From Prevotella sp. 10(H) (GTDB lineage Bacteria; Bacteroidota; Bacteroidia; Bacteroidales; Dysgonomonadaceae), in the NCBI RefSeq assembly GCF_000711235.1, contig NZ_JOMI01000003.1, positions 62,001-126,000 of the forward strand: DNA of 64,000 nucleotides. The letters run 5' to 3'. A program made the position numbers and the translations under genes. Below, piece by piece: positions 1-64,000 of this stretch (its first letter is position 1; the number at the start of each line of letters is the position of its first letter). The notes under the pieces are model-generated. The model was not told where the DNA came from, did no database searches, and saw nothing but the letters and a program-made list of their open reading frames with translations.

Positions 1-158
1 TTACAATTCCTAAGCAGCAATTAAGGAAGAAAATAAACGATCTTGTTTATAATCAGAAATATAAAGATAATGCTGCAACTCTAGCCAAAAAAGTAAACGG
101 GGAAAACGGTATCAACAATTTGTGCAATTATATCGAATCGTTTAGCAACGCTATATAG
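1..158 (+). CDS. 3' end of a gene, possibly a glycosyltransferase (partial)
   Basis: The first 158 bases hold an open frame (codons in phase with position 3) that enters from outside the window and ends at a TAG at 156-158. About 51 residues are visible, rich in Lys and Asn, beginning TIPKQQLRKKIN and ending YIESFSNAI. The pattern of a helix with alternating Lys/Leu, then an N-G-x-x-N-L-x-x-Y-I segment, resembles the C-terminal helix of UGT/MGT-type glycosyltransferases. That is only a resemblance, since the catalytic part is not in the window. The gene runs tail to tail into rsmD and the two overlap by 8 bases. Confidence 0.5.
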   Translation, partial: TIPKQQLRKKINDLVYNQKYKDNAATLAKKVNGENGINNLCNYIESFSNAI

Positions 159-696
159 AAGCTTTCTCAAACATGCTGAAATTGACGCTGCCATACACAC
201 GTTTAGTTGTAAATAGCGGCAAGTCTGAGAAATCATAGTCTTTAGAATGTTCCAGAATGAGCATGCCTTCTGGTTTTATCAAATCTCGTTCAAATACCAA
301 GCGGGGCACTTCTGTAAAATTTTTCAGATCGTAAGGCGGGTCGGCAAAAATCAGGTCGAATTGTTCTTTTGCACGTTCTAGATAGCAGAAAACATCCATT
401 TTTAATAGCGATAATTCGGATTGTATCTTCAACTCGCTTTTTGTCTTTTCGATAAAAGATGCATGATTGAAATCCTTTTCGATACATACTACCTTTGGGC
501 ATCCTCTTGATACCAGTTCGAAACTTATGCCTCCTGTACCTCCGAAAAGATCGAGTGCGGTAGTTTCCTCCCAGTCGATCATGTTATTCAGTACATTGAA
601 CAGATTTTCTTTGGCAAAATCCGTAGTTGGTCTTGCTCTGAAGTTTTTAGGCGGGTTGAATCTACGTCCTTTATATTTTCCGCTGATAATTCTCAT
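151..696 (-). CDS. rsmD: 16S rRNA (guanine966-N2)-methyltransferase RsmD
   Basis: Methylates N2 of G966 in 16S rRNA of the 30S subunit, using SAM. The 181 residues match the usual family length. The SAM-binding motif I is DLFGGTG at residues 49-55, and the catalytic (N/D)PPY motif is DPPY at 119-122. The N-terminus MRIISGKYKGRRF is typical of the family. Its ATG overlaps the TGA of the DUF3822 gene upstream (ATGA, 4-base overlap), so the two are very likely translated together from one mRNA. Confidence 0.95.
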   Translation of the reverse strand: MRIISGKYKGRRFNPPKNFRARPTTDFAKENLFNVLNNMIDWEETTALDLFGGTGGISFELVSRGCPKVVCIEKDFNHASFIEKTKSELKIQSELSLLKMDVFCYLERAKEQFDLIFADPPYDLKNFTEVPRLVFERDLIKPEGMLILEHSKDYDFSDLPLFTTKRVYGSVNFSMFEKASI

Positions 697-1502
697 AATG
701 ACAATGCTAACAAGTCGAGAGGAGCATTTTGCGCATCTTCACTCCATAGATATATTTCACTCGGAGAGCTGACTTGTTCTATATTTTTAATATACTCCTG
801 TAATCTGATGATAAGTAAATCATCGGCTTTTCCTGTAATGTATACAATGTCTTCCAATTGGTCGAATCCACAGATTTCCCACAATTTTAATATAAAATAT
901 GCCTGATTGGCTGCCGGTTCGTTTTCATAAGTCAGGCTATGTACAAGCTTGTTCCCTGCAAAGCAAATAACATCCATGCTATTCTCATGGAAGTTAAGGT
1001 GCATTTTGGATTTGTTTGGATTTGCAGCACCCCTGTTTTCGAATAAATTTATAAGCAAGGTGGAATGATGAAAAAAATGAGGATCCCACAAATTACGGGA
1101 AAGGAATCCGAATATTTCATCATTTATGCTATATAAAGTAACTATATCCTGTTTTTCGATAAGGTCAGACAGAATATGGCCTTCTTGCTGTGTATGCGTC
1201 AGATTATATAATTGATCTTTTTCTTTCACCATGAAATATGGAGCGGGAACCAGGTCGTAATCGGACGAAACAATAATTACATTGGTTTGTTTAAATTCCT
1301 GAGTAAGGAAACTCAACTCGAAAATAATCCGCTGGATATTGACAGCCAGATTGTCTTTTTCAGAGAAAGACGTTTCGCGCAGACAATAGTTTCTTCCGTC
1401 TTCCGGATCGGATATGGAGAATGTAAAACCATGCGGCCTTATACGGATTGAAAGGACATATTTTTCCGAGTGTCCTAAGTCTATACTTTCTGGTAAGAAC
1501 AT
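693..1502 (-). CDS. DUF3822 family protein
   Basis: A 269-residue protein of the Bacteroidetes DUF3822 family, whose function is unknown. It has no signal peptide or membrane segment, so it is probably cytoplasmic. The visible sequence alternates short beta-strand-like stretches (for example KYVLSIRIRPHGFTFSISD near the start) in the way of an actin/RNase H-like fold, but I see no catalytic motif. It is the first gene of a two-gene unit with rsmD, a pairing that is common in this phylum. A -7 promoter element lies about 20 bases upstream of its start. Confidence 0.75.
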   Translation of the reverse strand: MFLPESIDLGHSEKYVLSIRIRPHGFTFSISDPEDGRNYCLRETSFSEKDNLAVNIQRIIFELSFLTQEFKQTNVIIVSSDYDLVPAPYFMVKEKDQLYNLTHTQQEGHILSDLIEKQDIVTLYSINDEIFGFLSRNLWDPHFFHHSTLLINLFENRGAANPNKSKMHLNFHENSMDVICFAGNKLVHSLTYENEPAANQAYFILKLWEICGFDQLEDIVYITGKADDLLIIRLQEYIKNIEQVSSPSEIYLWSEDAQNAPLDLLALSL

Positions 1503-1522
1503 ATTTTCGATTTTAATAATAG

Positions 1523-1559
1523 CAAAGTTAGAAAAAGATATTTTTATCTGCTATTTTTG
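1523..1559. promoter_or_regulatory. Divergent Bacteroidetes promoters for DUF3822-rsmD and the RecD-like helicase
   Basis: Two matches to the -7 consensus TAnnTTTG face outwards: TAACTTTG on the minus strand (1530 to 1523), and TATTTTTG on the plus strand (1552-1559). Each lies 20-30 bases before a start codon, which is the expected placing. I do not see clear TTTG -33 elements. Confidence 0.5.
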
Positions 1560-1584
1560 ACCTTCAATTCGTTTAAAGCTCATT

Positions 1585-2997
1585 ATGATACAAAATTTCT
1601 TCCTCGATAAAATTAAACAGAACTTCCCTTTCGAACCTACTTCTGAGCAGGCTGCCGCATTGGAAAAGATTGTCGGTTTTTTATTTTTGCAGAAAGAAGA
1701 ATCTTTGTTTTTATTAAGGGGCTATGCAGGAACAGGAAAGTCGTCTCTTTTGGGAGCTTTGGTCAAAACCATGACGGAGTTTAAGCAAAAGACCATGCTG
1801 CTGGCACCTACAGGCCGTGCTGCGAAAGTATTTTCATCCTATGCCAATCATTCTGCGTTTACAATTCATAAAAAGATATACCGTCAGCAGAAGTATAGTG
1901 GCGAATTTGGCAGCTTCGGGCTGATGGATAATTTATATAAGGATACATTGTTTATTGTCGATGAAGCCTCGATGATAAGCAATAACGGCCTCGATTCCTC
2001 TTTCTTTGGTACGGGGCGGTTACTCGATGACCTGATTCATTACGTATATTCCGGAGAAAATTGCCGTTTGTTACTTATCGGTGATTCGGCACAATTGCCT
2101 CCCGTAGGAGAAGAAGACAGTCCGGCATTGCAGTCAGAAGTGCTGCAAGGTTATGGGTTGGAAGTATACGAAGCGATGTTATCACAGATAGTACGGCAGG
2201 CCGAAAGTTCGGGGATATTATATAATGCTACTAATATTCGCAATGCATTGAGTAAAGGAAAAACAGACGCTTATCCCAAATTGAAGCTGAATAAGTTCAC
2301 AGATATCGTCCGCATATCGGGAGAGGACTTGATAGATGAAATATCTTCAGCCTACAACCGTGACGGTTTGGAAAATACAATGATTATTTCCCGTTCCAAC
2401 AAGCGCTCCAATATATACAATCAGGGCGTAAGAAACCGTATACTTTACCGTGAAGAAGAACTATCGGCCGGGGATATGTTGATGATTACTAAAAATAACT
2501 ATCATTGGACGGAGAATATCGAAGGTATTGATTTCCTGGCTAACGGTGAAATTGTAGAAGTCATGCGCGTTCGAGGAGAGCAGGAGTTATATGGATTTCG
2601 CTTTCGCGATGTTTTGGTAAAAAGTATAGATTACGATATAGAGCTGGAGATAAAAATATTGATGGATACACTCTATTCTGATGCTGCCAGCCTGATACGG
2701 GAACGTTCGGAAGAATTATTTCTCAACGTTTTGGAAGATTATTCCGACATTTCCACAAAAGCAGGTAAGATGAAGAAAATGAAAGTTGATCCGTTCTACA
2801 ATGCCGTGCAGGTAAAGTTTGCCTATGCTGTAACATGCCATAAAGCACAGGGCGGGGAATGGGATAATGTCTTTTTAGATTTAGGCTATATTTCGGAAGA
2901 ACATCTCGGAGTAAATTTTTACCGTTGGCTTTATACGGCAATTACGCGTGCCAGCAATAAATTGTTTTTGGTGAATCTTCCCGATGAATTTATATAA
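1585..2997 (+). CDS. RecD-like ATP-dependent DNA helicase (superfamily 1)
   Basis: A 470-residue SF1 helicase of the RecD/Pif1-like type. Walker A is GYAGTGKS at residues 46-53, and Walker B is VDEAS at 125-129. Near the C-terminus are the UvrD_C_2-type motif VTCHKAQGGEWDNVFLD and the final motif YTAITRA. It likely unwinds DNA in replication or repair. It is shorter than E. coli RecD (about 600 residues), and no recB or recC lies nearby, so it should not be called a RecBCD subunit. This stand-alone form is common in Bacteroidetes. It has its own promoter and is divergent from the rsmD unit. Confidence 0.85.
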   Translation: MIQNFFLDKIKQNFPFEPTSEQAAALEKIVGFLFLQKEESLFLLRGYAGTGKSSLLGALVKTMTEFKQKTMLLAPTGRAAKVFSSYANHSAFTIHKKIYRQQKYSGEFGSFGLMDNLYKDTLFIVDEASMISNNGLDSSFFGTGRLLDDLIHYVYSGENCRLLLIGDSAQLPPVGEEDSPALQSEVLQGYGLEVYEAMLSQIVRQAESSGILYNATNIRNALSKGKTDAYPKLKLNKFTDIVRISGEDLIDEISSAYNRDGLENTMIISRSNKRSNIYNQGVRNRILYREEELSAGDMLMITKNNYHWTENIEGIDFLANGEIVEVMRVRGEQELYGFRFRDVLVKSIDYDIELEIKILMDTLYSDAASLIRERSEELFLNVLEDYSDISTKAGKMKKMKVDPFYNAVQVKFAYAVTCHKAQGGEWDNVFLDLGYISEEHLGVNFYRWLYTAITRASNKLFLVNLPDEFI

Positions 2998-3036
2998 TAA
3001 CCGGCCTTAAATTTTTCTTATTCGCTTTTTCTGTAT

Positions 3037-3044
3037 TAATTTTG
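3037..3044 (+). promoter_or_regulatory. Candidate -7 promoter element for the GH43 gene
   Basis: TAATTTTG fits TAnnTTTG and lies 35 bases before the ATG at 3080. A clear -33 TTTG is missing; there is only a T-rich run near 3012-3017. Confidence 0.4.
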
Positions 3045-3079
3045 GCGTGCCCAGGTATTTTTAACTCAATTCGTTTATT

Positions 3080-4078
3080 ATGAAAAGAACCAGACTTATT
3101 TTACTTATCATTTCATTTCTTACACTCCAATTTATTAATGTAAGTATTTTATTTTCACAAAATTCTAATATTTATCAGAATCCTGTTGTTGCTGAAAGTT
3201 TGCCTGATCCGACAATAATCAAGGCCAAAGATGGATATTTTTATCTCTACGCAACCGAAAATATACGTAATTTGCCTATTTACAAGTCGGCTAATCTGGT
3301 CGATTGGACTTTTCTAGGTACAGCTTTCACAAAAGATACGCGCCCCGATTTCGAGCCGAAAGGCAGCTTATGGGCACCCGATATTAATTATATCGATGGT
3401 AAATATGTTCTTTATTACTCAATGTCGGTATGGGGCGGTGAATGGACATGCGGTATCGGTGTTGCGGTATCGGATAAACCGGAAGGACCTTTTACCGATA
3501 AGGGAAAACTTTTCAGGAGTAATGAAATAGATGTCCAGAATTCTATCGACCAGTTTTATATTGAAGAGAAGGGTAAGAAATATCTTTTCTGGGGAAGTTT
3601 CAGAGGTATATATGCTATCGAGTTAAGTAAGGATGGGCTAAGCATTAAGCCGGGAGCGGAGAAAAAGCGCATTGCAGGTACAGCCTTTGAAGGAACATAC
3701 ATTTATAAGAAAGGTAAATATTACTATTTGTTTGCTTCTATCGGCAGTTGCTGTGAAGGAGCGAAAAGTACATATAAGCTCGTAGTCGGCCGTTCCAAAT
3801 CTTTATTCGGTCCGTATCTGGATAAAACAGGAAAAGATATGATAGATAACGGGTATTCTATAGTAATTGGTCCTAATTCCCGGTTTGTTGGTAATGGTCA
3901 CTGTTCGGAGATAGTACAGGATAAAAAAGGGAACGACTGGATATTCTATCACGGTGTAGATCTAACTAACCCGAAAGGACGCATCTTGTTGCTCGATCAG
4001 GTAAGATGGGATAAGGAAGGATGGCCCTATATAGAGGGCGGAAGTCCGTCATTATCGGCCGATAAACCTGTGTTTTAG
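3080..4078 (+). CDS. Secreted glycoside hydrolase family 43-type enzyme
   Basis: A 332-residue five-bladed beta-propeller hydrolase that probably cleaves arabinose- or xylose-containing side chains of plant polysaccharide. Residues 1-26 form a signal peptide ending at LFSQ, so it acts in the periplasm or outside the cell. The three GH43 acids can be placed: base Asp43 in LPDPTI, pKa-modulating Asp157 in IDQFY, and acid Glu204 in AFEGTYI. A conserved WAPD follows at 98-101, and a blade-5 His lies in GHCSEI near 274. No SusC/SusD pair or other glycosidase is nearby, so it is not part of a visible polysaccharide-utilisation locus. The exact substrate cannot be told from sequence. Confidence 0.85.
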   Translation: MKRTRLILLIISFLTLQFINVSILFSQNSNIYQNPVVAESLPDPTIIKAKDGYFYLYATENIRNLPIYKSANLVDWTFLGTAFTKDTRPDFEPKGSLWAPDINYIDGKYVLYYSMSVWGGEWTCGIGVAVSDKPEGPFTDKGKLFRSNEIDVQNSIDQFYIEEKGKKYLFWGSFRGIYAIELSKDGLSIKPGAEKKRIAGTAFEGTYIYKKGKYYYLFASIGSCCEGAKSTYKLVVGRSKSLFGPYLDKTGKDMIDNGYSIVIGPNSRFVGNGHCSEIVQDKKGNDWIFYHGVDLTNPKGRILLLDQVRWDKEGWPYIEGGSPSLSADKPVF

Positions 4079-4105
4079 AAGAAAAAATAATTATAGTATA
4101 AGTAA

Positions 4106-4129
4106 AAAGCACGGTATGTACCGTGCTTT
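4106..4129. terminator. Bidirectional intrinsic terminator between GH43 and esterase genes
   Basis: A perfect 11-bp inverted repeat (AAAGCACGGTA / TACCGTGCTTT) with a 2-base centre lies between two convergent genes, with A-rich sequence before it and T-rich sequence after it, so it can stop transcription from either side. Confidence 0.8.
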
Positions 4130-4131
4130 CT

Positions 4132-5076
4132 TTATTTGAAGTTGGTCTTTATATAGTCCGTAATATTGAAATCTTTCTTTAATTCAGGCTTTCCGATCTG
4201 TTCTATCTCGGAGTGAATCATCAAAGGCAGCTTTTGTTTCACAAATTTATCGAGCAGAATGTTTATTTCGTCTCTACAATTTCTCATCGGGTTATCGGCT
4301 ATTTCATGTGCAGCATTTTTCATATCAAAGAAGAAATATGGGCTTTTCATTTCTTCTAATTGCGCTGCAATGTGCTTCGATCCGTAAAAACCATAGTTGG
4401 CAAGTTCAACTTTATCATATGGTACATTGCTATCGGCATCTCCGTGGAACAGTAACAATGGGGCAGGAGAGGACGGCCATTTGAGATCTCCCTCTGTACT
4501 GAATATAGCACCTGCAAAGGAGATTATAGCTGCATATTTAAAATCGTTCGGAAGCTTCTCCGTTACTTTAGCTTTATTGCATATTGCGTATTCGCCATGC
4601 AGAACGGAGACTGCTCCGGCACTCGATCCGTTTGCTATTATCATATCTTTATCGATATTCCATTTCGATGCATTCTGTACAACAAATGCTGTACCATCGA
4701 AAAGGTCTTCGACAGCAATAGCAATACTATTATTTAGTTTGGCTATGATACGCATCGGGTCAGATGAATTCAGATTTTTCATACCCAGCCTGTAATCTAT
4801 AGATACAACAGTAAAGCCTTTACTGACAAGGTAATTGAAATAGTCAATATATCCTGCTCTGTCGCGCGTACCGGATACAAAGCCACCGCCGAACATAAAA
4901 ATAATACAAGGCTTTGCTTCTGCCCCAGATGACAGATCATATTTATCCAGACGTAAGGAATCCGTCTCTTTTACAGCATATACATATGTTTCCTTTCTTA
5001 CAGGATTATCATTTGCATGGATAACCATACAAATAAACAATGCTATAACTAAAGTAATAACACATTCCTTTTTCAT
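4132..5076 (-). CDS. Secreted alpha/beta-hydrolase (esterase/lipase-like)
   Basis: A 314-residue alpha/beta-hydrolase with a signal peptide (residues 1-21, hydrophobic core ITLVIALFICMVI). The oxyanion-hole region is FGGGF at 62-66, a variant of the HGGG of hormone-sensitive-lipase-type esterases. The nucleophile elbow is GSSAG at 150-154 (Ser152). The acid is Asp213 or Asp215 in HGDADSNVP, and the base is His257 in AAHE. It is likely an acyl- or acetyl-ester hydrolase in the periplasm; the neighbouring GH43 suggests carbohydrate esters, but that is inference. It follows holA by 11 bases and may be read through from amn-holA. Confidence 0.75.
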   Translation of the reverse strand: MKKECVITLVIALFICMVIHANDNPVRKETYVYAVKETDSLRLDKYDLSSGAEAKPCIIFMFGGGFVSGTRDRAGYIDYFNYLVSKGFTVVSIDYRLGMKNLNSSDPMRIIAKLNNSIAIAVEDLFDGTAFVVQNASKWNIDKDMIIANGSSAGAVSVLHGEYAICNKAKVTEKLPNDFKYAAIISFAGAIFSTEGDLKWPSSPAPLLLFHGDADSNVPYDKVELANYGFYGSKHIAAQLEEMKSPYFFFDMKNAAHEIADNPMRNCRDEINILLDKFVKQKLPLMIHSEIEQIGKPELKKDFNITDYIKTNFK

Positions 5077-5087
5077 ACGATGTATTA

Positions 5088-6092
5088 TTAATGGGTTATT
5101 TTGTATAGTAATTCTTTCAATAGTTCACCGTCCGGTACGGAATTATTATCCACTCCTTTGCCTTTGGCATCGTATGTACGCAACAGGTTGATAATCTCCA
5201 TACATTTAAAAGCATTATAGTTGCGGATAGCCGTCACGTAATCCCTTGCCTGATATGGATTCCTGAAACCGAGCTCGGCAGCAATGCCTTGTTCTGTTTT
5301 ATTTTTTGCCCAGTAGCATATCATCAGATTGCTGAAAAAATTGAACAAGACAACAAGTGTAACAATCAGCGGATTATTTTTCGGATTCTTTTCGAAGTAG
5401 TCGGCTATCTGATTTACTTTGAAGACATTCTTTTCAATAACAGCTTTCAATAATTCATAATTATTAAAGTCCTTACTGATACCAATATTTTCTTCTATCA
5501 GGTTGGGGGTTATCTGCTTTTGTCCTTGCGGTATGGCAATAAGCAGTTTGGCTATTTCATTCGTCAGCTTACTTAAATCGTTGCCCAGATAATCGGCAAG
5601 CATCTGGGAAGATTTTGCATCTATCGCCAAACCTTTTTGCTGAATATAAGAGGAGATGAAAGCCGGCATCTTATATTCAGGTATTTTTTTCGATTCGAAT
5701 ACAACACCGTTTTTATCTATTTCGGCATATAGCTTTTTACGCTTATCAAGTGTGCCGTTTTTGTAGTTAATAACCAGTATTGTAGTATGAAGAGGATTTT
5801 TTGCATATACTTCCAACTCTTCTATTTTACTCAATGCCTGCGCCTCTTTAATCACAATCAACTGATATTCGGACATCATCGGGAAACTGCGTGCCAGCGT
5901 AATTACCGATGCTACATCGGTTTCCATACCATAACGTATAGTCTGGTTGAAATCCCGTTCCTCTTCCGGCAATACGGTATTAGCTAAAAGAGTTGTGATT
6001 TCGTCAATATAATACGGCTCGTCGCCCATTAGCAAATAAATGGGTTTGAGTTTCCGTGCTTTAATATCAGTTATGATTTGTTCAAAGGTCAT
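5088..6092 (-). CDS. holA: DNA polymerase III subunit delta (HolA)
   Basis: The clamp-loader delta subunit, which opens the sliding clamp so that it can be placed on primed DNA. The 334 residues match the usual length. The N-terminus has the family pattern YLLMGDEPYYIDEI (residues about 19-32), a degenerate P-loop that does not hydrolyse ATP. The C-terminal helical collar domain starts near residue 210. The gene starts 2 bases after the stop of amn, so the two are probably co-transcribed. Confidence 0.92.
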   Translation of the reverse strand: MTFEQIITDIKARKLKPIYLLMGDEPYYIDEITTLLANTVLPEEERDFNQTIRYGMETDVASVITLARSFPMMSEYQLIVIKEAQALSKIEELEVYAKNPLHTTILVINYKNGTLDKRKKLYAEIDKNGVVFESKKIPEYKMPAFISSYIQQKGLAIDAKSSQMLADYLGNDLSKLTNEIAKLLIAIPQGQKQITPNLIEENIGISKDFNNYELLKAVIEKNVFKVNQIADYFEKNPKNNPLIVTLVVLFNFFSNLMICYWAKNKTEQGIAAELGFRNPYQARDYVTAIRNYNAFKCMEIINLLRTYDAKGKGVDNNSVPDGELLKELLYKITH

Positions 6093-6094
6093 AT

Positions 6095-6868
6095 TTATTC
6101 GAAGCGGAGATGTTTTACTGTTTGTCCGTTATTTATCAATGTGGTAAGAGATTCAATGCCTATCATGACATGTTCCTCTACAAAATTCTGGGTAACGAGA
6201 TTATCGCTCTTTTCCGTTTTCACACCTTCCGATATCATCGGCTGGTCAGATACCAGCAGAAGCGCACCTGTAGGAATCTTATTGGCAAAGCCGCATGTAA
6301 ACAACGTAGCGGTTTCCATATCCACAGCCATAGTTCGTATACGCCTCAGATAGTCTTTAAATACATCATCATATTCCCATACACGGCGATTTGTTGTATA
6401 TACTGTACCTGTCCAATAGTCGCGGTTGTGGTTTCTTATTGTCGACGATACCGAGCGCAGGAGACTGAAGGCCGGTAACGACGGCACTTCGGGTGGGAGA
6501 TAGTCGTTTGATGTACCTTCACCCCTTATGGCGGCAATAGGAAGTATATAGTCGCCGAGGTTGTTATGGTTTTTGATTCCTCCGCATTTGCCTAAGAATA
6601 ATACTGCTTCGGGTTCGATAGCGCTTAGTAAATCCATTATGGTAGCGGCATTGGCACTCCCCATACCGAAGTTGATAATGGTGATTCCGTTTGCGGAAGC
6701 ATTCGGCATATTACCGTCCATTCCTACAATCGGAACTTTGAAGTGATTGGCAAAAACTTCTACATATTTCGCAAAATTGGTGAGCAATATATATTTACTG
6801 AATTGGTCAAGTGGCCTTTTCGTGTAACGCGGAAGCCAATTGTTTACAATTTCTTGTTTTGTTTTCAT
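6095..6868 (-). CDS. amn: AMP nucleosidase (PNP/UDP phosphorylase family)
   Basis: Hydrolyses AMP to adenine and ribose 5-phosphate, or acts on a related nucleotide. The 257 residues carry the nucleoside phosphorylase fold: a glycine-rich FLGKCGG near residues 92-98, and the ribose/base-binding AVDMETATLF near 183-192. The protein matches the short Bacteroidetes AMP nucleosidase, which lacks the N-terminal regulatory domain of the E. coli enzyme (about 480 residues). It is first in a unit with holA and perhaps the esterase. It has a -7 promoter and a small leader hairpin. Confidence 0.88.
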   Translation of the reverse strand: MKTKQEIVNNWLPRYTKRPLDQFSKYILLTNFAKYVEVFANHFKVPIVGMDGNMPNASANGITIINFGMGSANAATIMDLLSAIEPEAVLFLGKCGGIKNHNNLGDYILPIAAIRGEGTSNDYLPPEVPSLPAFSLLRSVSSTIRNHNRDYWTGTVYTTNRRVWEYDDVFKDYLRRIRTMAVDMETATLFTCGFANKIPTGALLLVSDQPMISEGVKTEKSDNLVTQNFVEEHVMIGIESLTTLINNGQTVKHLRFE

Positions 6869-6888
6869 ATTAATTTTACATTTGTTTT

Positions 6889-6939
6889 AAGATACAACAA
6901 GTATCTTTTTCTTTTTGTTGTACAAGACTAGCAAAGGTA
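6889..6939 (-). promoter_or_regulatory. amn promoter and leader hairpin
   Basis: TACCTTTG on the minus strand (6939 to 6932) fits the -7 consensus. Between it and the amn start, 6889-6895 (AAGATAC) and 6901-6907 (GTATCTT) form a 7-bp perfect inverted repeat with a 5-base loop. This would be a 5' UTR hairpin or an operator just after the transcription start. Confidence 0.5.
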
Positions 6940-6943
6940 ACAA

Positions 6944-7393
6944 ATGTTGGATTTAAATCTGCCCCCTTTTGATATAAATGTAAAAAAAGTGAACGGTAAG
7001 CCGAGTGTTTTCGACAAGCTGCGACGCAAATATATTGCCCTCACTCCCGAAGAATGGGTGCGTCAGCATTTTGTAAATTACCTCATTACAGAAAAGGGAT
7101 ATCCGTCTTTATTAATAGCTAATGAGATCCAGATCAACCTAAATAATCTGAAAAGAAGATGTGATTCGGTCGTATATGACCGGGCTTTATCGCCTTTGGT
7201 GATTGTAGAATATAAATCCCCCGATGTAATGATTACACAGGCTGTTTTCGATCAGATAGTCAGGTATAATATTGTATTAAAGGTTAAATACCTGATTGTT
7301 TCCAACGGCCTTAAGCATTACTGTTGCCGGATGGATTATGATACACAGACATTCGAATACCTTCCCGAAATTCCTCTCTATACCGAACTGTAG
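6944..7393 (+). CDS. Solitary HsdR N-terminal (PD-(D/E)xK) nuclease-like protein
   Basis: A 149-residue protein matching only the N-terminal nuclease domain of type I restriction enzyme R subunits. The putative PD-(D/E)xK site is Asp74 (RRCDSVVYD) and Glu89-x-Lys91 (IVEYKSP), with Glu61 a likely helix acid. Full HsdR proteins run to about 1000 residues with a helicase motor; none is here, and no hsdM or hsdS is near. Database entries of this size are common in Bacteroidetes, so it is a real small family and not a broken HsdR. The DNA target and role are unknown. Confidence 0.75.
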   Translation: MLDLNLPPFDINVKKVNGKPSVFDKLRRKYIALTPEEWVRQHFVNYLITEKGYPSLLIANEIQINLNNLKRRCDSVVYDRALSPLVIVEYKSPDVMITQAVFDQIVRYNIVLKVKYLIVSNGLKHYCCRMDYDTQTFEYLPEIPLYTEL

Positions 7394-7404
7394 AAAAAGA
7401 AAAA

Positions 7405-7424
7405 GCTTCCCGTTTCCGAGAAGC
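7405..7424. terminator. Terminator between convergent HsdR-N and secG genes
   Basis: GCTTC at 7405-7409 pairs with GAAGC at 7420-7424, extended by two inner C-G pairs across one mismatch, with a TTTC loop. On the minus strand the stem is followed by a T-rich run, so it mainly ends the secG operon. Confidence 0.65.
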
Positions 7425-7450
7425 CATTTTCCTATATATTATTTAGTTGA

Positions 7451-7819
7451 TCATTCAGCCGGAGGAGTTACAGGCTGTTGAGCCGGTTGCTCGCCTGCAG
7501 GAGCCTGAGGTAAACCAGGCAATGTAGTCGACATATCAGGAGCACCAGTATTCACAGGTGCAGGAGCGCCAACTTCAGGTTGCAGCGTATATGTCGTTTT
7601 TGGCTTTATCATAACACAAACGATACTCATCACCATAACAAATCCGGCAAGACCCCAAGTTGCTTTTTCAAGGAAGTCTGTAGTTTTACGAACGCCCATA
7701 ATAGCATTCGAAGACGAGAATCCGGAAGAAAGGCCTCCACCTTTTGAGTTCTGAACAAGAACTATCAGTATCAAAGCAATAGATGCAATTACAATTAATA
7801 CAGTAATAAGTGTAATCAT
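7451..7819 (-). CDS. secG: Preprotein translocase subunit SecG
   Basis: The small SecG subunit of the SecYEG channel in the inner membrane. There are two membrane helices (about residues 3-23 and 53-71), with the conserved cytoplasmic loop VLVQNSKGGGLSSGFSS between them. After the second helix comes a Pro/Ala-rich tail of some 50 residues, typical of Bacteroidetes SecG and longer than the E. coli protein. Its start overlaps the stop of the upstream TPR-like gene by 4 bases, so it is the last gene of an operon headed by the sigma-54-type regulator. Confidence 0.93.
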   Translation of the reverse strand: MITLITVLIVIASIALILIVLVQNSKGGGLSSGFSSSNAIMGVRKTTDFLEKATWGLAGFVMVMSIVCVMIKPKTTYTLQPEVGAPAPVNTGAPDMSTTLPGLPQAPAGEQPAQQPVTPPAE

Positions 7820-8592
7820 TTTGTATTTTTATATTTCGAATTTATAATCAGTTTTTCCAAAAATTTCAATTGGTCTGCAAAGTAAATATTTTTTTTCGGA
7901 TAATTCAAACTTAAATGTTTAATAATTTTGTATGCTTTCTCATACTTCTTCTGTTTTATATATATTCCGGCAAGGGTTTCGGTAAAGAATACATCTTCGT
8001 TTAATTCGTCTTCGGCTTCTTCGGCTTTTTCTTCGTGCTGTTCCTTATCAGATTCTTCCGTATTGAGTTCGATGCGGATACCTCCGTCTGTTTCTGCTCG
8101 GGAGATAAATGTATCTATTATATCCTGATGTTTCAGTTCGGGAGCTTTTTCCTCTTTTTCTGTAAATGTTTCTTCATATGATGTTTCCTGCAGATAAGAA
8201 AGATAATCTATAGTAGCCAGTCCGGAGGACAGTGTTTCATATTCAAAATCTGTTTGCTGATCATCATTTCCCGTAGCCTCGAAGAATGCATTCAGCAACT
8301 GGCTTGTCTTATCTTCACTTACTTCTTTTTTACCTGTCTGCTCGAAGAACTTATCATATTCATCACTGAATATATAATAAAACAGGGCTTTACGGTCGTT
8401 TACGAAAATGCTAAGGCGTTTTAGTTCTTCATCAAACTGCTCGTTGTCGAACAGGTAAAGAGCCTTCAGGTAGGTGAAAATACCCGTTTGAAAATAAGGA
8501 TACTCTTCCACTAGGTCTTTTAACGGGTGTATATCTGCCATAGACGGATTTTCACCCTTTTCCGTTAATTTATATAACTGTTGAATATCCAT
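7816..8592 (-). CDS. TPR-like Bacteroidetes protein of unknown function
   Basis: A 258-residue acidic protein with no signal peptide. The N-terminal 75 residues are helical. The middle (about 140-195) is highly charged and Glu-rich, probably disordered. The C-terminal 55 residues (ETLAGIYIKQKKYEKAYKI and what follows) form one clear tetratricopeptide-like helix pair. This suggests a protein-protein adaptor, but no role is known. Its ATG-side neighbour is lptE and its stop overlaps the start of secG, so it sits in an envelope-biogenesis operon. Confidence 0.7.
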   Translation of the reverse strand: MDIQQLYKLTEKGENPSMADIHPLKDLVEEYPYFQTGIFTYLKALYLFDNEQFDEELKRLSIFVNDRKALFYYIFSDEYDKFFEQTGKKEVSEDKTSQLLNAFFEATGNDDQQTDFEYETLSSGLATIDYLSYLQETSYEETFTEKEEKAPELKHQDIIDTFISRAETDGGIRIELNTEESDKEQHEEKAEEAEDELNEDVFFTETLAGIYIKQKKYEKAYKIIKHLSLNYPKKNIYFADQLKFLEKLIINSKYKNTK

Positions 8593-8632
8593 TTTGCAAA
8601 ATATTAAATTAAGGTATAGCTAAAATTGTATA

Positions 8633-9136
8633 TTACCAGTTAGACATTGTTGTATTGAAAATCTGATCTACAATATCTTTTGTGAGTTCATCGATCAGTC
8701 CGTCCTGCACATCTGTGAGCATCAGGTTACTGGAGAAGTCACGGTATGCACTGATAGTTTCTTCCTTATCTTCCTGCGGATTTTTATTATTCCGGAAACG
8801 CATTCTTACTTCCATAGTAAGGCGTGTTTCAGCAGAAAAATTATCTTCTTTCACAGATAAAGGAGTGAGCTCGTATCTGATAATTTCGCCTTCAATCTCA
8901 AGTGACGGGTTTATTGATGTAAATTCCAACTTTGTATTACGTGTAAATACATCTTTCATCCTCTCGTTGAAGACCTGTGTCAGAGGAGGATAAACATATG
9001 GCGCCTGATTCTGGAAATCCCTTATTTCGATTGTCGGAGTTTCAGCATAATTAATAGAAGCCCCGTTAAATTTATACGAAACGGTACATGCTGTTATAAG
9101 AAGAAGTATTAAAAGCGATAAAGCTGTTTTTTTCAT
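8633..9136 (-). CDS. lptE: LptE-family LPS-assembly lipoprotein
   Basis: A 167-residue lipoprotein with a signal peptide and lipobox LITAC (lipidated Cys17). The start of the mature part (VSYKFNGASINY) and the Q-A-P-x-x-x-x-x-L-x-x-x-F-N-E-R pattern are those of the Bacteroidetes LptE family. LptE plugs the LptD barrel that inserts LPS into the outer membrane. The gene start overlaps the regulator gene by 4 bases. The symbol is by family resemblance; no lptD is in the window. Confidence 0.8.
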   Translation of the reverse strand: MKKTALSLLILLLITACTVSYKFNGASINYAETPTIEIRDFQNQAPYVYPPLTQVFNERMKDVFTRNTKLEFTSINPSLEIEGEIIRYELTPLSVKEDNFSAETRLTMEVRMRFRNNKNPQEDKEETISAYRDFSSNLMLTDVQDGLIDELTKDIVDQIFNTTMSNW

Positions 9137-10407
9137 AGATTCTCCAGATTATATTCTTTAATTTTCCGGTATAGTGTACGTTCCGATATTTTCAAATCCT
9201 GCGCTGCATTCTTTCTCTTTCCGTTGTGCCGTTCCAATGCTTTTATTATCATATCTTTTTCTACATCCTGTAATGACAGGGTTTCCTCTTCATACTCAGG
9301 TGCATCTATTACATCGGCATCCGCAATGTTCGATGCCGGAATAATTGTATGGCCGTCTTCTTTTACGGTAATAGGAGCATTCCTTTCGGAGCTATTCACT
9401 ACCATCGGAGGTAACGGTTTATCGCTGCTGCCAACTAAAGGAGACGATATTATATCTGCAGCTTTCATATTGCCGGCAACGATATCATGAACTATCTTCT
9501 TCAGCTCGTTCATGTCCTTTTTCATATCGAACAACACCTGATATAATATCTCACGTTCATTATTAAAACTTTTTTGTTCACTCGAATTTATTGTACCTAC
9601 AGGAATAAGACCTACTTCATTTGCCGGAAGATATAATTTGAGAATATCGGGAGTTATTTCCCTTGTCTGCTCGATGATAGAAATCTGCTCGGTAATATTT
9701 TTCAATTGGCGGATATTTCCCGGCCAGTAATAATCTTTCAGCATTTGCCTTGCATCGTCTGTCAGGGTTATCGGAGGCATGCTGTATTTTTCGGCGCAAT
9801 CGCTCGCAAATTTGCGAAATAAGAGTGGAATATCATCTTTTCGCTCTCTTAAAGCAGGTATGCGGATAGGTACGGTATTCAGACGGTAATATAGGTCTTC
9901 ACGGAAGCGCCCGTTCCGGGTAGCAGTCACCATGTCCAGATTGGTAGCAGCAACTACGCGGACATCGGTCTTTTCTACTTTCGACGAACCAACCTTAATA
10001 AATTCACCTGTTTCGAGTACACGCAGTAAGCGGGCTTGTGTAGATAAAGGTAATTCCCCTACTTCGTCGAGGAATAATGTACCCCCGTTTGCCACCTCGA
10101 AATAACCTTTGCGTTCACCTGTTGCTCCGGTAAACGACCCTTTCTCATGTCCGAAAAGTTCGGAATCGATGGTTCCTTCCGGTATAGAGCCGCAATTGAC
10201 GGCAATATAGGTACCATGTTTACGATGGCTGAACTGATGAATTATCTGCGGGAAATTTTCTTTTCCCACACCGCTTTCTCCTGTTACCAATACCGACATG
10301 TCGGTAGGAGCAACCTGAAGCGCAATATCTATAGCACGGTTAAGATCTGGATTACTCCCGATAATACCGAATCGTTGTTTTACCTGTTGTATATCTGGTT
10401 TCGCCAT
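9133..10407 (-). CDS. Sigma-54-interacting transcriptional activator (AAA+ and Fis-type HTH, no receiver)
   Basis: A 424-residue bacterial enhancer-binding protein. The AAA+ domain begins almost at the N-terminus: Walker A GESGVGKE at 43-50, the sigma-54-contacting loop GSFTGA at 90-95, and Walker B LFLDEVGE at about 111-118. A linker of about 130 residues follows, and a Fis-type helix-turn-helix (KNAAQDLKISERTLYRKI) ends the protein. There is no receiver, GAF or PAS domain, so activity is not set by phosphorylation of this chain. The loop has Ser in place of the Ala of the classic GAFTGA, a variant often seen. It heads the operon regulator-lptE-TPR-secG, joined by 4-base overlaps at two of the junctions. 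Confidence 0.9.
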   Translation of the reverse strand: MAKPDIQQVKQRFGIIGSNPDLNRAIDIALQVAPTDMSVLVTGESGVGKENFPQIIHQFSHRKHGTYIAVNCGSIPEGTIDSELFGHEKGSFTGATGERKGYFEVANGGTLFLDEVGELPLSTQARLLRVLETGEFIKVGSSKVEKTDVRVVAATNLDMVTATRNGRFREDLYYRLNTVPIRIPALRERKDDIPLLFRKFASDCAEKYSMPPITLTDDARQMLKDYYWPGNIRQLKNITEQISIIEQTREITPDILKLYLPANEVGLIPVGTINSSEQKSFNNEREILYQVLFDMKKDMNELKKIVHDIVAGNMKAADIISSPLVGSSDKPLPPMVVNSSERNAPITVKEDGHTIIPASNIADADVIDAPEYEEETLSLQDVEKDMIIKALERHNGKRKNAAQDLKISERTLYRKIKEYNLENL

Positions 10408-10454
10408 GTTTTTAATGAATAAGCAAGCCTTGTGAATATAAATATCTTATAAAC

Positions 10455-10489
10455 CTGACAAAATTACATATTAAATACTATTTTGTCAG
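10455..10489 (-). promoter_or_regulatory. Inverted repeat overlapping the promoter of the regulator-lptE-secG operon
   Basis: A perfect 10-bp inverted repeat, CTGACAAAAT (10455-10464) and ATTTTGTCAG (10480-10489), with a 15-base spacer. On the minus strand the proximal arm contains the -7 element TAATTTTG (10466 to 10459), about 50 bases before the start codon at 10407. Since the genes on both sides read in the minus direction and no T-run follows on that strand, an operator fits better than a terminator. Confidence 0.55.
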
Positions 10490-10525
10490 TCTTTTTTAGT
10501 GAAGATTTGTAAATATCCCCGATTT

Positions 10526-11017
10526 TCAGTCGTTTAATTCTATTACTTCCAGATCGGAAATATTTCCTTCGTTAATAATGAAACGGATAAGTGTCCGCAC
10601 CTTATGAAACCCGTATTTTCCTGCTGCCCCGGGATTAATATGCAAGCAATTAAGTTTCTTGTCATACATAACTTTAAGGATATGGGAATGCCCGGATATA
10701 AATAATTTAGGGGGATTGGCAAACAATACAGAACGCATCCGCGGATCATATTTACCGGGATAGCCGCCTATGTGCGTCATCAGCACATCTACATCTTCGA
10801 GCGTGAAGCGCAGGAATTCGGGATAAGCTGCCCGAACTTTGCTATCGTCGATATTTCCATACACTGCCCGGAAAGGTTTTAACGCTTCAAAACGCAGTGT
10901 TAAGTCCATAGAACCGATATCCCCTGCATGCCATATTTCGTCGCAATCGGCAAAATATTTCTCATATTTTTCGTCCCACCAACCGTGTGTATCCGAGATT
11001 AATCCAATCTTTTTCAT
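10526..11017 (-). CDS. YfcE/MJ0936-type metallophosphoesterase
   Basis: A calcineurin-like phosphodiesterase of 163 residues. The metal-binding motifs are all present: D-x-H in LISDTHG (residues 6-12), GDIGS, GNID (the GNxD/H motif), and the C-terminal SGHSH with HINPGA. The frame is open 27 bases further upstream, but the internal ATG at 11017 forms TAATG with the stop of menA, so I take that as the start. The MKKIGLISDTHG N-terminus also matches the family. The substrate is unknown. Confidence 0.85.
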   Translation of the reverse strand: MKKIGLISDTHGWWDEKYEKYFADCDEIWHAGDIGSMDLTLRFEALKPFRAVYGNIDDSKVRAAYPEFLRFTLEDVDVLMTHIGGYPGKYDPRMRSVLFANPPKLFISGHSHILKVMYDKKLNCLHINPGAAGKYGFHKVRTLIRFIINEGNISDLEVIELND

Positions 11018-11922
11018 TATAAGTTTATACAAATTGAGAAACAAACTGACAAGATAAAAGTTCCCATAGAAGTATATTTTAAATAAGGGTCTAAGAGGCG
11101 GTTTTCCGTGATGCTGAATATATCGGCCAGTAGTTTAAAAAAAATGAAGAACCAAATCAGGTATAAAAACTGGTGCCAATGAGTTGCATATAATAAAGAA
11201 TATATAATAAAGCATGCTAAAGCCCCGAAAATAAGAAAAGCATGATAGCGCTTGGCATTTATAATTCCGATGCGCACAGGAATTGTTATTTTACCCGATT
11301 TGTGGTCATTCTCTATATCGCGCATATTATTCAGGTTCAGTACCGCTACAGTAAGGAATCCAAGACCTATAGCGGGCAGCCATGGCATGAAATCTATAGT
11401 ATGTGTATGCAGAAAATAAGTTCCTACAACGGATACCAATCCAAAGAAAGTAAAAGAAAAAATATCACCCAGCCCTTTATATCCGTAAGGATTTTTACCT
11501 GCTGTATATTTTATGGCAGCTATAATACAACCTGCTCCCAATAATAGGAATAGGATTACATATTTTAATGCCATAAATTGTAATGCTATATATATAAGGA
11601 GTAACCCGACTATTGTTGCAGCTATGATTGCAATTAATATGGCGTTTTTCATCTGCTTTGGAGTGATAGCTCCGCTCTGTACCGTACGCTGGGGGCCGAC
11701 TCTTTCCCCTGTTATGTCGGTTCCATGTTGGTAATCGCCCAAATCATTTGCCATATTGGACAGTAATTGAAGAATGGTAGCAATCAATAAAGTTAGTATG
11801 CAGACCAAAATGCTAAACCGGCCTGTACTATAAGCAATTGCACTTCCGCATAATGCTGTTGCAACAGCAAGAAATAATGTACGGGGGCGGAGTGCCGAAA
11901 TCCATGATTTGAATGATGCCAT
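11017..11922 (-). CDS. menA: 1,4-dihydroxy-2-naphthoate polyprenyltransferase MenA
   Basis: Attaches the polyprenyl tail to 1,4-dihydroxy-2-naphthoate in menaquinone synthesis, in the inner membrane. The 301 residues contain about eight or nine membrane helices. Both Asp-rich prenyl-diphosphate motifs can be seen: NMANDLGDYQHGTD (56-69), and NNMRDIENDHKSGK later in the chain. Menaquinone is the electron acceptor expected for the complex I encoded at the other end of the window. The stop overlaps the phosphoesterase start by one base. Confidence 0.93.
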   Translation of the reverse strand: MASFKSWISALRPRTLFLAVATALCGSAIAYSTGRFSILVCILTLLIATILQLLSNMANDLGDYQHGTDITGERVGPQRTVQSGAITPKQMKNAILIAIIAATIVGLLLIYIALQFMALKYVILFLLLGAGCIIAAIKYTAGKNPYGYKGLGDIFSFTFFGLVSVVGTYFLHTHTIDFMPWLPAIGLGFLTVAVLNLNNMRDIENDHKSGKITIPVRIGIINAKRYHAFLIFGALACFIIYSLLYATHWHQFLYLIWFFIFFKLLADIFSITENRLLDPYLKYTSMGTFILSVCFSICINL

Positions 11923-11947
11923 TGATATAAGGTATGTTTTAAGAATG

Positions 11948-12142
11948 CAAATTTAAAGAAATAAGGCGTATACCCATATTTGCAGACAAGATTTATTCAT
12001 GGAGCGCATTAAAATGCTTTATAGAAATCATTCGTTAATTAACATTGCTGTATAATACAGTTTCACTTCGGTTAATTTTTGTGCTAAGAATATGACAATA
12101 TTCCGTATAAGTATAATAAATAGGATTATTTTATTATTTTTG
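11948..12142. promoter_or_regulatory. Divergent promoters of menA and the aspartate kinase gene
   Basis: The minus strand has TAAATTTG (11955 to 11948), 26 bases before menA. The plus strand has TATTTTTG (12135-12142), 34 bases before the aspartate kinase. Between them a 6-bp inverted repeat CTGTAT-A-ATACAG (12048-12060) may be a regulator site. Nothing else is seen in this gap. Confidence 0.45.
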
Positions 12143-12175
12143 CGCAATTAAAAATTAGAAGTTTTAAAGATAGAA

Positions 12176-13561
12176 ATGCTTACAGTAGAGAAGATTGGCG
12201 GAACGTCGATGTCGAAGTTCAAAGATGTGCTGCAGAATGTAATAATCGGAAAGAGAACACCCGACGAAATGTACAACCGTATATTTGTTGTGTCGGCTTA
12301 TAATAATGTGACTAACTGGTTGTTGGAGCATAAGAAGACTGGCGAGCCCGGGGTGTATGTTCAATTTCTCGAAAACAGCGATTACAGTATCGGTCTCGAT
12401 AGCCTTTGCCAACGCCTTTTGTTAATTAACAAAGGATTTGAAGAAATCGGCCTCGACCTGCATGAAGCCGGTGAATTTATCACTTACCGCATCAGGCAGG
12501 CTAAAACCATGCTTCACAGTCTCAGTAAGGTAATGGCTTCCGGCTATGTCAATGCCGATGATATATGTCTGGCTGCCCGCGAAATATTGGCTTCGATAGG
12601 TGAGGCACATTCTGCATGGAATTCTGTCAATATACTGAATAATAATGGTATATCTGCCCGCTTTATAGACTTATGCGGATTTAACGATTCGCTGCCTCTA
12701 ACGATAGATGAGCGCATACACCGTGCTTTTAAGGGTGTTGATTTTAGCAAGGAATTATGCGTGGCTACAGGCTATACAAAGGGTACAGAGGGTATTATGC
12801 GTGCTTTCGACCGTGGCTATACCGAGGTTACCTTTAGCAAAGTTGCTGTAGAAGTGCAGGCAAAAGAAGCAATAATCCATAAAGAATATCATCTTTCAAG
12901 CGCCGATCCTAATATCGTAGGTGTCGAAAAAACAGTGCCTGTAGGACGCACCAATTATATTATTGCTGATCAGCTTGCCGACATAGGAATGGAAGCGATT
13001 CATCCTAAAGCTGCCAAACCGCTGGAATTGGCTAATATAGATATTCGTATAAAAAATACATTCGAGCCGGAGCATCCCGGAACTCTGATCACACGCGATT
13101 ATATCTCGGAAGTGCCTAAGGTAGAGATTGTTTCGGGAACGAATAGAGTGCTGGCTATAGAAGTTCACGATCCCATGATGGTAGGTGAGGTAGGCTTCGA
13201 CCTGAAGATTATGCAATTATTTGCTAAATACGGGGTTAGCTATATCCTTAAGTCGACTAATGCCAACTCGATAACGAATATTGTATGGGATAATTATAAG
13301 TCGCGTGAATTGATTGCCGAACTGGAAAAGAATTTCTATCAGGTAATTACCGAACGGGTGGCTTTGGTTTGTGCTATGGGAACTAATATTGCCTTGCCGG
13401 GATTCCTCTATAGAGCAGCAAAAGCATTGTATGACAGGGGTATTAATGTCGAAAGTTTCGGCCAATCGTTACGTCAGGTAAATATGCAGTTTGTGATAAA
13501 AAGAGAATTCTACAACGAGGCTGTAATAGCACTCAATGACGAGCTATGTATTGATAAATAG
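12176..13561 (+). CDS. Aspartate kinase, resembling the ectoine-associated Ask_Ect class
   Basis: Phosphorylates aspartate to aspartyl-4-phosphate, the first step towards lysine, threonine, methionine and diaminopimelate. The 461 residues comprise an amino-acid kinase domain (nucleotide motif KIGGTSMSKF at 5-14) and C-terminal ACT domains (from about residue 310). The start VEKIGGTSMS, and internal stretches such as LLEHKKTGEPGVY, IIHKEYHLSSADPN and EHPGTLIT, match my recollection of the aspartate kinase encoded beside ectABC in halophiles, and differ from the KFGGTSV start of ordinary LysC/ThrA. No ectABC genes are in the window. It appears to be a single-gene unit. Confidence 0.88.
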   Translation: MLTVEKIGGTSMSKFKDVLQNVIIGKRTPDEMYNRIFVVSAYNNVTNWLLEHKKTGEPGVYVQFLENSDYSIGLDSLCQRLLLINKGFEEIGLDLHEAGEFITYRIRQAKTMLHSLSKVMASGYVNADDICLAAREILASIGEAHSAWNSVNILNNNGISARFIDLCGFNDSLPLTIDERIHRAFKGVDFSKELCVATGYTKGTEGIMRAFDRGYTEVTFSKVAVEVQAKEAIIHKEYHLSSADPNIVGVEKTVPVGRTNYIIADQLADIGMEAIHPKAAKPLELANIDIRIKNTFEPEHPGTLITRDYISEVPKVEIVSGTNRVLAIEVHDPMMVGEVGFDLKIMQLFAKYGVSYILKSTNANSITNIVWDNYKSRELIAELEKNFYQVITERVALVCAMGTNIALPGFLYRAAKALYDRGINVESFGQSLRQVNMQFVIKREFYNEAVIALNDELCIDK

Positions 13562-13966
13562 ATTTAATAAGACTTTTTTTATATTTTTTAATTGTGTAGA
13601 ATCATTTTTAATTCTATTTTTGTTAGCTGGAATAACGGGTTCTTTTTAAGATTTAATACCTAGTGGACACATCTAAATGTAGAAACTCCACGTATACAGA
13701 TGTTTAGACCTTTTAATTTATTGAAAATTATTTTTATAGAGTTGTTTTTTTCGAAGAATAAAAAGCTACTTTTAGCGTTATATTCAACAGAAAGTTTTGG
13801 TCGGAGTGCAATTTCAGGACAAAATATATTACATAGATAAAATGGAATATTATATTTGTAACCTGTATTGTCGCCCTGAACAGCTTTTTTGAGTTTGAAA
13901 CATTGAATGTATAACAATTATAAAGAACAAAATTGATTCACTAAACTTAAATTATTTATTATCATT
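13562..13966 (+). other. 405-base spacer with the exbB promoter
   Basis: No convincing gene. An 85-codon frame on the minus strand (13660-13917) has the composition of noise. The only signal is the -7 element TATATTTG at 13851-13858, which would give the exbB operon a 5' leader of about 100 bases. I see no strong hairpin or known riboswitch in that leader. Confidence 0.45.
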
Positions 13967-14788
13967 ATGGAAACTAAAAAACAACAACTGAACAAAAAGC
14001 CTAGATCTAAAGGTGTTTCAGCTTTTCTTGTAGTTATTGGATGTGCTATCGTTGCGCATTTATTTTTCTATCTTGTAGCTGGTGCTGACAGCAACTTCGA
14101 CGAAAAAGGTCACCCAATAGGAGGAAATATGCTGGGAACACTGTTCCAAGGGGGATGGGTAATTCCGATCGTAATCACATTGTTGCTTACAGTATTTACT
14201 CTTTCTGTTGAAAGATTCTTTGCTTTGAACAGAGCTAGTGGTAAAGGCAGCACAGCTAAATTTGTGATGAATGCAAAAGCTAAACTTGAAGCTGGTGATA
14301 TCGCCGGTGCTTCTAAGCTTTGCGACGAGCAAAAAGGTTCAGTTGCTAACATCCTTAAAGCCGGCTTAGTTAGATATGCAGACGTTGAAAAATTGACTGA
14401 CCTGCACAACGACGAAAAAGCTGCAATCATTCAGAAAGAAATAGAAGAAGCTACAACTTTGGAACTTCCATATTTGCAACAAAATCTTTCAGTAATCGCT
14501 ACTATCTCTACATTAGGTACACTGATGGGGCTATTCGGAACGGTACTTGGTATGATCAAGTCGTTTGGTGCGATGGCTCAGGAAGGTGCTCCGGACTCTA
14601 CAGTACTGGCTCTCGGTATCTCTGAGGCCTTGATGAATACTGCAATGGGTATCGGTACAGGTGCTTGTGCTATCATTTCTTATTCTTTCTTCTCTGGAAA
14701 AGTTGAAGATATGACTAACGCTGTTGACGAAGTAGGTTTCGCTATTGGCCAGACTTACACTCAGTTACACGGAGGTTTAGGTAAATAA
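13967..14788 (+). CDS. exbB: MotA/TolQ/ExbB proton channel family protein
   Basis: The ExbB-like proton channel subunit that, with ExbD, energises TonB. The 273 residues have an N-terminal membrane helix (about 17-37), a second at about 56-76, and two close to the C-terminus around the conserved LGTLMGLFGTVLGMIKSFG segment. A cytoplasmic helical domain lies between. First gene of an operon with two exbD copies and tonB, downstream of a clear -7 promoter. Confidence 0.92.
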   Translation: METKKQQLNKKPRSKGVSAFLVVIGCAIVAHLFFYLVAGADSNFDEKGHPIGGNMLGTLFQGGWVIPIVITLLLTVFTLSVERFFALNRASGKGSTAKFVMNAKAKLEAGDIAGASKLCDEQKGSVANILKAGLVRYADVEKLTDLHNDEKAAIIQKEIEEATTLELPYLQQNLSVIATISTLGTLMGLFGTVLGMIKSFGAMAQEGAPDSTVLALGISEALMNTAMGIGTGACAIISYSFFSGKVEDMTNAVDEVGFAIGQTYTQLHGGLGK

Positions 14789-14856
14789 TTAATTTTTTTC
14801 AGAATAATTTGTGGAATTTCTATGGAATTCTACTCTAATAAGTAAAACAAGAATAG

Positions 14857-15468
14857 ATGGGAAAGACTAAAGTTAAAAAACAGAGCACATTTATCGACAT
14901 GACCGCGATGAGTGATGTTACTGTGCTCTTGCTCACATTCTTCATGCTTACAGCGACATTCTTGCCAAAAGAACCGGTACAGGTTTTGACACCGGCATCA
15001 GTATCCGAGCGCAAAATATCAGAATATAATGTATTGACTATTTTAATTGATACACAAGGAAAGATATTTTTGAATCTGGATGACAATAATGCTAAAAAAT
15101 CTGTGTTGCAATTGATGGGGCAAGACTATGGCGTTACATTTAATCCTAAGCAGGTGCAATCATTCGTAGAGCAAACACACATCGGTGTGCCTATGAACAG
15201 GATGTCTGCATTTTTAGATTTACCGCTAAGTTCGCAGGATGAAGAAATAAAGAAAATGGGTGTGCCGGCCGACAGTACTAACAACCAGTTAGCACGTTGG
15301 GTGAAACATGCACGTGAAGTAGGAGGTGACAATCTGCAAATCGCAATAAAATCAGATCAGACAACACCATATCCTGAAGTGGATAAAGTGATGAAAATTC
15401 TGGTTGCAATGAAAGAAAACAGATACAGCCTCGTGACCACTCTCAAGAGAACGCCGGAAGGCTTGTGA
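14857..15468 (+). CDS. exbD: Biopolymer transport protein ExbD (first copy)
   Basis: A 203-residue ExbD with one membrane helix near the N-terminus (about 19-38), carrying the proton-path Asp in FIDMTAMSDVTVLLLTFFML. The rest is a periplasmic domain. It has a larger insert than E. coli ExbD (about 140 residues), as is normal in Bacteroidetes. It is followed by a second exbD gene after 34 bases. Two different ExbD subunits probably form a heteromeric complex with ExbB. Confidence 0.9.
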   Translation: MGKTKVKKQSTFIDMTAMSDVTVLLLTFFMLTATFLPKEPVQVLTPASVSERKISEYNVLTILIDTQGKIFLNLDDNNAKKSVLQLMGQDYGVTFNPKQVQSFVEQTHIGVPMNRMSAFLDLPLSSQDEEIKKMGVPADSTNNQLARWVKHAREVGGDNLQIAIKSDQTTPYPEVDKVMKILVAMKENRYSLVTTLKRTPEGL

Positions 15469-15502
15469 TAATCAAATTTAAAATTTTTAAAAGAAAAAGA
15501 TT

Positions 15503-16162
15503 ATGGCTTCAATAGAAACCGGTGGCGGGGAAGTAAAAAAAGGAAAACCTAAAAAGGAAACCCTAAGGGTCGACTTTACTCCGATGGTGGATATGAACAT
15601 GCTTTTGATTACATTCTTTATGTTCTGTACTACGTTGAGTAAGCCGCAAGTAATGGATATTGCGATGCCTACTAATGAAAAGCTCAACGAAGACGAGGAA
15701 GTAAAGGTAAAAGAATCGAAAGCGATCACCCTCATTCTCGGAGAAAAAGATAAGGTATACTATTATACAGGTATGCCTAACTATGAGGATTATACAACCT
15801 TGAAAGAAACAGATTTTTCACCTGAAGGACTTCGTGCTTTATTGTTGGAAAGAAATGCTCCTGTCGTAAATCAGATGAGAGAACTGAAGCACGAAAAGTA
15901 TGTGACTAACAAGAGAATGTCGGATGCAGAATTTCAGGAAAGGTCTAAGGAAATCAAGGGCGTAAAGGACGGACAGGTTGTTGTAATTAAACCTACCGCC
16001 GATGCGAACTATAAGAATCTTGTAGATGCGTTGGATGAAATGCAGATTTGTAGTATTGACAAATATGCTATCGTGGATATGACAGAAGGTGACCAATTCC
16101 TTCTTGAAAATCTCAAGACTAAAGGAGCTTACGGGGCAGAGTCAGCACCACCAAAAAAGTAA
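15503..16162 (+). CDS. exbD: Biopolymer transport protein ExbD (second copy)
   Basis: A 219-residue ExbD paralogue. The basic N-terminus (KKGKPKKETLRVDF) precedes a membrane helix with the ExbD pattern VDFTPMVDMNMLLITFFMF, which holds the conserved Asp. The periplasmic part differs strongly from that of the first copy, so this is an old duplication and not a recent one. It lies between the first exbD and tonB in the same orientation, with short gaps. Confidence 0.9.
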   Translation: MASIETGGGEVKKGKPKKETLRVDFTPMVDMNMLLITFFMFCTTLSKPQVMDIAMPTNEKLNEDEEVKVKESKAITLILGEKDKVYYYTGMPNYEDYTTLKETDFSPEGLRALLLERNAPVVNQMRELKHEKYVTNKRMSDAEFQERSKEIKGVKDGQVVVIKPTADANYKNLVDALDEMQICSIDKYAIVDMTEGDQFLLENLKTKGAYGAESAPPKK

Positions 16163-16187
16163 TCACATTATAAACAAGGAGTAAATT

Positions 16188-17021
16188 ATGTCAAAAGATA
16201 TCAGATTAAATTCCGCAGAATGGTGTGATGTAGTTTTTGAAGGAAAAAACAAACAATATGGTGCCTACAGACTACGTCAATCATCTTCGAAGAGACATAT
16301 TGTGGCATTCTTGGTTGTGTTGGTTTTTGCTGCTTTCGTATCTGCTTTACCAGGATTGGTAAGTGAGATTAAAAAGCTTACACAAAACCAGCAAGGACCG
16401 ATGGATGAGGCTTATGAGTTGTCTCAGATTCCGGTTGAACAGGAAATTCCGGAAGAGAACATTATCAAACAGGAAACGGCTCCACCGCCACCACCATTGA
16501 AAACAACAGTGAAATTCGTTCCGCCAACAATTGCGAAAGACGAAGAAGTAGCTGACGACAAAATGGTAGGTCAGGAAGAAATTCAGGAAACTAAGATCCA
16601 GATTTCAGTGGCTGACGTGAAAGGTACTGACGACAAACATGGTATTGACATTGCAGAGTTGAGAGAGCACAAGCAAATTGTGGAAGAAAAACCTGTAGAA
16701 GAAAAACCATTTGTTACAGTAGAGCAGATGCCAAGTTTCCCGGGTGGTGAAACGGAAATGCATAAGTTTATATTCGACAATCTGAAGTATCCGATGGTTG
16801 CTCAGGAAACAGGGATTCAGGGACGTGTTACTGTCCGTTTCGTTGTTACTAAAACTGGAGCAATATCAGATGTTACTGTAATCCGCGGTATCGACCCTTC
16901 TTGCGACAAAGAAGCAGTCAGGGTTATCAAATCGATGCCAAAATGGATTCCGGGTAAACAAAACGGTCTGAATGTGCCTGTGTACTTTACACTTCCGATT
17001 GTATTCCGTTTGAAACAGTAA
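16188..17021 (+). CDS. tonB: Energy transducer TonB
   Basis: A 277-residue TonB that passes proton-motive energy to outer-membrane receptors. It has a short cytoplasmic N-terminus and a membrane helix at about 35-55, then a Pro/Glu-rich periplasmic spacer with a run of prolines near residue 100. A TonB C-terminal domain starts at MPSFPGGETEM (about 185) and contains the family pattern GRVTVRFVVTKTG. The four genes exbB-exbD-exbD-tonB form one transcription unit that is partly closed by a hairpin after tonB. Confidence 0.93.
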   Translation: MSKDIRLNSAEWCDVVFEGKNKQYGAYRLRQSSSKRHIVAFLVVLVFAAFVSALPGLVSEIKKLTQNQQGPMDEAYELSQIPVEQEIPEENIIKQETAPPPPPLKTTVKFVPPTIAKDEEVADDKMVGQEEIQETKIQISVADVKGTDDKHGIDIAELREHKQIVEEKPVEEKPFVTVEQMPSFPGGETEMHKFIFDNLKYPMVAQETGIQGRVTVRFVVTKTGAISDVTVIRGIDPSCDKEAVRVIKSMPKWIPGKQNGLNVPVYFTLPIVFRLKQ

Positions 17022-17070
17022 TGCAATTGATTAAAAGATTTGTTTAAAGAACAAACATAAAACTAAATAA

Positions 17071-17113
17071 AGAAGAGAAGTTTGAATTTAAAAAATCATC
17101 TTCTCTTCTTTTT
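17071..17113 (+). terminator. Terminator or attenuator after tonB
   Basis: A perfect 10-bp stem AGAAGAGAAG (17071-17080) / CTTCTCTTCT (17100-17109), with a 19-base loop and a T-run. The small membrane gene starts only 16 bases later without its own obvious promoter, so partial read-through is likely. Confidence 0.7.
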
Positions 17114-17128
17114 CCAATAAATAAAGAT

Positions 17129-17329
17129 ATGAAAGAAGAAGGACGTAATCCATCTGTAAAAACAGTAATCGGCATTTTTATGGCTCTGTTCTATTTCGGA
17201 CTGGGTATACTGCTCACATTTACTTCGGTATTCGAGTCTTTTTTCGGCAGAAATGTTTTTAGTATTATTGTCGGAATATTATTTATAGCATATAGCATAT
17301 TCAGAGGTTACAGAGCTATCAAAGGCTAA
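17129..17329 (+). CDS. Small two-helix membrane protein
   Basis: A 66-residue protein with two hydrophobic helices (about 9-31 and 43-60) and a basic C-terminus (FRGYRAIKG). It matches no function I know. Small proteins of this kind are regularly found after tonB and before a PstS-like lipoprotein gene in Bacteroidetes. It starts right after the tonB terminator and 22 bases before the next gene, so it belongs to the same operon by read-through. Confidence 0.65.
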   Translation: MKEEGRNPSVKTVIGIFMALFYFGLGILLTFTSVFESFFGRNVFSIIVGILFIAYSIFRGYRAIKG

Positions 17330-17351
17330 CTATAGAAAAGAAGATACAATT

Positions 17352-18329
17352 ATGAAAAGGCTGGGTTTTATATTATTTATCGTATCACTGGTTGTCGTCT
17401 ACTCATGTAGCGGACCCAAAAGTACACGTATGGATACACCGACCAGCGGTTTAGCTCAGATAATAGCTGACGAATGTTTCGCACCCATCGTCCAGGAACA
17501 AGTCGATGTGTTCGAGGCATTAAACAGGGATGCAACTATTATCCCCATATATGCGAGCGAAACTCAGGCTTTCGATTTATTCATGAAAGATAGTGTGCGC
17601 GTCATTATAGCAGCCCGTGAACTCACGGCAAATGAAACAGCGATAATAAAAGAAAGACGCCAGACTATACGATCACAAAAATATGCTACAGACGGTATAG
17701 CTCTTATTGTAAATAAAGCAAACCCCGATACATTGATAACAGTAGCGGATATTAAGCGCATAATGACCGGTGAAGCGCGGTCTTGGAAGGACATCAATCC
17801 TAATTCACGGCTTGGAGATATTGCGGTCACTTTCGATAGTCCCAATTCGAGTACCGTCAGATTTATAAGGGATTCTATCACCGGTGGCAAACTTGGAGAT
17901 AATCTCAGGGCAAGATCTTCCGACAGTATTCAGACTATCGATCTTACAGAACGCACGCCTAACCAAGAAGTAATCGATTATGTGGCGTCTACCCCGAATG
18001 CATTAGGGGTCATCGGTGTCAATTGGATCAGTAATCAGTCCGATTCTACGAAATTGAGTTTTATTGATAATATTAAGGTCATGGCAGTCAGCAGAGCTGA
18101 AGAAGCTACTGAAAAAAACAGTTTTCAACCTTTTACCGCTTATGTTGGTTTAGGTAAATATCCGCTGAGTCGCGATCTTTATATAATAATATCTGATGTT
18201 AGGGGCGGATTACCGTCAGGTTTTGTTAACTTTGCAGCCGGAGAAAAGGGGCAGCGTATAGTATACAAAGCCGGTCTTTACCCAGCATATCGTTTAACGA
18301 GAGTTGTAAGCGTAAGGCCGTCATTATAG
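17352..18329 (+). CDS. PstS-like substrate-binding lipoprotein
   Basis: A 325-residue periplasmic binding protein of the phosphate-binding (PBP_like_2) type. The signal peptide ends in a lipobox with Cys19 (VVYSC). Features of the fold include ECFAPIVQEQVDVFE near the start and DSPNSSTVRFIRDSI in the middle. There is no pstC, pstA or pstB, so it is probably not an ABC-transporter subunit. Its setting, between TonB/ExbBD and a TPR protein, suggests a role tied to the TonB system, perhaps binding an anion or a peptidoglycan or phosphate group. Confidence 0.8.
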   Translation: MKRLGFILFIVSLVVVYSCSGPKSTRMDTPTSGLAQIIADECFAPIVQEQVDVFEALNRDATIIPIYASETQAFDLFMKDSVRVIIAARELTANETAIIKERRQTIRSQKYATDGIALIVNKANPDTLITVADIKRIMTGEARSWKDINPNSRLGDIAVTFDSPNSSTVRFIRDSITGGKLGDNLRARSSDSIQTIDLTERTPNQEVIDYVASTPNALGVIGVNWISNQSDSTKLSFIDNIKVMAVSRAEEATEKNSFQPFTAYVGLGKYPLSRDLYIIISDVRGGLPSGFVNFAAGEKGQRIVYKAGLYPAYRLTRVVSVRPSL

Positions 18330-18390
18330 AATTAAACATAAACTATATAATAATACAGAAATCATTAATAACAAAAATATTATTTAGACG

Positions 18391-20034
18391 ATGAAAATGA
18401 AGTATTTTTTAGGTTCTCTACTGAGCCTCATGATCAGCATTTCGGCCTTAGCGCAAAATAATCCCGGCGCGGATTATTTGAGTTTAGGAGAATTAAAACT
18501 AGCGAAAGAATATTTTCAGAAGCAATCTTCGGCAGAGGCTAATTATTATCTTGGAGAAATTGCTTTCCAGGAAGGTAATATGGCTGAGGCAAAATCTTAT
18601 TATGAAAAAGGTTTGGCCGCTAACCCTGAATCAGCTTTCAGTGCAATCGGTCTTGCTAAATTGCAATTGAAATCAGATCCTAAAGGAGCTGAAGATCAAT
18701 TGAAAGATATTCAGAAAAAAAATAAGAAAGATGTAAATGTTATACTTGCTATTGCTAAAGCATATCTGGACAATGGTATGAAAGAAAAAGCAATGGAAAG
18801 ATTGCAGGATGCGCGCAAAGCTGACAAAAAATCTCCGTATATCTATATCTTTGAGGGAGATATGCTGGCTAAAGAAAACAAGCCGGGAGATGCAGCAATG
18901 CAATATGATCAGGCTATTAACTTCGATGCAAATTCCGTATTGGCATATATGAAAGGTGCTAAAGTGTATGAATTTATCAACCGCAAGACAGCAACTGACA
19001 TGTTGAAGAAAGCGATTGAAATAAACCCTGAATACAGGATAGCATATAAAGACCTTGCACAAATCTCTTACCGCGATGGTTTTTATCCGGAAGCGATCGC
19101 AGCTTATAAGGAATATTTCAAAGGTGGAGATTATACAATAGAAGATATAACATATTACGCATCTGCGGAATATTTCTCTAAAAACTACAACGAAGCTAAG
19201 ACTCTTATTCAGGAAGGACTTGGAAAAGACGCTAATAGCTTCGTACTGAACCGTCTTTCTCTATATACAAGCAACGACCTCAAGGATTATCCTGCAGCTG
19301 TTAGCGCCGGCGATAAATTCTTTAGCATACAGAGAAAAGATACAGTTAAATATCTGAAGCAAGACTATTTGGCTTATGCTAACTCATTGAGTGAAACAGG
19401 AAACAAAGCTAAAGCAATTGAACAATACAAGAAAGTAGCGGAGATGGATCCGGCAAATGTCGATGTATACAAAGAAATTGCTACTATCTGTGCAAACGAA
19501 AGAATGTATCCTGAAGCAGCTGAATTCTACAAAAAATATATAGAACTTGGTGGTGAAAAAATCGATGCACAGGATTATTATCAGCTAGGTCTTTATTATT
19601 CTAATGCAGGCCGCACAGCAAAGAATGATACTATCAACATGACGGCAGATCAGGCTAAGGCTAAGTCCGTTGAATTCTTTAAACTGGCCGACGGTGCATT
19701 CGCAACTGTATCTGAAAGAATGCCTGACAGCTATCTTGGTTATTATCAGAGAGCACGTGTAAACTTCGAACTTGACCCTGAAAGTGAAGCCGGTTTAGCA
19801 AAACCACATTACGAAAAAACTGTTGAAGTAATCTTGGAGAAAGGTGATACGGATAACAACAGAATCCTGATAGAAGCTTACAGCTATTTGAGCTATTATT
19901 ACTACCTGCAATTCGATAAATCAAAGAAAGCAGAAGATAAAGCCAATGTAAAAATGTATGCAGAGAAAGTTCTTGAACTTGACCCTGAGAATGCAAACGG
20001 TAAAGCTTTATTCGAGTTTGCTAACGCAAAATAA
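18391..20034 (+). CDS. Secreted tetratricopeptide repeat protein
   Basis: A 547-residue periplasmic TPR protein. The signal peptide (1-21) ends ISALAQ. About ten TPR units follow, with the expected A-x-x-Y-x-K and P-x-x-x-x-A positions (for example AKSYYEKGLAANPESAF and AIEQYKKVAEMDPANVDVY). It is the last gene of the exbB operon and ends at a strong terminator. TPR proteins at this position are a stable feature of Bacteroidetes TonB operons; the partner is not known. A scaffold for the ExbBD-TonB complex or the PstS-like protein is a reasonable guess. Confidence 0.85.
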   Translation: MKMKYFLGSLLSLMISISALAQNNPGADYLSLGELKLAKEYFQKQSSAEANYYLGEIAFQEGNMAEAKSYYEKGLAANPESAFSAIGLAKLQLKSDPKGAEDQLKDIQKKNKKDVNVILAIAKAYLDNGMKEKAMERLQDARKADKKSPYIYIFEGDMLAKENKPGDAAMQYDQAINFDANSVLAYMKGAKVYEFINRKTATDMLKKAIEINPEYRIAYKDLAQISYRDGFYPEAIAAYKEYFKGGDYTIEDITYYASAEYFSKNYNEAKTLIQEGLGKDANSFVLNRLSLYTSNDLKDYPAAVSAGDKFFSIQRKDTVKYLKQDYLAYANSLSETGNKAKAIEQYKKVAEMDPANVDVYKEIATICANERMYPEAAEFYKKYIELGGEKIDAQDYYQLGLYYSNAGRTAKNDTINMTADQAKAKSVEFFKLADGAFATVSERMPDSYLGYYQRARVNFELDPESEAGLAKPHYEKTVEVILEKGDTDNNRILIEAYSYLSYYYYLQFDKSKKAEDKANVKMYAEKVLELDPENANGKALFEFANAK

Positions 20035-20060
20035 AAGCAACCGATATATAATATTTAAGA

Positions 20061-20095
20061 ATAACCTGAACTCTATGAGTTCAGGTTATTTTTTT
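20061..20095 (+). terminator. Intrinsic terminator of the exbB-tonB-TPR operon
   Basis: A perfect 12-bp stem (ATAACCTGAACT / AGTTCAGGTTAT), with a 5-base loop and a run of T at 20089-20095. Confidence 0.9.
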
Positions 20096-20127
20096 GTAAA
20101 AAGAATGATTTCGTAGAGAAAAAGACG

Positions 20128-20135
20128 TATCTTTG
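20128..20135 (+). promoter_or_regulatory. metK promoter -7 element
   Basis: TATCTTTG is an exact TAnnTTTG match. A weak -33 element (TTTC near 20109) lies 19 bases upstream. Transcription should begin near 20142, just before the riboswitch P1 stem. Confidence 0.6.
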
Positions 20136-20141
20136 CATCCA

Positions 20142-20200
20142 ATTAAGTGGATAGATTTGTATCGATTGCAACCACATGAAAAAATGCTAAAACATTTTCT
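20142..20200 (+). promoter_or_regulatory. SAM-II-type riboswitch upstream of metK
   Basis: The leader shows the SAM-II signature in order. A 4-bp P1 stem is formed by GTGG (20147-20150) and CCAC (20172-20175). The loop between them contains GATTTG (20154-20159), and ATTGCA (20165-20170) lies directly before the 3' strand. After the stem come an A-rich stretch and GCTAAA (20186-20191). A pseudoknot can be drawn by pairing the TTGC region with GC-TAA, and TGT (20158-20160) with ACA (20192-20194). The second pairing is the least certain part. SAM-II binds S-adenosylmethionine and lowers expression, which suits metK, the SAM synthetase. No terminator follows, so control would be at translation. 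Confidence 0.7.
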
Positions 20201-20254
20201 ATACTGCATTATACATTTCCTTCCTGTTTTTATTAACAGAAAAAATTAAGCACA

Positions 20255-21523
20255 ATGAGTTATTTATTTACATCTGAGTCTGTTTCGGAAGGACATCCGG
20301 ATAAGGTCGCAGATCAGATTTCCGATTCCCTATTGGATGAGTTCTTGGCATATGATGCCAATTCGAAAGTAGCTTGTGAAACTTTAGTCACTACAGGCCA
20401 GGTTATATTGGCGGGAGAGGTAAAGTCGAAGGCTTATATCGATATTCCCGAAACAGCCAGAAAGGTAATAGAGCGTATCGGCTACACAAAAAGTGAGTAT
20501 CAGTTTGAAGCACAATCATGCGGCGTTTTGTCGGCCATACATGAGCAATCGGATGATATCAACAGGGGAGTAGACGGTAAATCCGACCCGATGGATCAGG
20601 GAGCGGGAGACCAAGGCATGATGTTCGGGTATGCAACGTCCGAAACTGATAATTATATGCCGCTTGCACTGGACTTATCGCATGCCTTATTATTGGAATT
20701 ATCTGCAATCCGTAAGAATGAATTGGATTTAATGCCTTATCTACGCCCCGATGCAAAATCGCAGGTAACTATCGAATATGACGATAACGGTACGCCTATG
20801 CGTATAGATACTATAGTTATATCTACCCAGCATGATGAATTTGGGGATGATAAGACGATGCAGGATAAAATCAAAGCAGATGTTATCAATATCCTTATTC
20901 CACGTGTAAAAGAGAAATATAAATTCAGAGATGATATTACGAAGTTATTTACAGACGATATTACCTATCATGTAAATCCTACAGGCCGTTTCGTTATCGG
21001 AGGCCCCCATGGTGATACAGGGCTTACAGGCCGCAAGATCATTGTAGATACCTATGGCGGAAAAGGAGCGCACGGAGGTGGAGCTTTTTCGGGGAAAGAC
21101 CCGTCGAAGGTAGACCGTTCTGCAGCATATGCATCGCGTCATATTGCAAAAAATCTGGTAGCAGCTGGTATATCCTCTGAAATATTGGTGCAGGTTTCGT
21201 ATGCTATCGGTGTGGCAAAACCGATGAATATTTATGTAAATACTTATGGCAAGAGTAATACCGGCCTTACAGACGGTGAGATAGCCAAAAAGGTGGAAAA
21301 GATATTCGATATGCGTCCGAAAGCTATTGAGGAAAGACTGAAGCTCAGGAACCCGATATATGCAGAGACTGCCGCATACGGTCATATGGGACGTGAGCCG
21401 CAAGTGGTATCTAAGACATTCAAATCCCGTTACAATCCGGAAGGAATTACGCGTGAAGTAGAATTATTCACGTGGGAAAAACTGGATTTTGTAGATACTA
21501 TAAAAAAGGAATTTAATTTGTAA
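20255..21523 (+). CDS. metK: S-adenosylmethionine synthetase
   Basis: Makes SAM from ATP and methionine in the cytoplasm. The 422 residues show all family signatures: the ATP/Mg site [20 protein letters not shown] at residues 5-24, the motif [12 protein letters not shown] at about 117-128, and the glycine-rich P-loop-like [19 protein letters not shown] near residue 275. It is slightly longer than E. coli MetK (384 residues), with inserts typical of Bacteroidetes. It is transcribed alone from its own promoter with a SAM-II-like leader, so its product probably feeds back on its own synthesis. Confidence 0.97.
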
Positions 21524-21597
21524 TCGTGATATGCAGATACATGTCCGGCATGATTCCGTATATGTATCTGCTTTAATAATATATTGATAAACCTTTC

Positions 21598-22476
21598 GTG
21601 AAGGATTCCATATCATCATATACAAGTATCAGGGATAGTATTGCATTAGCTGATTCTCTCCGTCAGAAATCTGTTGAAATAAGGCCGGTTTTGGGGGAAG
21701 TAGTACAGGCAAACGACAGTGCAGCCTACAATCTCTATACTGAAAAGCCTATGTCGGAAGACCGGATAGCGCATGACGGAACACCTTTGCATTTCTCTAT
21801 TGAACAGACCGACGGGGTTTTTGCTTTACTATTGTTGTGCTTTCTCTTTTTTGCACATTTATACAACGGTGGATTTACTTTTTTGAAGGAAAATCTATCC
21901 TTATTATTTCATTCGGAAAAGGGACAACGGGCATTTAAGCAAACAACGGTAAAGGAATATTTATACACTTATTTTCTTGTATTCCAAACTGTCGTTTTGA
22001 TAGCTATATGCGTATATGATATTTTTATTGAATATGATCCCCAAAGTAATGCCGCTCACAGACCGTTTATATCTATTTTGTTGAATATATTACTGATAGG
22101 GCTGTTCTTGGGTGTGAAAGATGTATTATATATAATAATAGGTTACATATTTGACGGACAGAGGCAAATGAATGTATGGAGACGGACACATCTGTTAGGA
22201 ATAGAAGTATTGGGAATACTGTATTTTATCCCGACATTGCTATTAGTGTATTCCGATTTTTACCATACTCAGATTGTTATTTTCATGTTAATATTGTTTC
22301 TAATCGTCCAATTAATACTTTTTTACCAAATAATAATCTTTTTTATCAGAGAAAAATTTAACTTTTTGTATCTGATTGCGTACCTTTGCACCGTTGAAAT
22401 ATTACCTTACATATTTCTAATTATTGGATTGGTTTATTTATATAGAATTGACGTTTTAAATATACTATGGCATTAA
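21598..22476 (+). CDS. DUF4271 domain membrane protein
   Basis: A 292-residue integral membrane protein with an extended N-terminal region (about 80 residues) and six or seven helices behind it, matching the Bacteroidetes DUF4271 family (unknown function). It starts with GTG at 21598. Its end overlaps hemD by 10 bases, an arrangement I recall as conserved in the phylum, so it may have a role near uroporphyrinogen or heme synthesis. That is inference from position only. Confidence 0.75.
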   Translation: MKDSISSYTSIRDSIALADSLRQKSVEIRPVLGEVVQANDSAAYNLYTEKPMSEDRIAHDGTPLHFSIEQTDGVFALLLLCFLFFAHLYNGGFTFLKENLSLLFHSEKGQRAFKQTTVKEYLYTYFLVFQTVVLIAICVYDIFIEYDPQSNAAHRPFISILLNILLIGLFLGVKDVLYIIIGYIFDGQRQMNVWRRTHLLGIEVLGILYFIPTLLLVYSDFYHTQIVIFMLILFLIVQLILFYQIIIFFIREKFNFLYLIAYLCTVEILPYIFLIIGLVYLYRIDVLNILWH

Positions 22477-23225
22477 AAGTAAAGAAGGTTTTGATCTCTC
22501 AACCTGCACCTTCTACAGAGAAATCTCCGTACTTTGATATTGCTGAAAAATATCATTTACAGTTGGATTTCCGTCCGTTTATACGTGTAGAAGGATTAGA
22601 TGCGAAAGAGTTCAGACAACAACGCATAAATATACAAGATTACACCGCTGTTGTATTTACGGCGAAAACAGCAATCGACAACTTTTTTTCACTGTGTGAA
22701 GAATTCAGGATAACAATGCCTGAAACAATGAAGTATTTCTGTATTTCGGAAGCTGTCGCATTGTATCTGCAAAAATATATAGTTTACAGAAAACGTAAAA
22801 TATTTTTCAGTACCAACGGGAAAATGGACGGATTGTCTGTTTCGCTTACTAAACACAACAAGGAGAAATTTATCGTTCCTGTATCTGATGTGCATACCGA
22901 AGATTTAACAGCAGTGCTCGACGAGAAGAAGATAGATTATACAAAGGCGATAATGTATCGTACTGTTAGTAATAACATCACCGAAGAAGAAATATTGTCT
23001 TACGATATGCTGGTATTCTTCAGTCCGTCGGGTATAGTATCCCTGTTTAAGAATGCTCCTCATTTCAAACAGGAAGAAAGAGCTATCGGTTGTTTCGGTG
23101 CATCTACAGCTAAAGCGGTACGCGATGCAGGCTTGAGGCTCGACTGCGAGGCTCCGTTACCCGGTATGCCGTCTATGACTGCAGCATTGGAAAGTTTTAT
23201 CAAAGATAATCATAAGGCTAAATAA
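22467..23225 (+). CDS. hemD: Uroporphyrinogen-III synthase (HemD family)
   Basis: Closes hydroxymethylbilane to uroporphyrinogen III in heme and siroheme synthesis. The 252 residues have the two-domain HEM4 layout. Conserved points include FTAKTAIDNFF near residue 70, and the C-terminal half with YDMLVFFSPSGIVSLF (about 175-190) and GCFGASTAKAVRDAGL. The family is very divergent, so the call rests on these motifs and on length. It is translated in overlap with the DUF4271 gene and ends at a strong terminator. Confidence 0.85.
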   Translation: MALKVKKVLISQPAPSTEKSPYFDIAEKYHLQLDFRPFIRVEGLDAKEFRQQRINIQDYTAVVFTAKTAIDNFFSLCEEFRITMPETMKYFCISEAVALYLQKYIVYRKRKIFFSTNGKMDGLSVSLTKHNKEKFIVPVSDVHTEDLTAVLDEKKIDYTKAIMYRTVSNNITEEEILSYDMLVFFSPSGIVSLFKNAPHFKQEERAIGCFGASTAKAVRDAGLRLDCEAPLPGMPSMTAALESFIKDNHKAK

Positions 23226-23247
23226 GCTGTTACGATATAAATTAAAG

Positions 23248-23279
23248 AAAAGCTTAACATACATGGTTAAGCTTTTTTT
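23248..23279 (+). terminator. Intrinsic terminator after hemD
   Basis: A perfect 11-bp stem AAAAGCTTAAC / GTTAAGCTTTT (23248-23258 and 23266-23276), with a 7-base loop and T-run. Confidence 0.88.
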
Positions 23280-23291
23280 GTTCTGAATTGT

Positions 23292-23990
23292 ATGATAATA
23301 AACGACAAAGACCTCGGAGAAATAAAACTTGTGAAGAATGCGCAGGCCAGAAGGATTATTGTCCGTCGCAAAGACGATTATCTGCAATTGACTTACCCGC
23401 CGGGTACAAGTCTCACCTACATTGAGAAGACAATTGAAGAAATGAAGCCGCGCCTGTTTAAACTCTTGGAAAAGAAAAAGGCAGGATATATTTTTACTCC
23501 TCAAACAGATTTTAAAACATTTAGTTTTGCTCTCAATATAACAGAGAGTACTTCCACTTCTAATTTTTACATGAAACTTAAGGATGGCATTTTATATTTA
23601 TCCTGTCCCTTCGGTACAAATTATAAAGATTTTTCCGTACAGACTACTATAAAAAAACTCGTAGAAAAAGCCTTACGCTATGAAGCAAAACGTCTTTTCC
23701 CTCAGAAAGTCGAAGCTTTTGCCCGTCAACATGGCTTTACCTATTCCGGAGTGAAGATTAATCAGAGCCGTACGCGCTGGGGTAGTTGTTCTTCCAAAAA
23801 AAGCATAAACCTGTCTTACCATTGCATGCTGTTGCCTGAATATCTGGTAGATTTTGTTATACTCCATGAACTGTGCCATACCTGTGAAATGAATCATGGA
23901 GAACGTTTCTGGGCGCTGTTGGATAAAGTTTCCGGCGGTAAGGCCAAACAGCTGACTAAAGAGTTGAGGTCATATAAGACCGGCTGGTAA
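23292..23990 (+). CDS. YgjP-type zinc metallopeptidase
   Basis: A 232-residue protein of the YgjP/SprT-like (M48-related, DUF45) family. The zinc site is HELCH at 192-196 with Glu193 as catalytic base, and the third ligand is His202 in NHGERFW. The conserved RWGSC at 162-166 lies before it. The N-terminal half is a beta-rich domain typical of the family. It is probably cytoplasmic, as no signal peptide is seen. The substrate is unknown. It is convergent with cdd and ends 5 bases from it. Confidence 0.88.
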   Translation: MIINDKDLGEIKLVKNAQARRIIVRRKDDYLQLTYPPGTSLTYIEKTIEEMKPRLFKLLEKKKAGYIFTPQTDFKTFSFALNITESTSTSNFYMKLKDGILYLSCPFGTNYKDFSVQTTIKKLVEKALRYEAKRLFPQKVEAFARQHGFTYSGVKINQSRTRWGSCSSKKSINLSYHCMLLPEYLVDFVILHELCHTCEMNHGERFWALLDKVSGGKAKQLTKELRSYKTGW

Positions 23991-23995
23991 GCTGT

Positions 23996-24478
23996 CTATT
24001 CTGTCAGGGATTCTTTCCCGAAACTGAGAGGCAACAAATCTTTTGCCGATCCCACTTCATAAATCTTATTCTTTCCGTACATAATTACTCTTAACGGCTT
24101 GTCGAATCTGTTTTCGACTTCTGTCATCACTTGCCTGCACGATCCGCAAGGGCAGCAAGGAACTTCCGTAAATTCCCCGTCATGAAAAGCGGCAATGGCA
24201 ATAGCTGTAACCGGATTATCGGGTTGCTCTGCATTTGCAGCAAAAAGGGTGACACGTTCCGCGCATAAACCTGAAGGATAGGCGGCATTCTCCTGATTAT
24301 TTCCCCTTACTATTTTACCGTCCGATAATAAGGCGGCTGCTCCCACATGAAAGCCCGAATAGGGCGCATATGCACCTTTTGTTGCTAATTTTGCCTCATT
24401 TATAAGCTTTTTTATACTATCGGAACTCTCATCAAAGGTATAAACGAGTATCTTTGTATTCAGAACAAAACTTTCCAT
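23996..24478 (-). CDS. cdd: Cytidine deaminase
   Basis: Deaminates cytidine and deoxycytidine to uridine forms in pyrimidine salvage. The 160 residues are of the homotetrameric class. The zinc site is Cys72-Ala-Glu74 (Glu74 moves the proton) and PCGSC with Cys111 and Cys114. The substrate loop YAPYSGFHVGAAAL lies at 37-50. An odd extra pair of cysteines (Cys108, Cys109) lies just before the zinc-binding pair. It is divergent from the glucosaminidase gene, and the 5' end of cdd seems to hold that gene's promoter. Confidence 0.94.
   Translation of the reverse strand: MESFVLNTKILVYTFDESSDSIKKLINEAKLATKGAYAPYSGFHVGAAALLSDGKIVRGNNQENAAYPSGLCAERVTLFAANAEQPDNPVTAIAIAAFHDGEFTEVPCCPCGSCRQVMTEVENRFDKPLRVIMYGKNKIYEVGSAKDLLPLSFGKESLTE
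24449..24456 (+). promoter_or_regulatory. Candidate promoter for the glucosaminidase gene, inside cdd
   Basis: TATCTTTG (exact TAnnTTTG) lies within the 5' end of cdd on the opposite strand, 58 bases before the ATG at 24514. It puts the transcription start upstream of either possible start codon. Confidence 0.45.
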
Positions 24479-24513
24479 AACGAATGTTGCTATTAATTAA
24501 ACATCATAAATAT

Positions 24514-25467
24514 ATGAAAAAAGCTTATTCCCCGAAGGCTTCGCATCGGTTTATTATATTTTCCCTGCTTATTTTATTTACATCCGTTACTGCATTTTCG
24601 CAGGCCAAGCGTTATAAAGTTTATGATGAATACATCGATCAGTATAAAGGAATTGCTATCGATCATATGAAGAAATATAAGATTCCGGCCAGTATCACAC
24701 TGGCACAGGGATTACTGGAATCGGGTGCAGGAAAAAGTGCCTTGACAAAGAATTCGAACAACCATTTCGGAATCAAATGTCATAACGACTGGAAGGGGGC
24801 AAAAGTATATCACGCCGATGATAATCCGAATGACTGTTTCCGCAAATATAAACGGGCAGAAGATTCTTATGAAGACCATTCCCGATTTCTTGCGGAAAAA
24901 CCACGCTATAAGGCTCTGTTCTCTCTTTCAATAACTGACTACAGAGGATGGGCAAAAGGTTTGCAGAAAGCAGGCTATGCAACGGATAAAGCCTATGCGA
25001 ATAAACTGATAAAGCTGATAGAGGATTATGAACTTTATCGCCATGATAAAAAGAATTCCGGAAAAGATAAAAGCAAAGACAATAAAGATAAAGGTAAGAA
25101 AGAAGAACAGATAGTAGTTGTAAAATATAAACATACTCCGTATAAAACTCATAATCTTGTCTACGTAGTTGCCCAGGACGGAGATACTTACGAAGCAATC
25201 GCTGCCGAATTTAGTTTCAAAGCGAAAGATTTATATAAATACAATGAAGTTCCGCAAGGTTTTCCGCTTAAACGAGGAGATCTTGTATACTTTGAAAAGA
25301 AAAAATCGAAAGCAGACAAGCCGCATTATGAGCATATCGTACAGGTCGGAGAGTCTATGCACAGTATATCGCAGCTGTATGGCATAAAGGTCAAGAACCT
25401 TTATAAAATGAACAAAAAGGACTTTGAATACGTTCCAGAAGAAGGTGATGTTTTAAAACTAAGATGA
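24514..25467 (+). CDS. Secreted glucosaminidase with two LysM domains
   Basis: A peptidoglycan hydrolase of 317 residues. From the ATG at 24514 (MKKAYSPKASHRF) there is a good signal peptide of about 31 residues ending TAFSQ. The open frame continues 30 bases upstream to an ATG at 24484, but the extra residues would spoil the signal peptide, so I prefer 24514. The glucosaminidase (GH73-like) domain has SITLAQGLLESGAGKS with the catalytic Glu, then SNNHFGIKCHNDW. A Lys-rich linker and two LysM modules (VAQDGDTYEAIA and VQVGESMHSISQLYGI) follow. It cleaves glycan strands in the cell wall. Confidence 0.9.
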   Translation: MKKAYSPKASHRFIIFSLLILFTSVTAFSQAKRYKVYDEYIDQYKGIAIDHMKKYKIPASITLAQGLLESGAGKSALTKNSNNHFGIKCHNDWKGAKVYHADDNPNDCFRKYKRAEDSYEDHSRFLAEKPRYKALFSLSITDYRGWAKGLQKAGYATDKAYANKLIKLIEDYELYRHDKKNSGKDKSKDNKDKGKKEEQIVVVKYKHTPYKTHNLVYVVAQDGDTYEAIAAEFSFKAKDLYKYNEVPQGFPLKRGDLVYFEKKKSKADKPHYEHIVQVGESMHSISQLYGIKVKNLYKMNKKDFEYVPEEGDVLKLR

Positions 25468-25502
25468 AATTAAAACACAAAACTTCAAATTTATAACATA
25501 AA

Positions 25503-26387
25503 ATGAAACAATTATTTTTAACTGTTGCCTTTTTCTTATTGGCAATGGGAACGTATGCACAGGATGAAAAAACAGAGGAATTAGTAGACGGAAAATGGAA
25601 CCTTAAAGGAGTAACCGGATTGAACTTATCACAAACAGCGGTCAGCAACTGGTCGGCAGGTGGTGAAAATGCTATGGCCGGAACAGTATACCTGAACGGT
25701 TCATTAGTACGAAAAAGCGGAAACTGGCTTTGGTCAAACGCGCTGGCCTTGGAATACGGGCTTACAAATACTAAATCTTTAGGGACACAAAAAACGGGTG
25801 ACAAAATCGATTTTACCACACAGTTAGGTTATTCAACCGACAATAAATGGTATTATACAGTGATGGGTGACTTCAAGTCGCAATTCTATAAAGGATATAA
25901 TTATCCGGATAAGGAACATTATATCTCCAAATTCTTTGCTCCGGCATATACCAATATATCTCTCGGTATAGAATACAGGCCGAATACTACCTATTCTATT
26001 TACATGTCGCCGCTTGCAGGAAAACTTACCTTTGTTGAAGATGATTATCTTTCGAGCATCGGGGCTTTTGGCGTAGATCCGGGTGACAGGTTTAAGGCAG
26101 AGTTCGGTGCCTATGTAAAGGCGCGTGCCGAAAAGACTATCATGGAAAATGTGAAACTGATTTCTACAGCGGACTTCTTTACAGCATACGACAGTTCGTT
26201 CGGAAATATAGACGTCAACTGGGATTTACTGATAAGTATGAAGATTAATAAGGTTCTGAGCGCAAGTGTAAACACGACATTGAAATATGACGATGATGTG
26301 AAGATTATAAATGACGACGGAACTACCGGAGGACCGAAAGTTCAGTTTAAAGAAGTGATAGGAGTAGGAGTAGCCTATAATTTCTGA
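25503..26387 (+). CDS. DUF3078 outer-membrane beta-barrel protein
   Basis: A 294-residue secreted protein with a signal peptide (1-20, ending GTYAQD). The DUF3078 family pattern is WNLKGVTGLNLSQTAVSNWSAGGENA (abridged: WNLKG, SQTAVSNWSAGGE). Alternating aromatic and polar residues and the C-terminal VAYNF predict an outer-membrane beta-barrel. Function is unknown. It follows the glucosaminidase gene by 35 bases and ends at a strong terminator, so the two are likely co-transcribed. Confidence 0.8.
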   Translation: MKQLFLTVAFFLLAMGTYAQDEKTEELVDGKWNLKGVTGLNLSQTAVSNWSAGGENAMAGTVYLNGSLVRKSGNWLWSNALALEYGLTNTKSLGTQKTGDKIDFTTQLGYSTDNKWYYTVMGDFKSQFYKGYNYPDKEHYISKFFAPAYTNISLGIEYRPNTTYSIYMSPLAGKLTFVEDDYLSSIGAFGVDPGDRFKAEFGAYVKARAEKTIMENVKLISTADFFTAYDSSFGNIDVNWDLLISMKINKVLSASVNTTLKYDDDVKIINDDGTTGGPKVQFKEVIGVGVAYNF

Positions 26388-26411
26388 TTTTAAGGTAAAA
26401 TATATAATACG

Positions 26412-26445
26412 AATGGCATTAGTATTGCACTAATGCCGTTTTTTT
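26412..26445 (+). terminator. Intrinsic terminator after the DUF3078 gene
   Basis: A 9-bp perfect stem GGCATTAGT / ACTAATGCC (26415-26423 and 26429-26437), with further weak pairs, a 5-base loop and a T-run. Confidence 0.88.
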
Positions 26446-26546
26446 ATTGCAAAAGATATGCTAAACAAATATTAAAGCGTAAACTTTGCTTGCCTGTTTC
26501 TGAATTTGTACTAATTTTATGCAACTAACAATTTAATCCACGAAAT

Positions 26547-27671
26547 ATGAATAAATTTCTTTTAATCTCGTTATGTGCAATCGTATCGGTGCTGGCATAC
26601 GCTCAAGAGGATAAGAAATATCTGGCAGGTGCTGTGCCTGAAGTAGATGGCAGAGTAGTTTTTTCAAAATCGATAGCAGTAAAGAATCCTATTTCGGATG
26701 CAGACTTATTCGATCTGATGAATAACTGGGCAACTGAAAATTATGGTAAGAGCGATAATAAAGATTTAAACAACAGAGTTCTTTTATCAAATAAAGATGA
26801 ATTGGATATTGCCTGTCAGGGAGCGGAATTTCTAGTGTTCAGAAAAAATGCATTTGTGCTCGATCAGGCTAAATTTATGTATCAGTTGATACTGAATACC
26901 GAAAACGGCAGTTGTCTTGCAACTATAAGAAGTATTAAATATGAATATTCGGATAGCAAGAGCTATCTTCCTGCAGAAGAAATGATAACCGACAAAGTTG
27001 CTGTAAATAAGAAAGGCGATAAGTTGAACAGATATTATGATAAGTTCCGTACTCAAACGATCGATAATGTTGAGGAAATATTTGCTTCTATCGACAAGTA
27101 TCTTAACGGAACCACAACCGGTGGAGCAGTAGCTGCTGCCACTCTTACTCCTGCTACTCCTGTGACTACATCCGAACCTATTCAGATAACAGTAACAAAT
27201 GTTCCATCACAGGGAAGTGCCATGGCCGCATTCAAACAGGTTGATGCAGGTAAAATACCGGAAAGCCTGAAAGGAAGTAATGCTTTGATGCTTTCAGGTT
27301 CTGTAAACAATCCTTCTGTTATGCCTGTACAATGGGGCGGTGTGGCCACATTGATGGGGAAATCCATGGCATTGATTACTGTCAATTCTGCTCAATCAGC
27401 AGCAATAGATAATGCCGAGACATATACAATATCTTTTTATACAGAGATATATGCCGATGCATTGAAACAATTTGAAAATACCAAAGGCAATATAAATGAC
27501 AAAATAAAGGCTTCCGGTCTTACACCGGTTATGTCTTCAGATGCGCCTGCTTTCTCAGAAGCATGGATGATTATCGAATGCAGAAAGGCTGGGGTGATGC
27601 CATCTACCGACTCGAATGCAACATCCGATAAAACATATTTAGGGGAGATAATAAACGTCTGGATAAAATAG
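26547..27671 (+). CDS. DUF4468 domain secreted protein
   Basis: A 374-residue protein with a signal peptide (1-19, ending AYAQE) and a DUF4468 domain (about 25-175: GRVVFSKSIAVKNPISDADLFDLMNNW abridged). A Thr/Pro/Ala-rich linker (about 190-215) leads to a second domain of about 150 residues with no name I know. The DUF4468 fold resembles TBP-like lipoproteins of the periplasm. It is 18 bases ahead of the SDR gene, so probably the first gene of a unit that includes SDR and trmD. Confidence 0.75.
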   Translation: MNKFLLISLCAIVSVLAYAQEDKKYLAGAVPEVDGRVVFSKSIAVKNPISDADLFDLMNNWATENYGKSDNKDLNNRVLLSNKDELDIACQGAEFLVFRKNAFVLDQAKFMYQLILNTENGSCLATIRSIKYEYSDSKSYLPAEEMITDKVAVNKKGDKLNRYYDKFRTQTIDNVEEIFASIDKYLNGTTTGGAVAAATLTPATPVTTSEPIQITVTNVPSQGSAMAAFKQVDAGKIPESLKGSNALMLSGSVNNPSVMPVQWGGVATLMGKSMALITVNSAQSAAIDNAETYTISFYTEIYADALKQFENTKGNINDKIKASGLTPVMSSDAPAFSEAWMIIECRKAGVMPSTDSNATSDKTYLGEIINVWIK

Positions 27672-27689
27672 AATATAAAGTAAAAGCTT

Positions 27690-28454
27690 ATGAGAAAAAT
27701 AGCTTTAATTACCGGTGCTACTTCGGGTCTCGGTAGGGCAATAGCTTTACGACTGGCGAAAGAGGGATATGATGTAATCATTACAGGCCGTCGTCAGGAA
27801 CGTCTCGAAGAACTGGAAAAAGAAATAGAGATAAATTACGAATCCAAAGTGTTAGCATTGTGCTTCGATGTAAGGAATTACACCGAAGTGGAAGATGCTA
27901 TATCCTCCTTACCCGAGGAATGGAGCAAGATAGATATTCTTGTAAATAATGCCGGCTTGGCTGTGGGATTAAATTCTATACAGGAGGGGGTAGTCGATGA
28001 CTGGGAGCGTATGATCGATACTAATATAAAAGGCTTACTATATGTGACCCGTGTTATATCGCCGGGCATGGTCGCCCGTAAATCAGGACACATTGTGAAT
28101 ATCGGTTCCATTGCCGGAAAAGGTGTTTACCCTAATGGGGCAGTATACTGTGCAACCAAGCATGCTGTTAATGCATTGAGTCAGGGCATGCGCATGGATA
28201 TGCTTCCGTATAATATACGCGTTACACAGGTTTGTCCGGGCGCAGTAAATACAGAATTTTCGCTTGTCCGTTTCAAAGGCAATCAGGGTAGGGCAGATCA
28301 GGTCTATGCAGGGTATGAAGAACTTACTGCAGATAATATTGCCGATGCTGTTTATTATGCTGTATCGCAGCCTCCGCATGTAGATATACAGGATGTATTA
28401 GTAATGCCTACTGCTCAGGCAACGGGAAATATGTTTCATAAGGAGGAGAAATAG
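27690..28454 (+). CDS. Short-chain dehydrogenase/reductase (YdfG-like)
   Basis: A 254-residue NAD(P)-dependent oxidoreductase of the classical SDR family. It has the cofactor motif GATSGLG at 9-15, the NNAG motif near 88-91, an active-site Ser in NIGSIAG, and Tyr-x-x-x-Lys in YCATK near 151-155. The RRQE after the second strand points to NADP(H). It resembles YdfG, the serine/3-hydroxypropionate (malonic semialdehyde) reductase, but the substrate is not fixed by these motifs. Confidence 0.88.
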   Translation: MRKIALITGATSGLGRAIALRLAKEGYDVIITGRRQERLEELEKEIEINYESKVLALCFDVRNYTEVEDAISSLPEEWSKIDILVNNAGLAVGLNSIQEGVVDDWERMIDTNIKGLLYVTRVISPGMVARKSGHIVNIGSIAGKGVYPNGAVYCATKHAVNALSQGMRMDMLPYNIRVTQVCPGAVNTEFSLVRFKGNQGRADQVYAGYEELTADNIADAVYYAVSQPPHVDIQDVLVMPTAQATGNMFHKEEK

Positions 28455-28556
28455 GTCCCCGTTCCCCCAAGGGGGACATTATATAATTTGAATTTTAAAT
28501 AAAAATAATACGCTCTTTGTAACCTCCCCCCTGGGGAGGCAAGGAGGGGCTGAAAT
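28455..28556. repeat. Intergenic element with two C/G-rich palindromes (copy 1)
   Basis: Directly after the SDR stop comes CCCCCAAGGGGGAC (about 28465-28478). About 45 bases of AT-rich sequence follow, then CCTCCCCCCTGGGGAGG and AGGAGGGGC just before trmD. The same layout recurs at 58731-58846 between nuoI and nuoJ, in the same orientation relative to the flanking genes. The stems could act as a processing or attenuation site. Confidence 0.7.
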
Positions 28557-28558
28557 AT

Positions 28559-29242
28559 ATGCGCATAGATATAATCAGTGTTTTACCTCAAATGTTTACA
28601 GGCCTTATAGATTGCTCTATCCTTAAGAGGGCACAAGATAAAGGACTCGTTGAAATCCATATTCATAATCTGAGGGATTATACTACCAACAAGCATCGTA
28701 ATGTAGACGATTATCCTTTCGGCGGTGAAGCCGGAATGGTAATACAGATAGAACCTATCGACAATGCTATTACATCCTTGAAGCAGCAACGGATGTACGA
28801 TGAGGTAATATATACTTCTCCCGACGGCGAAGTTTTCAATCAAAAGATAGCGAATCAGATGTCCTCATACGAAAATATAATTATCCTCTGTGGGCATTAC
28901 AAAGGGATTGATTACCGTGTGCGGGAGCATCTGATCACCCGTGAAATATCTATAGGCGATTATGTCCTTACCGGCGGAGAACTTGCCGCGGCTGTAATGG
29001 CTGATGCTGTAGTCCGTCTGATACCGGGGGCAATAGGCGATGAGCAGTCGGCACTTTCCGATTCTTTTCAGGATAATCTGCTCGCTCCTCCGGTTTATAC
29101 CCGCCCTGCCGAATATAAAGGATGGCGTGTGCCCGATATTTTACTATCAGGTCATCAGGCCAATATAGATGAATGGAAATTGCAGCAGGCAATGGAACGC
29201 ACCGAACGCCTGCGCCCTGACCTACTTGAAAATAAAGATTAG
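28559..29242 (+). CDS. trmD: tRNA (guanine37-N1)-methyltransferase TrmD
   Basis: Methylates N1 of G37 next to the anticodon, which prevents frameshifting. The 227 residues have the SPOUT knot fold. The N-terminus is [13 protein letters not shown], a SAM-contacting GEAGMVIQ lies near 58-65, and the trefoil-knot segment [15 protein letters not shown] leads to [13 protein letters not shown]. The last three bases plus one overlap the stop of the convergent membrane-protein gene. In many bacteria trmD sits in a ribosomal operon (rpsP-rimM-trmD-rplS); here it does not. Confidence 0.96.
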
Positions 29243-30084
29243 AATTCCACTTTTACAGTCACACGTTCTTTGCTGCCAGTTGTCCAGCGAGGGCCGGATT
29301 GAATCAGTCGTATGGCCTCATTGTCGGATGTACCGCACAGGCTGTATTTTACATCGAAGAGGAACGGTTGACCTAATGAATTTACAGAGAACTCAACTGC
29401 GACCTTTCCTTTACGGTCTTTACATATATCATCAGTCGGTCGTCTGAGCGATTTTTTGAGATATTCATTATATTTTTCGTATCCGATTACAGGTTCTGGT
29501 TTTCCGCTTTTGCTTTCTTCAGCAGATGGTGCTGTACGTTCGCTGAAATCTTCGGGAACATATATTTCTATAGGTTCTTCATTCTGCCTGTTCACACCTT
29601 CCGATAACAGTTCCTGTTCCTCTTTGCTTATAGAAGCATTATCTTCCCTCTCTATTTTGAAGCGGGAAATATTCGGTTTGTATGCATTATATGCTTTTGC
29701 CAGATCGGAATTTTTCTGAGCAATTACGGCAATATTTTCGGTATAATATGCTTCAGGTACGTAAATCTCGATGATAGAATTATCCGGAGCCTGCTGTGCA
29801 TACAGTCCCGATTTATGGTAATCGGTCAGGAAATATCCGCCTATACCGAATACGATGACAATAGCAGCTGCAGCGCTCTGCCACAACTGGGAGCGGTTCT
29901 TTTTCGTTTTTGTTTTGGCTCTGAGCCGGTTCTGTATAGTGTTTATTCGTTCGATATGATTGTCGTCGATACTGTCGAAACCTTCTATAGCTTCATACAA
30001 AAACGGATCCTTCATCGAATCTTTTTCGATCCGATGAGCATCTTTGCCCTTCCTTTGTCCTCTTATGTAATCTAAAAATTTCAT
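29239..30084 (-). CDS. Single-pass membrane protein with TonB-like C-terminal domain, likely sigma-factor partner
   Basis: A 281-residue protein: a cytoplasmic N-terminal part of about 65 residues, one membrane helix at about 67-89 ([17 protein letters not shown]), a charged periplasmic linker, and a C-terminal domain of about 75 residues. That domain's [16 protein letters not shown] pattern recalls TonB C-terminal domains. The start at 30084 forms ATGA with the stop of the ECF sigma gene; the longer frame would overlap it by 28 bases. Position and topology suggest an anti-sigma factor, though the N-terminus lacks an obvious zinc HxxxCxxC motif. The TonB-like end may sense or bind an envelope partner. 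Confidence 0.75.
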
Positions 30085-30659
30085 TCCTTCAGATTTTTTT
30101 CGATACAAATTTTTAAATTCCGTTTTCCGTTTTGAATATAACTTTTCACACTTTTCAGATGAAAGCCTGTTTCATCCACGATGTCAGCATAGGATTTGTT
30201 TTCGTAAAAAAACTTTTCCACAGATATGCGTTGAGGCTCCGGCAATTTCTCCAAGCACTCATTCAGTGCATTTTCCTTTTCTTCATCTCTTGTGTCACTA
30301 AATAGATCAATTGTGGTGTCGGATTCCATAAGTTGAGAGTCGAAATTAACTATAATTTCCTTTTTATTTTCTTTCAATATATGGAAACAGTGGTTTTTTA
30401 CCACACTATAAAGCCAGTTCTTAAAGACTTTGATTTCGTAATCCTGTATTTTCTGCGACAGGTTTTCATATATATCGATGACAGCATCCTGCGATTGTTC
30501 AGGATTTTGCAGATACTTCAGGCAAAGACCATAGATAAGGGGAATGTAACGTTCATAAAGCTGCTGGAAATACTCGGCTTTCCCTGTCTTTTTAAATAAA
30601 GACAAGAGAGATTCATCGCTGTCGGATTCTATTTTTTTATGTAGGCTAAAAAAACGCAA
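30081..30659 (-). CDS. ECF-type RNA polymerase sigma factor
   Basis: A 192-residue sigma-70-family factor with only regions 2 and 4. Region 2 spans about 25-95 (FQQLYERYIPLIYGLCLKYL, then the -10-binding part around IYENLSQKIQDYEIK). Region 4 spans about 130-185 (LEKLPEPQRISVEKFFYENKSYADI abridged, then the recognition helix). It probably directs an envelope-stress or nutrient response together with the overlapping membrane protein. It is preceded by a textbook housekeeping promoter, so it is not solely self-activated. Confidence 0.88.
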   Translation of the reverse strand: MRFFSLHKKIESDSDESLLSLFKKTGKAEYFQQLYERYIPLIYGLCLKYLQNPEQSQDAVIDIYENLSQKIQDYEIKVFKNWLYSVVKNHCFHILKENKKEIIVNFDSQLMESDTTIDLFSDTRDEEKENALNECLEKLPEPQRISVEKFFYENKSYADIVDETGFHLKSVKSYIQNGKRNLKICIEKNLKE

Positions 30660-30676
30660 GGGAAATCAATTTTACA

Positions 30677-30707
30677 CAAATCTACAAGAATTTAATTAAT
30701 AATCAAA
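30677..30707 (-). promoter_or_regulatory. Promoter of the ECF sigma operon
   Basis: On the minus strand TTTG (30707 to 30704) is followed by 19 bases and then TAGATTTG (30684 to 30677), an exact -33/-7 pair of the Bacteroidetes housekeeping sigma factor. Confidence 0.7.
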
Positions 30708-30769
30708 TATACCCAAATCTTAAGTATAATGCCAAATTTTCACATTAGAGTTAATTTTTCTAGTAATAA

Positions 30770-30801
30770 ATTGTTTACATGCTTCATTTTATGTAATTTT
30801 G
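30770..30801 (+). promoter_or_regulatory. Promoter of the winged-helix gene
   Basis: ATTG (30770-30773), 20 bases, then TAATTTTG (30794-30801); the start codon follows 48 bases later. Confidence 0.55.
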
Positions 30802-30848
30802 CCAACGAATTATTAACAAGTTTAATTTTTTAACAAGCACCCATTATT

Positions 30849-31046
30849 ATGAAAGAAAAAATTGGAACAAATGCAGGTATTATCTGGGCTTACCTGGATG
30901 CAGAAGGTAGCAAACCGCTTAAAGACATCAAAAAAGCATGCAAATTGACTGAAAAAGATATGTATGCAGCTTTAGGCTGGTTGGCTAGAGAAGGTAAAAT
31001 TGCATTCAACGAACTAAAGGACGACTTGCAAGTCGTTTTGTTGTAA
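30849..31046 (+). CDS. Small winged-helix protein (DUF2582)
   Basis: A 65-residue protein matching the DUF2582 winged-helix family: NAGIIWAYLDAEGSKPLKDI forms the first helix and turn, and LTEKDMYAALGWLAREGKIAF the recognition helix and wing. The fold suggests nucleic-acid or protein binding, but no target is known. It is abundant in Bacteroidetes as a free-standing gene. It has its own promoter, and its last codons include a perfect palindrome. Confidence 0.82.
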   Translation: MKEKIGTNAGIIWAYLDAEGSKPLKDIKKACKLTEKDMYAALGWLAREGKIAFNELKDDLQVVLL

Positions 31047-31109
31047 AAAAGCAAAAACAACTTTATCAGATAAAAGAGGTACTTAGCTTATGCTTAAGTG
31101 CCTCTTTTT
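31021..31109 (+). terminator. Two hairpins ending the winged-helix gene
   Basis: The first is the 16-bp perfect palindrome ACGACTTGCAAGTCGT (31021-31036), inside the last codons and followed by TTTTGTTGT. The second is a longer stem, AGAGGTACTTA.. pairing with ..TAAGTGCCTCT (about 31075-31105) with a T-run, and is the better terminator. Confidence 0.65.
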
Positions 31110-31159
31110 ATATTTATATGCAGGAAGTCTGTTCCGGATTAATTTAGAGGTGTAATAAT

Positions 31160-31190
31160 TTTGTTAATTCGTTGCTATTACTTATTTTTG
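31160..31190 (+). promoter_or_regulatory. Promoter of the ZapB-like/zapA unit
   Basis: TTTG at 31160-31163, 19 bases, then TATTTTTG at 31183-31190: an exact -33/-7 pair ahead of the ATG at 31211. Confidence 0.7.
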
Positions 31191-31210
31191 TCTAGCATTT
31201 TGGCTGTTTT

Positions 31211-31507
31211 ATGACTGAAAATGATGAAAAACTTCTGGCCGAATTTGAAATAAGGATGCGGCAGTTGATGTATCTCTGTGATGCGCTTAAGGAAGAAAAT
31301 GCCTTGTTGAAAAAGGAGTTAGCAGAGAAAAGTTCGGCAATCGAAAGTTTGGATTCGGATATAAAAGAGTTGAAAAATAAATATGACAATCTGAAATTTG
31401 TGAAATCATTTTCATCGGGAAATACAGATGAAATATCACAGGCTAAAAAGCGATTGTCGAAATTAGTGCGGGAAGTAGATAAGTGTATCGCCATGCTGAA
31501 AAATTAA
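31211..31507 (+). CDS. Short coiled-coil protein, ZapB-like
   Basis: A 98-residue protein that is almost all coiled coil, with heptads of Leu and charged residues (LMYLCDALKEENALLKKELA and the following stretch). It has the size and look of ZapB, the FtsZ-ring accessory protein that binds ZapA, and it lies 17 bases before zapA. The family is too low in complexity for a firm identification from sequence. The role in division is inferred from the neighbour. Confidence 0.65.
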   Translation: MTENDEKLLAEFEIRMRQLMYLCDALKEENALLKKELAEKSSAIESLDSDIKELKNKYDNLKFVKSFSSGNTDEISQAKKRLSKLVREVDKCIAMLKN

Positions 31508-31524
31508 AATAAAGGATAAAAGTT

Positions 31525-31830
31525 ATGGACGATCATTTAATAATTAATCTACGCGTGGCAGATATGAGATATCCTCTCCGGATAAGACGCAGGGATGAGG
31601 AAATGTTTCGGAAAGCTGCGAATGAGATAGATTATAAATTAGGACAATATAAAAATTATTTTACAGGCAATTCGCCTCATTCATTGCAGAATGCCGATTA
31701 TATGGCTATGACCGCTATACAGGCAGTAGCAGAGAAAGTAGAACACGAACTGAGGGCCGATGCATTCGAGTCGAAAGTGAAGGAACTGACACGGGAATTG
31801 GAAAATTATCTCAGAGAGAACGTAAAATAA
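31525..31830 (+). CDS. zapA: Cell division protein ZapA
   Basis: A 101-residue ZapA that cross-links FtsZ filaments at midcell. The N-terminal globular part has the family pattern INLRVADMRYPLRI with RRRDEEMFRKAANEI. The C-terminal half is a long helix for dimer and tetramer formation (AVAEKVEHELRADAFESKV). It follows the coiled-coil gene in one unit and ends at a long terminator hairpin ahead of rny. Confidence 0.9.
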   Translation: MDDHLIINLRVADMRYPLRIRRRDEEMFRKAANEIDYKLGQYKNYFTGNSPHSLQNADYMAMTAIQAVAEKVEHELRADAFESKVKELTRELENYLRENVK

Positions 31831-31856
31831 GCTTATAATAGTACTGAAAATCTAAG

Positions 31857-31903
31857 CACTAATTTAATGTATGGCCAGAACATACTTAAATTGGTGTTTT
31901 TTT
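31857..31903 (+). terminator. Long-stem terminator after zapA
   Basis: CACTAATTTAA (31857-31867) pairs with TTAAATTGGTG (31886-31896). After one bulge the stem goes on with GTATG/CATAC, around a 7-base loop. A run of seven T follows. Confidence 0.85.
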
Positions 31904-31944
31904 ATTTATATAAATGTGTTTTTTAAATTAATGAAAATAAAATT

Positions 31945-33474
31945 ATGGATATATTATTTTATGCAATAGCTTTCATCGCCGGGGCAGCCGTGACGTGGAT
32001 AGCTTTGAATTTATCTTCAAATTCGAAGTTGAAGCGCCAGCTGAGAGAGGCGGAGCAGGAAGCTGAAGTGATCAAGAAAAATAAGTTGCTGGAAGTCAAA
32101 GAACAAGCCCTGCAGATGAAATCGGAGTTTGAGAAACAGGCCAATAGCCGCAATTCTAAACTACAGGCAGCGGAAAGCAAAATCAAGCAACGTGAACTTA
32201 CCCTGAACCAGAAACAGGAAGAACTGCAGCGTAAAAAGAGTGAAGTAGATGCGATTAAATCAAATCTGGATAATCAACTTGAAGTTGTAGAAAAGAAAAA
32301 ACAGGATCTCGATAAACTTCACAAACAGGAAGTGGAAAGACTTGAAGCCCTATCGGGACTTTCGGCCGAAGAGGTAAAAGAAAAACTTGTGGAAGCCCTG
32401 AAAGACGAGGCACAGACACACGCCCAGTCTTATGTCAACGATATCATGGAAGAGGCCAAGATGACGGCCAACAAAGAAGCCAAAAAAATCGTAATCCAGT
32501 CTATACAACGTGTAGCTACAGAAACGGCTATCGAAAATGCAATTACTGTATTCCATATCGAATCGGACGAAATAAAAGGCCGTATTATCGGACGCGAAGG
32601 ACGTAATATCCGCGCGTTGGAAGCTGCTACAGGTATCGAAATAGTGGTAGACGATACACCGGAGGCTATTGTCCTTTCGGGATTTGATCCGGTAAGGCGC
32701 GAGATTGCCCGTCTGGCACTGCATCAGTTGGTAGCGGACGGACGTATTCACCCTGCACGTATCGAAGAAGTAGTTGCCAAGGTGAAAAAACAAATAGAAG
32801 AAGAAATTATAGAAACCGGAAAACGTACAACTATCGACCTTGGCATACATGGTCTGCATCCTGAGTTGATACGTCTTGTCGGTAAAATGAAATACCGTTC
32901 GTCTTACGGGCAAAACCTGTTGCAGCATGCCCGCGAAACAGCCAACCTTTGCGCAGTTATGGCAGCGGAACTGGGGCTGAATGTAAAGAAAGCGAAAAGA
33001 GCCGGATTGCTTCACGATATAGGTAAAGTGCCTGATGATGAGCCGGAATTGCCACATGCTTTATTAGGTATGAAGCTGGCTGAAAAATATAAAGAGAAGC
33101 CGGATATCTGTAATGCTATCGGTGCTCACCACGATGAGGTAGAAATGACCAGTCTTTTGGCGCCTATTGTACAGGTATGTGATGCTATTTCAGGAGCCCG
33201 TCCGGGTGCACGTCGCGAAATCGTAGAGGCATACATCAAGCGCCTGAATGATCTGGAACAATTAGCGCTATCCTATCCGGGAGTATTGAAAACATACGCC
33301 ATACAGGCAGGACGCGAACTGCGTGTGATTGTAGGTGCGGATAAGATAGACGATGTGGAAACAGAAAAGCTATCGACCGATATAGCGAAGAAAATTCAGG
33401 ATGAGATGACTTATCCGGGACAGGTAAAAATTACTGTTATTCGTGAGACACGTGCAGTAAGTTACGCTAAATAA
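31945..33474 (+). CDS. rny: Ribonuclease Y
   Basis: A membrane-anchored endoribonuclease that starts mRNA decay. The 509 residues show the full layout: an N-terminal membrane helix (about 3-22), a long coiled coil (about 30-150), a KH domain with [10 protein letters not shown] at about 214-223, and an HD domain with the metal-binding His357-Asp358 in LLHDIGK. The C-terminal part has the family pattern [19 protein letters not shown]. RNase Y is best known from Firmicutes but is regular in Bacteroidetes. Confidence 0.96.
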
Positions 33475-33499
33475 AATAAGAATAAGTTATTATACTAGA

Positions 33500-33529
33500 A
33501 GAGGATTTCTGATAGAAGTCCTCTTTTTT
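33500..33529 (+). terminator. Terminator after rny
   Basis: AGAGGATTTCT (33500-33510) pairs with AGAAGTCCTCT (33514-33524) with one wobble and a 3-base loop, followed by a T-run. Confidence 0.85.
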
Positions 33530-33587
33530 ATATTTTTCCTGTATGGTCGGCGAGCAACTAAGAAACCGTCACTATCAAAATAGAGAA

Positions 33588-33617
33588 ACGGAGGCAAACA
33601 ATGCCCCCGTTTTTTTG
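33588..33617 (+). terminator. Second, orphan terminator downstream of rny
   Basis: ACGGAGGCA (33588-33596) and TGCCCCCGT (33602-33610) form a 9-bp stem with one mismatch and an AACAA loop. Seven T follow. No gene lies between this and the rny terminator 60 bases earlier, so it may end a small RNA or serve as a backup. Confidence 0.75.
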
Positions 33618-33732
33618 TTTAAAAAAGTAGTGTGATGCTCTGATCGCTCGGAGTATAATATTTGTCGCAAGCGGGGATAAAAAAATCACATGAAGAATAG
33701 AATTTTATCTTTATAGAGGGATTTTGCTTGTG

Positions 33733-33983
33733 GTTCTTTGAAATAAATAATAGTTACGAGTTACTTCGCCCTGCGGGCAGTTACACGTTACAGGTTTTTA
33801 AATTAATAGTTGATAGCGTTTCTGTTTGTACACTGTCAATTATTGATTGTTCATTATCAACTGAAAAAGTTACTTTTGTTACTTTTTGAATTTTCTTATA
33901 CAGGAGGCTAACGGCTGAAAGCTATCAGCTAACAGCTATAAATCCGTTACTTTTGTTACCTTTTAACTATATATGGTTAATAA
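33733..33983 (+). repeat. Mosaic heptad-repeat element (copy A)
   Basis: A non-coding mosaic in order: GTTCTTTGAAATA; two GTTACnn heptads, a 13-base C/G core (CGCCCTGCGGGCA), and two more GTTACnn heptads (33753-33793); five 7-bp units of the ATTnTnn/ACTGnnA type (33832-33866); GTTACTTTTGTTAC; five GCTnnnn heptads (33907-33941); and again GTTACTTTTGTTACCTTTTAAC broken into the sequence near 33946-33967. The same order, reverse-complemented, occurs at 52733-53013. The rest of the 33475-34191 gap holds two terminators, this element and the promoter of the next gene; I see no gene in it. Confidence 0.85.
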
Positions 33984-34122
33984 AAGTGAAAATAGATTGG
34001 GGTTGCAAAGTAAACTTTAAGAGCAAATGTGTTATCAAATAATTATTTATATTGCTTAAAGTAAAAGATATATATAAATTTTATGAAAAAACGAAACTGC
34101 GGCGGAACAAATTAATATACTT

Positions 34123-34154
34123 TTTGAGGTTAAAGGTTATTTTAATTACTTTTG
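34123..34154 (+). promoter_or_regulatory. Promoter of the 2-hydroxyacid dehydrogenase gene
   Basis: TTTG (34123-34126), 20 bases, TACTTTTG (34147-34154), with the ATG 38 bases on. Confidence 0.65.
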
Positions 34155-34191
34155 CAGTCAGATATAAAGGTTTAATAAAACAGTAAGCATA

Positions 34192-35202
34192 ATGGCATAT
34201 AAAATAGCGGTTTTCGATGCAAAGCCTTATGATATGGTTACCTTCAATAAGGTAAACGAAGAATATGGCTTTGAACTGATATATCACAAAGAACATCTTG
34301 ACAAAAATAATGTGCTGCTTGCAAGTGGTACAGATGCCGTCTGCATTTTTGTAAATGCTAAAGTCGATAAAATTGTTATCGATAAATTGCATTCCTATGG
34401 AGTGAAACTGATTGCACTCCGATGTGCAGGTTTTAACAATGTGGATATAGCAGCTGCAGCAGAAAAGGATATAAAAGTTGTTCGTGTACCCGACTATTCA
34501 CCACATGCCATTGCAGAACATACGCTTGCTCTGATGCTTTGCCTTAACAGGAAGGTACACAGGGCATTTCTTCGTACACGCGACGGTAATTTCTCTCTGA
34601 TAGGATTTCAGGGATTCGATATGTACGGAAAGACAGTCGGTGTGATCGGTACGGGAAAGATCGGCAAGGTGGCTATAGGTCTGTTTAAAGGTTTGGGGAT
34701 GAATGTTCTTGCCTATGATCTTTATCCGGATACTAAATGGGCAGAATCTGCCGGAGTAAAATATGCTTCGTTAGATGAATTATATGCCGGCTCGGATATT
34801 ATCACGTTGCACTGTCCCTTGACCAAAGAAACCGAATATCTTATACGTGACGAATCCATAGCAAAGATGAAGAAGGGTGTAATGATAATAAACACCGGGC
34901 GTGGTAAACTTATACATACCCGTCATCTGATTGAAGGATTAGTCTCGGGAAAGGTTGGCTATGCAGGTTTGGATGTATATGAAGAAGAAGGTGCTTATTT
35001 TTATGAAGACCATTCCGATACGGTAATGACAGACGATGTGCTGGCGCGTTTACTATCCTTCAATAATGTCATTGTAACCTCTCATCAGGCATTTTTTACA
35101 CAAGAGGCTATGTCGAATATTGCACATACGACTATGGAAAATATGCTTGATTTCTTTAATGGTAAAGAGTTGAAAAACGAAATAGTATATAAAGCAGAAT
35201 AA
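34192..35202 (+). CDS. ldhA: D-2-hydroxyacid dehydrogenase (D-lactate dehydrogenase-like)
   Basis: A 336-residue NAD-dependent dehydrogenase of the LdhA type, which reduces pyruvate to D-lactate in fermentation. The Rossmann motif is GTGKIG at 153-158. Catalytic Arg lies in INTGRGKLI, Glu in YEEEGAYF, and His in TSHQAFFTQEA. The substrate-binding RCAGFNNVD at 77-85 is characteristic of D-LDH as opposed to glycerate or phosphoglycerate dehydrogenases. It has its own promoter and is followed by the amidase gene after 20 bases. Confidence 0.9.
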   Translation: MAYKIAVFDAKPYDMVTFNKVNEEYGFELIYHKEHLDKNNVLLASGTDAVCIFVNAKVDKIVIDKLHSYGVKLIALRCAGFNNVDIAAAAEKDIKVVRVPDYSPHAIAEHTLALMLCLNRKVHRAFLRTRDGNFSLIGFQGFDMYGKTVGVIGTGKIGKVAIGLFKGLGMNVLAYDLYPDTKWAESAGVKYASLDELYAGSDIITLHCPLTKETEYLIRDESIAKMKKGVMIINTGRGKLIHTRHLIEGLVSGKVGYAGLDVYEEEGAYFYEDHSDTVMTDDVLARLLSFNNVIVTSHQAFFTQEAMSNIAHTTMENMLDFFNGKELKNEIVYKAE

Positions 35203-35222
35203 AATTAATAGCAGGCGTTTAG

Positions 35223-36518
35223 GTGATGATAAGGATTTTAAGTCTTGTTTTTTGTTTGTTTATGTTACTGGGAAGTGCTTACGCTTCCGAGCCTAAATTT
35301 GTTGTCGTCATCGATGCCGGACATGGAGGCAGAGACGGTGGGGCTGTAAGAGGTTCATACAAAGAAAAAGATATAAATCTTGCTGTAGCTAAGATATTGG
35401 GAGAACTCATCGAAGCCAATATGAAGGATGTAAAAGTCGTATATACCCGCAAAACAGATGTTTTTGTCGATCTGGATAAGCGTGCACAAATAGCTAATAA
35501 GGCCAAAGCAAATCTCTTTATATCCATACATACAAATTCTACTGCAGCAAAATCGGCAACCGTATCAGGGGCTGATACATACATACTTGGTTTGGCGCGA
35601 AGTGCGGAGAACTTAGAAGTAGCGAAACGAGAAAACTCGGTTATATTACTAGAAGACGATTATACTACTAAATATGAAGGGTTCGACCCTAACTCGCCGG
35701 AGTCGTATATCATATTCGAATTCATGTCGAATAAGTATATGGAACAAAGTCTTCAGTTTGCCGATCTGGTGCAAAAAGATTTTCGTAATATTGCCAAACG
35801 TACCGATAGGGGAGTGCGCCAGGCAGGATTTCTTGTGTTAAGGAAGACAAGTATGCCAAGTGTTCTGATAGAACTCGGGTTTATAAATAATGCGAACGAA
35901 GCAAAATATCTGTCGTCGCGTACAGGGCAGAGGGCTATGGCAAGTTCGATATATTCCGGTTTTCAGAAATATAAGAAGGAGTTTGATAAAAAACAGGGCC
36001 GTATCGATAGTACTACTGACAAGGAAGAAACGGTAACAACTATAACCGAAGATATTGTAATCAAAAAAGACAAGCTGGACGAAGAAGATATGATCATTAC
36101 TACTACCGAGAAAGTAGACATGCCAACCGAAAATAAAACGATAGTAACAAGAAAAACTATTGAAACAACATTAAAAAAAGAACAACCGTCAAAGACGAAA
36201 GAACAACCGGTAAAAAAAGTAACGGAAACAACGGTCAGGGAAAAAGAAACGAAGACAAAAGTGACTACTACACCTGACCTGACGAACAAAATAGAATACA
36301 GAGTTCAATTTCTTGTAACAGAAAACAGACTTCCTGAAAAGTCATTAAGATTTCAGGGTTTATCGCCGGTATCATATTATAAAGACGGTAGCTCTTATAA
36401 ATATACCTACGGATCGACGACCGATTTTAATGAAATAACGAATATACAACGGGAGGTCAGGAAAAAATTTAAAGATGCTTTCGTCGTTAAGTTCAAAAAC
36501 GGGGAACGTATCAAATAA
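35223..36518 (+). CDS. N-acetylmuramoyl-L-alanine amidase (Amidase_3)
   Basis: A secreted zinc amidase of 431 residues that cuts the peptide stem from peptidoglycan. The signal peptide is about 1-21. The zinc site is His34 in DAGHGG, with Glu49 (YKEKDINL) and His in FISIHTN near 103; catalytic Glu lies in VLIELGFINN. The C-terminal third has a long Thr/Lys/Glu-rich linker (about 258-355) and a final SPOR-like domain of some 75 residues (YRVQFLVTENRL), which suggests targeting to the division septum. The ATG is at 35226 or 35223; both are in frame. Confidence 0.92.
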   Translation: MMIRILSLVFCLFMLLGSAYASEPKFVVVIDAGHGGRDGGAVRGSYKEKDINLAVAKILGELIEANMKDVKVVYTRKTDVFVDLDKRAQIANKAKANLFISIHTNSTAAKSATVSGADTYILGLARSAENLEVAKRENSVILLEDDYTTKYEGFDPNSPESYIIFEFMSNKYMEQSLQFADLVQKDFRNIAKRTDRGVRQAGFLVLRKTSMPSVLIELGFINNANEAKYLSSRTGQRAMASSIYSGFQKYKKEFDKKQGRIDSTTDKEETVTTITEDIVIKKDKLDEEDMIITTTEKVDMPTENKTIVTRKTIETTLKKEQPSKTKEQPVKKVTETTVREKETKTKVTTTPDLTNKIEYRVQFLVTENRLPEKSLRFQGLSPVSYYKDGSSYKYTYGSTTDFNEITNIQREVRKKFKDAFVVKFKNGERIK

Positions 36519-36561
36519 CTTAGCTTAAAAGTGCATGTAGAATTACATATATAAGATTATT

Positions 36562-37449
36562 ATGAGTAAAATATCGAAAGAAGTAAAAATAGGTGTAGCC
36601 TTTGTAATTGCAATTTTTCTTTTATACTATGGTATTAGTTTTCTGAAAGGTGTGAATCTTTTTAAACCATCAGATACATATATTGTAGTTTTTGATGATG
36701 TGTCGGGACTGACACAGTCTACACCGGTTACAATGCACGGTTTTCAGGTAGGGCTGGTTTCGTCTATGAAACTTGATCCGAAAAATCCGAAGCAGGTACT
36801 CGTATATCTTAATATGGATGATGGAGTGAAAGTTCCGAAAGGAAGTAAAATGTCTTTGGACGTTTCGGTTCTCGGTTCGGCAACTATAATAATGGAAGCC
36901 AACCCATATTCAAAAGAATACCTATCTTCTACCGATACTATAAAAGGCACTCGCGTAAAGGGAATGATGGATGCTGCAGGCAATATAATTCCGAAGGTCG
37001 ATTTATTAATTCCTAAAATAGACTCAATTCTTATTGGGCTTCAGACGCTTGTAAACAGCCCTGCACTTACTCAATCTCTAAGTGATATAAATAAGATAAC
37101 GGGAGACTTGGCAAAATCTACACGTCAGCTGAATGTAATGATGACTGCTTTGAATAATGATGTACCTGTAATAACAGGAAACCTCAATAAGATGTCCGGT
37201 GACTTGAGCAGTGTATCAAATAAGGTCAATCAAATGGACTTGCAGGCTACATTCAACTCGATCGATTCTACTATGAAAAATATCCAGCACTTATCAACTA
37301 AAATTTCATCTAAGGATAATTCAATAGGTCTGTTGCTGAACGATCGTCAATTATATGACAGTATTCAGGGAACAATTAGTAATGCTTCGTTGTTACTTAA
37401 AGACGTAAGGGAAAATCCATCCAGATATATAAATGTTAAAGTTTTCTGA
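36562..37449 (+). CDS. MCE/MlaD family lipid-transport protein
   Basis: A 295-residue inner-membrane-anchored MCE protein. Residues 9-28 form the anchor, and the MCE domain (about 36-115) has DTYIVVFDDVSGLTQSTPV and the following barrel strands. A long helical tail (about 140-295) would make the tube through which phospholipid passes. It acts with an ABC transporter (MlaE/MlaF type) that is not in the window. It is 43 bases after the amidase gene and probably co-transcribed. Confidence 0.88.
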   Translation: MSKISKEVKIGVAFVIAIFLLYYGISFLKGVNLFKPSDTYIVVFDDVSGLTQSTPVTMHGFQVGLVSSMKLDPKNPKQVLVYLNMDDGVKVPKGSKMSLDVSVLGSATIIMEANPYSKEYLSSTDTIKGTRVKGMMDAAGNIIPKVDLLIPKIDSILIGLQTLVNSPALTQSLSDINKITGDLAKSTRQLNVMMTALNNDVPVITGNLNKMSGDLSSVSNKVNQMDLQATFNSIDSTMKNIQHLSTKISSKDNSIGLLLNDRQLYDSIQGTISNASLLLKDVRENPSRYINVKVF

Positions 37450-37772
37450 TATTGTTATTTAGAGGGATTCTAAATAACAAAAAAAAGGATTTTTCCATAA
37501 TCGTGTAAACCAGATACTTTTTGCACAATGTGTAGTTTTGGTTAAGAAATGGTTTAAGTGCATTTAACTTTTTTAACCTGCTAATAATGAGGTGCTTATT
37601 TTTATATATCGAAATGATTTTGTAATATTGTCATAAGTCCTTGAATTTAAACCAGATATTTTCTAAATCGAAATTCCAAATTTGGAGACACTTTTTTTTT
37701 CTGAAATTAATTCAGAAATTTACATAACCAAACAGAGAGGGTAATCTAGAAAAATATAATCTAAACTATTAA
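37450..37772 (+). other. dnaA leader region with two hairpins
   Basis: A 323-base spacer. Right after the MCE stop comes a perfect 12-bp inverted repeat TTGTTATTTAGA / TCTAAATAACAA (37452-37463 and 37469-37480), followed by A residues and not T. Closer to dnaA are the palindrome CCAAATTTGG (37676-37685) and the stem TTTCTGAA / TTCAGAAA (37698-37705 and 37711-37718). I find no clear -7 promoter match and no cluster of DnaA boxes, so an origin of replication is not supported here. Confidence 0.5.
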
Positions 37773-39176
37773 ATGAATTCTTCTTCAACTAAAAACCTAT
37801 GGGCTAATTGTTTGAAGGTTATCCAGGATAATATTCCTGAGGCAGCTTTTAGGACGTGGTTCTTACCGATTGTACCGCTATCTTATGAGAATAAGGTATT
37901 TACAATACAGGTTCCAAGCCAGTTCTTTTATGAGTACCTTGAAGATAAATTCGTTGATCTCCTAAAAACAACGTTGCACCGCGAAATAGGTAACGATACA
38001 ATCCTGCAATATCGTATTCTAATGGAAAATACAACTAATACGGTTGTAGATTACAGAGGTAATATGACGGCAGCACCTGTAGACAAGGTTCCGGCGAAAC
38101 TCACCGGAAAGATCCCTAATCCATTTCAGAAAGTGGTGGCTGATGATTTCGATTCTCAGCTCAACGGCAAGTATTTGTTTGACAACTTCTTTGAGGGTGA
38201 GAGTAATAAGTTGGCACGGACTGCCGGTGATACAATTACAAAAAATCCGGGCAAGACAGCATTCAATCCGCTATTTCTTCATGGTACATCGGGTGTAGGT
38301 AAAACCCACCTTTGCCATGCTATCGGAAACCGTATCAAGGAACTTTATCCGGAGAAACGAGTCTTGTATGTCACGGCACACTTATTCAAGATTCAATATG
38401 CTGATGCCGGACGTTTCAATACGATAAATGATTTCATCAATTTTTATCAGGGTATAGATGTTCTCATAATCGACGATATACATGAACTGTCCGGAATAGA
38501 AAAAACCCAGAATACATTATTTCATATCTTCAACCATTTACACCAGAACAATAAGCAACTTATCCTTACATCCGACAAAGCACCTTCAGAACTTCAGGGG
38601 GTGGAAGAACGTTTGCTTACACGTTTCAGATGGGGATTGACTACAAAGATCGATCATCCGGATAAGGCCCTTCGTTTGAAGATATTGCAGAATAAGATAC
38701 TTTTCGACGGTCTGTCGATACCGGAAGATGTAGTAGATTATATAGCCGAAAATGTAACGGATAATGCACGTGATCTGGAAGGTATTATTGTATCTATTAT
38801 GGCTCATTCTTTAGTGTATAATAAAGAAATAGATATGCCTTTGGCCCGTAGAGTTATTGGTCAGGCCATTAAGAAAATCGAGGCTAAGAAAATTACAGTC
38901 AGTACGATTGAGTCCGTTGTGTGTGAGTTTTACAACATCAAAAGCGAACTGATTCATACAGCATCACGCAAACGCCAGATTGTGCAGGCGAGGCAGGTGA
39001 CCATGTATCTGTCGAAGAGTTATACAGAGATGTCTTTAGCTCAGATTGGTTCCTTGATTGGCAAAAAGAATCATGCTACAGTTCTCCATGCCTGTAAGAC
39101 GGTGAAAGAACAAATGGAAGTCGACAAGGTCTTCAGAGATGAGATCGCCGAAATAGAAAAGAAACTGAAAAACTGA
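37773..39176 (+). CDS. dnaA: Chromosomal replication initiator protein DnaA
   Basis: The 467-residue initiator. Domain I (about 1-85) carries FRTWFLPIVPL. The AAA+ domain has Walker A GTSGVGKT at 171-178 and Walker B LIIDDIHEL near 231-239. The DNA-binding domain IV holds the DnaA signature in IGKKNHATVLHACKTV near the C-terminus. It lies alone; dnaN, recF and gyrB are absent, as is usual in Bacteroidetes, where dnaA is not always next to the origin. A terminator overlaps the end of the gene. Confidence 0.97.
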   Translation: MNSSSTKNLWANCLKVIQDNIPEAAFRTWFLPIVPLSYENKVFTIQVPSQFFYEYLEDKFVDLLKTTLHREIGNDTILQYRILMENTTNTVVDYRGNMTAAPVDKVPAKLTGKIPNPFQKVVADDFDSQLNGKYLFDNFFEGESNKLARTAGDTITKNPGKTAFNPLFLHGTSGVGKTHLCHAIGNRIKELYPEKRVLYVTAHLFKIQYADAGRFNTINDFINFYQGIDVLIIDDIHELSGIEKTQNTLFHIFNHLHQNNKQLILTSDKAPSELQGVEERLLTRFRWGLTTKIDHPDKALRLKILQNKILFDGLSIPEDVVDYIAENVTDNARDLEGIIVSIMAHSLVYNKEIDMPLARRVIGQAIKKIEAKKITVSTIESVVCEFYNIKSELIHTASRKRQIVQARQVTMYLSKSYTEMSLAQIGSLIGKKNHATVLHACKTVKEQMEVDKVFRDEIAEIEKKLKN

Positions 39177-39202
39177 AAATAACTCAATTTTCAGTTTTTT
39201 TC
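39169..39202 (+). terminator. Terminator overlapping the dnaA stop codon
   Basis: AAAACTGAAAAT (39169-39180) pairs perfectly with ATTTTCAGTTTT (39187-39198), with a 6-base loop and T-run. The stop codon at 39174-39176 is in the stem. Confidence 0.82.
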
Positions 39203-39247
39203 CTTCTAGGGGTAAAAATATTGTAATAAATTTCCGTAAGAATTATC

Positions 39248-39255
39248 TATATTTG
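39248..39255 (+). promoter_or_regulatory. -7 promoter element of the GNAT gene
   Basis: TATATTTG, an exact TAnnTTTG match, lies 18 bases before the ATG; the leader would be very short. Confidence 0.5.
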
Positions 39256-39272
39256 AGATAAATGTATTTACT

Positions 39273-39728
39273 ATGGAAATTAGAAAATTAAATTCATCAG
39301 AGCCTGTTCCCTATAATTTATTATTATTGGCCGATCCGTCAATAGAAGCGCTTGAAAAATATCTGGACAGAAATTATATTTTTGTTGCTTTAATTGAAGG
39401 AATAGTTGTCGGTGTGTTTGCATTATATCCTTTGGATGCAGATAGTATTGAAATAAAAAATATAGCCGTAGACGAGAATTATCAAGGGCAGGGGATTGCT
39501 ACAGCTATGCTCGGATATGCAACTACGGTTTCAAGAGATAAAGGCTATAGACGTCTTGTAATTGGCACAGCGGATATCAGTTCATCTCCTATTCCTTTAT
39601 ATCAGAAGAATGGTTTTGAAATATATGATGTAAAGAAAAACTTTTTTATCGATAATTATGCTGAACCTATTTTTGATAACGGCGAACAATGTGTAGATAT
39701 GGTAATGCTGGGGAAACCTCTGACCTAA
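39273..39728 (+). CDS. GNAT-family N-acetyltransferase
   Basis: A 151-residue acetyltransferase. The acetyl-CoA pyrophosphate loop is YQGQGIATAML at about 75-85, preceded by the beta-4 strand EIKNIAVDENY. The C-terminal part has IPLYQKNGFEIYD, the usual beta-6/7 region of small-molecule N-acetyltransferases. The acceptor is unknown. It is a single gene between its own promoter and a bidirectional terminator. Confidence 0.88.
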   Translation: MEIRKLNSSEPVPYNLLLLADPSIEALEKYLDRNYIFVALIEGIVVGVFALYPLDADSIEIKNIAVDENYQGQGIATAMLGYATTVSRDKGYRRLVIGTADISSSPIPLYQKNGFEIYDVKKNFFIDNYAEPIFDNGEQCVDMVMLGKPLT

Positions 39729-39737
39729 ATATAATAA

Positions 39738-39770
39738 AAAAGAGCCATACATAATTTGTATGACTCTTTT
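39738..39770. terminator. Bidirectional terminator between GNAT and RRM genes
   Basis: A 14-bp stem with one mismatch (39738-39751 with 39757-39770) around a TAATT loop. There are A-runs before it and T-runs after it. Confidence 0.85.
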
Positions 39771-39793
39771 CAGATATCTAGTCAGTGATCTTA

Positions 39794-40117
39794 TTAATAT
39801 TCACGTTTTCTGTATCCACCGTTACCACCACCTCTGTTGTTGTCGAAACTTCTGCGAGGGCGGTCGCTTCCTTCAGTGCGAGGACGAGCTTCAGATACAG
39901 AAATAGTTCTTCCGTCGTATTCAGCACCATTTAATTCATCGATAGCTTTCTGTCCAGCAGTATTATCTGCCAATTCTACGAAACCATAACCTTTTGAACG
40001 GCCTGTGGCTCTGTCCATAATAACTTTTGCTGAAGAGATTTCTCCGTATTCAGTAAAAAGATCTCTCAGATCGTTGTCGTTGATGCTGTAGCTCAACCCT
40101 GCGATAAAAATGTTCAT
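39794..40117 (-). CDS. RRM-domain RNA-binding protein
   Basis: A 107-residue protein with a single RNA recognition motif. RNP2 is IFIAGL at 3-8, and RNP1 is KGYGFVEL at 42-49 with the RNA-stacking aromatics in place. A Gly/Arg-rich tail (RPRRSFDNNRGGGNGGYRKREY abridged to its Gly/Arg run) follows after residue 80. Such glycine-rich RRM proteins are common in Bacteroidetes and cyanobacteria, and often respond to cold or act as RNA chaperones. Its -7 element lies 150 bases upstream, giving a long 5' UTR of about 140 bases. Confidence 0.92.
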   Translation of the reverse strand: MNIFIAGLSYSINDNDLRDLFTEYGEISSAKVIMDRATGRSKGYGFVELADNTAGQKAIDELNGAEYDGRTISVSEARPRTEGSDRPRRSFDNNRGGGNGGYRKREY

Positions 40118-40266
40118 TGTAAAAAAAATAAAAAATTAAAATAAATACTCTAGGCAAAAGATGTAAATAGAAAAGCTAAATGAAACTAGACAAGAAAGGT
40201 TACCAAAGAAGGGAAAATGACTTGAAAAGAAAAATCGAACTATACTTAAGAACTCTTATGCGATAA

Positions 40267-40274
40267 CAAATGTA
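40267..40274 (-). promoter_or_regulatory. -7 promoter element of the RRM gene
   Basis: TACATTTG on the minus strand. It places the transcription start near 40260 and leaves a 5' leader of about 140 bases before the RRM start codon. The leader is A/G-poor on the coding strand, with no strong hairpin that I can see. Confidence 0.5.
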
Positions 40275-40282
40275 AAAATAAA

Positions 40283-40310
40283 AATCAGTTATTCATCTTT
40301 TTAACTGATT
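40283..40310 (-). terminator. Terminator after ribF
   Basis: A perfect 9-bp stem AATCAGTTA / TAACTGATT (40283-40291 and 40302-40310) with a 10-base loop. On the minus strand it is followed by TTTATTTTT, 58 bases after the ribF stop. Confidence 0.75.
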
Positions 40311-40367
40311 ATTTTTCGATTAAGCCTTACATTTTTAGTTTTTATTACCAAAAATGGCTGACAAATA

Positions 40368-41309
40368 TCAATGATTCAGACTTTTGTAGTAATTAATTGC
40401 TTTAATGACCATATCCTTATCTTTGCTTATTTGCTCTTTTAATGTGTTAATGTCGGAGAATTTTTCGTCGGGACGGATGAAGTCGAGAAATTCTGCCGTC
40501 AATTCCTTGTTGTATAGATCTTCGTCAAAGTTGAAAAGATTGACTTCTATACTGATGTTATCTCCATTTTGGAGGGTTGGCCGCTTTCCTATATAAAGCA
40601 TACCGTCGTACTTCTCGCTGTCGACATGTACATATACGGCATATACACCAAAAGCAGGAATCACCTTGTATGTTTCCCATACTTTTATATTGGCAGTGGG
40701 AAAGCCGATTGTACGTCCGACTTTAAAGCCTTCGACTATCTTACCGGAGATAGTATAATTATAGGATAAAAGCTTTGATGTTTTGCGAACATAGCCTTCT
40801 GCCAATAGCTTCCGTATGCGGGATGAGCTTACATGCTCACCGCCGGGGAGTTCTTCGGCTTCGATAACTTCTATATCCATTTGCCTGCCATAATCCTTGT
40901 AATCTGAAAATCCGTCTTCTCTGTTATGGCCGAACCGATGATCGTATCCGATAACTAAAGTATCGACAGATAGCTTTTCTTTCAGGATATTCTTCATGAA
41001 TTCCTTTGCCGGAAGTTCAGACATTTCGGGTGTAAAATCGAGGCATATGCAATAATCGATTCCGGTAGACGATAGTCTTTCTATCTTTTCTTCAAATCCG
41101 CAGAGTAACGCCGGCTGATAATCTTTCTGTAAAACCTTTCGCGGATGAACTGGAAAAGTTATAACAGCAGATGATAGTCCTTTTGCAGCAGCTTCTTTTT
41201 TTACCTGCTCTATCAGGAAACGATGCCCTGCATGCACGCCGTCGAAAAAACCTATCGTTGCCACTAAAGGCGGATGTTCCAGCCTGTTTTCTCTGTCAAT
41301 GTATAACAT
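40368..41309 (-). CDS. ribF: Bifunctional riboflavin kinase / FAD synthetase
   Basis: Turns riboflavin into FMN and then FAD. The 313 residues carry the nucleotidyltransferase domain first (TIGFFDGVHAGHRFL at 19-33, with the HxGH motif, and SSSRIRKLL later). The riboflavin kinase domain has GRTIGFPTANI near 198-208 and a catalytic Glu in SIEVNLFNFDEDLYN. It lies 11 bases after the HAD gene in the same direction. FMN is needed by NuoF, among others. Confidence 0.95.
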   Translation of the reverse strand: MLYIDRENRLEHPPLVATIGFFDGVHAGHRFLIEQVKKEAAAKGLSSAVITFPVHPRKVLQKDYQPALLCGFEEKIERLSSTGIDYCICLDFTPEMSELPAKEFMKNILKEKLSVDTLVIGYDHRFGHNREDGFSDYKDYGRQMDIEVIEAEELPGGEHVSSSRIRKLLAEGYVRKTSKLLSYNYTISGKIVEGFKVGRTIGFPTANIKVWETYKVIPAFGVYAVYVHVDSEKYDGMLYIGKRPTLQNGDNISIEVNLFNFDEDLYNKELTAEFLDFIRPDEKFSDINTLKEQISKDKDMVIKAINYYKSLNH

Positions 41310-41320
41310 ATCGGTTACTT

Positions 41321-41953
41321 TTATAGTAATCCTTTATCGGTAAAAACTTTACGTAAATCCTCATCCTGATTTGTCAGGTATGTCTGGAATCCTATTTTAT
41401 CCGCTATTTCTATATTTGCCTTTCCGTCGTCAAAGAATAAAGTTTCGGCAGGTTGCATTGCGGAATCTTGAATGATGAAGTCAAATATCTCCCTGTCGGG
41501 TTTAGCGCAACCTATTTCATAAGACAGATAGCATTTATCGAAATAGTCTTGTATTGGTATACCTTCCGGTGAAAATTCATGAGTCATGGCCCATCCCATA
41601 ATAGACGGATTTGTATTGCTGAGTAGATAGACCTTATATTTTTTTCGGAGTTCTTTCAGCAGTTGGAATTTATATTCCGGAATATGATCCAAAAAGCCGA
41701 GCCATGCATAATCGATCTGTTCAGCAGTTATATTTTGATTGTTCGACATTTTACGAAACTCTTTCAAAAAGTTCTCTCTGTCTATTTTTCCCTCTTCGTA
41801 ATCGAGGAAAATGCCTTTTTGGCGGAATTCGCCCAAATACTCATGGATATTAGGAAAACCGATTTCAGTAAAGCGGTCGAGCGCTTTTTGCTTGTCAAGA
41901 CTGATAATCACCCCTCCAAGGTCGAACAGGATGTTTTTAATGTTTTTGTTCAT
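41321..41953 (-). CDS. HAD-family phosphatase
   Basis: A 210-residue haloacid-dehalogenase-type hydrolase. The nucleophile Asp is in LFDLGGVI (residue about 11); as in the YihX subgroup, a Gly stands where many HAD enzymes have the second Asp. Motif II is the Thr/Ser of LLSNTNPS, Lys of motif III lies in EIGCAKPDREIF, and motif IV is FFDDGKANIE. It probably removes phosphate from a sugar phosphate. It is directly upstream of ribF and could supply the missing riboflavin-precursor phosphatase activity, but that is only a guess from position. Confidence 0.85.
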   Translation of the reverse strand: MNKNIKNILFDLGGVIISLDKQKALDRFTEIGFPNIHEYLGEFRQKGIFLDYEEGKIDRENFLKEFRKMSNNQNITAEQIDYAWLGFLDHIPEYKFQLLKELRKKYKVYLLSNTNPSIMGWAMTHEFSPEGIPIQDYFDKCYLSYEIGCAKPDREIFDFIIQDSAMQPAETLFFDDGKANIEIADKIGFQTYLTNQDEDLRKVFTDKGLL

Positions 41954-42040
41954 GAATCTTTGTATTATTCTTTATAATATTAATACTACGAAGTTAGTTA
42001 TTTATTCCTTATCGGAGGCCATTTTTTAGATTTGTATTTG

Positions 42041-42048
42041 TATTTTTG
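42041..42048 (+). promoter_or_regulatory. recO promoter -7 element
   Basis: TATTTTTG ends at 42048, so a TTG codon at 42046 inside it cannot be the recO start; the GTG at 42070 fits a short leader. Confidence 0.55.
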
Positions 42049-42069
42049 TTAACATTAAAATTAATAGAA

Positions 42070-42792
42070 GTGCTCCATAAAACCAGAGGTTTAGTATTAA
42101 ATACCATCAACTACAACGACAAATATGTCCTTGCCCAGATTTTCACCGAATCGTTCGGAAAGGTAACGTATATGGTATCGAAGGCTAAGGGAAAGAATAC
42201 GAAGGCGCCAAAATCTCTTTTTTCACCTTTAGCTATTCTCGACCTTGAAGTGGAGCATCAGGCATCACGGGATATACAACGCATACGGGAAGCCCGTGCC
42301 GATATATATCTGTATGGCATATCGGGTGATTTAGGGAAGACATCTATGGCATTTTTTCTATCCGAATTTCTTACCCGTGTATTGAGAGATACAAATGATA
42401 GCAAGCTGCTTTTCGGATTTCTGGAGCAGTCGGTACAGATACTGGAGATGACTGATGAGAGTATATCTAATTATCATTTGGTATTTATGCTTAAGCTCAG
42501 TCACTTTCTCGGATTTTATCCCAATCTGGAAGAATATTTACCTAATAGCCTGTTTGATATGATAAATGGAGAATTTGTGCTGTATCAGCCATTGCATAAG
42601 CATTTTCTGAACAGGGCAGAGAGTAAGTCCCTTTCAGTACTAGCACGCATCTCGTATGAAAATATGCATCATTTTGTGTTTTCGCGGCAAGACCGTATAA
42701 ATATAATTAACCGGATGTTGGAATATTATCGTTTACATCTTTATGATTTTCCTGCATTGAAATCACTGGATGTATTACATGAATTATTTTAG
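42070..42792 (+). CDS. recO: DNA repair protein RecO
   Basis: Helps RecR load RecA onto SSB-coated DNA in the RecFOR pathway. The N-terminal OB fold reads HKTRGLVLNTINYNDKYVLAQIF. The helical C-terminal domain follows, without the zinc cysteines of some family members. I choose GTG at 42070: the upstream TTG (42046) lies within the promoter -7 element, and family members begin two or three residues before KTRG. That gives 240 residues, the usual length. Confidence 0.9.
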   Translation: MLHKTRGLVLNTINYNDKYVLAQIFTESFGKVTYMVSKAKGKNTKAPKSLFSPLAILDLEVEHQASRDIQRIREARADIYLYGISGDLGKTSMAFFLSEFLTRVLRDTNDSKLLFGFLEQSVQILEMTDESISNYHLVFMLKLSHFLGFYPNLEEYLPNSLFDMINGEFVLYQPLHKHFLNRAESKSLSVLARISYENMHHFVFSRQDRINIINRMLEYYRLHLYDFPALKSLDVLHELF

Positions 42793-42854
42793 ATGTTAAG
42801 GATTTCAGGATTAATTTCCGTAAACTTGTATATTAAAGAACTCATACCCAAAAC

Positions 42855-44648
42855 ATGACACTGGAAGAAGTAAAGAATTCATATAAAGATATTATTGAAA
42901 AAGAAAAGATAACCCTTTCGAAACTAAAAAAGACTATATTTCAGATAGGTACCCTACGACTTGTCATCGTACTTGTATGTATTGCCTTCAGCTATGTCGC
43001 TTGGGACGATGCACCAGTTGTATTTGGCATAATATCAGTTTCTATTATTCTTTATCTTTTCGTCATGAAATATCATAACCGTTTGTTCATTCAAAAACGG
43101 TATTGTGAACTACTTATAGAAAATGCCGGAAATGAACTAAAGGGGATAGATTACGATTTTTCTCCATTCGACGGCGCCTCGGAAATGGCTGACCATAACC
43201 ACAGTTACAGTGTCGATCTGGATATGTTTGGTCATCATTCATTTTTTCAGTCTGTAAACAGGACTGTTACTTCATTTGGTAAAGACAGGCTGGCTGATAC
43301 TTTACTATATCCGTTCGAGAAGAAAGAAGATATATTGATGCAACAGGAAGCCATAAAGGAATTAGGAGGTAGGATAGATTTGCTTTCTCATTTCAGGGCA
43401 ATAGGACAGATGACTGATGCCGAAAATTTGAATATCCCGTATTTCTCCCAGCAATTTATGCAGACAAGGCTTTTATCAAAGAGCTTTTGGCGGTATTTTG
43501 TTTATATTGCTCCGGTTTTATCTATTCTTGTTCTCGTGTTGTCGGTTATTGGCCTGATACCTTTTCCGGTATTAGGTTTATGTTGGACTGTCTTGTTCTT
43601 TTTGAGTCTTGTTCCCCTAAAAGATATAAGAAAAAAGATGGATCTCTTTGAAAAGAAAATAGAAACACTCGATACTTATTCCAAACTGTTCAAGATAATA
43701 GAAGAGGAGCAATTCGAATCTCCTTTGTTAAGCAAGATACAAACAAAGGTAAAAGACGGACAGTCTGCTTCGCTTGCGATACATCAGTTAAAGTCGCATA
43801 GTAACAATCTCGACCAGTCTTCAAACGTGCTCGGATTATTAATCCTTAATCCCTTCTTTTTCTGGAATGTCATCTATTCGATAAAGATTGAGAAATGGAT
43901 AGTCCTTCATAAGGAGAATATCGCTATCTGGTTGAAAGTATTGGGAAAATTCGACAGCCTTGCTTCGTTAGGTACATTTGCATACAATAATCCCAACTAT
44001 GTTTATCCAGAGGTATCGGATACTTTTATGCTGGAGGGCAAAGATTTAGGACATCCGATGATAAATCGCAATGTTTGTGTCCGTAATGATGTGACTGTAG
44101 ATAAACAGCCATTTTTTATTGTAGTTACGGGAGCGAATATGGCTGGCAAAAGTACCTATCTTCGTACCGTCGGTCTGAATCTTGTTTTAGCTTGTGCAGG
44201 AGCGCCCGTATGTGCAACTTCATTAAAGTTTTATCCATATAAGCTGGTTACCAATCTACGTACGTCCGATTCCCTAACTGACAATGAATCTTATTTCTTC
44301 GCAGAGCTGAAACGGCTGAAAATGATAATCGACCGTTTGCAATCGTGTGAGCAATTGTTCATCATCTTAGACGAAATCCTTAAGGGGACTAACTCGGAGG
44401 ATAAGCAAAAGGGATCCATCGCTTTGATGAAACAATTGGTATCGCTAGATGGGAACGGCATTATTGCTACGCATGACCTTGTATTGGGGAATCTTGAAAA
44501 AGAGTTTCCTGATTCGATAAAGAATTACCGTTTCGAAGCGGATATTACCGGCGAACAATTATCTTTTACTTATAAGATTCGTGAAGGTGTTGCGCAGAAT
44601 ATGAATGCCAGTTTCCTGATGAAAAAGATGGGTATAACAGGATTATAA
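42855..44648 (+). CDS. Membrane-anchored MutS-like ATPase
   Basis: A 597-residue protein with a MutS domain V ATPase at its C-terminus: Walker A TGANMAGKSTYL at about 425-436, then DNESYFFAELKRLK and Walker B LFIILDEILKGTNSEDK, and IATHDLVLG. The mismatch-recognition domains of true MutS are missing. The N-terminal half instead has two pairs of membrane helices (about 33-72 and 211-256). This is a separate MutS-like family found in Bacteroidetes; a role in mismatch repair is doubtful. It is followed by an AhpD-like gene after 9 bases. Confidence 0.85.
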   Translation: MTLEEVKNSYKDIIEKEKITLSKLKKTIFQIGTLRLVIVLVCIAFSYVAWDDAPVVFGIISVSIILYLFVMKYHNRLFIQKRYCELLIENAGNELKGIDYDFSPFDGASEMADHNHSYSVDLDMFGHHSFFQSVNRTVTSFGKDRLADTLLYPFEKKEDILMQQEAIKELGGRIDLLSHFRAIGQMTDAENLNIPYFSQQFMQTRLLSKSFWRYFVYIAPVLSILVLVLSVIGLIPFPVLGLCWTVLFFLSLVPLKDIRKKMDLFEKKIETLDTYSKLFKIIEEEQFESPLLSKIQTKVKDGQSASLAIHQLKSHSNNLDQSSNVLGLLILNPFFFWNVIYSIKIEKWIVLHKENIAIWLKVLGKFDSLASLGTFAYNNPNYVYPEVSDTFMLEGKDLGHPMINRNVCVRNDVTVDKQPFFIVVTGANMAGKSTYLRTVGLNLVLACAGAPVCATSLKFYPYKLVTNLRTSDSLTDNESYFFAELKRLKMIIDRLQSCEQLFIILDEILKGTNSEDKQKGSIALMKQLVSLDGNGIIATHDLVLGNLEKEFPDSIKNYRFEADITGEQLSFTYKIREGVAQNMNASFLMKKMGITGL

Positions 44649-44657
44649 TAAAACGAC

Positions 44658-44987
44658 ATGGAAGACTTTAACCGACGAAGAAAAGAACTGAACAGCCTGA
44701 TGGGTGATACGGATGAATTTTTCAGAGAATTTGGAAAATTAGATGACAATACTTATTCGGATGGCGTTATTCCTAAGAAGTATAAAGAATTGACCGGTTT
44801 GTCTATTTCAGTTCTGACAAGATGCGAAGAGTGCATTCTTTACCATATTCAGGCTTGTCTTGAAGAAAATGCATCAAAGGAAGAAATAATAGAAGCTATA
44901 AAGATAGGTGTCATCGGAGGAGGTTCGATAACATATCCGTCGGCCAGATTTGCTTTCAGTGTTTTACAAGATATGAAGATTATATAG
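44658..44987 (+). CDS. AhpD-like carboxymuconolactone decarboxylase-family protein
   Basis: A 109-residue protein with the redox-active Cys56-Glu-Glu-Cys59 and His63 (RCEECILYHIQAC), the hallmark of AhpD-like thiol peroxidase partners. A typical C-terminal GGSITYPSARFAF follows. It is probably a thiol-disulfide reductant or peroxidase in the cytoplasm. It sits between the MutS-like gene (9-base gap) and the DUF2851 gene (2-base gap), so the three are one operon. Confidence 0.85.
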   Translation: MEDFNRRRKELNSLMGDTDEFFREFGKLDDNTYSDGVIPKKYKELTGLSISVLTRCEECILYHIQACLEENASKEEIIEAIKIGVIGGGSITYPSARFAFSVLQDMKII

Positions 44988-44989
44988 TT

Positions 44990-46252
44990 ATGGAAGATAT
45001 TCTGCATTATGTATGGAAATTCAGGCTTTTCCAAAAGGATTTGAAAACAACAACAGGTCAATCCGTTGAAGTTATAGATGTCGGATTGCCCAATACGAAT
45101 GCAGGCCCTGATTTCTTCAATGCTAAAATTAAGATTGAAGATAAAATATGGGCGGGAAATATAGAGATACATAAATCGTCTGACGATTGGATGAAACACA
45201 AACACCATGAAGATGAGAATTATAATTCCGTAATACTACATGTAGTAGAAAAAGCTAATTGTGAAGTATACAATCAATCGGGGCAGTCTGTTCTGCAATG
45301 TGAAATTACTTACCCGAAAAATATCATGGAGAATTACGATTTCCTGATCCATTCCAATACTGATATTCCATGCTGCAATTACATTGCTTCCATGCCTGCG
45401 TTTCATCTGAGTTCGTGGATGAATACTCTTTTGATAGAACGTATGGAGCGGAAGGCCAATCATATCGAAGAATTGTTGACGCGTTTTAATAACTCGTGGG
45501 AAGATGCGTTTTATGTAATTCTTTGTCGCAATTTCGGTTTCGGCCTAAACTCCGATTCTTTCGAACGTCTGGCATTGAGCTTACCATTGAAATATATTCA
45601 GAAACAGGGGGATAATCTTATCCAGATCGAGGCCTTGTTGTTCGGGCAATCGGGTATGCTAGACAACCTGAAAGTAAACGACGACTATTTCTCTCTGTTG
45701 CAAAAGGAATACGCTTTCCTGAAAAATAAATACGAACTGAAATCGTTAGATTCATATGTATTTAAGAATCTGCGAACACGGCCTACGGCTTTTCCTCAGA
45801 TACGGATAGCCCAGCTGGCTGCTTTATTACACAGTTCACATGGATTATTTTCTAAAATCATATCTTGTGAAGATGTCGGGCGTATCAGGTTGATGTTTCA
45901 TGTTAACGCTTCAGAATACTGGCAGACTCATTATGCATTTGGCGTGACATCGGAACGTAAGGTCAAGTTTCTGGGTGATGCATCGTTGGACATTATACTA
46001 ATAAATACTGTGGCGCCTTTTCTTTTCATCTATGGCAAAAGTATAAACAGCGATACTCATTGCGAACGTGCTCTCAACTTTCTTGAGATATTGAAGCCGG
46101 AAAGGAACTCGATTACAAAACGATTCGAAAAGCTTAAGATGCCTTTAAACAATGCGGCAGATTCACAGGCTATCATACAATTGAAACGCGAATATTGTGA
46201 AATGCGTAAATGCCTGTTTTGCAGGATAGGGCATCAGTTGCTTACTTGCTGA
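44990..46252 (+). CDS. DUF2851 family protein
   Basis: A 420-residue cytoplasmic protein of the Bacteroidetes DUF2851 family. Near the N-terminus are GPDFFNAKIKIEDKIWAGNIEIH and HEDENYNSVILHVV, where conserved Asp, Glu and Lys could form a nuclease-like (PD-(D/E)xK) core; this is my inference from pattern. The C-terminus has CxxxxCLFCRIG with paired Cys. The function is unknown. It lies in an operon behind the AhpD-like gene. Confidence 0.75.
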   Translation: MEDILHYVWKFRLFQKDLKTTTGQSVEVIDVGLPNTNAGPDFFNAKIKIEDKIWAGNIEIHKSSDDWMKHKHHEDENYNSVILHVVEKANCEVYNQSGQSVLQCEITYPKNIMENYDFLIHSNTDIPCCNYIASMPAFHLSSWMNTLLIERMERKANHIEELLTRFNNSWEDAFYVILCRNFGFGLNSDSFERLALSLPLKYIQKQGDNLIQIEALLFGQSGMLDNLKVNDDYFSLLQKEYAFLKNKYELKSLDSYVFKNLRTRPTAFPQIRIAQLAALLHSSHGLFSKIISCEDVGRIRLMFHVNASEYWQTHYAFGVTSERKVKFLGDASLDIILINTVAPFLFIYGKSINSDTHCERALNFLEILKPERNSITKRFEKLKMPLNNAADSQAIIQLKREYCEMRKCLFCRIGHQLLTC

Positions 46253-46285
46253 TCATACACAACATATATATAAACTTGTAGCAAA

Positions 46286-47497
46286 ATGAAGTATATAGAC
46301 CTCTTTAACCATCTGAAAAAGATCGAGAATTATACAGATAGTGAGATTGAGATAGATCATCATCTTGTTATCCGTAATTTCACATTCGAATCCAATTACC
46401 GCTTTATTCTTCCCGGCGGCTTGGGTAATAACGACGACTATGAATATATTCCCAGTGTACCGCAGGATTACGAGCCGGATGTTATCCAGAAGATGCTTAA
46501 TAAAAAGGATTCCGAAATAACAGAGAATATCAAATTCCGGTATCATATGATAATGCCTAAAAAGGAGGACAAAGCCAAAGGTATAATCTTCCTGTTTCAC
46601 GGCTTCAATGAAAAATACTGGAATAAGTACCTGCCTTGGGCTAAGTATATTGCAGAGAAGACGGGCAAATCCATTGTAATGTTTCCTATCGCCTTTCATA
46701 TGAATCGCGCTCCGGCAACATGGAGCAATTCCCGCGAGATGTATCATGTGAGTGAGCAGAGGAAAATGCGTCACCCGGATGTTATTTGCTCCAGCTTGTC
46801 TAATGTGGCTATCAGTACACGTTTACATAACAAGCCGCAACGGTTTATCTGGTCGGGTTTGCAGAGCTACTATGATGTAATAGATTTCGTTGAAAATATT
46901 AAAGAGAATCTGCATCCGGCAATAGATAAGAATGCTACGATAGATTTCTTTTCATACTCTATAGGCACTTTCCTCGGTGAAATTCTGATGATGAGCAACA
47001 AGGACGGACATTTTACCAACTCGAAATATGCCACTTTCTGTGGAGGGGCGGTATTCAACCGCTTATCTCCCGTCTCGAAATTTATCCTTGATAGTGAAGC
47101 GAATGTAAGCCTTTATTCATACGTAGTGGAACATTTGGAGAGCCATATGAAGCGAGATGAAGTACTTCGTCATTATATGCATACTCATCCTGAAGGCAAC
47201 AATTTCCGTAGCATGCTGAATTATCGGACGCTCACTAAAGAAAGGGAAGAACGCTTCAGGGAAATGAGTCATCAGTTCTATGCAATCACATTGGCGAATG
47301 ATGAGGTCGTACCTACTTATGAAGTTATCAACACATTGCAAGGCTCTTGCCGTGATATTCCTATTAAGGTAGAAACCTTGGACTATCCATATAAATATAT
47401 CCATGAAGATCCGTTTCCGGCACTTCCGCGAATTGCAGATGAAGTGGATAAGCAGTTCCGTTTTACATTTGATAAAATAAGTGATTTTTTAAAATAA
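46286..47497 (+). CDS. Alpha/beta-hydrolase fold protein of unknown role (DUF6051-like)
   Basis: A 403-residue protein without a signal peptide. GIIFLFHGFNEKYWNKYLPWAKYI (shortened: FLFHGFNEKYW near residue 105) is an oxyanion-hole strand. FFSYSIGTFLGE near residue 220 is a nucleophile elbow with Ser in S-x-S-x-G form. TLANDEVVPTYEVINT marks the acid strand, and a final His may be in YIHEDP. I recall similar proteins under DUF6051. The substrate is not known. Confidence 0.7.
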   Translation: MKYIDLFNHLKKIENYTDSEIEIDHHLVIRNFTFESNYRFILPGGLGNNDDYEYIPSVPQDYEPDVIQKMLNKKDSEITENIKFRYHMIMPKKEDKAKGIIFLFHGFNEKYWNKYLPWAKYIAEKTGKSIVMFPIAFHMNRAPATWSNSREMYHVSEQRKMRHPDVICSSLSNVAISTRLHNKPQRFIWSGLQSYYDVIDFVENIKENLHPAIDKNATIDFFSYSIGTFLGEILMMSNKDGHFTNSKYATFCGGAVFNRLSPVSKFILDSEANVSLYSYVVEHLESHMKRDEVLRHYMHTHPEGNNFRSMLNYRTLTKEREERFREMSHQFYAITLANDEVVPTYEVINTLQGSCRDIPIKVETLDYPYKYIHEDPFPALPRIADEVDKQFRFTFDKISDFLK

Positions 47498-47508
47498 CTA
47501 ACGTACCT

Positions 47509-48156
47509 ATGAACAAGCATTTTAAAGTACTATTATTAGCCATCTTTTCAGTATTCTTTTCCTCGTATGTCAAGGCGCAGGAAGTAGTAAAACTCTTTAA
47601 CGGACAAGACCTGTCCAACTGGAACTTCGTGTTAGAGAAAGAAGACGTTCCGGCCGAAAAAGTCTATTCTATAAAGAACGGAGTCATCCATATTATCGGC
47701 GAGCCTTTGGGCTATATGTATACAAAAGAGAAGTATAGCAACTTCCACCTGCATGCCGAATGGAAATGGCCGGGAGGAGTAGAGTCGAACAGCGGGATAT
47801 TCCTGTTAATCGAAAGTGCGGACAACCCATTCCCGAATGGTGTAGAATGCCAGCTTAAATCTGGAGATGCCGGAGATTTCGTTTTACTGAATGGTTCGGA
47901 CTTGGCAGAATATAAAGTACCTGAAAGCGGACGACCTAAATTCCCTGTTGTACCGAAAGCTAACAAATCGAGCGAGAATGTTCCCGGAAAATGGAACTGT
48001 GCCGATATATATTGCTATGACGGAAAGATTACCGTATATATCAATGGTGTATTCCAGAATAAAGGTACAGATAAGGTCAAAGAAGGACATATCGGTTTAC
48101 AGAGCGAAGGTAAGGACGTCCAGTTTCGCAACGTATTGCTGACTCCTTTACCTTAA
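47509..48156 (+). CDS. Secreted DUF1080 protein (3-keto-disaccharide hydrolase family)
   Basis: A 215-residue protein with a signal peptide (1-23, ending VKAQE). The concanavalin-like jelly roll has LFNGQDLSNWNF at the start, FHLHAEWKWPGGVESNSGIFL in the middle and GHIGLQSEGKDVQFRNVLL at the end. Some DUF1080 proteins hydrolyse 3-keto-glycosides; others only bind glycans. It follows the alpha/beta-hydrolase gene by 11 bases. Confidence 0.82.
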   Translation: MNKHFKVLLLAIFSVFFSSYVKAQEVVKLFNGQDLSNWNFVLEKEDVPAEKVYSIKNGVIHIIGEPLGYMYTKEKYSNFHLHAEWKWPGGVESNSGIFLLIESADNPFPNGVECQLKSGDAGDFVLLNGSDLAEYKVPESGRPKFPVVPKANKSSENVPGKWNCADIYCYDGKITVYINGVFQNKGTDKVKEGHIGLQSEGKDVQFRNVLLTPLP

Positions 48157-48181
48157 GATATAATTGAAAATAAGAGAAGAG

Positions 48182-48209
48182 GGGAGAATGATATCATTTT
48201 CCCTTTTTT
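48182..48209. terminator. Terminator between the DUF1080 gene and lpxB
   Basis: GGGAGAATGAT / ATCATTTTCCC (48182-48192 and 48193-48203, one wobble), with a T-run after it. It overlaps the end of the convergent lpxB. Confidence 0.75.
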
Positions 48210-49336
48210 AATTTGTATGTAATGATCTTTGCTGCATGAGCGGAGGCTCCCGGTTTGCCGAGTATATCTATTATTCTGTCATATTCAGCCAGCATGTTAT
48301 TGCGGTAGGGTAAGTCGTTCAGTAGCTTATTGGTTTCGTACTGAATAGTCTTTACAGAAAAGAACTTGGCAAATAGTTCCTGTACTACTGTCTTATCAGC
48401 AATCAGATTGACAAGGGATATATACTTAGTATGTAGTATATTCTTAAATACCCAATATACGACTTGCGGTATCGGGGTCTTATAGCAAACTACTTGTGGA
48501 ATCCGGAATAATGCGGTTTCTAAAGTTGCTGTACCGGAAGTTACCAAAGCGGCTTCAGCGTATTCCAGCAAACGGTAGGTTTGTCCGAAAACAATGCTGC
48601 AAGATTTATCCCCGATGTATTTCTTATAGTAATCCGGATCTATACCCGGTGCTCCGGCGATTACGGCCTGATATCCAGAAAAGCGTTCTATTGCTTCCAG
48701 CATCGAAGGCAGATTGTCTTTAATTTCCTGTTGGCGGCTTCCTGCTAAAAGGGCTATTATTGGCTTTTCTTCCAGTTGGTTCTGTGAGAGGAAGGTTTCC
48801 TTTGTATCATCCTTATTCTCTGCTCTGAAATTAGCTACAGCATCTACTACGGGATTGCCTACATAATCGATATGGTAATTATGTTTCTTATAGAAATCTA
48901 CTTCAAATGGAAGTATAGAAAGCATTTCATCCACATACTTTTTGAATGACTTCACCCTGTATTCTTTCCATGCCCATACTTTTGGAGAGATGTAGTAGTA
49001 TACAGGTATTTGAGTATTTGTCTTGATATACTTGGCTACTTTCAGATTGAAGCCGGGATAATCTATAAGTATGAGCACATCCGGCTGAAACTTGATAATC
49101 TCCTCATTACACATTTTCATGTTGCGCAGGATAGTTCGTAGATTCAGCAATACGGGAATGAAGCCCATAAATGCCATCTCCCTGTAATGCTTAACAAGCT
49201 TTCCGCCCTGTATCTGCATAAGGTCACCGCCAAAGAAACAGAATTCGGCATCCGCATCCTGCTCTTTCAATGCAGCCATCAGGTTCGAACCGTGTAAGTC
49301 ACCTGACGCTTCTCCCGCAACAAGAAAATACTTCAT
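48194..49336 (-). CDS. lpxB: Lipid-A-disaccharide synthase
   Basis: Joins UDP-diacylglucosamine and lipid X to the lipid A disaccharide on the inner face of the membrane. The 380 residues match the family length. The N-terminus YFLVAGEASGDLHGSNL holds the conserved GEASGD (7-12). Later come SPKVWAWKEYRVKSFKKY and VTSGTATLETALF for nucleotide-sugar binding. It follows surE, with two tracts of 7-bp repeats between the genes. Confidence 0.95.
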   Translation of the reverse strand: MKYFLVAGEASGDLHGSNLMAALKEQDADAEFCFFGGDLMQIQGGKLVKHYREMAFMGFIPVLLNLRTILRNMKMCNEEIIKFQPDVLILIDYPGFNLKVAKYIKTNTQIPVYYYISPKVWAWKEYRVKSFKKYVDEMLSILPFEVDFYKKHNYHIDYVGNPVVDAVANFRAENKDDTKETFLSQNQLEEKPIIALLAGSRQQEIKDNLPSMLEAIERFSGYQAVIAGAPGIDPDYYKKYIGDKSCSIVFGQTYRLLEYAEAALVTSGTATLETALFRIPQVVCYKTPIPQVVYWVFKNILHTKYISLVNLIADKTVVQELFAKFFSVKTIQYETNKLLNDLPYRNNMLAEYDRIIDILGKPGASAHAAKIITYKLKKGK

Positions 49337-49343
49337 AAGAATC

Positions 49344-49416
49344 AGTTAACAGTCATCAGTTAGCAGTCAACAGAAATACTATCGTATGATAACTCATAAC
49401 TTATAATTTATAACTA
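49344..49416. repeat. Two heptad tracts between surE and lpxB
   Basis: The first tract is four AGTnAnC heptads (AGTTAAC, AGTCATC, AGTTAGC, AGTCAAC; 49344-49371). The second is four ATAACTn heptads (ATAACTC, ATAACTT, ATAATTT, ATAACTA; 49389-49416). The surE stop codon (49414-49416) lies in the last unit. Confidence 0.88.
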
Positions 49417-50187
49417 TACTAATTTCTCCCAACTCTTTATCATCTCCAGATGATCGTGGTTTGTCATATCCACTTTGACCGGAACGACGGAAACATATCC
49501 TTGATTCAGCGCCCATTCATCTGTCATTTCATCATGTGGCTCGTCGTTTTCAAATGAACCTGTGAGCCAGTATATTTGTTTGTTCGCCCCGTCTTTGGAC
49601 GGCATAAATTCATTCACCCATTGTCCGGCTGTCTGCCTGCATATTTTCACCCCTTTTATGGCTTCACCTTTAGGTATGTTTACATTGAGGCACGTTCCGG
49701 CAGGTAACCCATCTTTCAATACCTGTTCGGTAAGCATCCTTGTATATTTATGGGTAGCGGAGAAATCAGCATTATGATCATGGTCGAGCAGCGAAAATCC
49801 TATGGACGGCACCTTAAAAACAGCACCCTCGATTGCAGCTCCCATCGTTCCCGAGTACAGTACGGCAACAGCAGCATTCGATCCGTGGTTAATACCTGAA
49901 AGAACTATATCCGGTTTCTTCCCTGCGAGTTCGCTTATGCCTAATTTCACACAATCTACCGGTGTCCCTGAGCAACTATAGATTCTCACATCTCCTTCAT
50001 TCTTTATCAGATGTATCCGCAACGGTTGCAGTGAGGTAATAGCACTCGACATACCCGAGCGGGGACCGTCCGGCGCTACAACTATTATCTCACCTAAACC
50101 CTTTACACTTTCTATCAGTTCGTTTATGCCTTTTGCCTGATACCCATCGTCGTTAGTAATCAGTATCAGAGGCTTTTGATTCTCCAT
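49414..50187 (-). CDS. surE: 5'/3'-nucleotidase SurE
   Basis: Removes phosphate from nucleoside monophosphates. The metal site is ITNDDG with Asp13 and Asp14, and SGINHGSNA holds the conserved Asn residues. I start at the ATG at 50187 (257 residues): the open frame runs 45 bases further, but a -7 promoter element (50226 to 50219) lies inside that extension. The stop codon falls within a repeat tract, so the final residues are written in repeat sequence. Confidence 0.93.
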   Translation of the reverse strand: MENQKPLILITNDDGYQAKGINELIESVKGLGEIIVVAPDGPRSGMSSAITSLQPLRIHLIKNEGDVRIYSCSGTPVDCVKLGISELAGKKPDIVLSGINHGSNAAVAVLYSGTMGAAIEGAVFKVPSIGFSLLDHDHNADFSATHKYTRMLTEQVLKDGLPAGTCLNVNIPKGEAIKGVKICRQTAGQWVNEFMPSKDGANKQIYWLTGSFENDEPHDEMTDEWALNQGYVSVVPVKVDMTNHDHLEMIKSWEKLV

Positions 50188-50218
50188 ATTATAATCTGTA
50201 TTTATCCTTTTCGAAGAA

Positions 50219-50340
50219 CAAAGATACGTCAATATTTTCTAATTCACTTGTGCTATTTTTATATCCTTGTTAATTTATGGTTATTATTCCAAATCCTTAC
50301 AGGATGTACGTTACTGCTTAGCCAATAATTATTACCTTTG
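50219..50340. promoter_or_regulatory. Divergent promoters of surE and the alkaline phosphatase gene
   Basis: On the minus strand TATCTTTG (50226 to 50219) is 32 bases before surE. On the plus strand TACCTTTG (50333-50340) is 34 bases before the phosphatase ATG. Both are exact TAnnTTTG matches; no clear -33 TTTG is seen. Confidence 0.55.
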
Positions 50341-50373
50341 GGGAAAATCTTTATAAACGAAAAATCTAAAGCG

Positions 50374-52023
50374 ATGAAGAAAGTGAGTATGAGCATCTTG
50401 CTCTTCCTTATGCTTTCGATCACTGTATTCGCTCAGCAGCAGTATCGGAGGCCTGTAAAACCTACTAAGAACGTAATTGTTATGATACCCGACGGCACTT
50501 CTATCGGTGTAGTTTCGGCTGCACGCTGGTATCAGATTTATAACAAGCTGGGCGGTCAGAATCTGGCTATCGACCCATATATGTGCGGAACCGTCAAGAC
50601 GTTTTCCTCAAATGCTCCTATTGGCGACTCTGCTCCGACAACTTCTTGTTACATGACCGGAATGCCGCAGCGGACAGGTAATGTATCTATTTATCCTGTA
50701 GCCGATCCGGAAAACGATCTTATTCCTGTCGATCCTCAAATGGCATACCAGCCTTTGGCTACGGTTTTAGAGGCTGCAAAATACCAGCAGAACAAAGCAA
50801 CCGGACTTGTTGTAACAGTTGAATTTCCCCATGCTACTCCTGCTGATTGTTCAGCACATCATTACAACAGAGGCAAATATGATTATATAGGTTCACAAAT
50901 GGCTTATCAGAATCTCGATGTAATGTTCGGAGGAGGTAATTCTATTCTTACTGATGATATCAAGCAGCACTTCAAAAATACAGGCACAAAACTGATACAG
51001 GATGATATCAAAGCCTTCAAGTCTTTCAACGGCAGAGAAAAAGTTTGGGCTCTTTTCAAAGAGAGAGATTTACCTTACGATCTTGATAGGGATGCCAGTG
51101 AAGTACCGTCTTTGCAGGAGATGACAGAGAAAGCATTGGAAAGATTATCCAAAAGCGAGAATGGCTTTTTCCTTATGGTAGAAGGCAGCAAGATAGACTG
51201 GTCGGCTCATGGCAACGATGCTATTGGCTGTATTACCGAATATCTGGCATTTGACAAGGCTGTAGCTTCTGTTATGGAATTTGCTAAAAAGAACGGAGAA
51301 ACCACAGTGATAGTTCTTCCCGATCATGGCAATAGCGGATTTACTATCGGACGCCGTGATCTGAAAAGTTACGATAAGGCTACTTTCGACGATCTCTTTA
51401 AGAATGTATCCAAATACAAGAAGACCGGGGAAGGCCTCGAACGCATACTATTGAAGTCGAAGCCGGAACAATTTAAAGCTATCTTTAAGGAATATACCGA
51501 TATCGATCTTAAACAAGAGGAACTCGATCTGTTGCTTAGTTCGAAGAACTATAAAGAAGCCGATTATATGAAGGTGAGCAACAGTGTGAATATGGGTTCG
51601 AGTATCATTAAGATTATGAATGCTCATACATATTTCGGGTTCACTACCGGAGGACATACCGGTGAAGAAGTTTTCCTTGCTGCTTATCACCCTAACGGGG
51701 ATATACCTGTGGGTATGAATACCAATATGGAGATCAATCAGTATATGTGTGCTGCTCTCGGCTTATCTACATCCCTGCCTGAAATGACTAAAGAGGTATT
51801 CGCCAAGCATACCGAAGTGTTTAAAGGTATGGAATATACGATAGATAAATCGACGGACTTCCCTGTATTGAAAGTTAAGAAAGGCAATACAACACTGACT
51901 GTTCCGGCATTCAAATCGGTAGTTTATCTCAACGATCAGCCTGTAGCATTACCTACAGTTGTAGTGTATATAGATAAGAACGATACTTTCTATCTTCCTA
52001 AAAGCCTTGCCGGTAAACTATAA
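50374..52023 (+). CDS. Secreted alkaline phosphatase
   Basis: A 549-residue metal-dependent phosphatase of the PhoA superfamily. The signal peptide starts at MKKVSMSILLFLM (ATG at 50374) and ends TVFAQQ. The open frame begins upstream at a TTG that overlaps the promoter -7 element, so it is not used. The metal and nucleophile motifs are MIPDGTS, GDSAPTTSCYMTG (Asp-Ser-Ala), VEGSKIDWSAHGND, LPDHGNSG, and TTGGHTGEEV near the end. It releases phosphate in the periplasm. An extra domain follows after about residue 480. Confidence 0.9.
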   Translation: MKKVSMSILLFLMLSITVFAQQQYRRPVKPTKNVIVMIPDGTSIGVVSAARWYQIYNKLGGQNLAIDPYMCGTVKTFSSNAPIGDSAPTTSCYMTGMPQRTGNVSIYPVADPENDLIPVDPQMAYQPLATVLEAAKYQQNKATGLVVTVEFPHATPADCSAHHYNRGKYDYIGSQMAYQNLDVMFGGGNSILTDDIKQHFKNTGTKLIQDDIKAFKSFNGREKVWALFKERDLPYDLDRDASEVPSLQEMTEKALERLSKSENGFFLMVEGSKIDWSAHGNDAIGCITEYLAFDKAVASVMEFAKKNGETTVIVLPDHGNSGFTIGRRDLKSYDKATFDDLFKNVSKYKKTGEGLERILLKSKPEQFKAIFKEYTDIDLKQEELDLLLSSKNYKEADYMKVSNSVNMGSSIIKIMNAHTYFGFTTGGHTGEEVFLAAYHPNGDIPVGMNTNMEINQYMCAALGLSTSLPEMTKEVFAKHTEVFKGMEYTIDKSTDFPVLKVKKGNTTLTVPAFKSVVYLNDQPVALPTVVVYIDKNDTFYLPKSLAGKL

Positions 52024-52045
52024 TACCTGATGTAAAAAGAATAAG

Positions 52046-52077
52046 AAAGGACTGAATTTTCAGTCCTTTTCTTTTTT
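52046..52077. terminator. Terminator after the alkaline phosphatase gene
   Basis: AAAGGACTGAA / TTCAGTCCTTT (52046-52056 and 52059-52069), with a 2-base centre, followed by TCTTTTTT. The convergent gene ends right here. Confidence 0.85.
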
Positions 52078-52600
52078 ATCTTCCTAAGCTTGCCATATTT
52101 ACCGAATCGAGAACGGTTGCCATTGTTCCCTTATGGAGATAATACCATACGGGATTTTTGCTTACAGGCTTGACGTTACCGTCCGGCTTATAGAATGTCC
52201 GCTCGATTTCGTTATCGCAAGTAAAGTATTGGCTTAAGTCAATTTCGTCTTCCCCTTTAGAGGCTACAATGAATGCACGGCCTCCGATAACGAAGTATCC
52301 GTAAGGCTTTTCACCGTTACTGAACATGTTGCACCACGAATTGTCTATAGCTGTCACGTCGAAGTGAAGTTGTCCGTCTTTCTTAAAGAAAGCAATCTTT
52401 GTGGCAGGCCAGAGAAAACCTTTATTCTTACGGAGTATCATGCCGTGAACGTCAGATGCAACGAATTCTACAACTTTGTCTGTTACTTCGATATAAGATA
52501 AGGTTACTTTGTCTTTTTCAATCTTGATACGTGGTGGTGAAGCTAAAATTGAAATGGAACCCGCAAAGATGAGGATGAACAGTAGTTTTGATTTTAACAT
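52076..52600 (-). CDS. Secreted protein of unknown function
   Basis: A protein of 174 residues when started at the ATG at 52600 (MLKSKLLFILIFAG). This gives a good signal peptide ending SILAS. The longer frame to 52633 would begin inside the promoter -7 element. The mature part alternates short strands (for example KVTLSYIEVTDKVVEFVASDVHG). I recognise no family. It is transcribed alone. Confidence 0.65.
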   Translation of the reverse strand: MLKSKLLFILIFAGSISILASPPRIKIEKDKVTLSYIEVTDKVVEFVASDVHGMILRKNKGFLWPATKIAFFKKDGQLHFDVTAIDNSWCNMFSNGEKPYGYFVIGGRAFIVASKGEDEIDLSQYFTCDNEIERTFYKPDGNVKPVSKNPVWYYLHKGTMATVLDSVNMASLGR

Positions 52601-52630
52601 AATATATATTGTCATTAGTTTAGTACAATA

Positions 52631-52638
52631 CAAAAATA
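52631..52638 (-). promoter_or_regulatory. -7 element upstream of the unknown secreted-protein gene
   Basis: TATTTTTG on the minus strand, 31 bases before the ATG at 52600. Confidence 0.5.
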
Positions 52639-52732
52639 AAAAAACTTTCTTCTCTAATCAAGTGATTTTAAGTTAATTCGCAATCAATAAGATATAATTA
52701 ATAATATATGGTTTTATTGGATTTACAAATTT

Positions 52733-53013
52733 TAACTGTATTTGGTTAAAAAGTAACAAAGGTAACTTTTTTGAGCTATTAGCTGATAGCTTTTAGCCAT
52801 TAGAATTTTAGTTCTTTTGTGTTCACATATATTAACTATATTTGGTTAAAAGGTAACAAAAGTAACGGATTTATAGTTGATAGCTTTTTGCTTTTAGCCG
52901 TTAGCTTTCAATTCAAAAAGTAACAAAAGTAACAATATTTAAATGATTACTCTGTAACTTGTAACTGTCCGCAGGGCGAAGTAACTCGTAACTAAAATAC
53001 TATTTCAAAGAAC
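52733..53013 (-). repeat. Mosaic heptad-repeat element (copy B, inverted)
   Basis: The reverse complement of the element at 33733-33983. It has the motif AACTATATTTGGTTAAAAGG (52834-52853) followed by TAACAAAAGTAAC; five nTAGCnn-type heptads (52873-52907); AAAAAGTAACAAAAGTAAC; and GTAACTT, GTAACTG, a 13-base core TCCGCAGGGCGAA, GTAACTC and GTAACTA (52954-52994), then ATTTCAAAGAAC. Unlike copy A, the first motif and a heptad block (AGCTATT, AGCTGAT, AGCTTTT, AGCCATT; 52774-52801) occur a second time upstream. The whole 52634-53136 gap has no gene. Confidence 0.85.
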
Positions 53014-53087
53014 TATCGGCTAATAACCAATTATATAGATAATTCTATAAGAGAAAAATTCCTCTGTTTTGAAGTTTATTAAATGAA

Positions 53088-53115
53088 AAAGAGCAGACCA
53101 TGAAGCCTGCTCTTT
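53088..53115 (-). terminator. Terminator of the nuo operon
   Basis: AAAGAGCAG (53088-53096) pairs with CTGCTCTTT (53107-53115). On the minus strand it is followed by TTTTTC, 21 bases after the nuoN stop. Confidence 0.82.
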
Positions 53116-53136
53116 ATTATATTATTTAATTCTTTC

Positions 53137-54522
53137 TTACAAAGATAATCCCATAATAACATCAGGGAAAATACCCAGTAACAAATTCAGGCATATAGCA
53201 ATAACCGCCACCGCTTTATATTCGAAAGGAACTCTCAGGCGTTCTGTCGTTTCCCCTTCCTTTGTTATCATTACGTTGGCAACACCCAGATAATATGATA
53301 CAGCTATCACGGAATTGATAACCCCGAATATAACTAGTACCAGATAGTTTGCTTCCAACATCTGTCCGAATACAAAGAACTTAGCAAAGAAACCTGCGAA
53401 AATAGGTATACCGCTCAACGAAAGGAAAGCACATATCATTATTGCAGTCAAAACAGGTTGCCGTTTAACAAGTCCGAAGAAGTTCGAAATATCTTCGTTG
53501 TCTTTTCCCCTGCATACACCCAGTATTACCGCAAATGCCGCTACTCCCGCCAGACTGTATGCTGCAGCGTAATACAATACTGTGTTTGCTGAGGTTGCAG
53601 TCGCCAGTAAAGTCATCATCATAAATCCGGCATGTGATATACCCGAATAGGCCATCATACGTTTAATATTTGTCTGCTTCATGGCAGTGATGTTACCTAC
53701 CGTGAGAGTAAGTATGGAGATCACTACAATGGCTATCTGATATGCCGGTGTTACTCCTACCGACAGGACATTTATCATTTTGAAGAGTGCGCCGATAGCT
53801 GCAACTTTAACGAGCGTACTCATTATCGCAGTCACCAGAGTAGGAGAGCCTTCGTATACATCAGGCGCCCAGAAGTGAAACGGAACAATAGATGCCTTAA
53901 ACATCATACCTACCGATATCATTACAAAGCCTATGGTAAACCATATAGGCATGGTAAGCAGCCTCGAATTCATTTCTACTTCTACAATATCGAAAGAGCC
54001 TGTTGCACCGTATATCAGAGCTATACCGAATAGTACAAAACTGGAAGCAAAAGCACCCATAATGAAATATTTCATTCCGGCCTCATTACTTTTCAGATTC
54101 TTAGGTTCGCTTGCAGCTAATACATACGCGGCGATGGACAGAACTTCGAGTCCGATAAAGAACATGGCAAAATTTCCGAAAGAAACCATTGCCACAGCTC
54201 CCGCCAGCATAAATATTTTTAGGGTTACATAATCGGCTATTTTTGTTATCTTTTCCTGATAAAATTTAGGACTCATCGCAAGAATGAGGATGGTGAGGAT
54301 TATAAACAGTATGGAAAATCCCTGCGAAAAGCCGGAAGCGATCACCATATTGTATTTATCCGTACCCAGAAAAGAATTCCCCAGATAAAATTCGGTCACC
54401 GTCATTCCTAGTACGGCTATCAGCCCGATGAGGGTGACAGGTATAAGGATTTTTCTTAAATTGAGAATCTCCAGTAACATGCAGATTATTCCTAATCCCG
54501 AGATGGCTATCAATGTACTCAT
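53137..54522 (-). CDS. nuoN: NADH-quinone oxidoreductase subunit N
   Basis: A 461-residue antiporter-like subunit of the complex I membrane arm, with about 14 membrane helices. The proton-channel Lys and Glu residues lie in VLSIAAYVLAASEP (Glu of helix 5), KASIVPFHFWAPDVYEGSP, and MKQTNIKRMMAYSGISHAGFM. The last gene of the operon. Confidence 0.95.
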   Translation of the reverse strand: MSTLIAISGLGIICMLLEILNLRKILIPVTLIGLIAVLGMTVTEFYLGNSFLGTDKYNMVIASGFSQGFSILFIILTILILAMSPKFYQEKITKIADYVTLKIFMLAGAVAMVSFGNFAMFFIGLEVLSIAAYVLAASEPKNLKSNEAGMKYFIMGAFASSFVLFGIALIYGATGSFDIVEVEMNSRLLTMPIWFTIGFVMISVGMMFKASIVPFHFWAPDVYEGSPTLVTAIMSTLVKVAAIGALFKMINVLSVGVTPAYQIAIVVISILTLTVGNITAMKQTNIKRMMAYSGISHAGFMMMTLLATATSANTVLYYAAAYSLAGVAAFAVILGVCRGKDNEDISNFFGLVKRQPVLTAIMICAFLSLSGIPIFAGFFAKFFVFGQMLEANYLVLVIFGVINSVIAVSYYLGVANVMITKEGETTERLRVPFEYKAVAVIAICLNLLLGIFPDVIMGLSL

Positions 54523-54541
54523 TATATATGACTAAATTTTA

Positions 54542-55972
54542 TCAGTTAATATAAATTATAATTTCCTCCAGACTTGTTCTTACCAGATCTGTAACCGGTT
54601 TTACATATACTCCGAAGAATATCAAAACGAAAACAAGAAGCGAGAATACGAATATTTCGGTCTTCGACAAATCATTGAACGGCGATTTGATAGGTTCTCC
54701 GAGCATAGTCTGCTGGAACATACGCAGCATAAACAGTGCGCTCAAAAATAGGGATGTACCTATTGCTATACCAAACCATGGGTTAACTTGGTAAAGACCG
54801 AACATAATGGTAAACTCACCGATGAAATTGAATGTCAGCGGTACGCCTATCGAAGATAGTATAGTGAGGAAGAATGCAACCGTAAACTTAGGCGTCTGCG
54901 ATGATATTCCTCCCAGTTTGCTTATCGAGAGTGTATTTGTCCGGTTCTGGATGATATCTACCGAGTAGAACAGTCCGACAATACCGAAGCCATGCGCCAG
55001 TATAAGTACTACTGCTCCCTGCAACCCGTCGTAAGTCAGTGCATAAGCACCAGCAGCAATAAATCCGACATGGGATAGCGATGCGTAAGCCATAAACCGT
55101 TTCAGGTCGTCCTGCCTCAGAGCCATTATCGCTCCGTAGATAACACCGATGATACACAGGATGACAATAACCGTCCTAAGTTCGTGTGCTGCATACGGAG
55201 TTGTCGGCAACTGCCAGCGGATAACGCTGTATGCCCCCATCTTCGACATCAACCCTGCCAGCAACATAGTACCTACAGCCGGAGCCTTCTGGTAAACATT
55301 TGCCTGCCATGTATGGAAAGGAAAAATCGGAATCTTTATCGCATAGGCAAGGAAGAAAGCAAGGAAAATCCATATCTGCTCCGTGTTGCTCAGATTAGCG
55401 CTATAGAATGCTTCCAGTTGGAAACTTCCTGTTTTTACATACATATAGATGATAGCTGCCAGCATAAACAGTGAACCTGCAAATGTAAACAGGAAGAATG
55501 TCATGGCAGCCTTGCGGCGTTTTGCCATTTCGCCATTACCCCATAGTACGATAATGAAGTAAATAGGTATAAGCGACATTTCCCAGAATACATAGTATAA
55601 AAGGGCATCACCGCTCAGGAATGCTCCCGTCATGGCAAAAGCCATAAACATAATCAGGCTGAATAAAAGCTTTTCGTTCTTAAATTCCCTATTATGCGCG
55701 GCAAGTATAATGATAGGTAATAAAATCGTCGTCAGCAGTATCATGGCTATTGCCAGCCCGTCTGCTTTGAGTGAGAATGAGATATTCGGATTCGTTATCC
55801 ATGCTGTGCTGTATTCTGTTCCGGCACCTCCGGTGTTGATACATAAGGCTACTGAAAATACTGCTGCAGCCACGCTGAACAATATAGCCACCTTAGAGGC
55901 AAATCTGTTTCCCGAAAAATAAGTGAGAATTGCACCTACTAATAATATGATTAATATAATAGCGATATTCAT
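54542..55972 (-). CDS. nuoM: NADH-quinone oxidoreductase subunit M
   Basis: A 476-residue antiporter-like subunit. The family segments are YYVFWEMSLIPIYFIIVLWG (helix 5 Glu), AYAIKIPIFPFHTWQANVYQKAP (channel Lys), and ALRQDDLKRFMAYASLSHVGF. It lies between nuoL and nuoN with gaps of 15 and 19 bases. Confidence 0.96.
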   Translation of the reverse strand: MNIAIILIILLVGAILTYFSGNRFASKVAILFSVAAAVFSVALCINTGGAGTEYSTAWITNPNISFSLKADGLAIAMILLTTILLPIIILAAHNREFKNEKLLFSLIMFMAFAMTGAFLSGDALLYYVFWEMSLIPIYFIIVLWGNGEMAKRRKAAMTFFLFTFAGSLFMLAAIIYMYVKTGSFQLEAFYSANLSNTEQIWIFLAFFLAYAIKIPIFPFHTWQANVYQKAPAVGTMLLAGLMSKMGAYSVIRWQLPTTPYAAHELRTVIVILCIIGVIYGAIMALRQDDLKRFMAYASLSHVGFIAAGAYALTYDGLQGAVVLILAHGFGIVGLFYSVDIIQNRTNTLSISKLGGISSQTPKFTVAFFLTILSSIGVPLTFNFIGEFTIMFGLYQVNPWFGIAIGTSLFLSALFMLRMFQQTMLGEPIKSPFNDLSKTEIFVFSLLVFVLIFFGVYVKPVTDLVRTSLEEIIIYIN

Positions 55973-55987
55973 ATCTAAGTCTAATTT

Positions 55988-57883
55988 TTATATAAGGAAT
56001 AAACAGATTATCAAAGCACTGAAACCCAACACAAAGAAAAACATATAAAAGCCGAGGCTTCCGTTCTGCAACCTTTTAAAGTATGGCGATGTGGCTTCCA
56101 CCATATCACCTCCGGCTTTAAAGAAGCCTTTAAGCCATTGCTCGAGATATTTGTTGAAGAATGATGCCAGCCCGTATATTGGTTTTACAAACAGTGCGTT
56201 GTATATTTCGTCGATATAATATTTCTTATATAATACTTTTCCGAATCCTGTGATTTTATCGTCTTCGGCAGGGACTTCCGATTTTTTAATGTATTTGAAA
56301 TAAGCTATTCCAAGGCCGATGAAAGCTATTAACGTGGATATGACCATTGTCGTAACCTGCATATCTACCGGTGGGTGCTCTGCTATTGCACTTGGCAGGA
56401 TAGGAGAGAGGAAGCCGTTCAGCCAGCTATGTACTCCTATAAAGGACGGCAGACTGATTACCCCGCCGAATACGGCAAGGAAGCCTAGTATAATCAACGG
56501 CATAGTCATTGTGCCCGGCGATTCGTGCAAATGATGTTCCTGTTCTTTTGTTCCCCTGAATTTCCCGAAAAATGTCAGGTACAATACTCTGAACATATAA
56601 AATGCTGTTAAGAGTGATGCTAAAGCACCAATAATCCATAGTATCTTGTTATGCTCGAATGCAGTCAGCATGATTTCATCTTTAGAGAAGAAACCTGCAA
56701 ATAGTGGTATTCCCGATATCGATAATGTGGAAACTAAGAATGTATAATATGTTTTCGGCATTGCTTTTTTCAATCCGCCCATCTTACGCATGTCCTGTTC
56801 GCCGCCCATGGCATGGATAACCGAACCCGAACCGAGGAACAGGCAGGCTTTGAAGAATGCATGTGTGATTACATGGAATACGGCAACATGATAAGCGCCG
56901 AGCCCGAGGGCAAGGAACATAAGTCCGAGTTGCGATACGGTAGAGTATGCCAGTACTTTCTTTATATCTGTCTGCGCTATTGCAATAGTGGCAGCGAATA
57001 ATGCTGTTACAGCACCTACAATAGCTATCAGCGTTTGTATACTAGGAGTCAAATCGAATAAGAAATTCAAACGCGTTACCATAAATACCCCAGCCGTTAC
57101 CATCGTTGCGGCATGTATCAAAGCCGATACGGGAGTCGGCCCCGCCATCGCGTCGGGAAGCCATGTATATAATGGTATCTGAGCACTTTTACCTGTAGCA
57201 CCGATAAAGAGCGCGAAGGTAGCAACGCCGAGCATAGTAGAAACTTCAGGATTTGAAGTGGTAGATACCGCAGTTTTCAATGTTTCATAGTCCACTGTTT
57301 TAAAGAGGTAGCCTAATGTGAAGATACCGACAAGGAAACCTAAGTCACCGATACGGTTCATAATGAATGCCTTCTTCGCAGCATTGTTATTTTCATGGTT
57401 TCTCGACCAGAATCCGATAAGCAGGTAAGAACATAATCCTACACCTTCCCAGCCGATAAACATAACCAGCAGGTTACTGCTTGCCACAAGCACCGACATA
57501 AAGAAGATAAAGAGATTCAAATAGGCAAAGAAGCGGTCGATATTGCGGTCATCGTGCATATAGCCCATCGAGTAGATATGAATCAACGCACCGATTCCCG
57601 TTACAAACAGCAGCCAGATAAGCGACAGCTGGTCGAGCGTGAATGCAAGTTCGGTCGTAAACTCTCCGAGTGCTATCCATTCGAAAAGGTCGACCTGGAT
57701 AACTTCACCTGTAGAAAGGATACGGATGAAAAATACGAGGGAGATAACAAAGCTAACGAGTACTGCCGAAGTGGCGATAACGCCGGGCATTGTCCTTCCC
57801 AAAAACCGTTTACCTACCAGCAAATTGATTAGGAAACCAACAAAAGGGCTAAGCAGAAGTATTAATACTAATAATGTGTCCAT
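55988..57883 (-). CDS. nuoL: NADH-quinone oxidoreductase subunit L
   Basis: A 631-residue subunit at the far end of the membrane arm, with some 16 helices and a long lateral helix near the C-terminus. The motifs are FIGWEGVGLCSYLLIGFW, SAQIPLYTWLPDAMAGPTPVSALIHAATMV (shortened: YTWLPDAMAGPTPVSALIH), and IAQTDIKKVLAYSTVSQLG. Proton transfer in this subunit is driven by quinone reduction in the distant peripheral arm. Confidence 0.97.
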   Translation of the reverse strand: MDTLLVLILLLSPFVGFLINLLVGKRFLGRTMPGVIATSAVLVSFVISLVFFIRILSTGEVIQVDLFEWIALGEFTTELAFTLDQLSLIWLLFVTGIGALIHIYSMGYMHDDRNIDRFFAYLNLFIFFMSVLVASSNLLVMFIGWEGVGLCSYLLIGFWSRNHENNNAAKKAFIMNRIGDLGFLVGIFTLGYLFKTVDYETLKTAVSTTSNPEVSTMLGVATFALFIGATGKSAQIPLYTWLPDAMAGPTPVSALIHAATMVTAGVFMVTRLNFLFDLTPSIQTLIAIVGAVTALFAATIAIAQTDIKKVLAYSTVSQLGLMFLALGLGAYHVAVFHVITHAFFKACLFLGSGSVIHAMGGEQDMRKMGGLKKAMPKTYYTFLVSTLSISGIPLFAGFFSKDEIMLTAFEHNKILWIIGALASLLTAFYMFRVLYLTFFGKFRGTKEQEHHLHESPGTMTMPLIILGFLAVFGGVISLPSFIGVHSWLNGFLSPILPSAIAEHPPVDMQVTTMVISTLIAFIGLGIAYFKYIKKSEVPAEDDKITGFGKVLYKKYYIDEIYNALFVKPIYGLASFFNKYLEQWLKGFFKAGGDMVEATSPYFKRLQNGSLGFYMFFFVLGFSALIICLFLI

Positions 57884-57889
57884 CCGTGT

Positions 57890-58213
57890 TTATCCTTTTA
57901 AGTTTTTCAGTTCATCAATATCGATAGTGCCTATATTCCTGTAAATGGCTACCATAATGGCAAGCCCCACAGCTACCTCGGCGGCGGCAACTGCCAGCGA
58001 GAAGATTACAAACACTTGTCCGCTGGTATCCTGATGATACACGGAAAATACAGCAAGCAGCATATTAGCAGCCGCAAGCATCAGTTCCACCGACATTAGC
58101 ATAACGATGGTACTGCGACGATACAATAAACCTATCGCTCCAACTGTAAACAGGAGGATGCAGAGGTAGATGTAATTGTCAATTCCTACTTGTTCTAATA
58201 TATTATTCAGCAT
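57890..58213 (-). CDS. nuoK: NADH-quinone oxidoreductase subunit K
   Basis: A 107-residue, three-helix subunit. The two conserved membrane Glu residues lie in MSVELMLAAANMLL (helix 2) and in AAAEVAVGLAIMV (helix 3). It starts 3 bases after the nuoJ stop. Confidence 0.96.
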   Translation of the reverse strand: MLNNILEQVGIDNYIYLCILLFTVGAIGLLYRRSTIVMLMSVELMLAAANMLLAVFSVYHQDTSGQVFVIFSLAVAAAEVAVGLAIMVAIYRNIGTIDIDELKNLKG

Positions 58214-58216
58214 AGC

Positions 58217-58720
58217 TTAAGCTTTTTTCTCTTTTTTTGATATCAATACAGCGCCTATCATAGCTGTAATCAGCAGTATGGAAGCAAACTCGAAAGGAAT
58301 AAGGTATTCGTCGAGCAGTGTCTGCCCGATGATGCTTACCGACTGATAGTCCAGTCCTTCGGCTTTGTAGTTTTCGATAACAGGAGTCGATTTCAACAGG
58401 GTAGCTAACAGTACTATTCCCATAAGGCATGCAGATACGGTTGCCGCCACACGGCTTAGCACTTTCTTTTTCGGTTCGTGCTGCTCACTGAGGTTCATCA
58501 ACATCAGGGTGAAAAGCAATAATACCATGATTGCCCCTGCATAAACGACTACATTCACCACTGCCAGAAACATTGCATTCAGCAGCAGGAAATGTCCCGA
58601 TATGGAAAAGAAACAGATAATCATATACACTGCACTATGTACCGGATTTTTCGACAAAACAGTCAGGATACCCGTACCGAGTGTAATAGCTGCCAGAATA
58701 TAAAAAATTACAGATACCAT
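58217..58720 (-). CDS. nuoJ: NADH-quinone oxidoreductase subunit J
   Basis: A 167-residue, five-helix subunit. VVNVVVYAGAIMVLLLFTLML contains the conserved Tyr and the pi-bulge helix of the E-channel. The C-terminus ends with basic residues (SKKEKKA). It is separated from nuoI by the second copy of the C/G-rich palindrome element. Confidence 0.95.
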   Translation of the reverse strand: MVSVIFYILAAITLGTGILTVLSKNPVHSAVYMIICFFSISGHFLLLNAMFLAVVNVVVYAGAIMVLLLFTLMLMNLSEQHEPKKKVLSRVAATVSACLMGIVLLATLLKSTPVIENYKAEGLDYQSVSIIGQTLLDEYLIPFEFASILLITAMIGAVLISKKEKKA

Positions 58721-58730
58721 AAATATTAGT

Positions 58731-58846
58731 TAAAGCCCCTCCCGGCCTCCCCTAGGGGAGGAGTGGTAAACCACCATAGAGAGTATTTATATTATTTTAT
58801 TTTATCATTATTTCATTCTAAGTCCCCCTTGGGGGATTTAGGGGGC
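58731..58846. repeat. Intergenic element with two C/G-rich palindromes (copy 2)
   Basis: Read on the minus strand from the nuoI stop: CCCCCTAAATCCCCCAAGGG, an AT-rich stretch of about 60 bases with an inverted repeat GTGGT/ACCAC (58761-58772), then CCTCCCCTAGGGGAGGCCGG and GAGGGGC just before nuoJ. The layout and end motifs match those of 28455-28556. Confidence 0.75.
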
Positions 58847-59383
58847 CTAATCGTACTTCCTTGCCTTTGCGTCCTCTACAGATATCACAAGCTTATCTTT
58901 ACCGTAGATGAAGTCCTTTCTTTCCAGTTTTGGTTTTACCAGCAACTTCGATTTCGTAAGGAAAATCGCTTCTTTCGGACAAGCATCTTCACACAGCCCG
59001 CAGAATATACAGCGCAACATATTTATTTCATACGTAGATGCATATTTTTCTTCACGGTACAGGTGTTCTTCACCTTTCTTACGTTCTGCCGCTACCATGG
59101 TGATAGCTTCCGCAGGACAGGCCAGTGCGCATAATCCGCATGCCGTGCAACGTTCGCGTCCCTGATCGTCGCGCATCAGTACATGCTGACCACGGTATAC
59201 AGGACTGAATTCACGTTTTTGTTCAGGATACTGGATTGTGTTTTTCTTAGTAAAGAAATGCTTGATCGTAATCCATAATCCTTTTACAATGGAAGGTAGA
59301 TAAATGCTTTCGGTGAAAGTCATCTTCTTGTCGACAACTTCCGTCTTTCTACCCGATAGTGATATATCTTTTATTGATGACAT
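58847..59383 (-). CDS. nuoI: NADH-quinone oxidoreductase subunit I
   Basis: A 178-residue subunit of the peripheral arm carrying clusters N6a and N6b. The two 4Fe-4S motifs are CTACGLCALACPAEAI and CIFCGLCEDACPKEAI. It follows nuoH by 9 bases. Confidence 0.97.
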   Translation of the reverse strand: MSSIKDISLSGRKTEVVDKKMTFTESIYLPSIVKGLWITIKHFFTKKNTIQYPEQKREFSPVYRGQHVLMRDDQGRERCTACGLCALACPAEAITMVAAERKKGEEHLYREEKYASTYEINMLRCIFCGLCEDACPKEAIFLTKSKLLVKPKLERKDFIYGKDKLVISVEDAKARKYD

Positions 59384-59392
59384 CTTAATTCT

Positions 59393-60442
59393 TTATAACG
59401 ATTTTACAATCAGCATAACTATCCCGACAATAAATATATTAGCTATTGCCAGCGGGAATAACATCTTCCATCCCAGTTTCATCAGTTGGTCGTAACGGAA
59501 TCTCGGTATTGTCCAGCGCACCCACATATAGAAGAATATGAAGAAGAGCGTTTTAGCCATCAGGGCTAATACTCCAAGGATATTTGCTATATTAATGCCC
59601 CAATTCTCTCTTGCCCAGTCTATTCCCGGATAATTATATCCTCCGAAGAAAAGGACAGATATAAATGCCGAAGAAAAGAACATACTTGCATATTCGGAGA
59701 ACATGAAGAATCCCATTCCCAGTGATGAATATTCTGTATGGTGACCGTTTACCAGCTCCGATTCACACTCGGCTAAGTCGAACGGTGTGCGGTTACATTC
59801 TGCAAAAGAGCATACAAGGAAGATAATAAAAGTAAGAGGCTGATAGATAATGTTCCATTGCATGCCGTTCCATCCGCCTTGTTGCTGTGAAATTTCCACA
59901 AGGCTCAACGAACCTGTCATCATCACCAATGCAATAATAGACAATCCCATTGCTATTTCGTATGAAATCATTTGCGCCCCTGCACGGATACTACCCATCA
60001 GTGAGTATTTGTTGTTTGAAGCCCAGCCTCCGATTACCACACCGTAAACGCTGGTTGATAATACGGCTACAATGTAAAGTACAGCTACATTCACATCGCC
60101 GATGTAACCCATGACTTCGCCGTATCCCGGTATTTCAAATTTTTCAGCCCATGGAATTACAGCTACTCCCAACAAGGATACTGCCATTGCAATAGCCGGA
60201 GCCGTAACAAATAGTATCTTGTTCGGGGTATTCGGCATAAATTCTTCTTTCGAGAATAATTTCGCCCCGTCACAAATCGGCTGAAGCAACCCGAACGGTC
60301 CTGCACGGTTAGGCCCGTAACGGTCTTGTAGGAATCCGGCTACTTTACGTTCTGCATATGTCGAGTACAATGCAACCAACATTGTAACTGCGAATACCAG
60401 AACAATAAAAATCAACTTTTCTAAAATAAATGCAACTTCCAT
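59393..60442 (-). CDS. nuoH: NADH-quinone oxidoreductase subunit H
   Basis: A 349-residue membrane subunit that forms part of the quinone chamber. The conserved segments are LYSTYAERKVAGFLQDRYGP, GPFGLLQPICDGAKLFSKE, and ECNRTPFDLAECESELVNGH, with the Glu residues of the quinone path. It has eight or nine helices. Confidence 0.97.
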   Translation of the reverse strand: MEVAFILEKLIFIVLVFAVTMLVALYSTYAERKVAGFLQDRYGPNRAGPFGLLQPICDGAKLFSKEEFMPNTPNKILFVTAPAIAMAVSLLGVAVIPWAEKFEIPGYGEVMGYIGDVNVAVLYIVAVLSTSVYGVVIGGWASNNKYSLMGSIRAGAQMISYEIAMGLSIIALVMMTGSLSLVEISQQQGGWNGMQWNIIYQPLTFIIFLVCSFAECNRTPFDLAECESELVNGHHTEYSSLGMGFFMFSEYASMFFSSAFISVLFFGGYNYPGIDWARENWGINIANILGVLALMAKTLFFIFFYMWVRWTIPRFRYDQLMKLGWKMLFPLAIANIFIVGIVMLIVKSL

Positions 60443-60451
60443 ATTTCTCTA

Positions 60452-60517
60452 GTTACGAGTTACGAGTTACAGGTTACGAGTCTGAACTTCTTGTCACTCG
60501 TAACTTGTAACTTGTAA
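60452..60517. repeat. Inverted pair of GTTACnn heptad tracts between nuoG and nuoH
   Basis: GTTACGA, GTTACGA, GTTACAG, GTTACGA (60452-60479) face the complementary tract, which on the minus strand reads TTACAAG, TTACAAG, TTACGAG, TGACAAG (60517 to 60490). The arms can pair as an imperfect stem. The second tract begins at the base next to the nuoG stop codon. Confidence 0.88.
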
Positions 60518-61564
60518 TTATTCTTCTTTTACTTTCTTTATCGCTTCCTTTTCGTTTTCGTCATAAGGTGAGCCAACCATACTTATCTTATTCTGGTCTT
60601 CTTCCCTTCCTTCAAGTGCAAGTTCGTCCATATTTATCTTTACCTTTTTCACGGGCTCCGTATAATTATTGACATTGATTACAGACGGCTTTTCGAATTT
60701 ACGAGGGCCTTCAATGACCCAGTCTTCGACATTCTTATGCTCGAAACGACATTCGTTACAGATAAATTCTTCCACTTCGTGCCATTCATCTTTACGGGCA
60801 GTTACACGCTGAACAGTATCGCCGAACATCCAAAGCACCACTTTACCCGAACATTTTGTACAATGACGATGTGCATTGAACGGTTTGTTGAACCATACAC
60901 GCGATTTGAAGCGGAAAGTCTTGTCCGTCAAGGCTCCCACAGGGCATACATCGATTACATTTCCTGAAAAGTCATTATCTATCGCCCGCTCTATATAAGT
61001 AGATATCTGGGCATGGTCGCCACGTCCTACCACTCCGTGGACACGTTCGGGAGTAAGTTGGTCGGCCAGTTTCACACATCGGTAGCACAATATGCAACGG
61101 TTCATGTGCAACTGGATATACGGACCTATATTTTCGGGTTCGAATGTACGTTTTTCTTCTATATAGCGCGACTTGAAGTTACCATTCTCGTAAGCAAGAT
61201 TCTGCAAATCACATTCTCCGGCCTGATCACATACAGGACAGTCCAGCGGGTGATTGATAAGCAAAAACTCGGTAACAGCGCGGCGTGCTTCTATCGCCTT
61301 TTCCGAAGTACCGCTCTTTACTTCCATACCATCCTGTACTGCTGTAACGCACGACGGCTGGAGCTTCGGCATCGGACGCGGGTCTTTTTCGCTTCCTTTG
61401 GTTACTTCCACCAGACAGCAACGGCATTTACCGCCACAGTCTTTCAGCTTAGAATAGTAACACATAGTAGGGGGCACACTATTGCCGCCTATCATGCGCG
61501 CTGCCTGCAGGACGGTAGTTCCCGGGTCTACCTCTATTGTATGTCCATCTATTGTAATTTTCAT
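60518..61564 (-). CDS. nuoG: NADH-quinone oxidoreductase subunit G, short form
   Basis: A 348-residue NuoG with only the iron-sulfur part. The 2Fe-2S ferredoxin domain (MCYYSKLKDCGGKCRCC and a further Cys) comes first, then the His-Cys3 cluster motif CPVCDQAGECDLQ, and the 4Fe-4S pair around RCILCYRCV and VCPVGALTD. Two more Cys pairs (HCTKCSG and ICNECRF) follow. The large molybdopterin-like domain of E. coli NuoG (about 900 residues) is absent. The end of the reading frame is clean (VKEE then TAA), so this is the normal short form of the phylum and not a truncation. Confidence 0.93.
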   Translation of the reverse strand: MKITIDGHTIEVDPGTTVLQAARMIGGNSVPPTMCYYSKLKDCGGKCRCCLVEVTKGSEKDPRPMPKLQPSCVTAVQDGMEVKSGTSEKAIEARRAVTEFLLINHPLDCPVCDQAGECDLQNLAYENGNFKSRYIEEKRTFEPENIGPYIQLHMNRCILCYRCVKLADQLTPERVHGVVGRGDHAQISTYIERAIDNDFSGNVIDVCPVGALTDKTFRFKSRVWFNKPFNAHRHCTKCSGKVVLWMFGDTVQRVTARKDEWHEVEEFICNECRFEHKNVEDWVIEGPRKFEKPSVINVNNYTEPVKKVKINMDELALEGREEDQNKISMVGSPYDENEKEAIKKVKEE

Positions 61565-61568
61565 TTTT

Positions 61569-61659
61569 TTAGCTGTTAGCCTTTAGCTGATAGCTATTAG
61601 CATTTTAGAATATATAAATTATCACCATCTTGCTAACAGCTAAAGGCTATTGGCTAATG
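61569..61659. repeat. TTAGCnn heptad tracts between nuoF and nuoG, running into nuoF
   Basis: The first tract is TTAGCTG, TTAGCCT, TTAGCTG, ATAGCTA, TTAGCAT (61569-61603). The second is the inverse GCTAACA, GCTAAAG, GCTATTG, GCTAATG (61632-61659), which includes the nuoF stop (61640-61642) and its last six codons. The two tracts can form an imperfect hairpin. Confidence 0.88.
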
Positions 61660-63013
61660 GCTTCAACAAATGTCTTACTTTTTCCATCGGTTCGTTCACA
61701 AAGTGATCCCTGTTTTTTATCTTTTCAGGGAAACGGATGTGATATTCGAATTCTTCGCGGAAATGACGGATAGCTGCAGCTACAGGCCACGCAGCCGCAT
61801 CTCCCAGCGGACAGATTGTATTTCCTTCAATTTTGCCCTGGATACTCCATAGCAGGTCGATATCTTCTTCGCGTCCTAGTCCGTTTTCGATACGGTAGAG
61901 AATTTTGTCCATCCATCCTGTTCCTTCACGGCATGGAGAACATTGTCCGCAACTTTCATGGTGGAAGAAGCGTGCAAAATTCCATGTGTTACGGACGATA
62001 CAGGCTGTATCGTTGTATACGATAAAACCTCCCGAACCGAGCGATGAGCCTGTGACAAAGCCCCCATCGGCCAGCGATTCATATGATATGAGACGGTCTT
62101 CACCGTTGGCTGTTTTAAATATGAGTTCAGGTGGAAGAATCGGAACGGATGCTCCTCCCGGAATAACGGCTTTCAACGGACGGTCATCCATCATACCGCC
62201 GCAGTATTCATCCGAGTTGAAGAATTCGTCGATAGTTATACCCAGTTCCACTTCGTACACACCCGGATTTTTGATATGCCCTGATGCTGACATCAGTTTT
62301 GTTCCGGTCGATTTTCCTACACCTATCTTAGCATATTCCTCACCGCCGTTGTTTACAATCCACGAAACGGCAGATATAGATTCCACATTATTTACTACCG
62401 TAGGCTCTGCCCATAGACCGCTAACGGCAGGGAATGGCGGTTTGATGCGCGGATTACCGCGTTTGCCTTCCAGCGATTCGATAAGGGCGGTTTCTTCACC
62501 GCATATATATGCACCCGCACCGCAGTGTACATACAGGTCGAGGTTATAGCCTGTTCCCAGTATATTCTTACCCAGCCATCCGTTGGCATAGGCTTCTTTT
62601 ATTGCTTTTTCTAGAATTTTAAATATCCACATGTATTCGCCGCGGATATAGATGTAAGATAGATTAGCTTCCAGTGCGTAGCTTGCCACAATAGCCCCTT
62701 CTATAAGCAGATGAGGTATTTTGTGCATCAGATAGCGGTCTTTGAATGTACCCGGCTCCGATTCGTCCGCATTAACTACCAGATGACGTGGTTTTCCTGA
62801 TTTTTTGTCTATAAAACTCCATTTCAACCCCATAGGGAAACCTGCACCTCCACGACCTCGTAAGCCGGAAGTCTTCACCTGCTCCACAACATCGTCGGGA
62901 GACATGGTTTTTAAGGCCTTTTCAACAGAGGCGTAGCCGCCGTTTTTGCGATAAACTTCATATTCCTGTATGCCGGGAATATCTATTTTTTCAAATAATA
63001 CTTTTCTAGCCAT
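61640..63013 (-). CDS. nuoF: NADH-quinone oxidoreductase subunit F
   Basis: The 457-residue FMN subunit that takes hydride from NADH. The FMN/NADH site is GLRGRGGAGFPMGLKWSF (about 49-66) and GAGAYICGEETALIESLEG. The N3 cluster ligands are CGQCSPCREG with a fourth Cys in TICPLGDAAAWP. The last residues, PLANSL, are encoded by a repeat tract and are probably not conserved. Confidence 0.97.
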   Translation of the reverse strand: MARKVLFEKIDIPGIQEYEVYRKNGGYASVEKALKTMSPDDVVEQVKTSGLRGRGGAGFPMGLKWSFIDKKSGKPRHLVVNADESEPGTFKDRYLMHKIPHLLIEGAIVASYALEANLSYIYIRGEYMWIFKILEKAIKEAYANGWLGKNILGTGYNLDLYVHCGAGAYICGEETALIESLEGKRGNPRIKPPFPAVSGLWAEPTVVNNVESISAVSWIVNNGGEEYAKIGVGKSTGTKLMSASGHIKNPGVYEVELGITIDEFFNSDEYCGGMMDDRPLKAVIPGGASVPILPPELIFKTANGEDRLISYESLADGGFVTGSSLGSGGFIVYNDTACIVRNTWNFARFFHHESCGQCSPCREGTGWMDKILYRIENGLGREEDIDLLWSIQGKIEGNTICPLGDAAAWPVAAAIRHFREEFEYHIRFPEKIKNRDHFVNEPMEKVRHLLKPLANSL

Positions 63014-63019
63014 CTTTTA

Positions 63020-63135
63020 GTTACAAGTTACAAGTTACGAGTTACATGTCAGTAGACAAGTAAACAAGATACGAGTAGACAAGTTATTATTTATTCTAAA
63101 TTTTTTACTTACTGTTAACTGTTCACTGTAAACTG
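63020..63135. repeat. Three short-period tracts between nuoE and nuoF, running into nuoE
   Basis: GTTACAA, GTTACAA, GTTACGA, GTTACAT (63020-63047). Then units of 7-8 bases of the GTAGACAA / GTAAACAA type (63052-63083). Last, CTTACTG, TTAACTG, TTCACTG, TAAACTG (63108-63135). The nuoE stop (63123-63125) is inside the last tract. Confidence 0.88.
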
Positions 63136-63650
63136 ATCTTGCCTTGTTTACAATCTTCTATCAGGGTATCTATCTTTTCCTTTGTCAGATTTTCGTGATA
63201 GTTGTCGCCCAACTGAAGCATCGGCCCAAAACCGCAGGCTCCGAGACATTCTACCCCTACCACACTGAACATGCCGTCGGGAGTTATCTCTCCGGGTTTT
63301 ACACCCAGTTTCTGACAGGTATAGTCCATCAGATTTTCGCCGCCACGTAGTCCACAACAGGCTGTACGGCAAAATTCCAGCATATATTTAGCTACCGGTT
63401 TTTCGTTGAACATAGTATAGAATGTTACAACTTCATAAACTTCGATAGGTGTTATCTCCAATATCTCGGCGACCTTATCCATCAGTTCAAGGCTCAGCCA
63501 GTTGTCGTGAGCATCTTGTACTGCATGAAGAACAGGAAGCAGTGCGGATTTTTTCTTATCGGCAGGGTAATGGCTCAACAGTTCGTTGATACGAGCCATC
63601 AGTTCGTCCGACATGTTTATTATTTGTTTGTAATCTCTTACTTGTTCCAT
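63123..63650 (-). CDS. nuoE: NADH-quinone oxidoreductase subunit E
   Basis: The 175-residue subunit with the N1a 2Fe-2S cluster. Its ligands are in FCRTACCGLRG and VECLGACGFGPM (Cys-x4-Cys pairs). The N-terminal helical domain starts MEQVRDYKQIINMSDELM. The final codons are repeat sequence. Confidence 0.95.
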   Translation of the reverse strand: MEQVRDYKQIINMSDELMARINELLSHYPADKKKSALLPVLHAVQDAHDNWLSLELMDKVAEILEITPIEVYEVVTFYTMFNEKPVAKYMLEFCRTACCGLRGGENLMDYTCQKLGVKPGEITPDGMFSVVGVECLGACGFGPMLQLGDNYHENLTKEKIDTLIEDCKQGKISLQ

Positions 63651-63655
63651 TATAT

Positions 63656-63752
63656 TTAGCTGTTAGCTGTTAGCCTTTAGCTATTAGCTTTTTTGTATTA
63701 TATTTTCAAATTTGAATTGGCACATTTGCATATTTTCACATCAACACATTAG
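63656..63752. repeat. Heptad and octad tracts between nuoD and nuoE
   Basis: Five TTAGCnn heptads (63656-63690: TTAGCTG, TTAGCTG, TTAGCCT, TTAGCTA, TTAGCTT). They are followed by four octads, CACATTTG, CATATTTT, CACATCAA, CACATTAG (63721-63752), the last ending one base before the nuoD stop. Confidence 0.88.
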
Positions 63753-63753
63753 A

Positions 63754-64000
63754 TTATGCATCTAATTCTCCGGCAATAACATTTATACTCGATAGCGTGG
63801 CGACAGCATCCGAAAACAACCCTCCTTTTATCATTTCAGGGAATGCCTGATAGTAGATAAAGCAAGGACGGCGGAAATGAACCCTGTAAGGTACACGCGA
63901 TCCGTCTGTAATCATATATATCCCCAGTTCGCCGTTAGCAGCCTCTACCGAGTGGTAAACTTCGGCAACGGGAACAGGAACTTCACCCATTACTATTTTA
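63754..64000 (-). CDS. nuoD: NADH-quinone oxidoreductase subunit D (C-terminal part, cut by the window)
   Basis: The last 81 residues of the 49-kDa quinone-site subunit. EAANGELGIYMITDGSRVPY and HFRRPCFIYYQAFPEMIKGG are the conserved C-terminal motifs, and it ends INVIAGELDA. The frame stays open past 64000 (codons before the first visible Met read KIV), so the gene starts outside the window. Whether it is fused to NuoC cannot be seen. Confidence 0.95.
   Translation of the reverse strand, partial: KIVMGEVPVPVAEVYHSVEAANGELGIYMITDGSRVPYRVHFRRPCFIYYQAFPEMIKGGLFSDAVATLSSINVIAGELDA

Follow-up and report, generated by a model that had tools for sequence, protein, structure and literature searches.

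A SAM-II (long loop) riboswitch ahead of metK in Bacteroidota and a leader strand that co-varies with its aptamer

Riboswitches in Bacteroidota often show no visible trace of the usual outputs, an intrinsic terminator or a hidden Shine-Dalgarno sequence. The leader of the SAM synthetase gene metK in Prevotella sp. 10(H) raises the question of which regulatory element it carries and how such an element would act on the gene. A covariance-model search (cmscan, Rfam 15) of the whole window, i.e., the 64-kb stretch of DNA analysed here, returned a single match at the gathering threshold: the SAM-II (long loop) riboswitch aptamer, RF01726, at 20141..20200 on the forward strand. The match scored 64 bits against a gathering threshold of 44 (E = 5.2e-10) and spanned model positions 1-60 of 60, untruncated, with the conserved core visible in the alignment and one modelled pair being non-standard. 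The first-pass annotation had proposed a SAM-II-type riboswitch in front of metK and had named RF00521 (SAM_alpha) as the model by which to check it. The riboswitch is borne out, both by the covariance model and by conservation ahead of metK in relatives, but the family that matches is RF01726: RF00521 had no match above threshold in this genome, and the same model was also silent in all control genomes. SAM-I (RF00162) had no match in the genome, which carries exactly one SAM-II.

The motifs named in that annotation are all found where it placed them and in the right order (20147-20191, forward strand). According to the sequence and the RF01726 alignment, the P1 stem is formed by GUGG (20147..20150) and CCAC (20172..20175). 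Between these strands lie GATTTG (20154-20159) and ATTGCA (20165-20170), the latter containing UUGCA (20166..20170; invariant TTGCAACCA in relatives), which we take, by comparison with the published SAM-II structure, to be the 5' strand of the P2 pseudoknot. An A-rich loop separates CCAC from GCTAAA (20186-20191), which falls within the P2 3' strand UGCUAAA (20185..20191), likewise invariant in relatives. The locus has both the P1 stem and the invariant core of GATTTG, TTGCAACC and UGCUAAA, and an identical core occurs in ~170 loci. Sequence evidence thus supports a SAM-II-type aptamer upstream of metK, for which SAM binding is predicted.

The aptamer match ends 54 nt before the start of metK (20255..21523, ATG at 20255) and lies on its sense strand. 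The gene codes for a SAM synthetase of 422 aa, with MetK homologues of 57-89% identity in other genomes. A few bases 5' of the aptamer is a putative Bacteroidetes-type -7 promoter element, TATCTTTG (20128..20135, forward strand), which had been noted in the first-pass annotation and which the genus alignment shows to be kept in nearly all members. With the promoter assigned by consensus, the RNA would start at ~20140-20143, placing the riboswitch at the extreme 5' end of the metK mRNA. A strong intrinsic terminator (20055-20097, a 13-bp hairpin and then T7) closes off the tetratricopeptide-like gene upstream (18391-20034), so that metK forms a transcription unit of its own.

The element is widespread among relatives. 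RF01726 was found in 51 of 61 related genomes, our own included, with one above-threshold copy each, and in 63 of the 395 genomes of a phylum sample, all but one from the same class; some of the latter matches were stretched to >100 nt by loops. A pattern scan of named genomes yielded at least 119 stretches, nearly all from Bacteroidales or Bacteroidota. The gene directly downstream was metK in 171 of 172 core-pattern loci, 170 of them assigned by script and the other being L107, where the contig end cuts the gene yet the start of MetK is visible (ATGAGTTATTTATTC, MSYLF). Bacteroidota metK genes without the element also exist. This conservation, together with the score of 64 bits (E = 5e-10), argues against a chance resemblance without riboswitch function; nothing in its favour was found, comparison with relatives rules it out, and we consider it exceedingly improbable.

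Several matches depart from this arrangement. In one MAG (L057, 2127-2230), a SAM-II of the RF01726 type lies ahead of an MFS transporter rather than metK, making this a candidate methionine or SAM-related transporter. Four loci from other families (L230, L231, L228 and L238) have SAM-II before metK in which inserted sequence separates GATTTG from ATTGC or P1 from the P2 3' strand, resulting in matches of up to >100 nt with scores near the Rfam cut-off. A weak SAM-II/SAM-V-like match (31.9 bits) precedes a MetY-like O-acetylhomoserine sulfhydrylase gene in L234 (~1074-1130, minus strand). It contains GCTAAAAAGGTA and, after it, the nearly complementary TACTTTTTTAGC, and may be a further aptamer that carries an anti-P2 arm. 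The relative L052 has a second, weak match (32.7 bits), which was discarded, as it looks like a terminator region rather than an aptamer.

The element itself is not new, because SAM-II in Bacteroidetes is already published. The first-pass annotation had implied that its presence there was a surprise; however, as early as 2005 SAM-II (then the metA element) was noted in B. thetaiotaomicron and others of the Bacteroides group (Corbino et al., PMC1273637), Bacteroidetes are also among the SAM-II carriers of Barrick and Breaker (2007, PMC2258182), and “SAM-II long loops” are listed for “Bacteroidetes, marine” in Weinberg (2010, PMC2864571), with an Rfam family of their own (RF01726). With the latter (PMC2864571), our element shares the full-length sequence and structure model, the phylum and the place before a SAM-metabolism gene, and its aptamer shows no differences. 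The aptamer and its gene are ordinary for the phylum, and a plain annotation suffices for them. What is new here is the proposed expression platform, and for SAM-II long loops the main text of Weinberg (2010, PMC2864571) describes none.

Related riboswitches differ from this one in several respects. Alphaproteobacterial SAM-II (RF00521) resembles it in its P1 and P2 pseudoknot, in a promoter just upstream of P1 and in a SAM pathway gene, yet differs in that its model does not match here. Many alphaproteobacterial SAM-II carry intrinsic terminators 3' of P2 (Corbino et al. 2005, PMC1273637), whereas none is seen in this leader, and neither is the hiding of a Shine-Dalgarno sequence as in the metA SAM-II of S. 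meliloti. SAM-V (PMC6061858) is similar in its H-type pseudoknot, its nearly identical binding site and a P2a adjoining P2, but masks a Shine-Dalgarno sequence directly after P2, whereas here another 54 nt follow before the start codon, and the P2a helix is weak and shows weak covariation.

What the leader does contain is a strand complementary to the aptamer itself. In duplex predictions, and when the leader in the window is folded to minimum energy without constraints (program without pseudoknots), the 5' half of the aptamer (GGATAGATTTGTATCGATTGCAA, 20149..20171) pairs with an arm in the metK leader (CTGCATTATACATTTCCTTCC, 20204..20224, both on the forward strand) that is its collinear, imperfect complement. 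A small hairpin, CUGUU/AACAG (20224..20239, forward strand), predicted by folding and conserved in the genus, lies between arm and start codon. The window's own duplex is bulged and its whole leader is no better folded than shuffles (z -0.84; program without pseudoknots); the case for the arm therefore rests on the comparison across leaders, in which complementarity is matched by species. Clearer pairs are found elsewhere, such as GGAGAGATTTGACTGATTGC with GATCAGTCAGCTCCTCC in L009, and arms GGCAAGCAGCCTTCTC in L153 and AATCAAATCTCC in L021. The antisense copy of the aptamer 5' half ends mostly ~20-50 nt upstream of metK (median from arm end to metK, 36 nt). Other Bacteroidota families have a second strand 5' of the arm, of up to 12 bp, that is complementary to the P2 3' strand, for instance AAAATGCTAAAG/CTTTAGTATTTT, with a compensated change to AAAGTGCTAA/TTAGCACTTT. 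Compensated changes between families include AAUGCUAA with UUAGUAUU or UUAGCAU, and AAGUGCUAA with UUAGCACUU.

Kinship among loci lowers their effective number, and cluster representatives were therefore used. Among 55 of these, the duplex between aptamer and own leader had an energy of -16.1 kcal/mol. Replacing that leader by those of other genes gave -11.8 (p = 6e-9), and reversing it gave -11.6 (p = 3e-8). For 80 mutually dissimilar representatives, leaving out the P2a strand (the first 10 nt), own duplexes were stronger than length-matched swapped ones (-15.3 versus -13.1; 0 of 2000 permutations). After correction for composition by subtracting the pairing of shuffled arms, -4.2 kcal/mol remained with the own partner and -1.9 with swapped ones (0 of 5000 permutations, 80 dissimilar leaders). 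In ensemble folding, 49% of the bases of the aptamer half were paired with the arm, versus 32% with shuffled arms (p = 1e-7), the window reaching 56%. Since own partners exceed swapped ones even after composition correction, the arm has changed together with the aptamer: as compared across these sequences, a leader strand has kept its complementarity to the aptamer 5' half while both changed, as in an anti-aptamer platform. An A/C change in the aptamer (GATTGC/GCTTGC) and the corresponding leader strands (CAATC/CAAGC) went in the same direction (p ~0.05), but was not significant on representatives. A hairpin between AUGC of P2 and a downstream GCAU in Bacteroidales is detectable but was set aside as weak (0.69 versus 0.54 in shuffles). 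Among 24 permutations it came first outside the genus and second within it; ungapped stems gave only p = 0.016. It is probably part of the longer pairing.

Our combined findings suggest, with a probability of roughly 0.7, a SAM-II riboswitch with an anti-aptamer arm, in which the SAM-free hairpin leaves metK ON and the SAM-bound state, with the arm released, turns it OFF. When SAM is scarce, the downstream strand that mirrors the sensor probably unfolds the aptamer: its 5' half and the arm would form a long, imperfect hairpin, and the A/U-rich stretch ahead of metK would remain open. When SAM is abundant, it would stabilise the P1/P2 pseudoknot, which would exclude pairing with the arm and set the pyrimidine-rich arm free, switching metK OFF. 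The SAM-bound state is taken as OFF because this is the established logic of SAM riboswitches and the gene codes for SAM synthetase. The released arm may act by masking the start region or as a loading site for Rho. With the aptamer locked away, the start region was predicted to be unpaired at 0.48 with the own arm and at 0.51 with shuffled arms (p = 2e-4), and this slightly stronger masking is a weak sign of translational control. Ribosomes of Bacteroidota make little use of Shine-Dalgarno pairing.

The alternative fate of the arm within the same model, a C-rich, G-poor rut site at which Rho would terminate transcription in the SAM-bound state, is possible though less likely than not. Leaders of SAM-II metK genes have C at ~0.27 and G at ~0.16, versus 0.19/0.19 in other leaders (p = 2e-14); the skew is absent from metK leaders that lack the aptamer. 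Nonetheless, an arm complementary to the G-rich half of the aptamer would be skewed in any case, and the skew is thus not independent evidence for Rho; judged from sequence, the leader composition appears to be explained by this complementarity. A further reading keeps the same aptamer but reverses the polarity, with the SAM-free hairpin and a U-rich tract forming an intrinsic terminator so that SAM turns metK ON. It draws on the at least 6 T within 9 nt after the arm in 88% of leaders of the genus, and on this genus-only tract hangs a small chance of reversed polarity. Outside the genus, however, this holds for 11% of representatives, versus 10% at any position in the same leaders; the hairpin is bulged and A/U-rich; a scan of 20000-20330 found no intrinsic terminator (G+C-rich hairpin and U run) between aptamer and metK; and it is implausible that SAM would promote expression of the enzyme that makes it. 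We therefore regard this reading as unlikely.

Control via a leader peptide is less likely still. An AUG in the P2 strand (20184; median distance to metK 89 nt across loci) opens a frame of 21 codons (20184-20249) whose stop is 5 nt before metK, yet in 168 leaders this frame 0 was no longer than frame 2 (medians of 20.5 versus 21 codons) and stood in random phase to metK (59/47/62), and in some leaders a stop follows after 3 codons. The leader peptide was rejected on these grounds, its coding not being conserved in relatives.

Returning to the anti-aptamer arm, no prior description of one that co-varies was found in the literature searched, a body with most subscription journals outside its coverage. 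We lean towards a SAM-II platform that is Bacteroidota-wide, in which a near full-length antisense of the aptamer 5' half would compete with SAM, and which would employ neither a terminator nor Shine-Dalgarno masking. The co-varying arm offers a concrete, mutable handle on riboswitch function in Bacteroidota.
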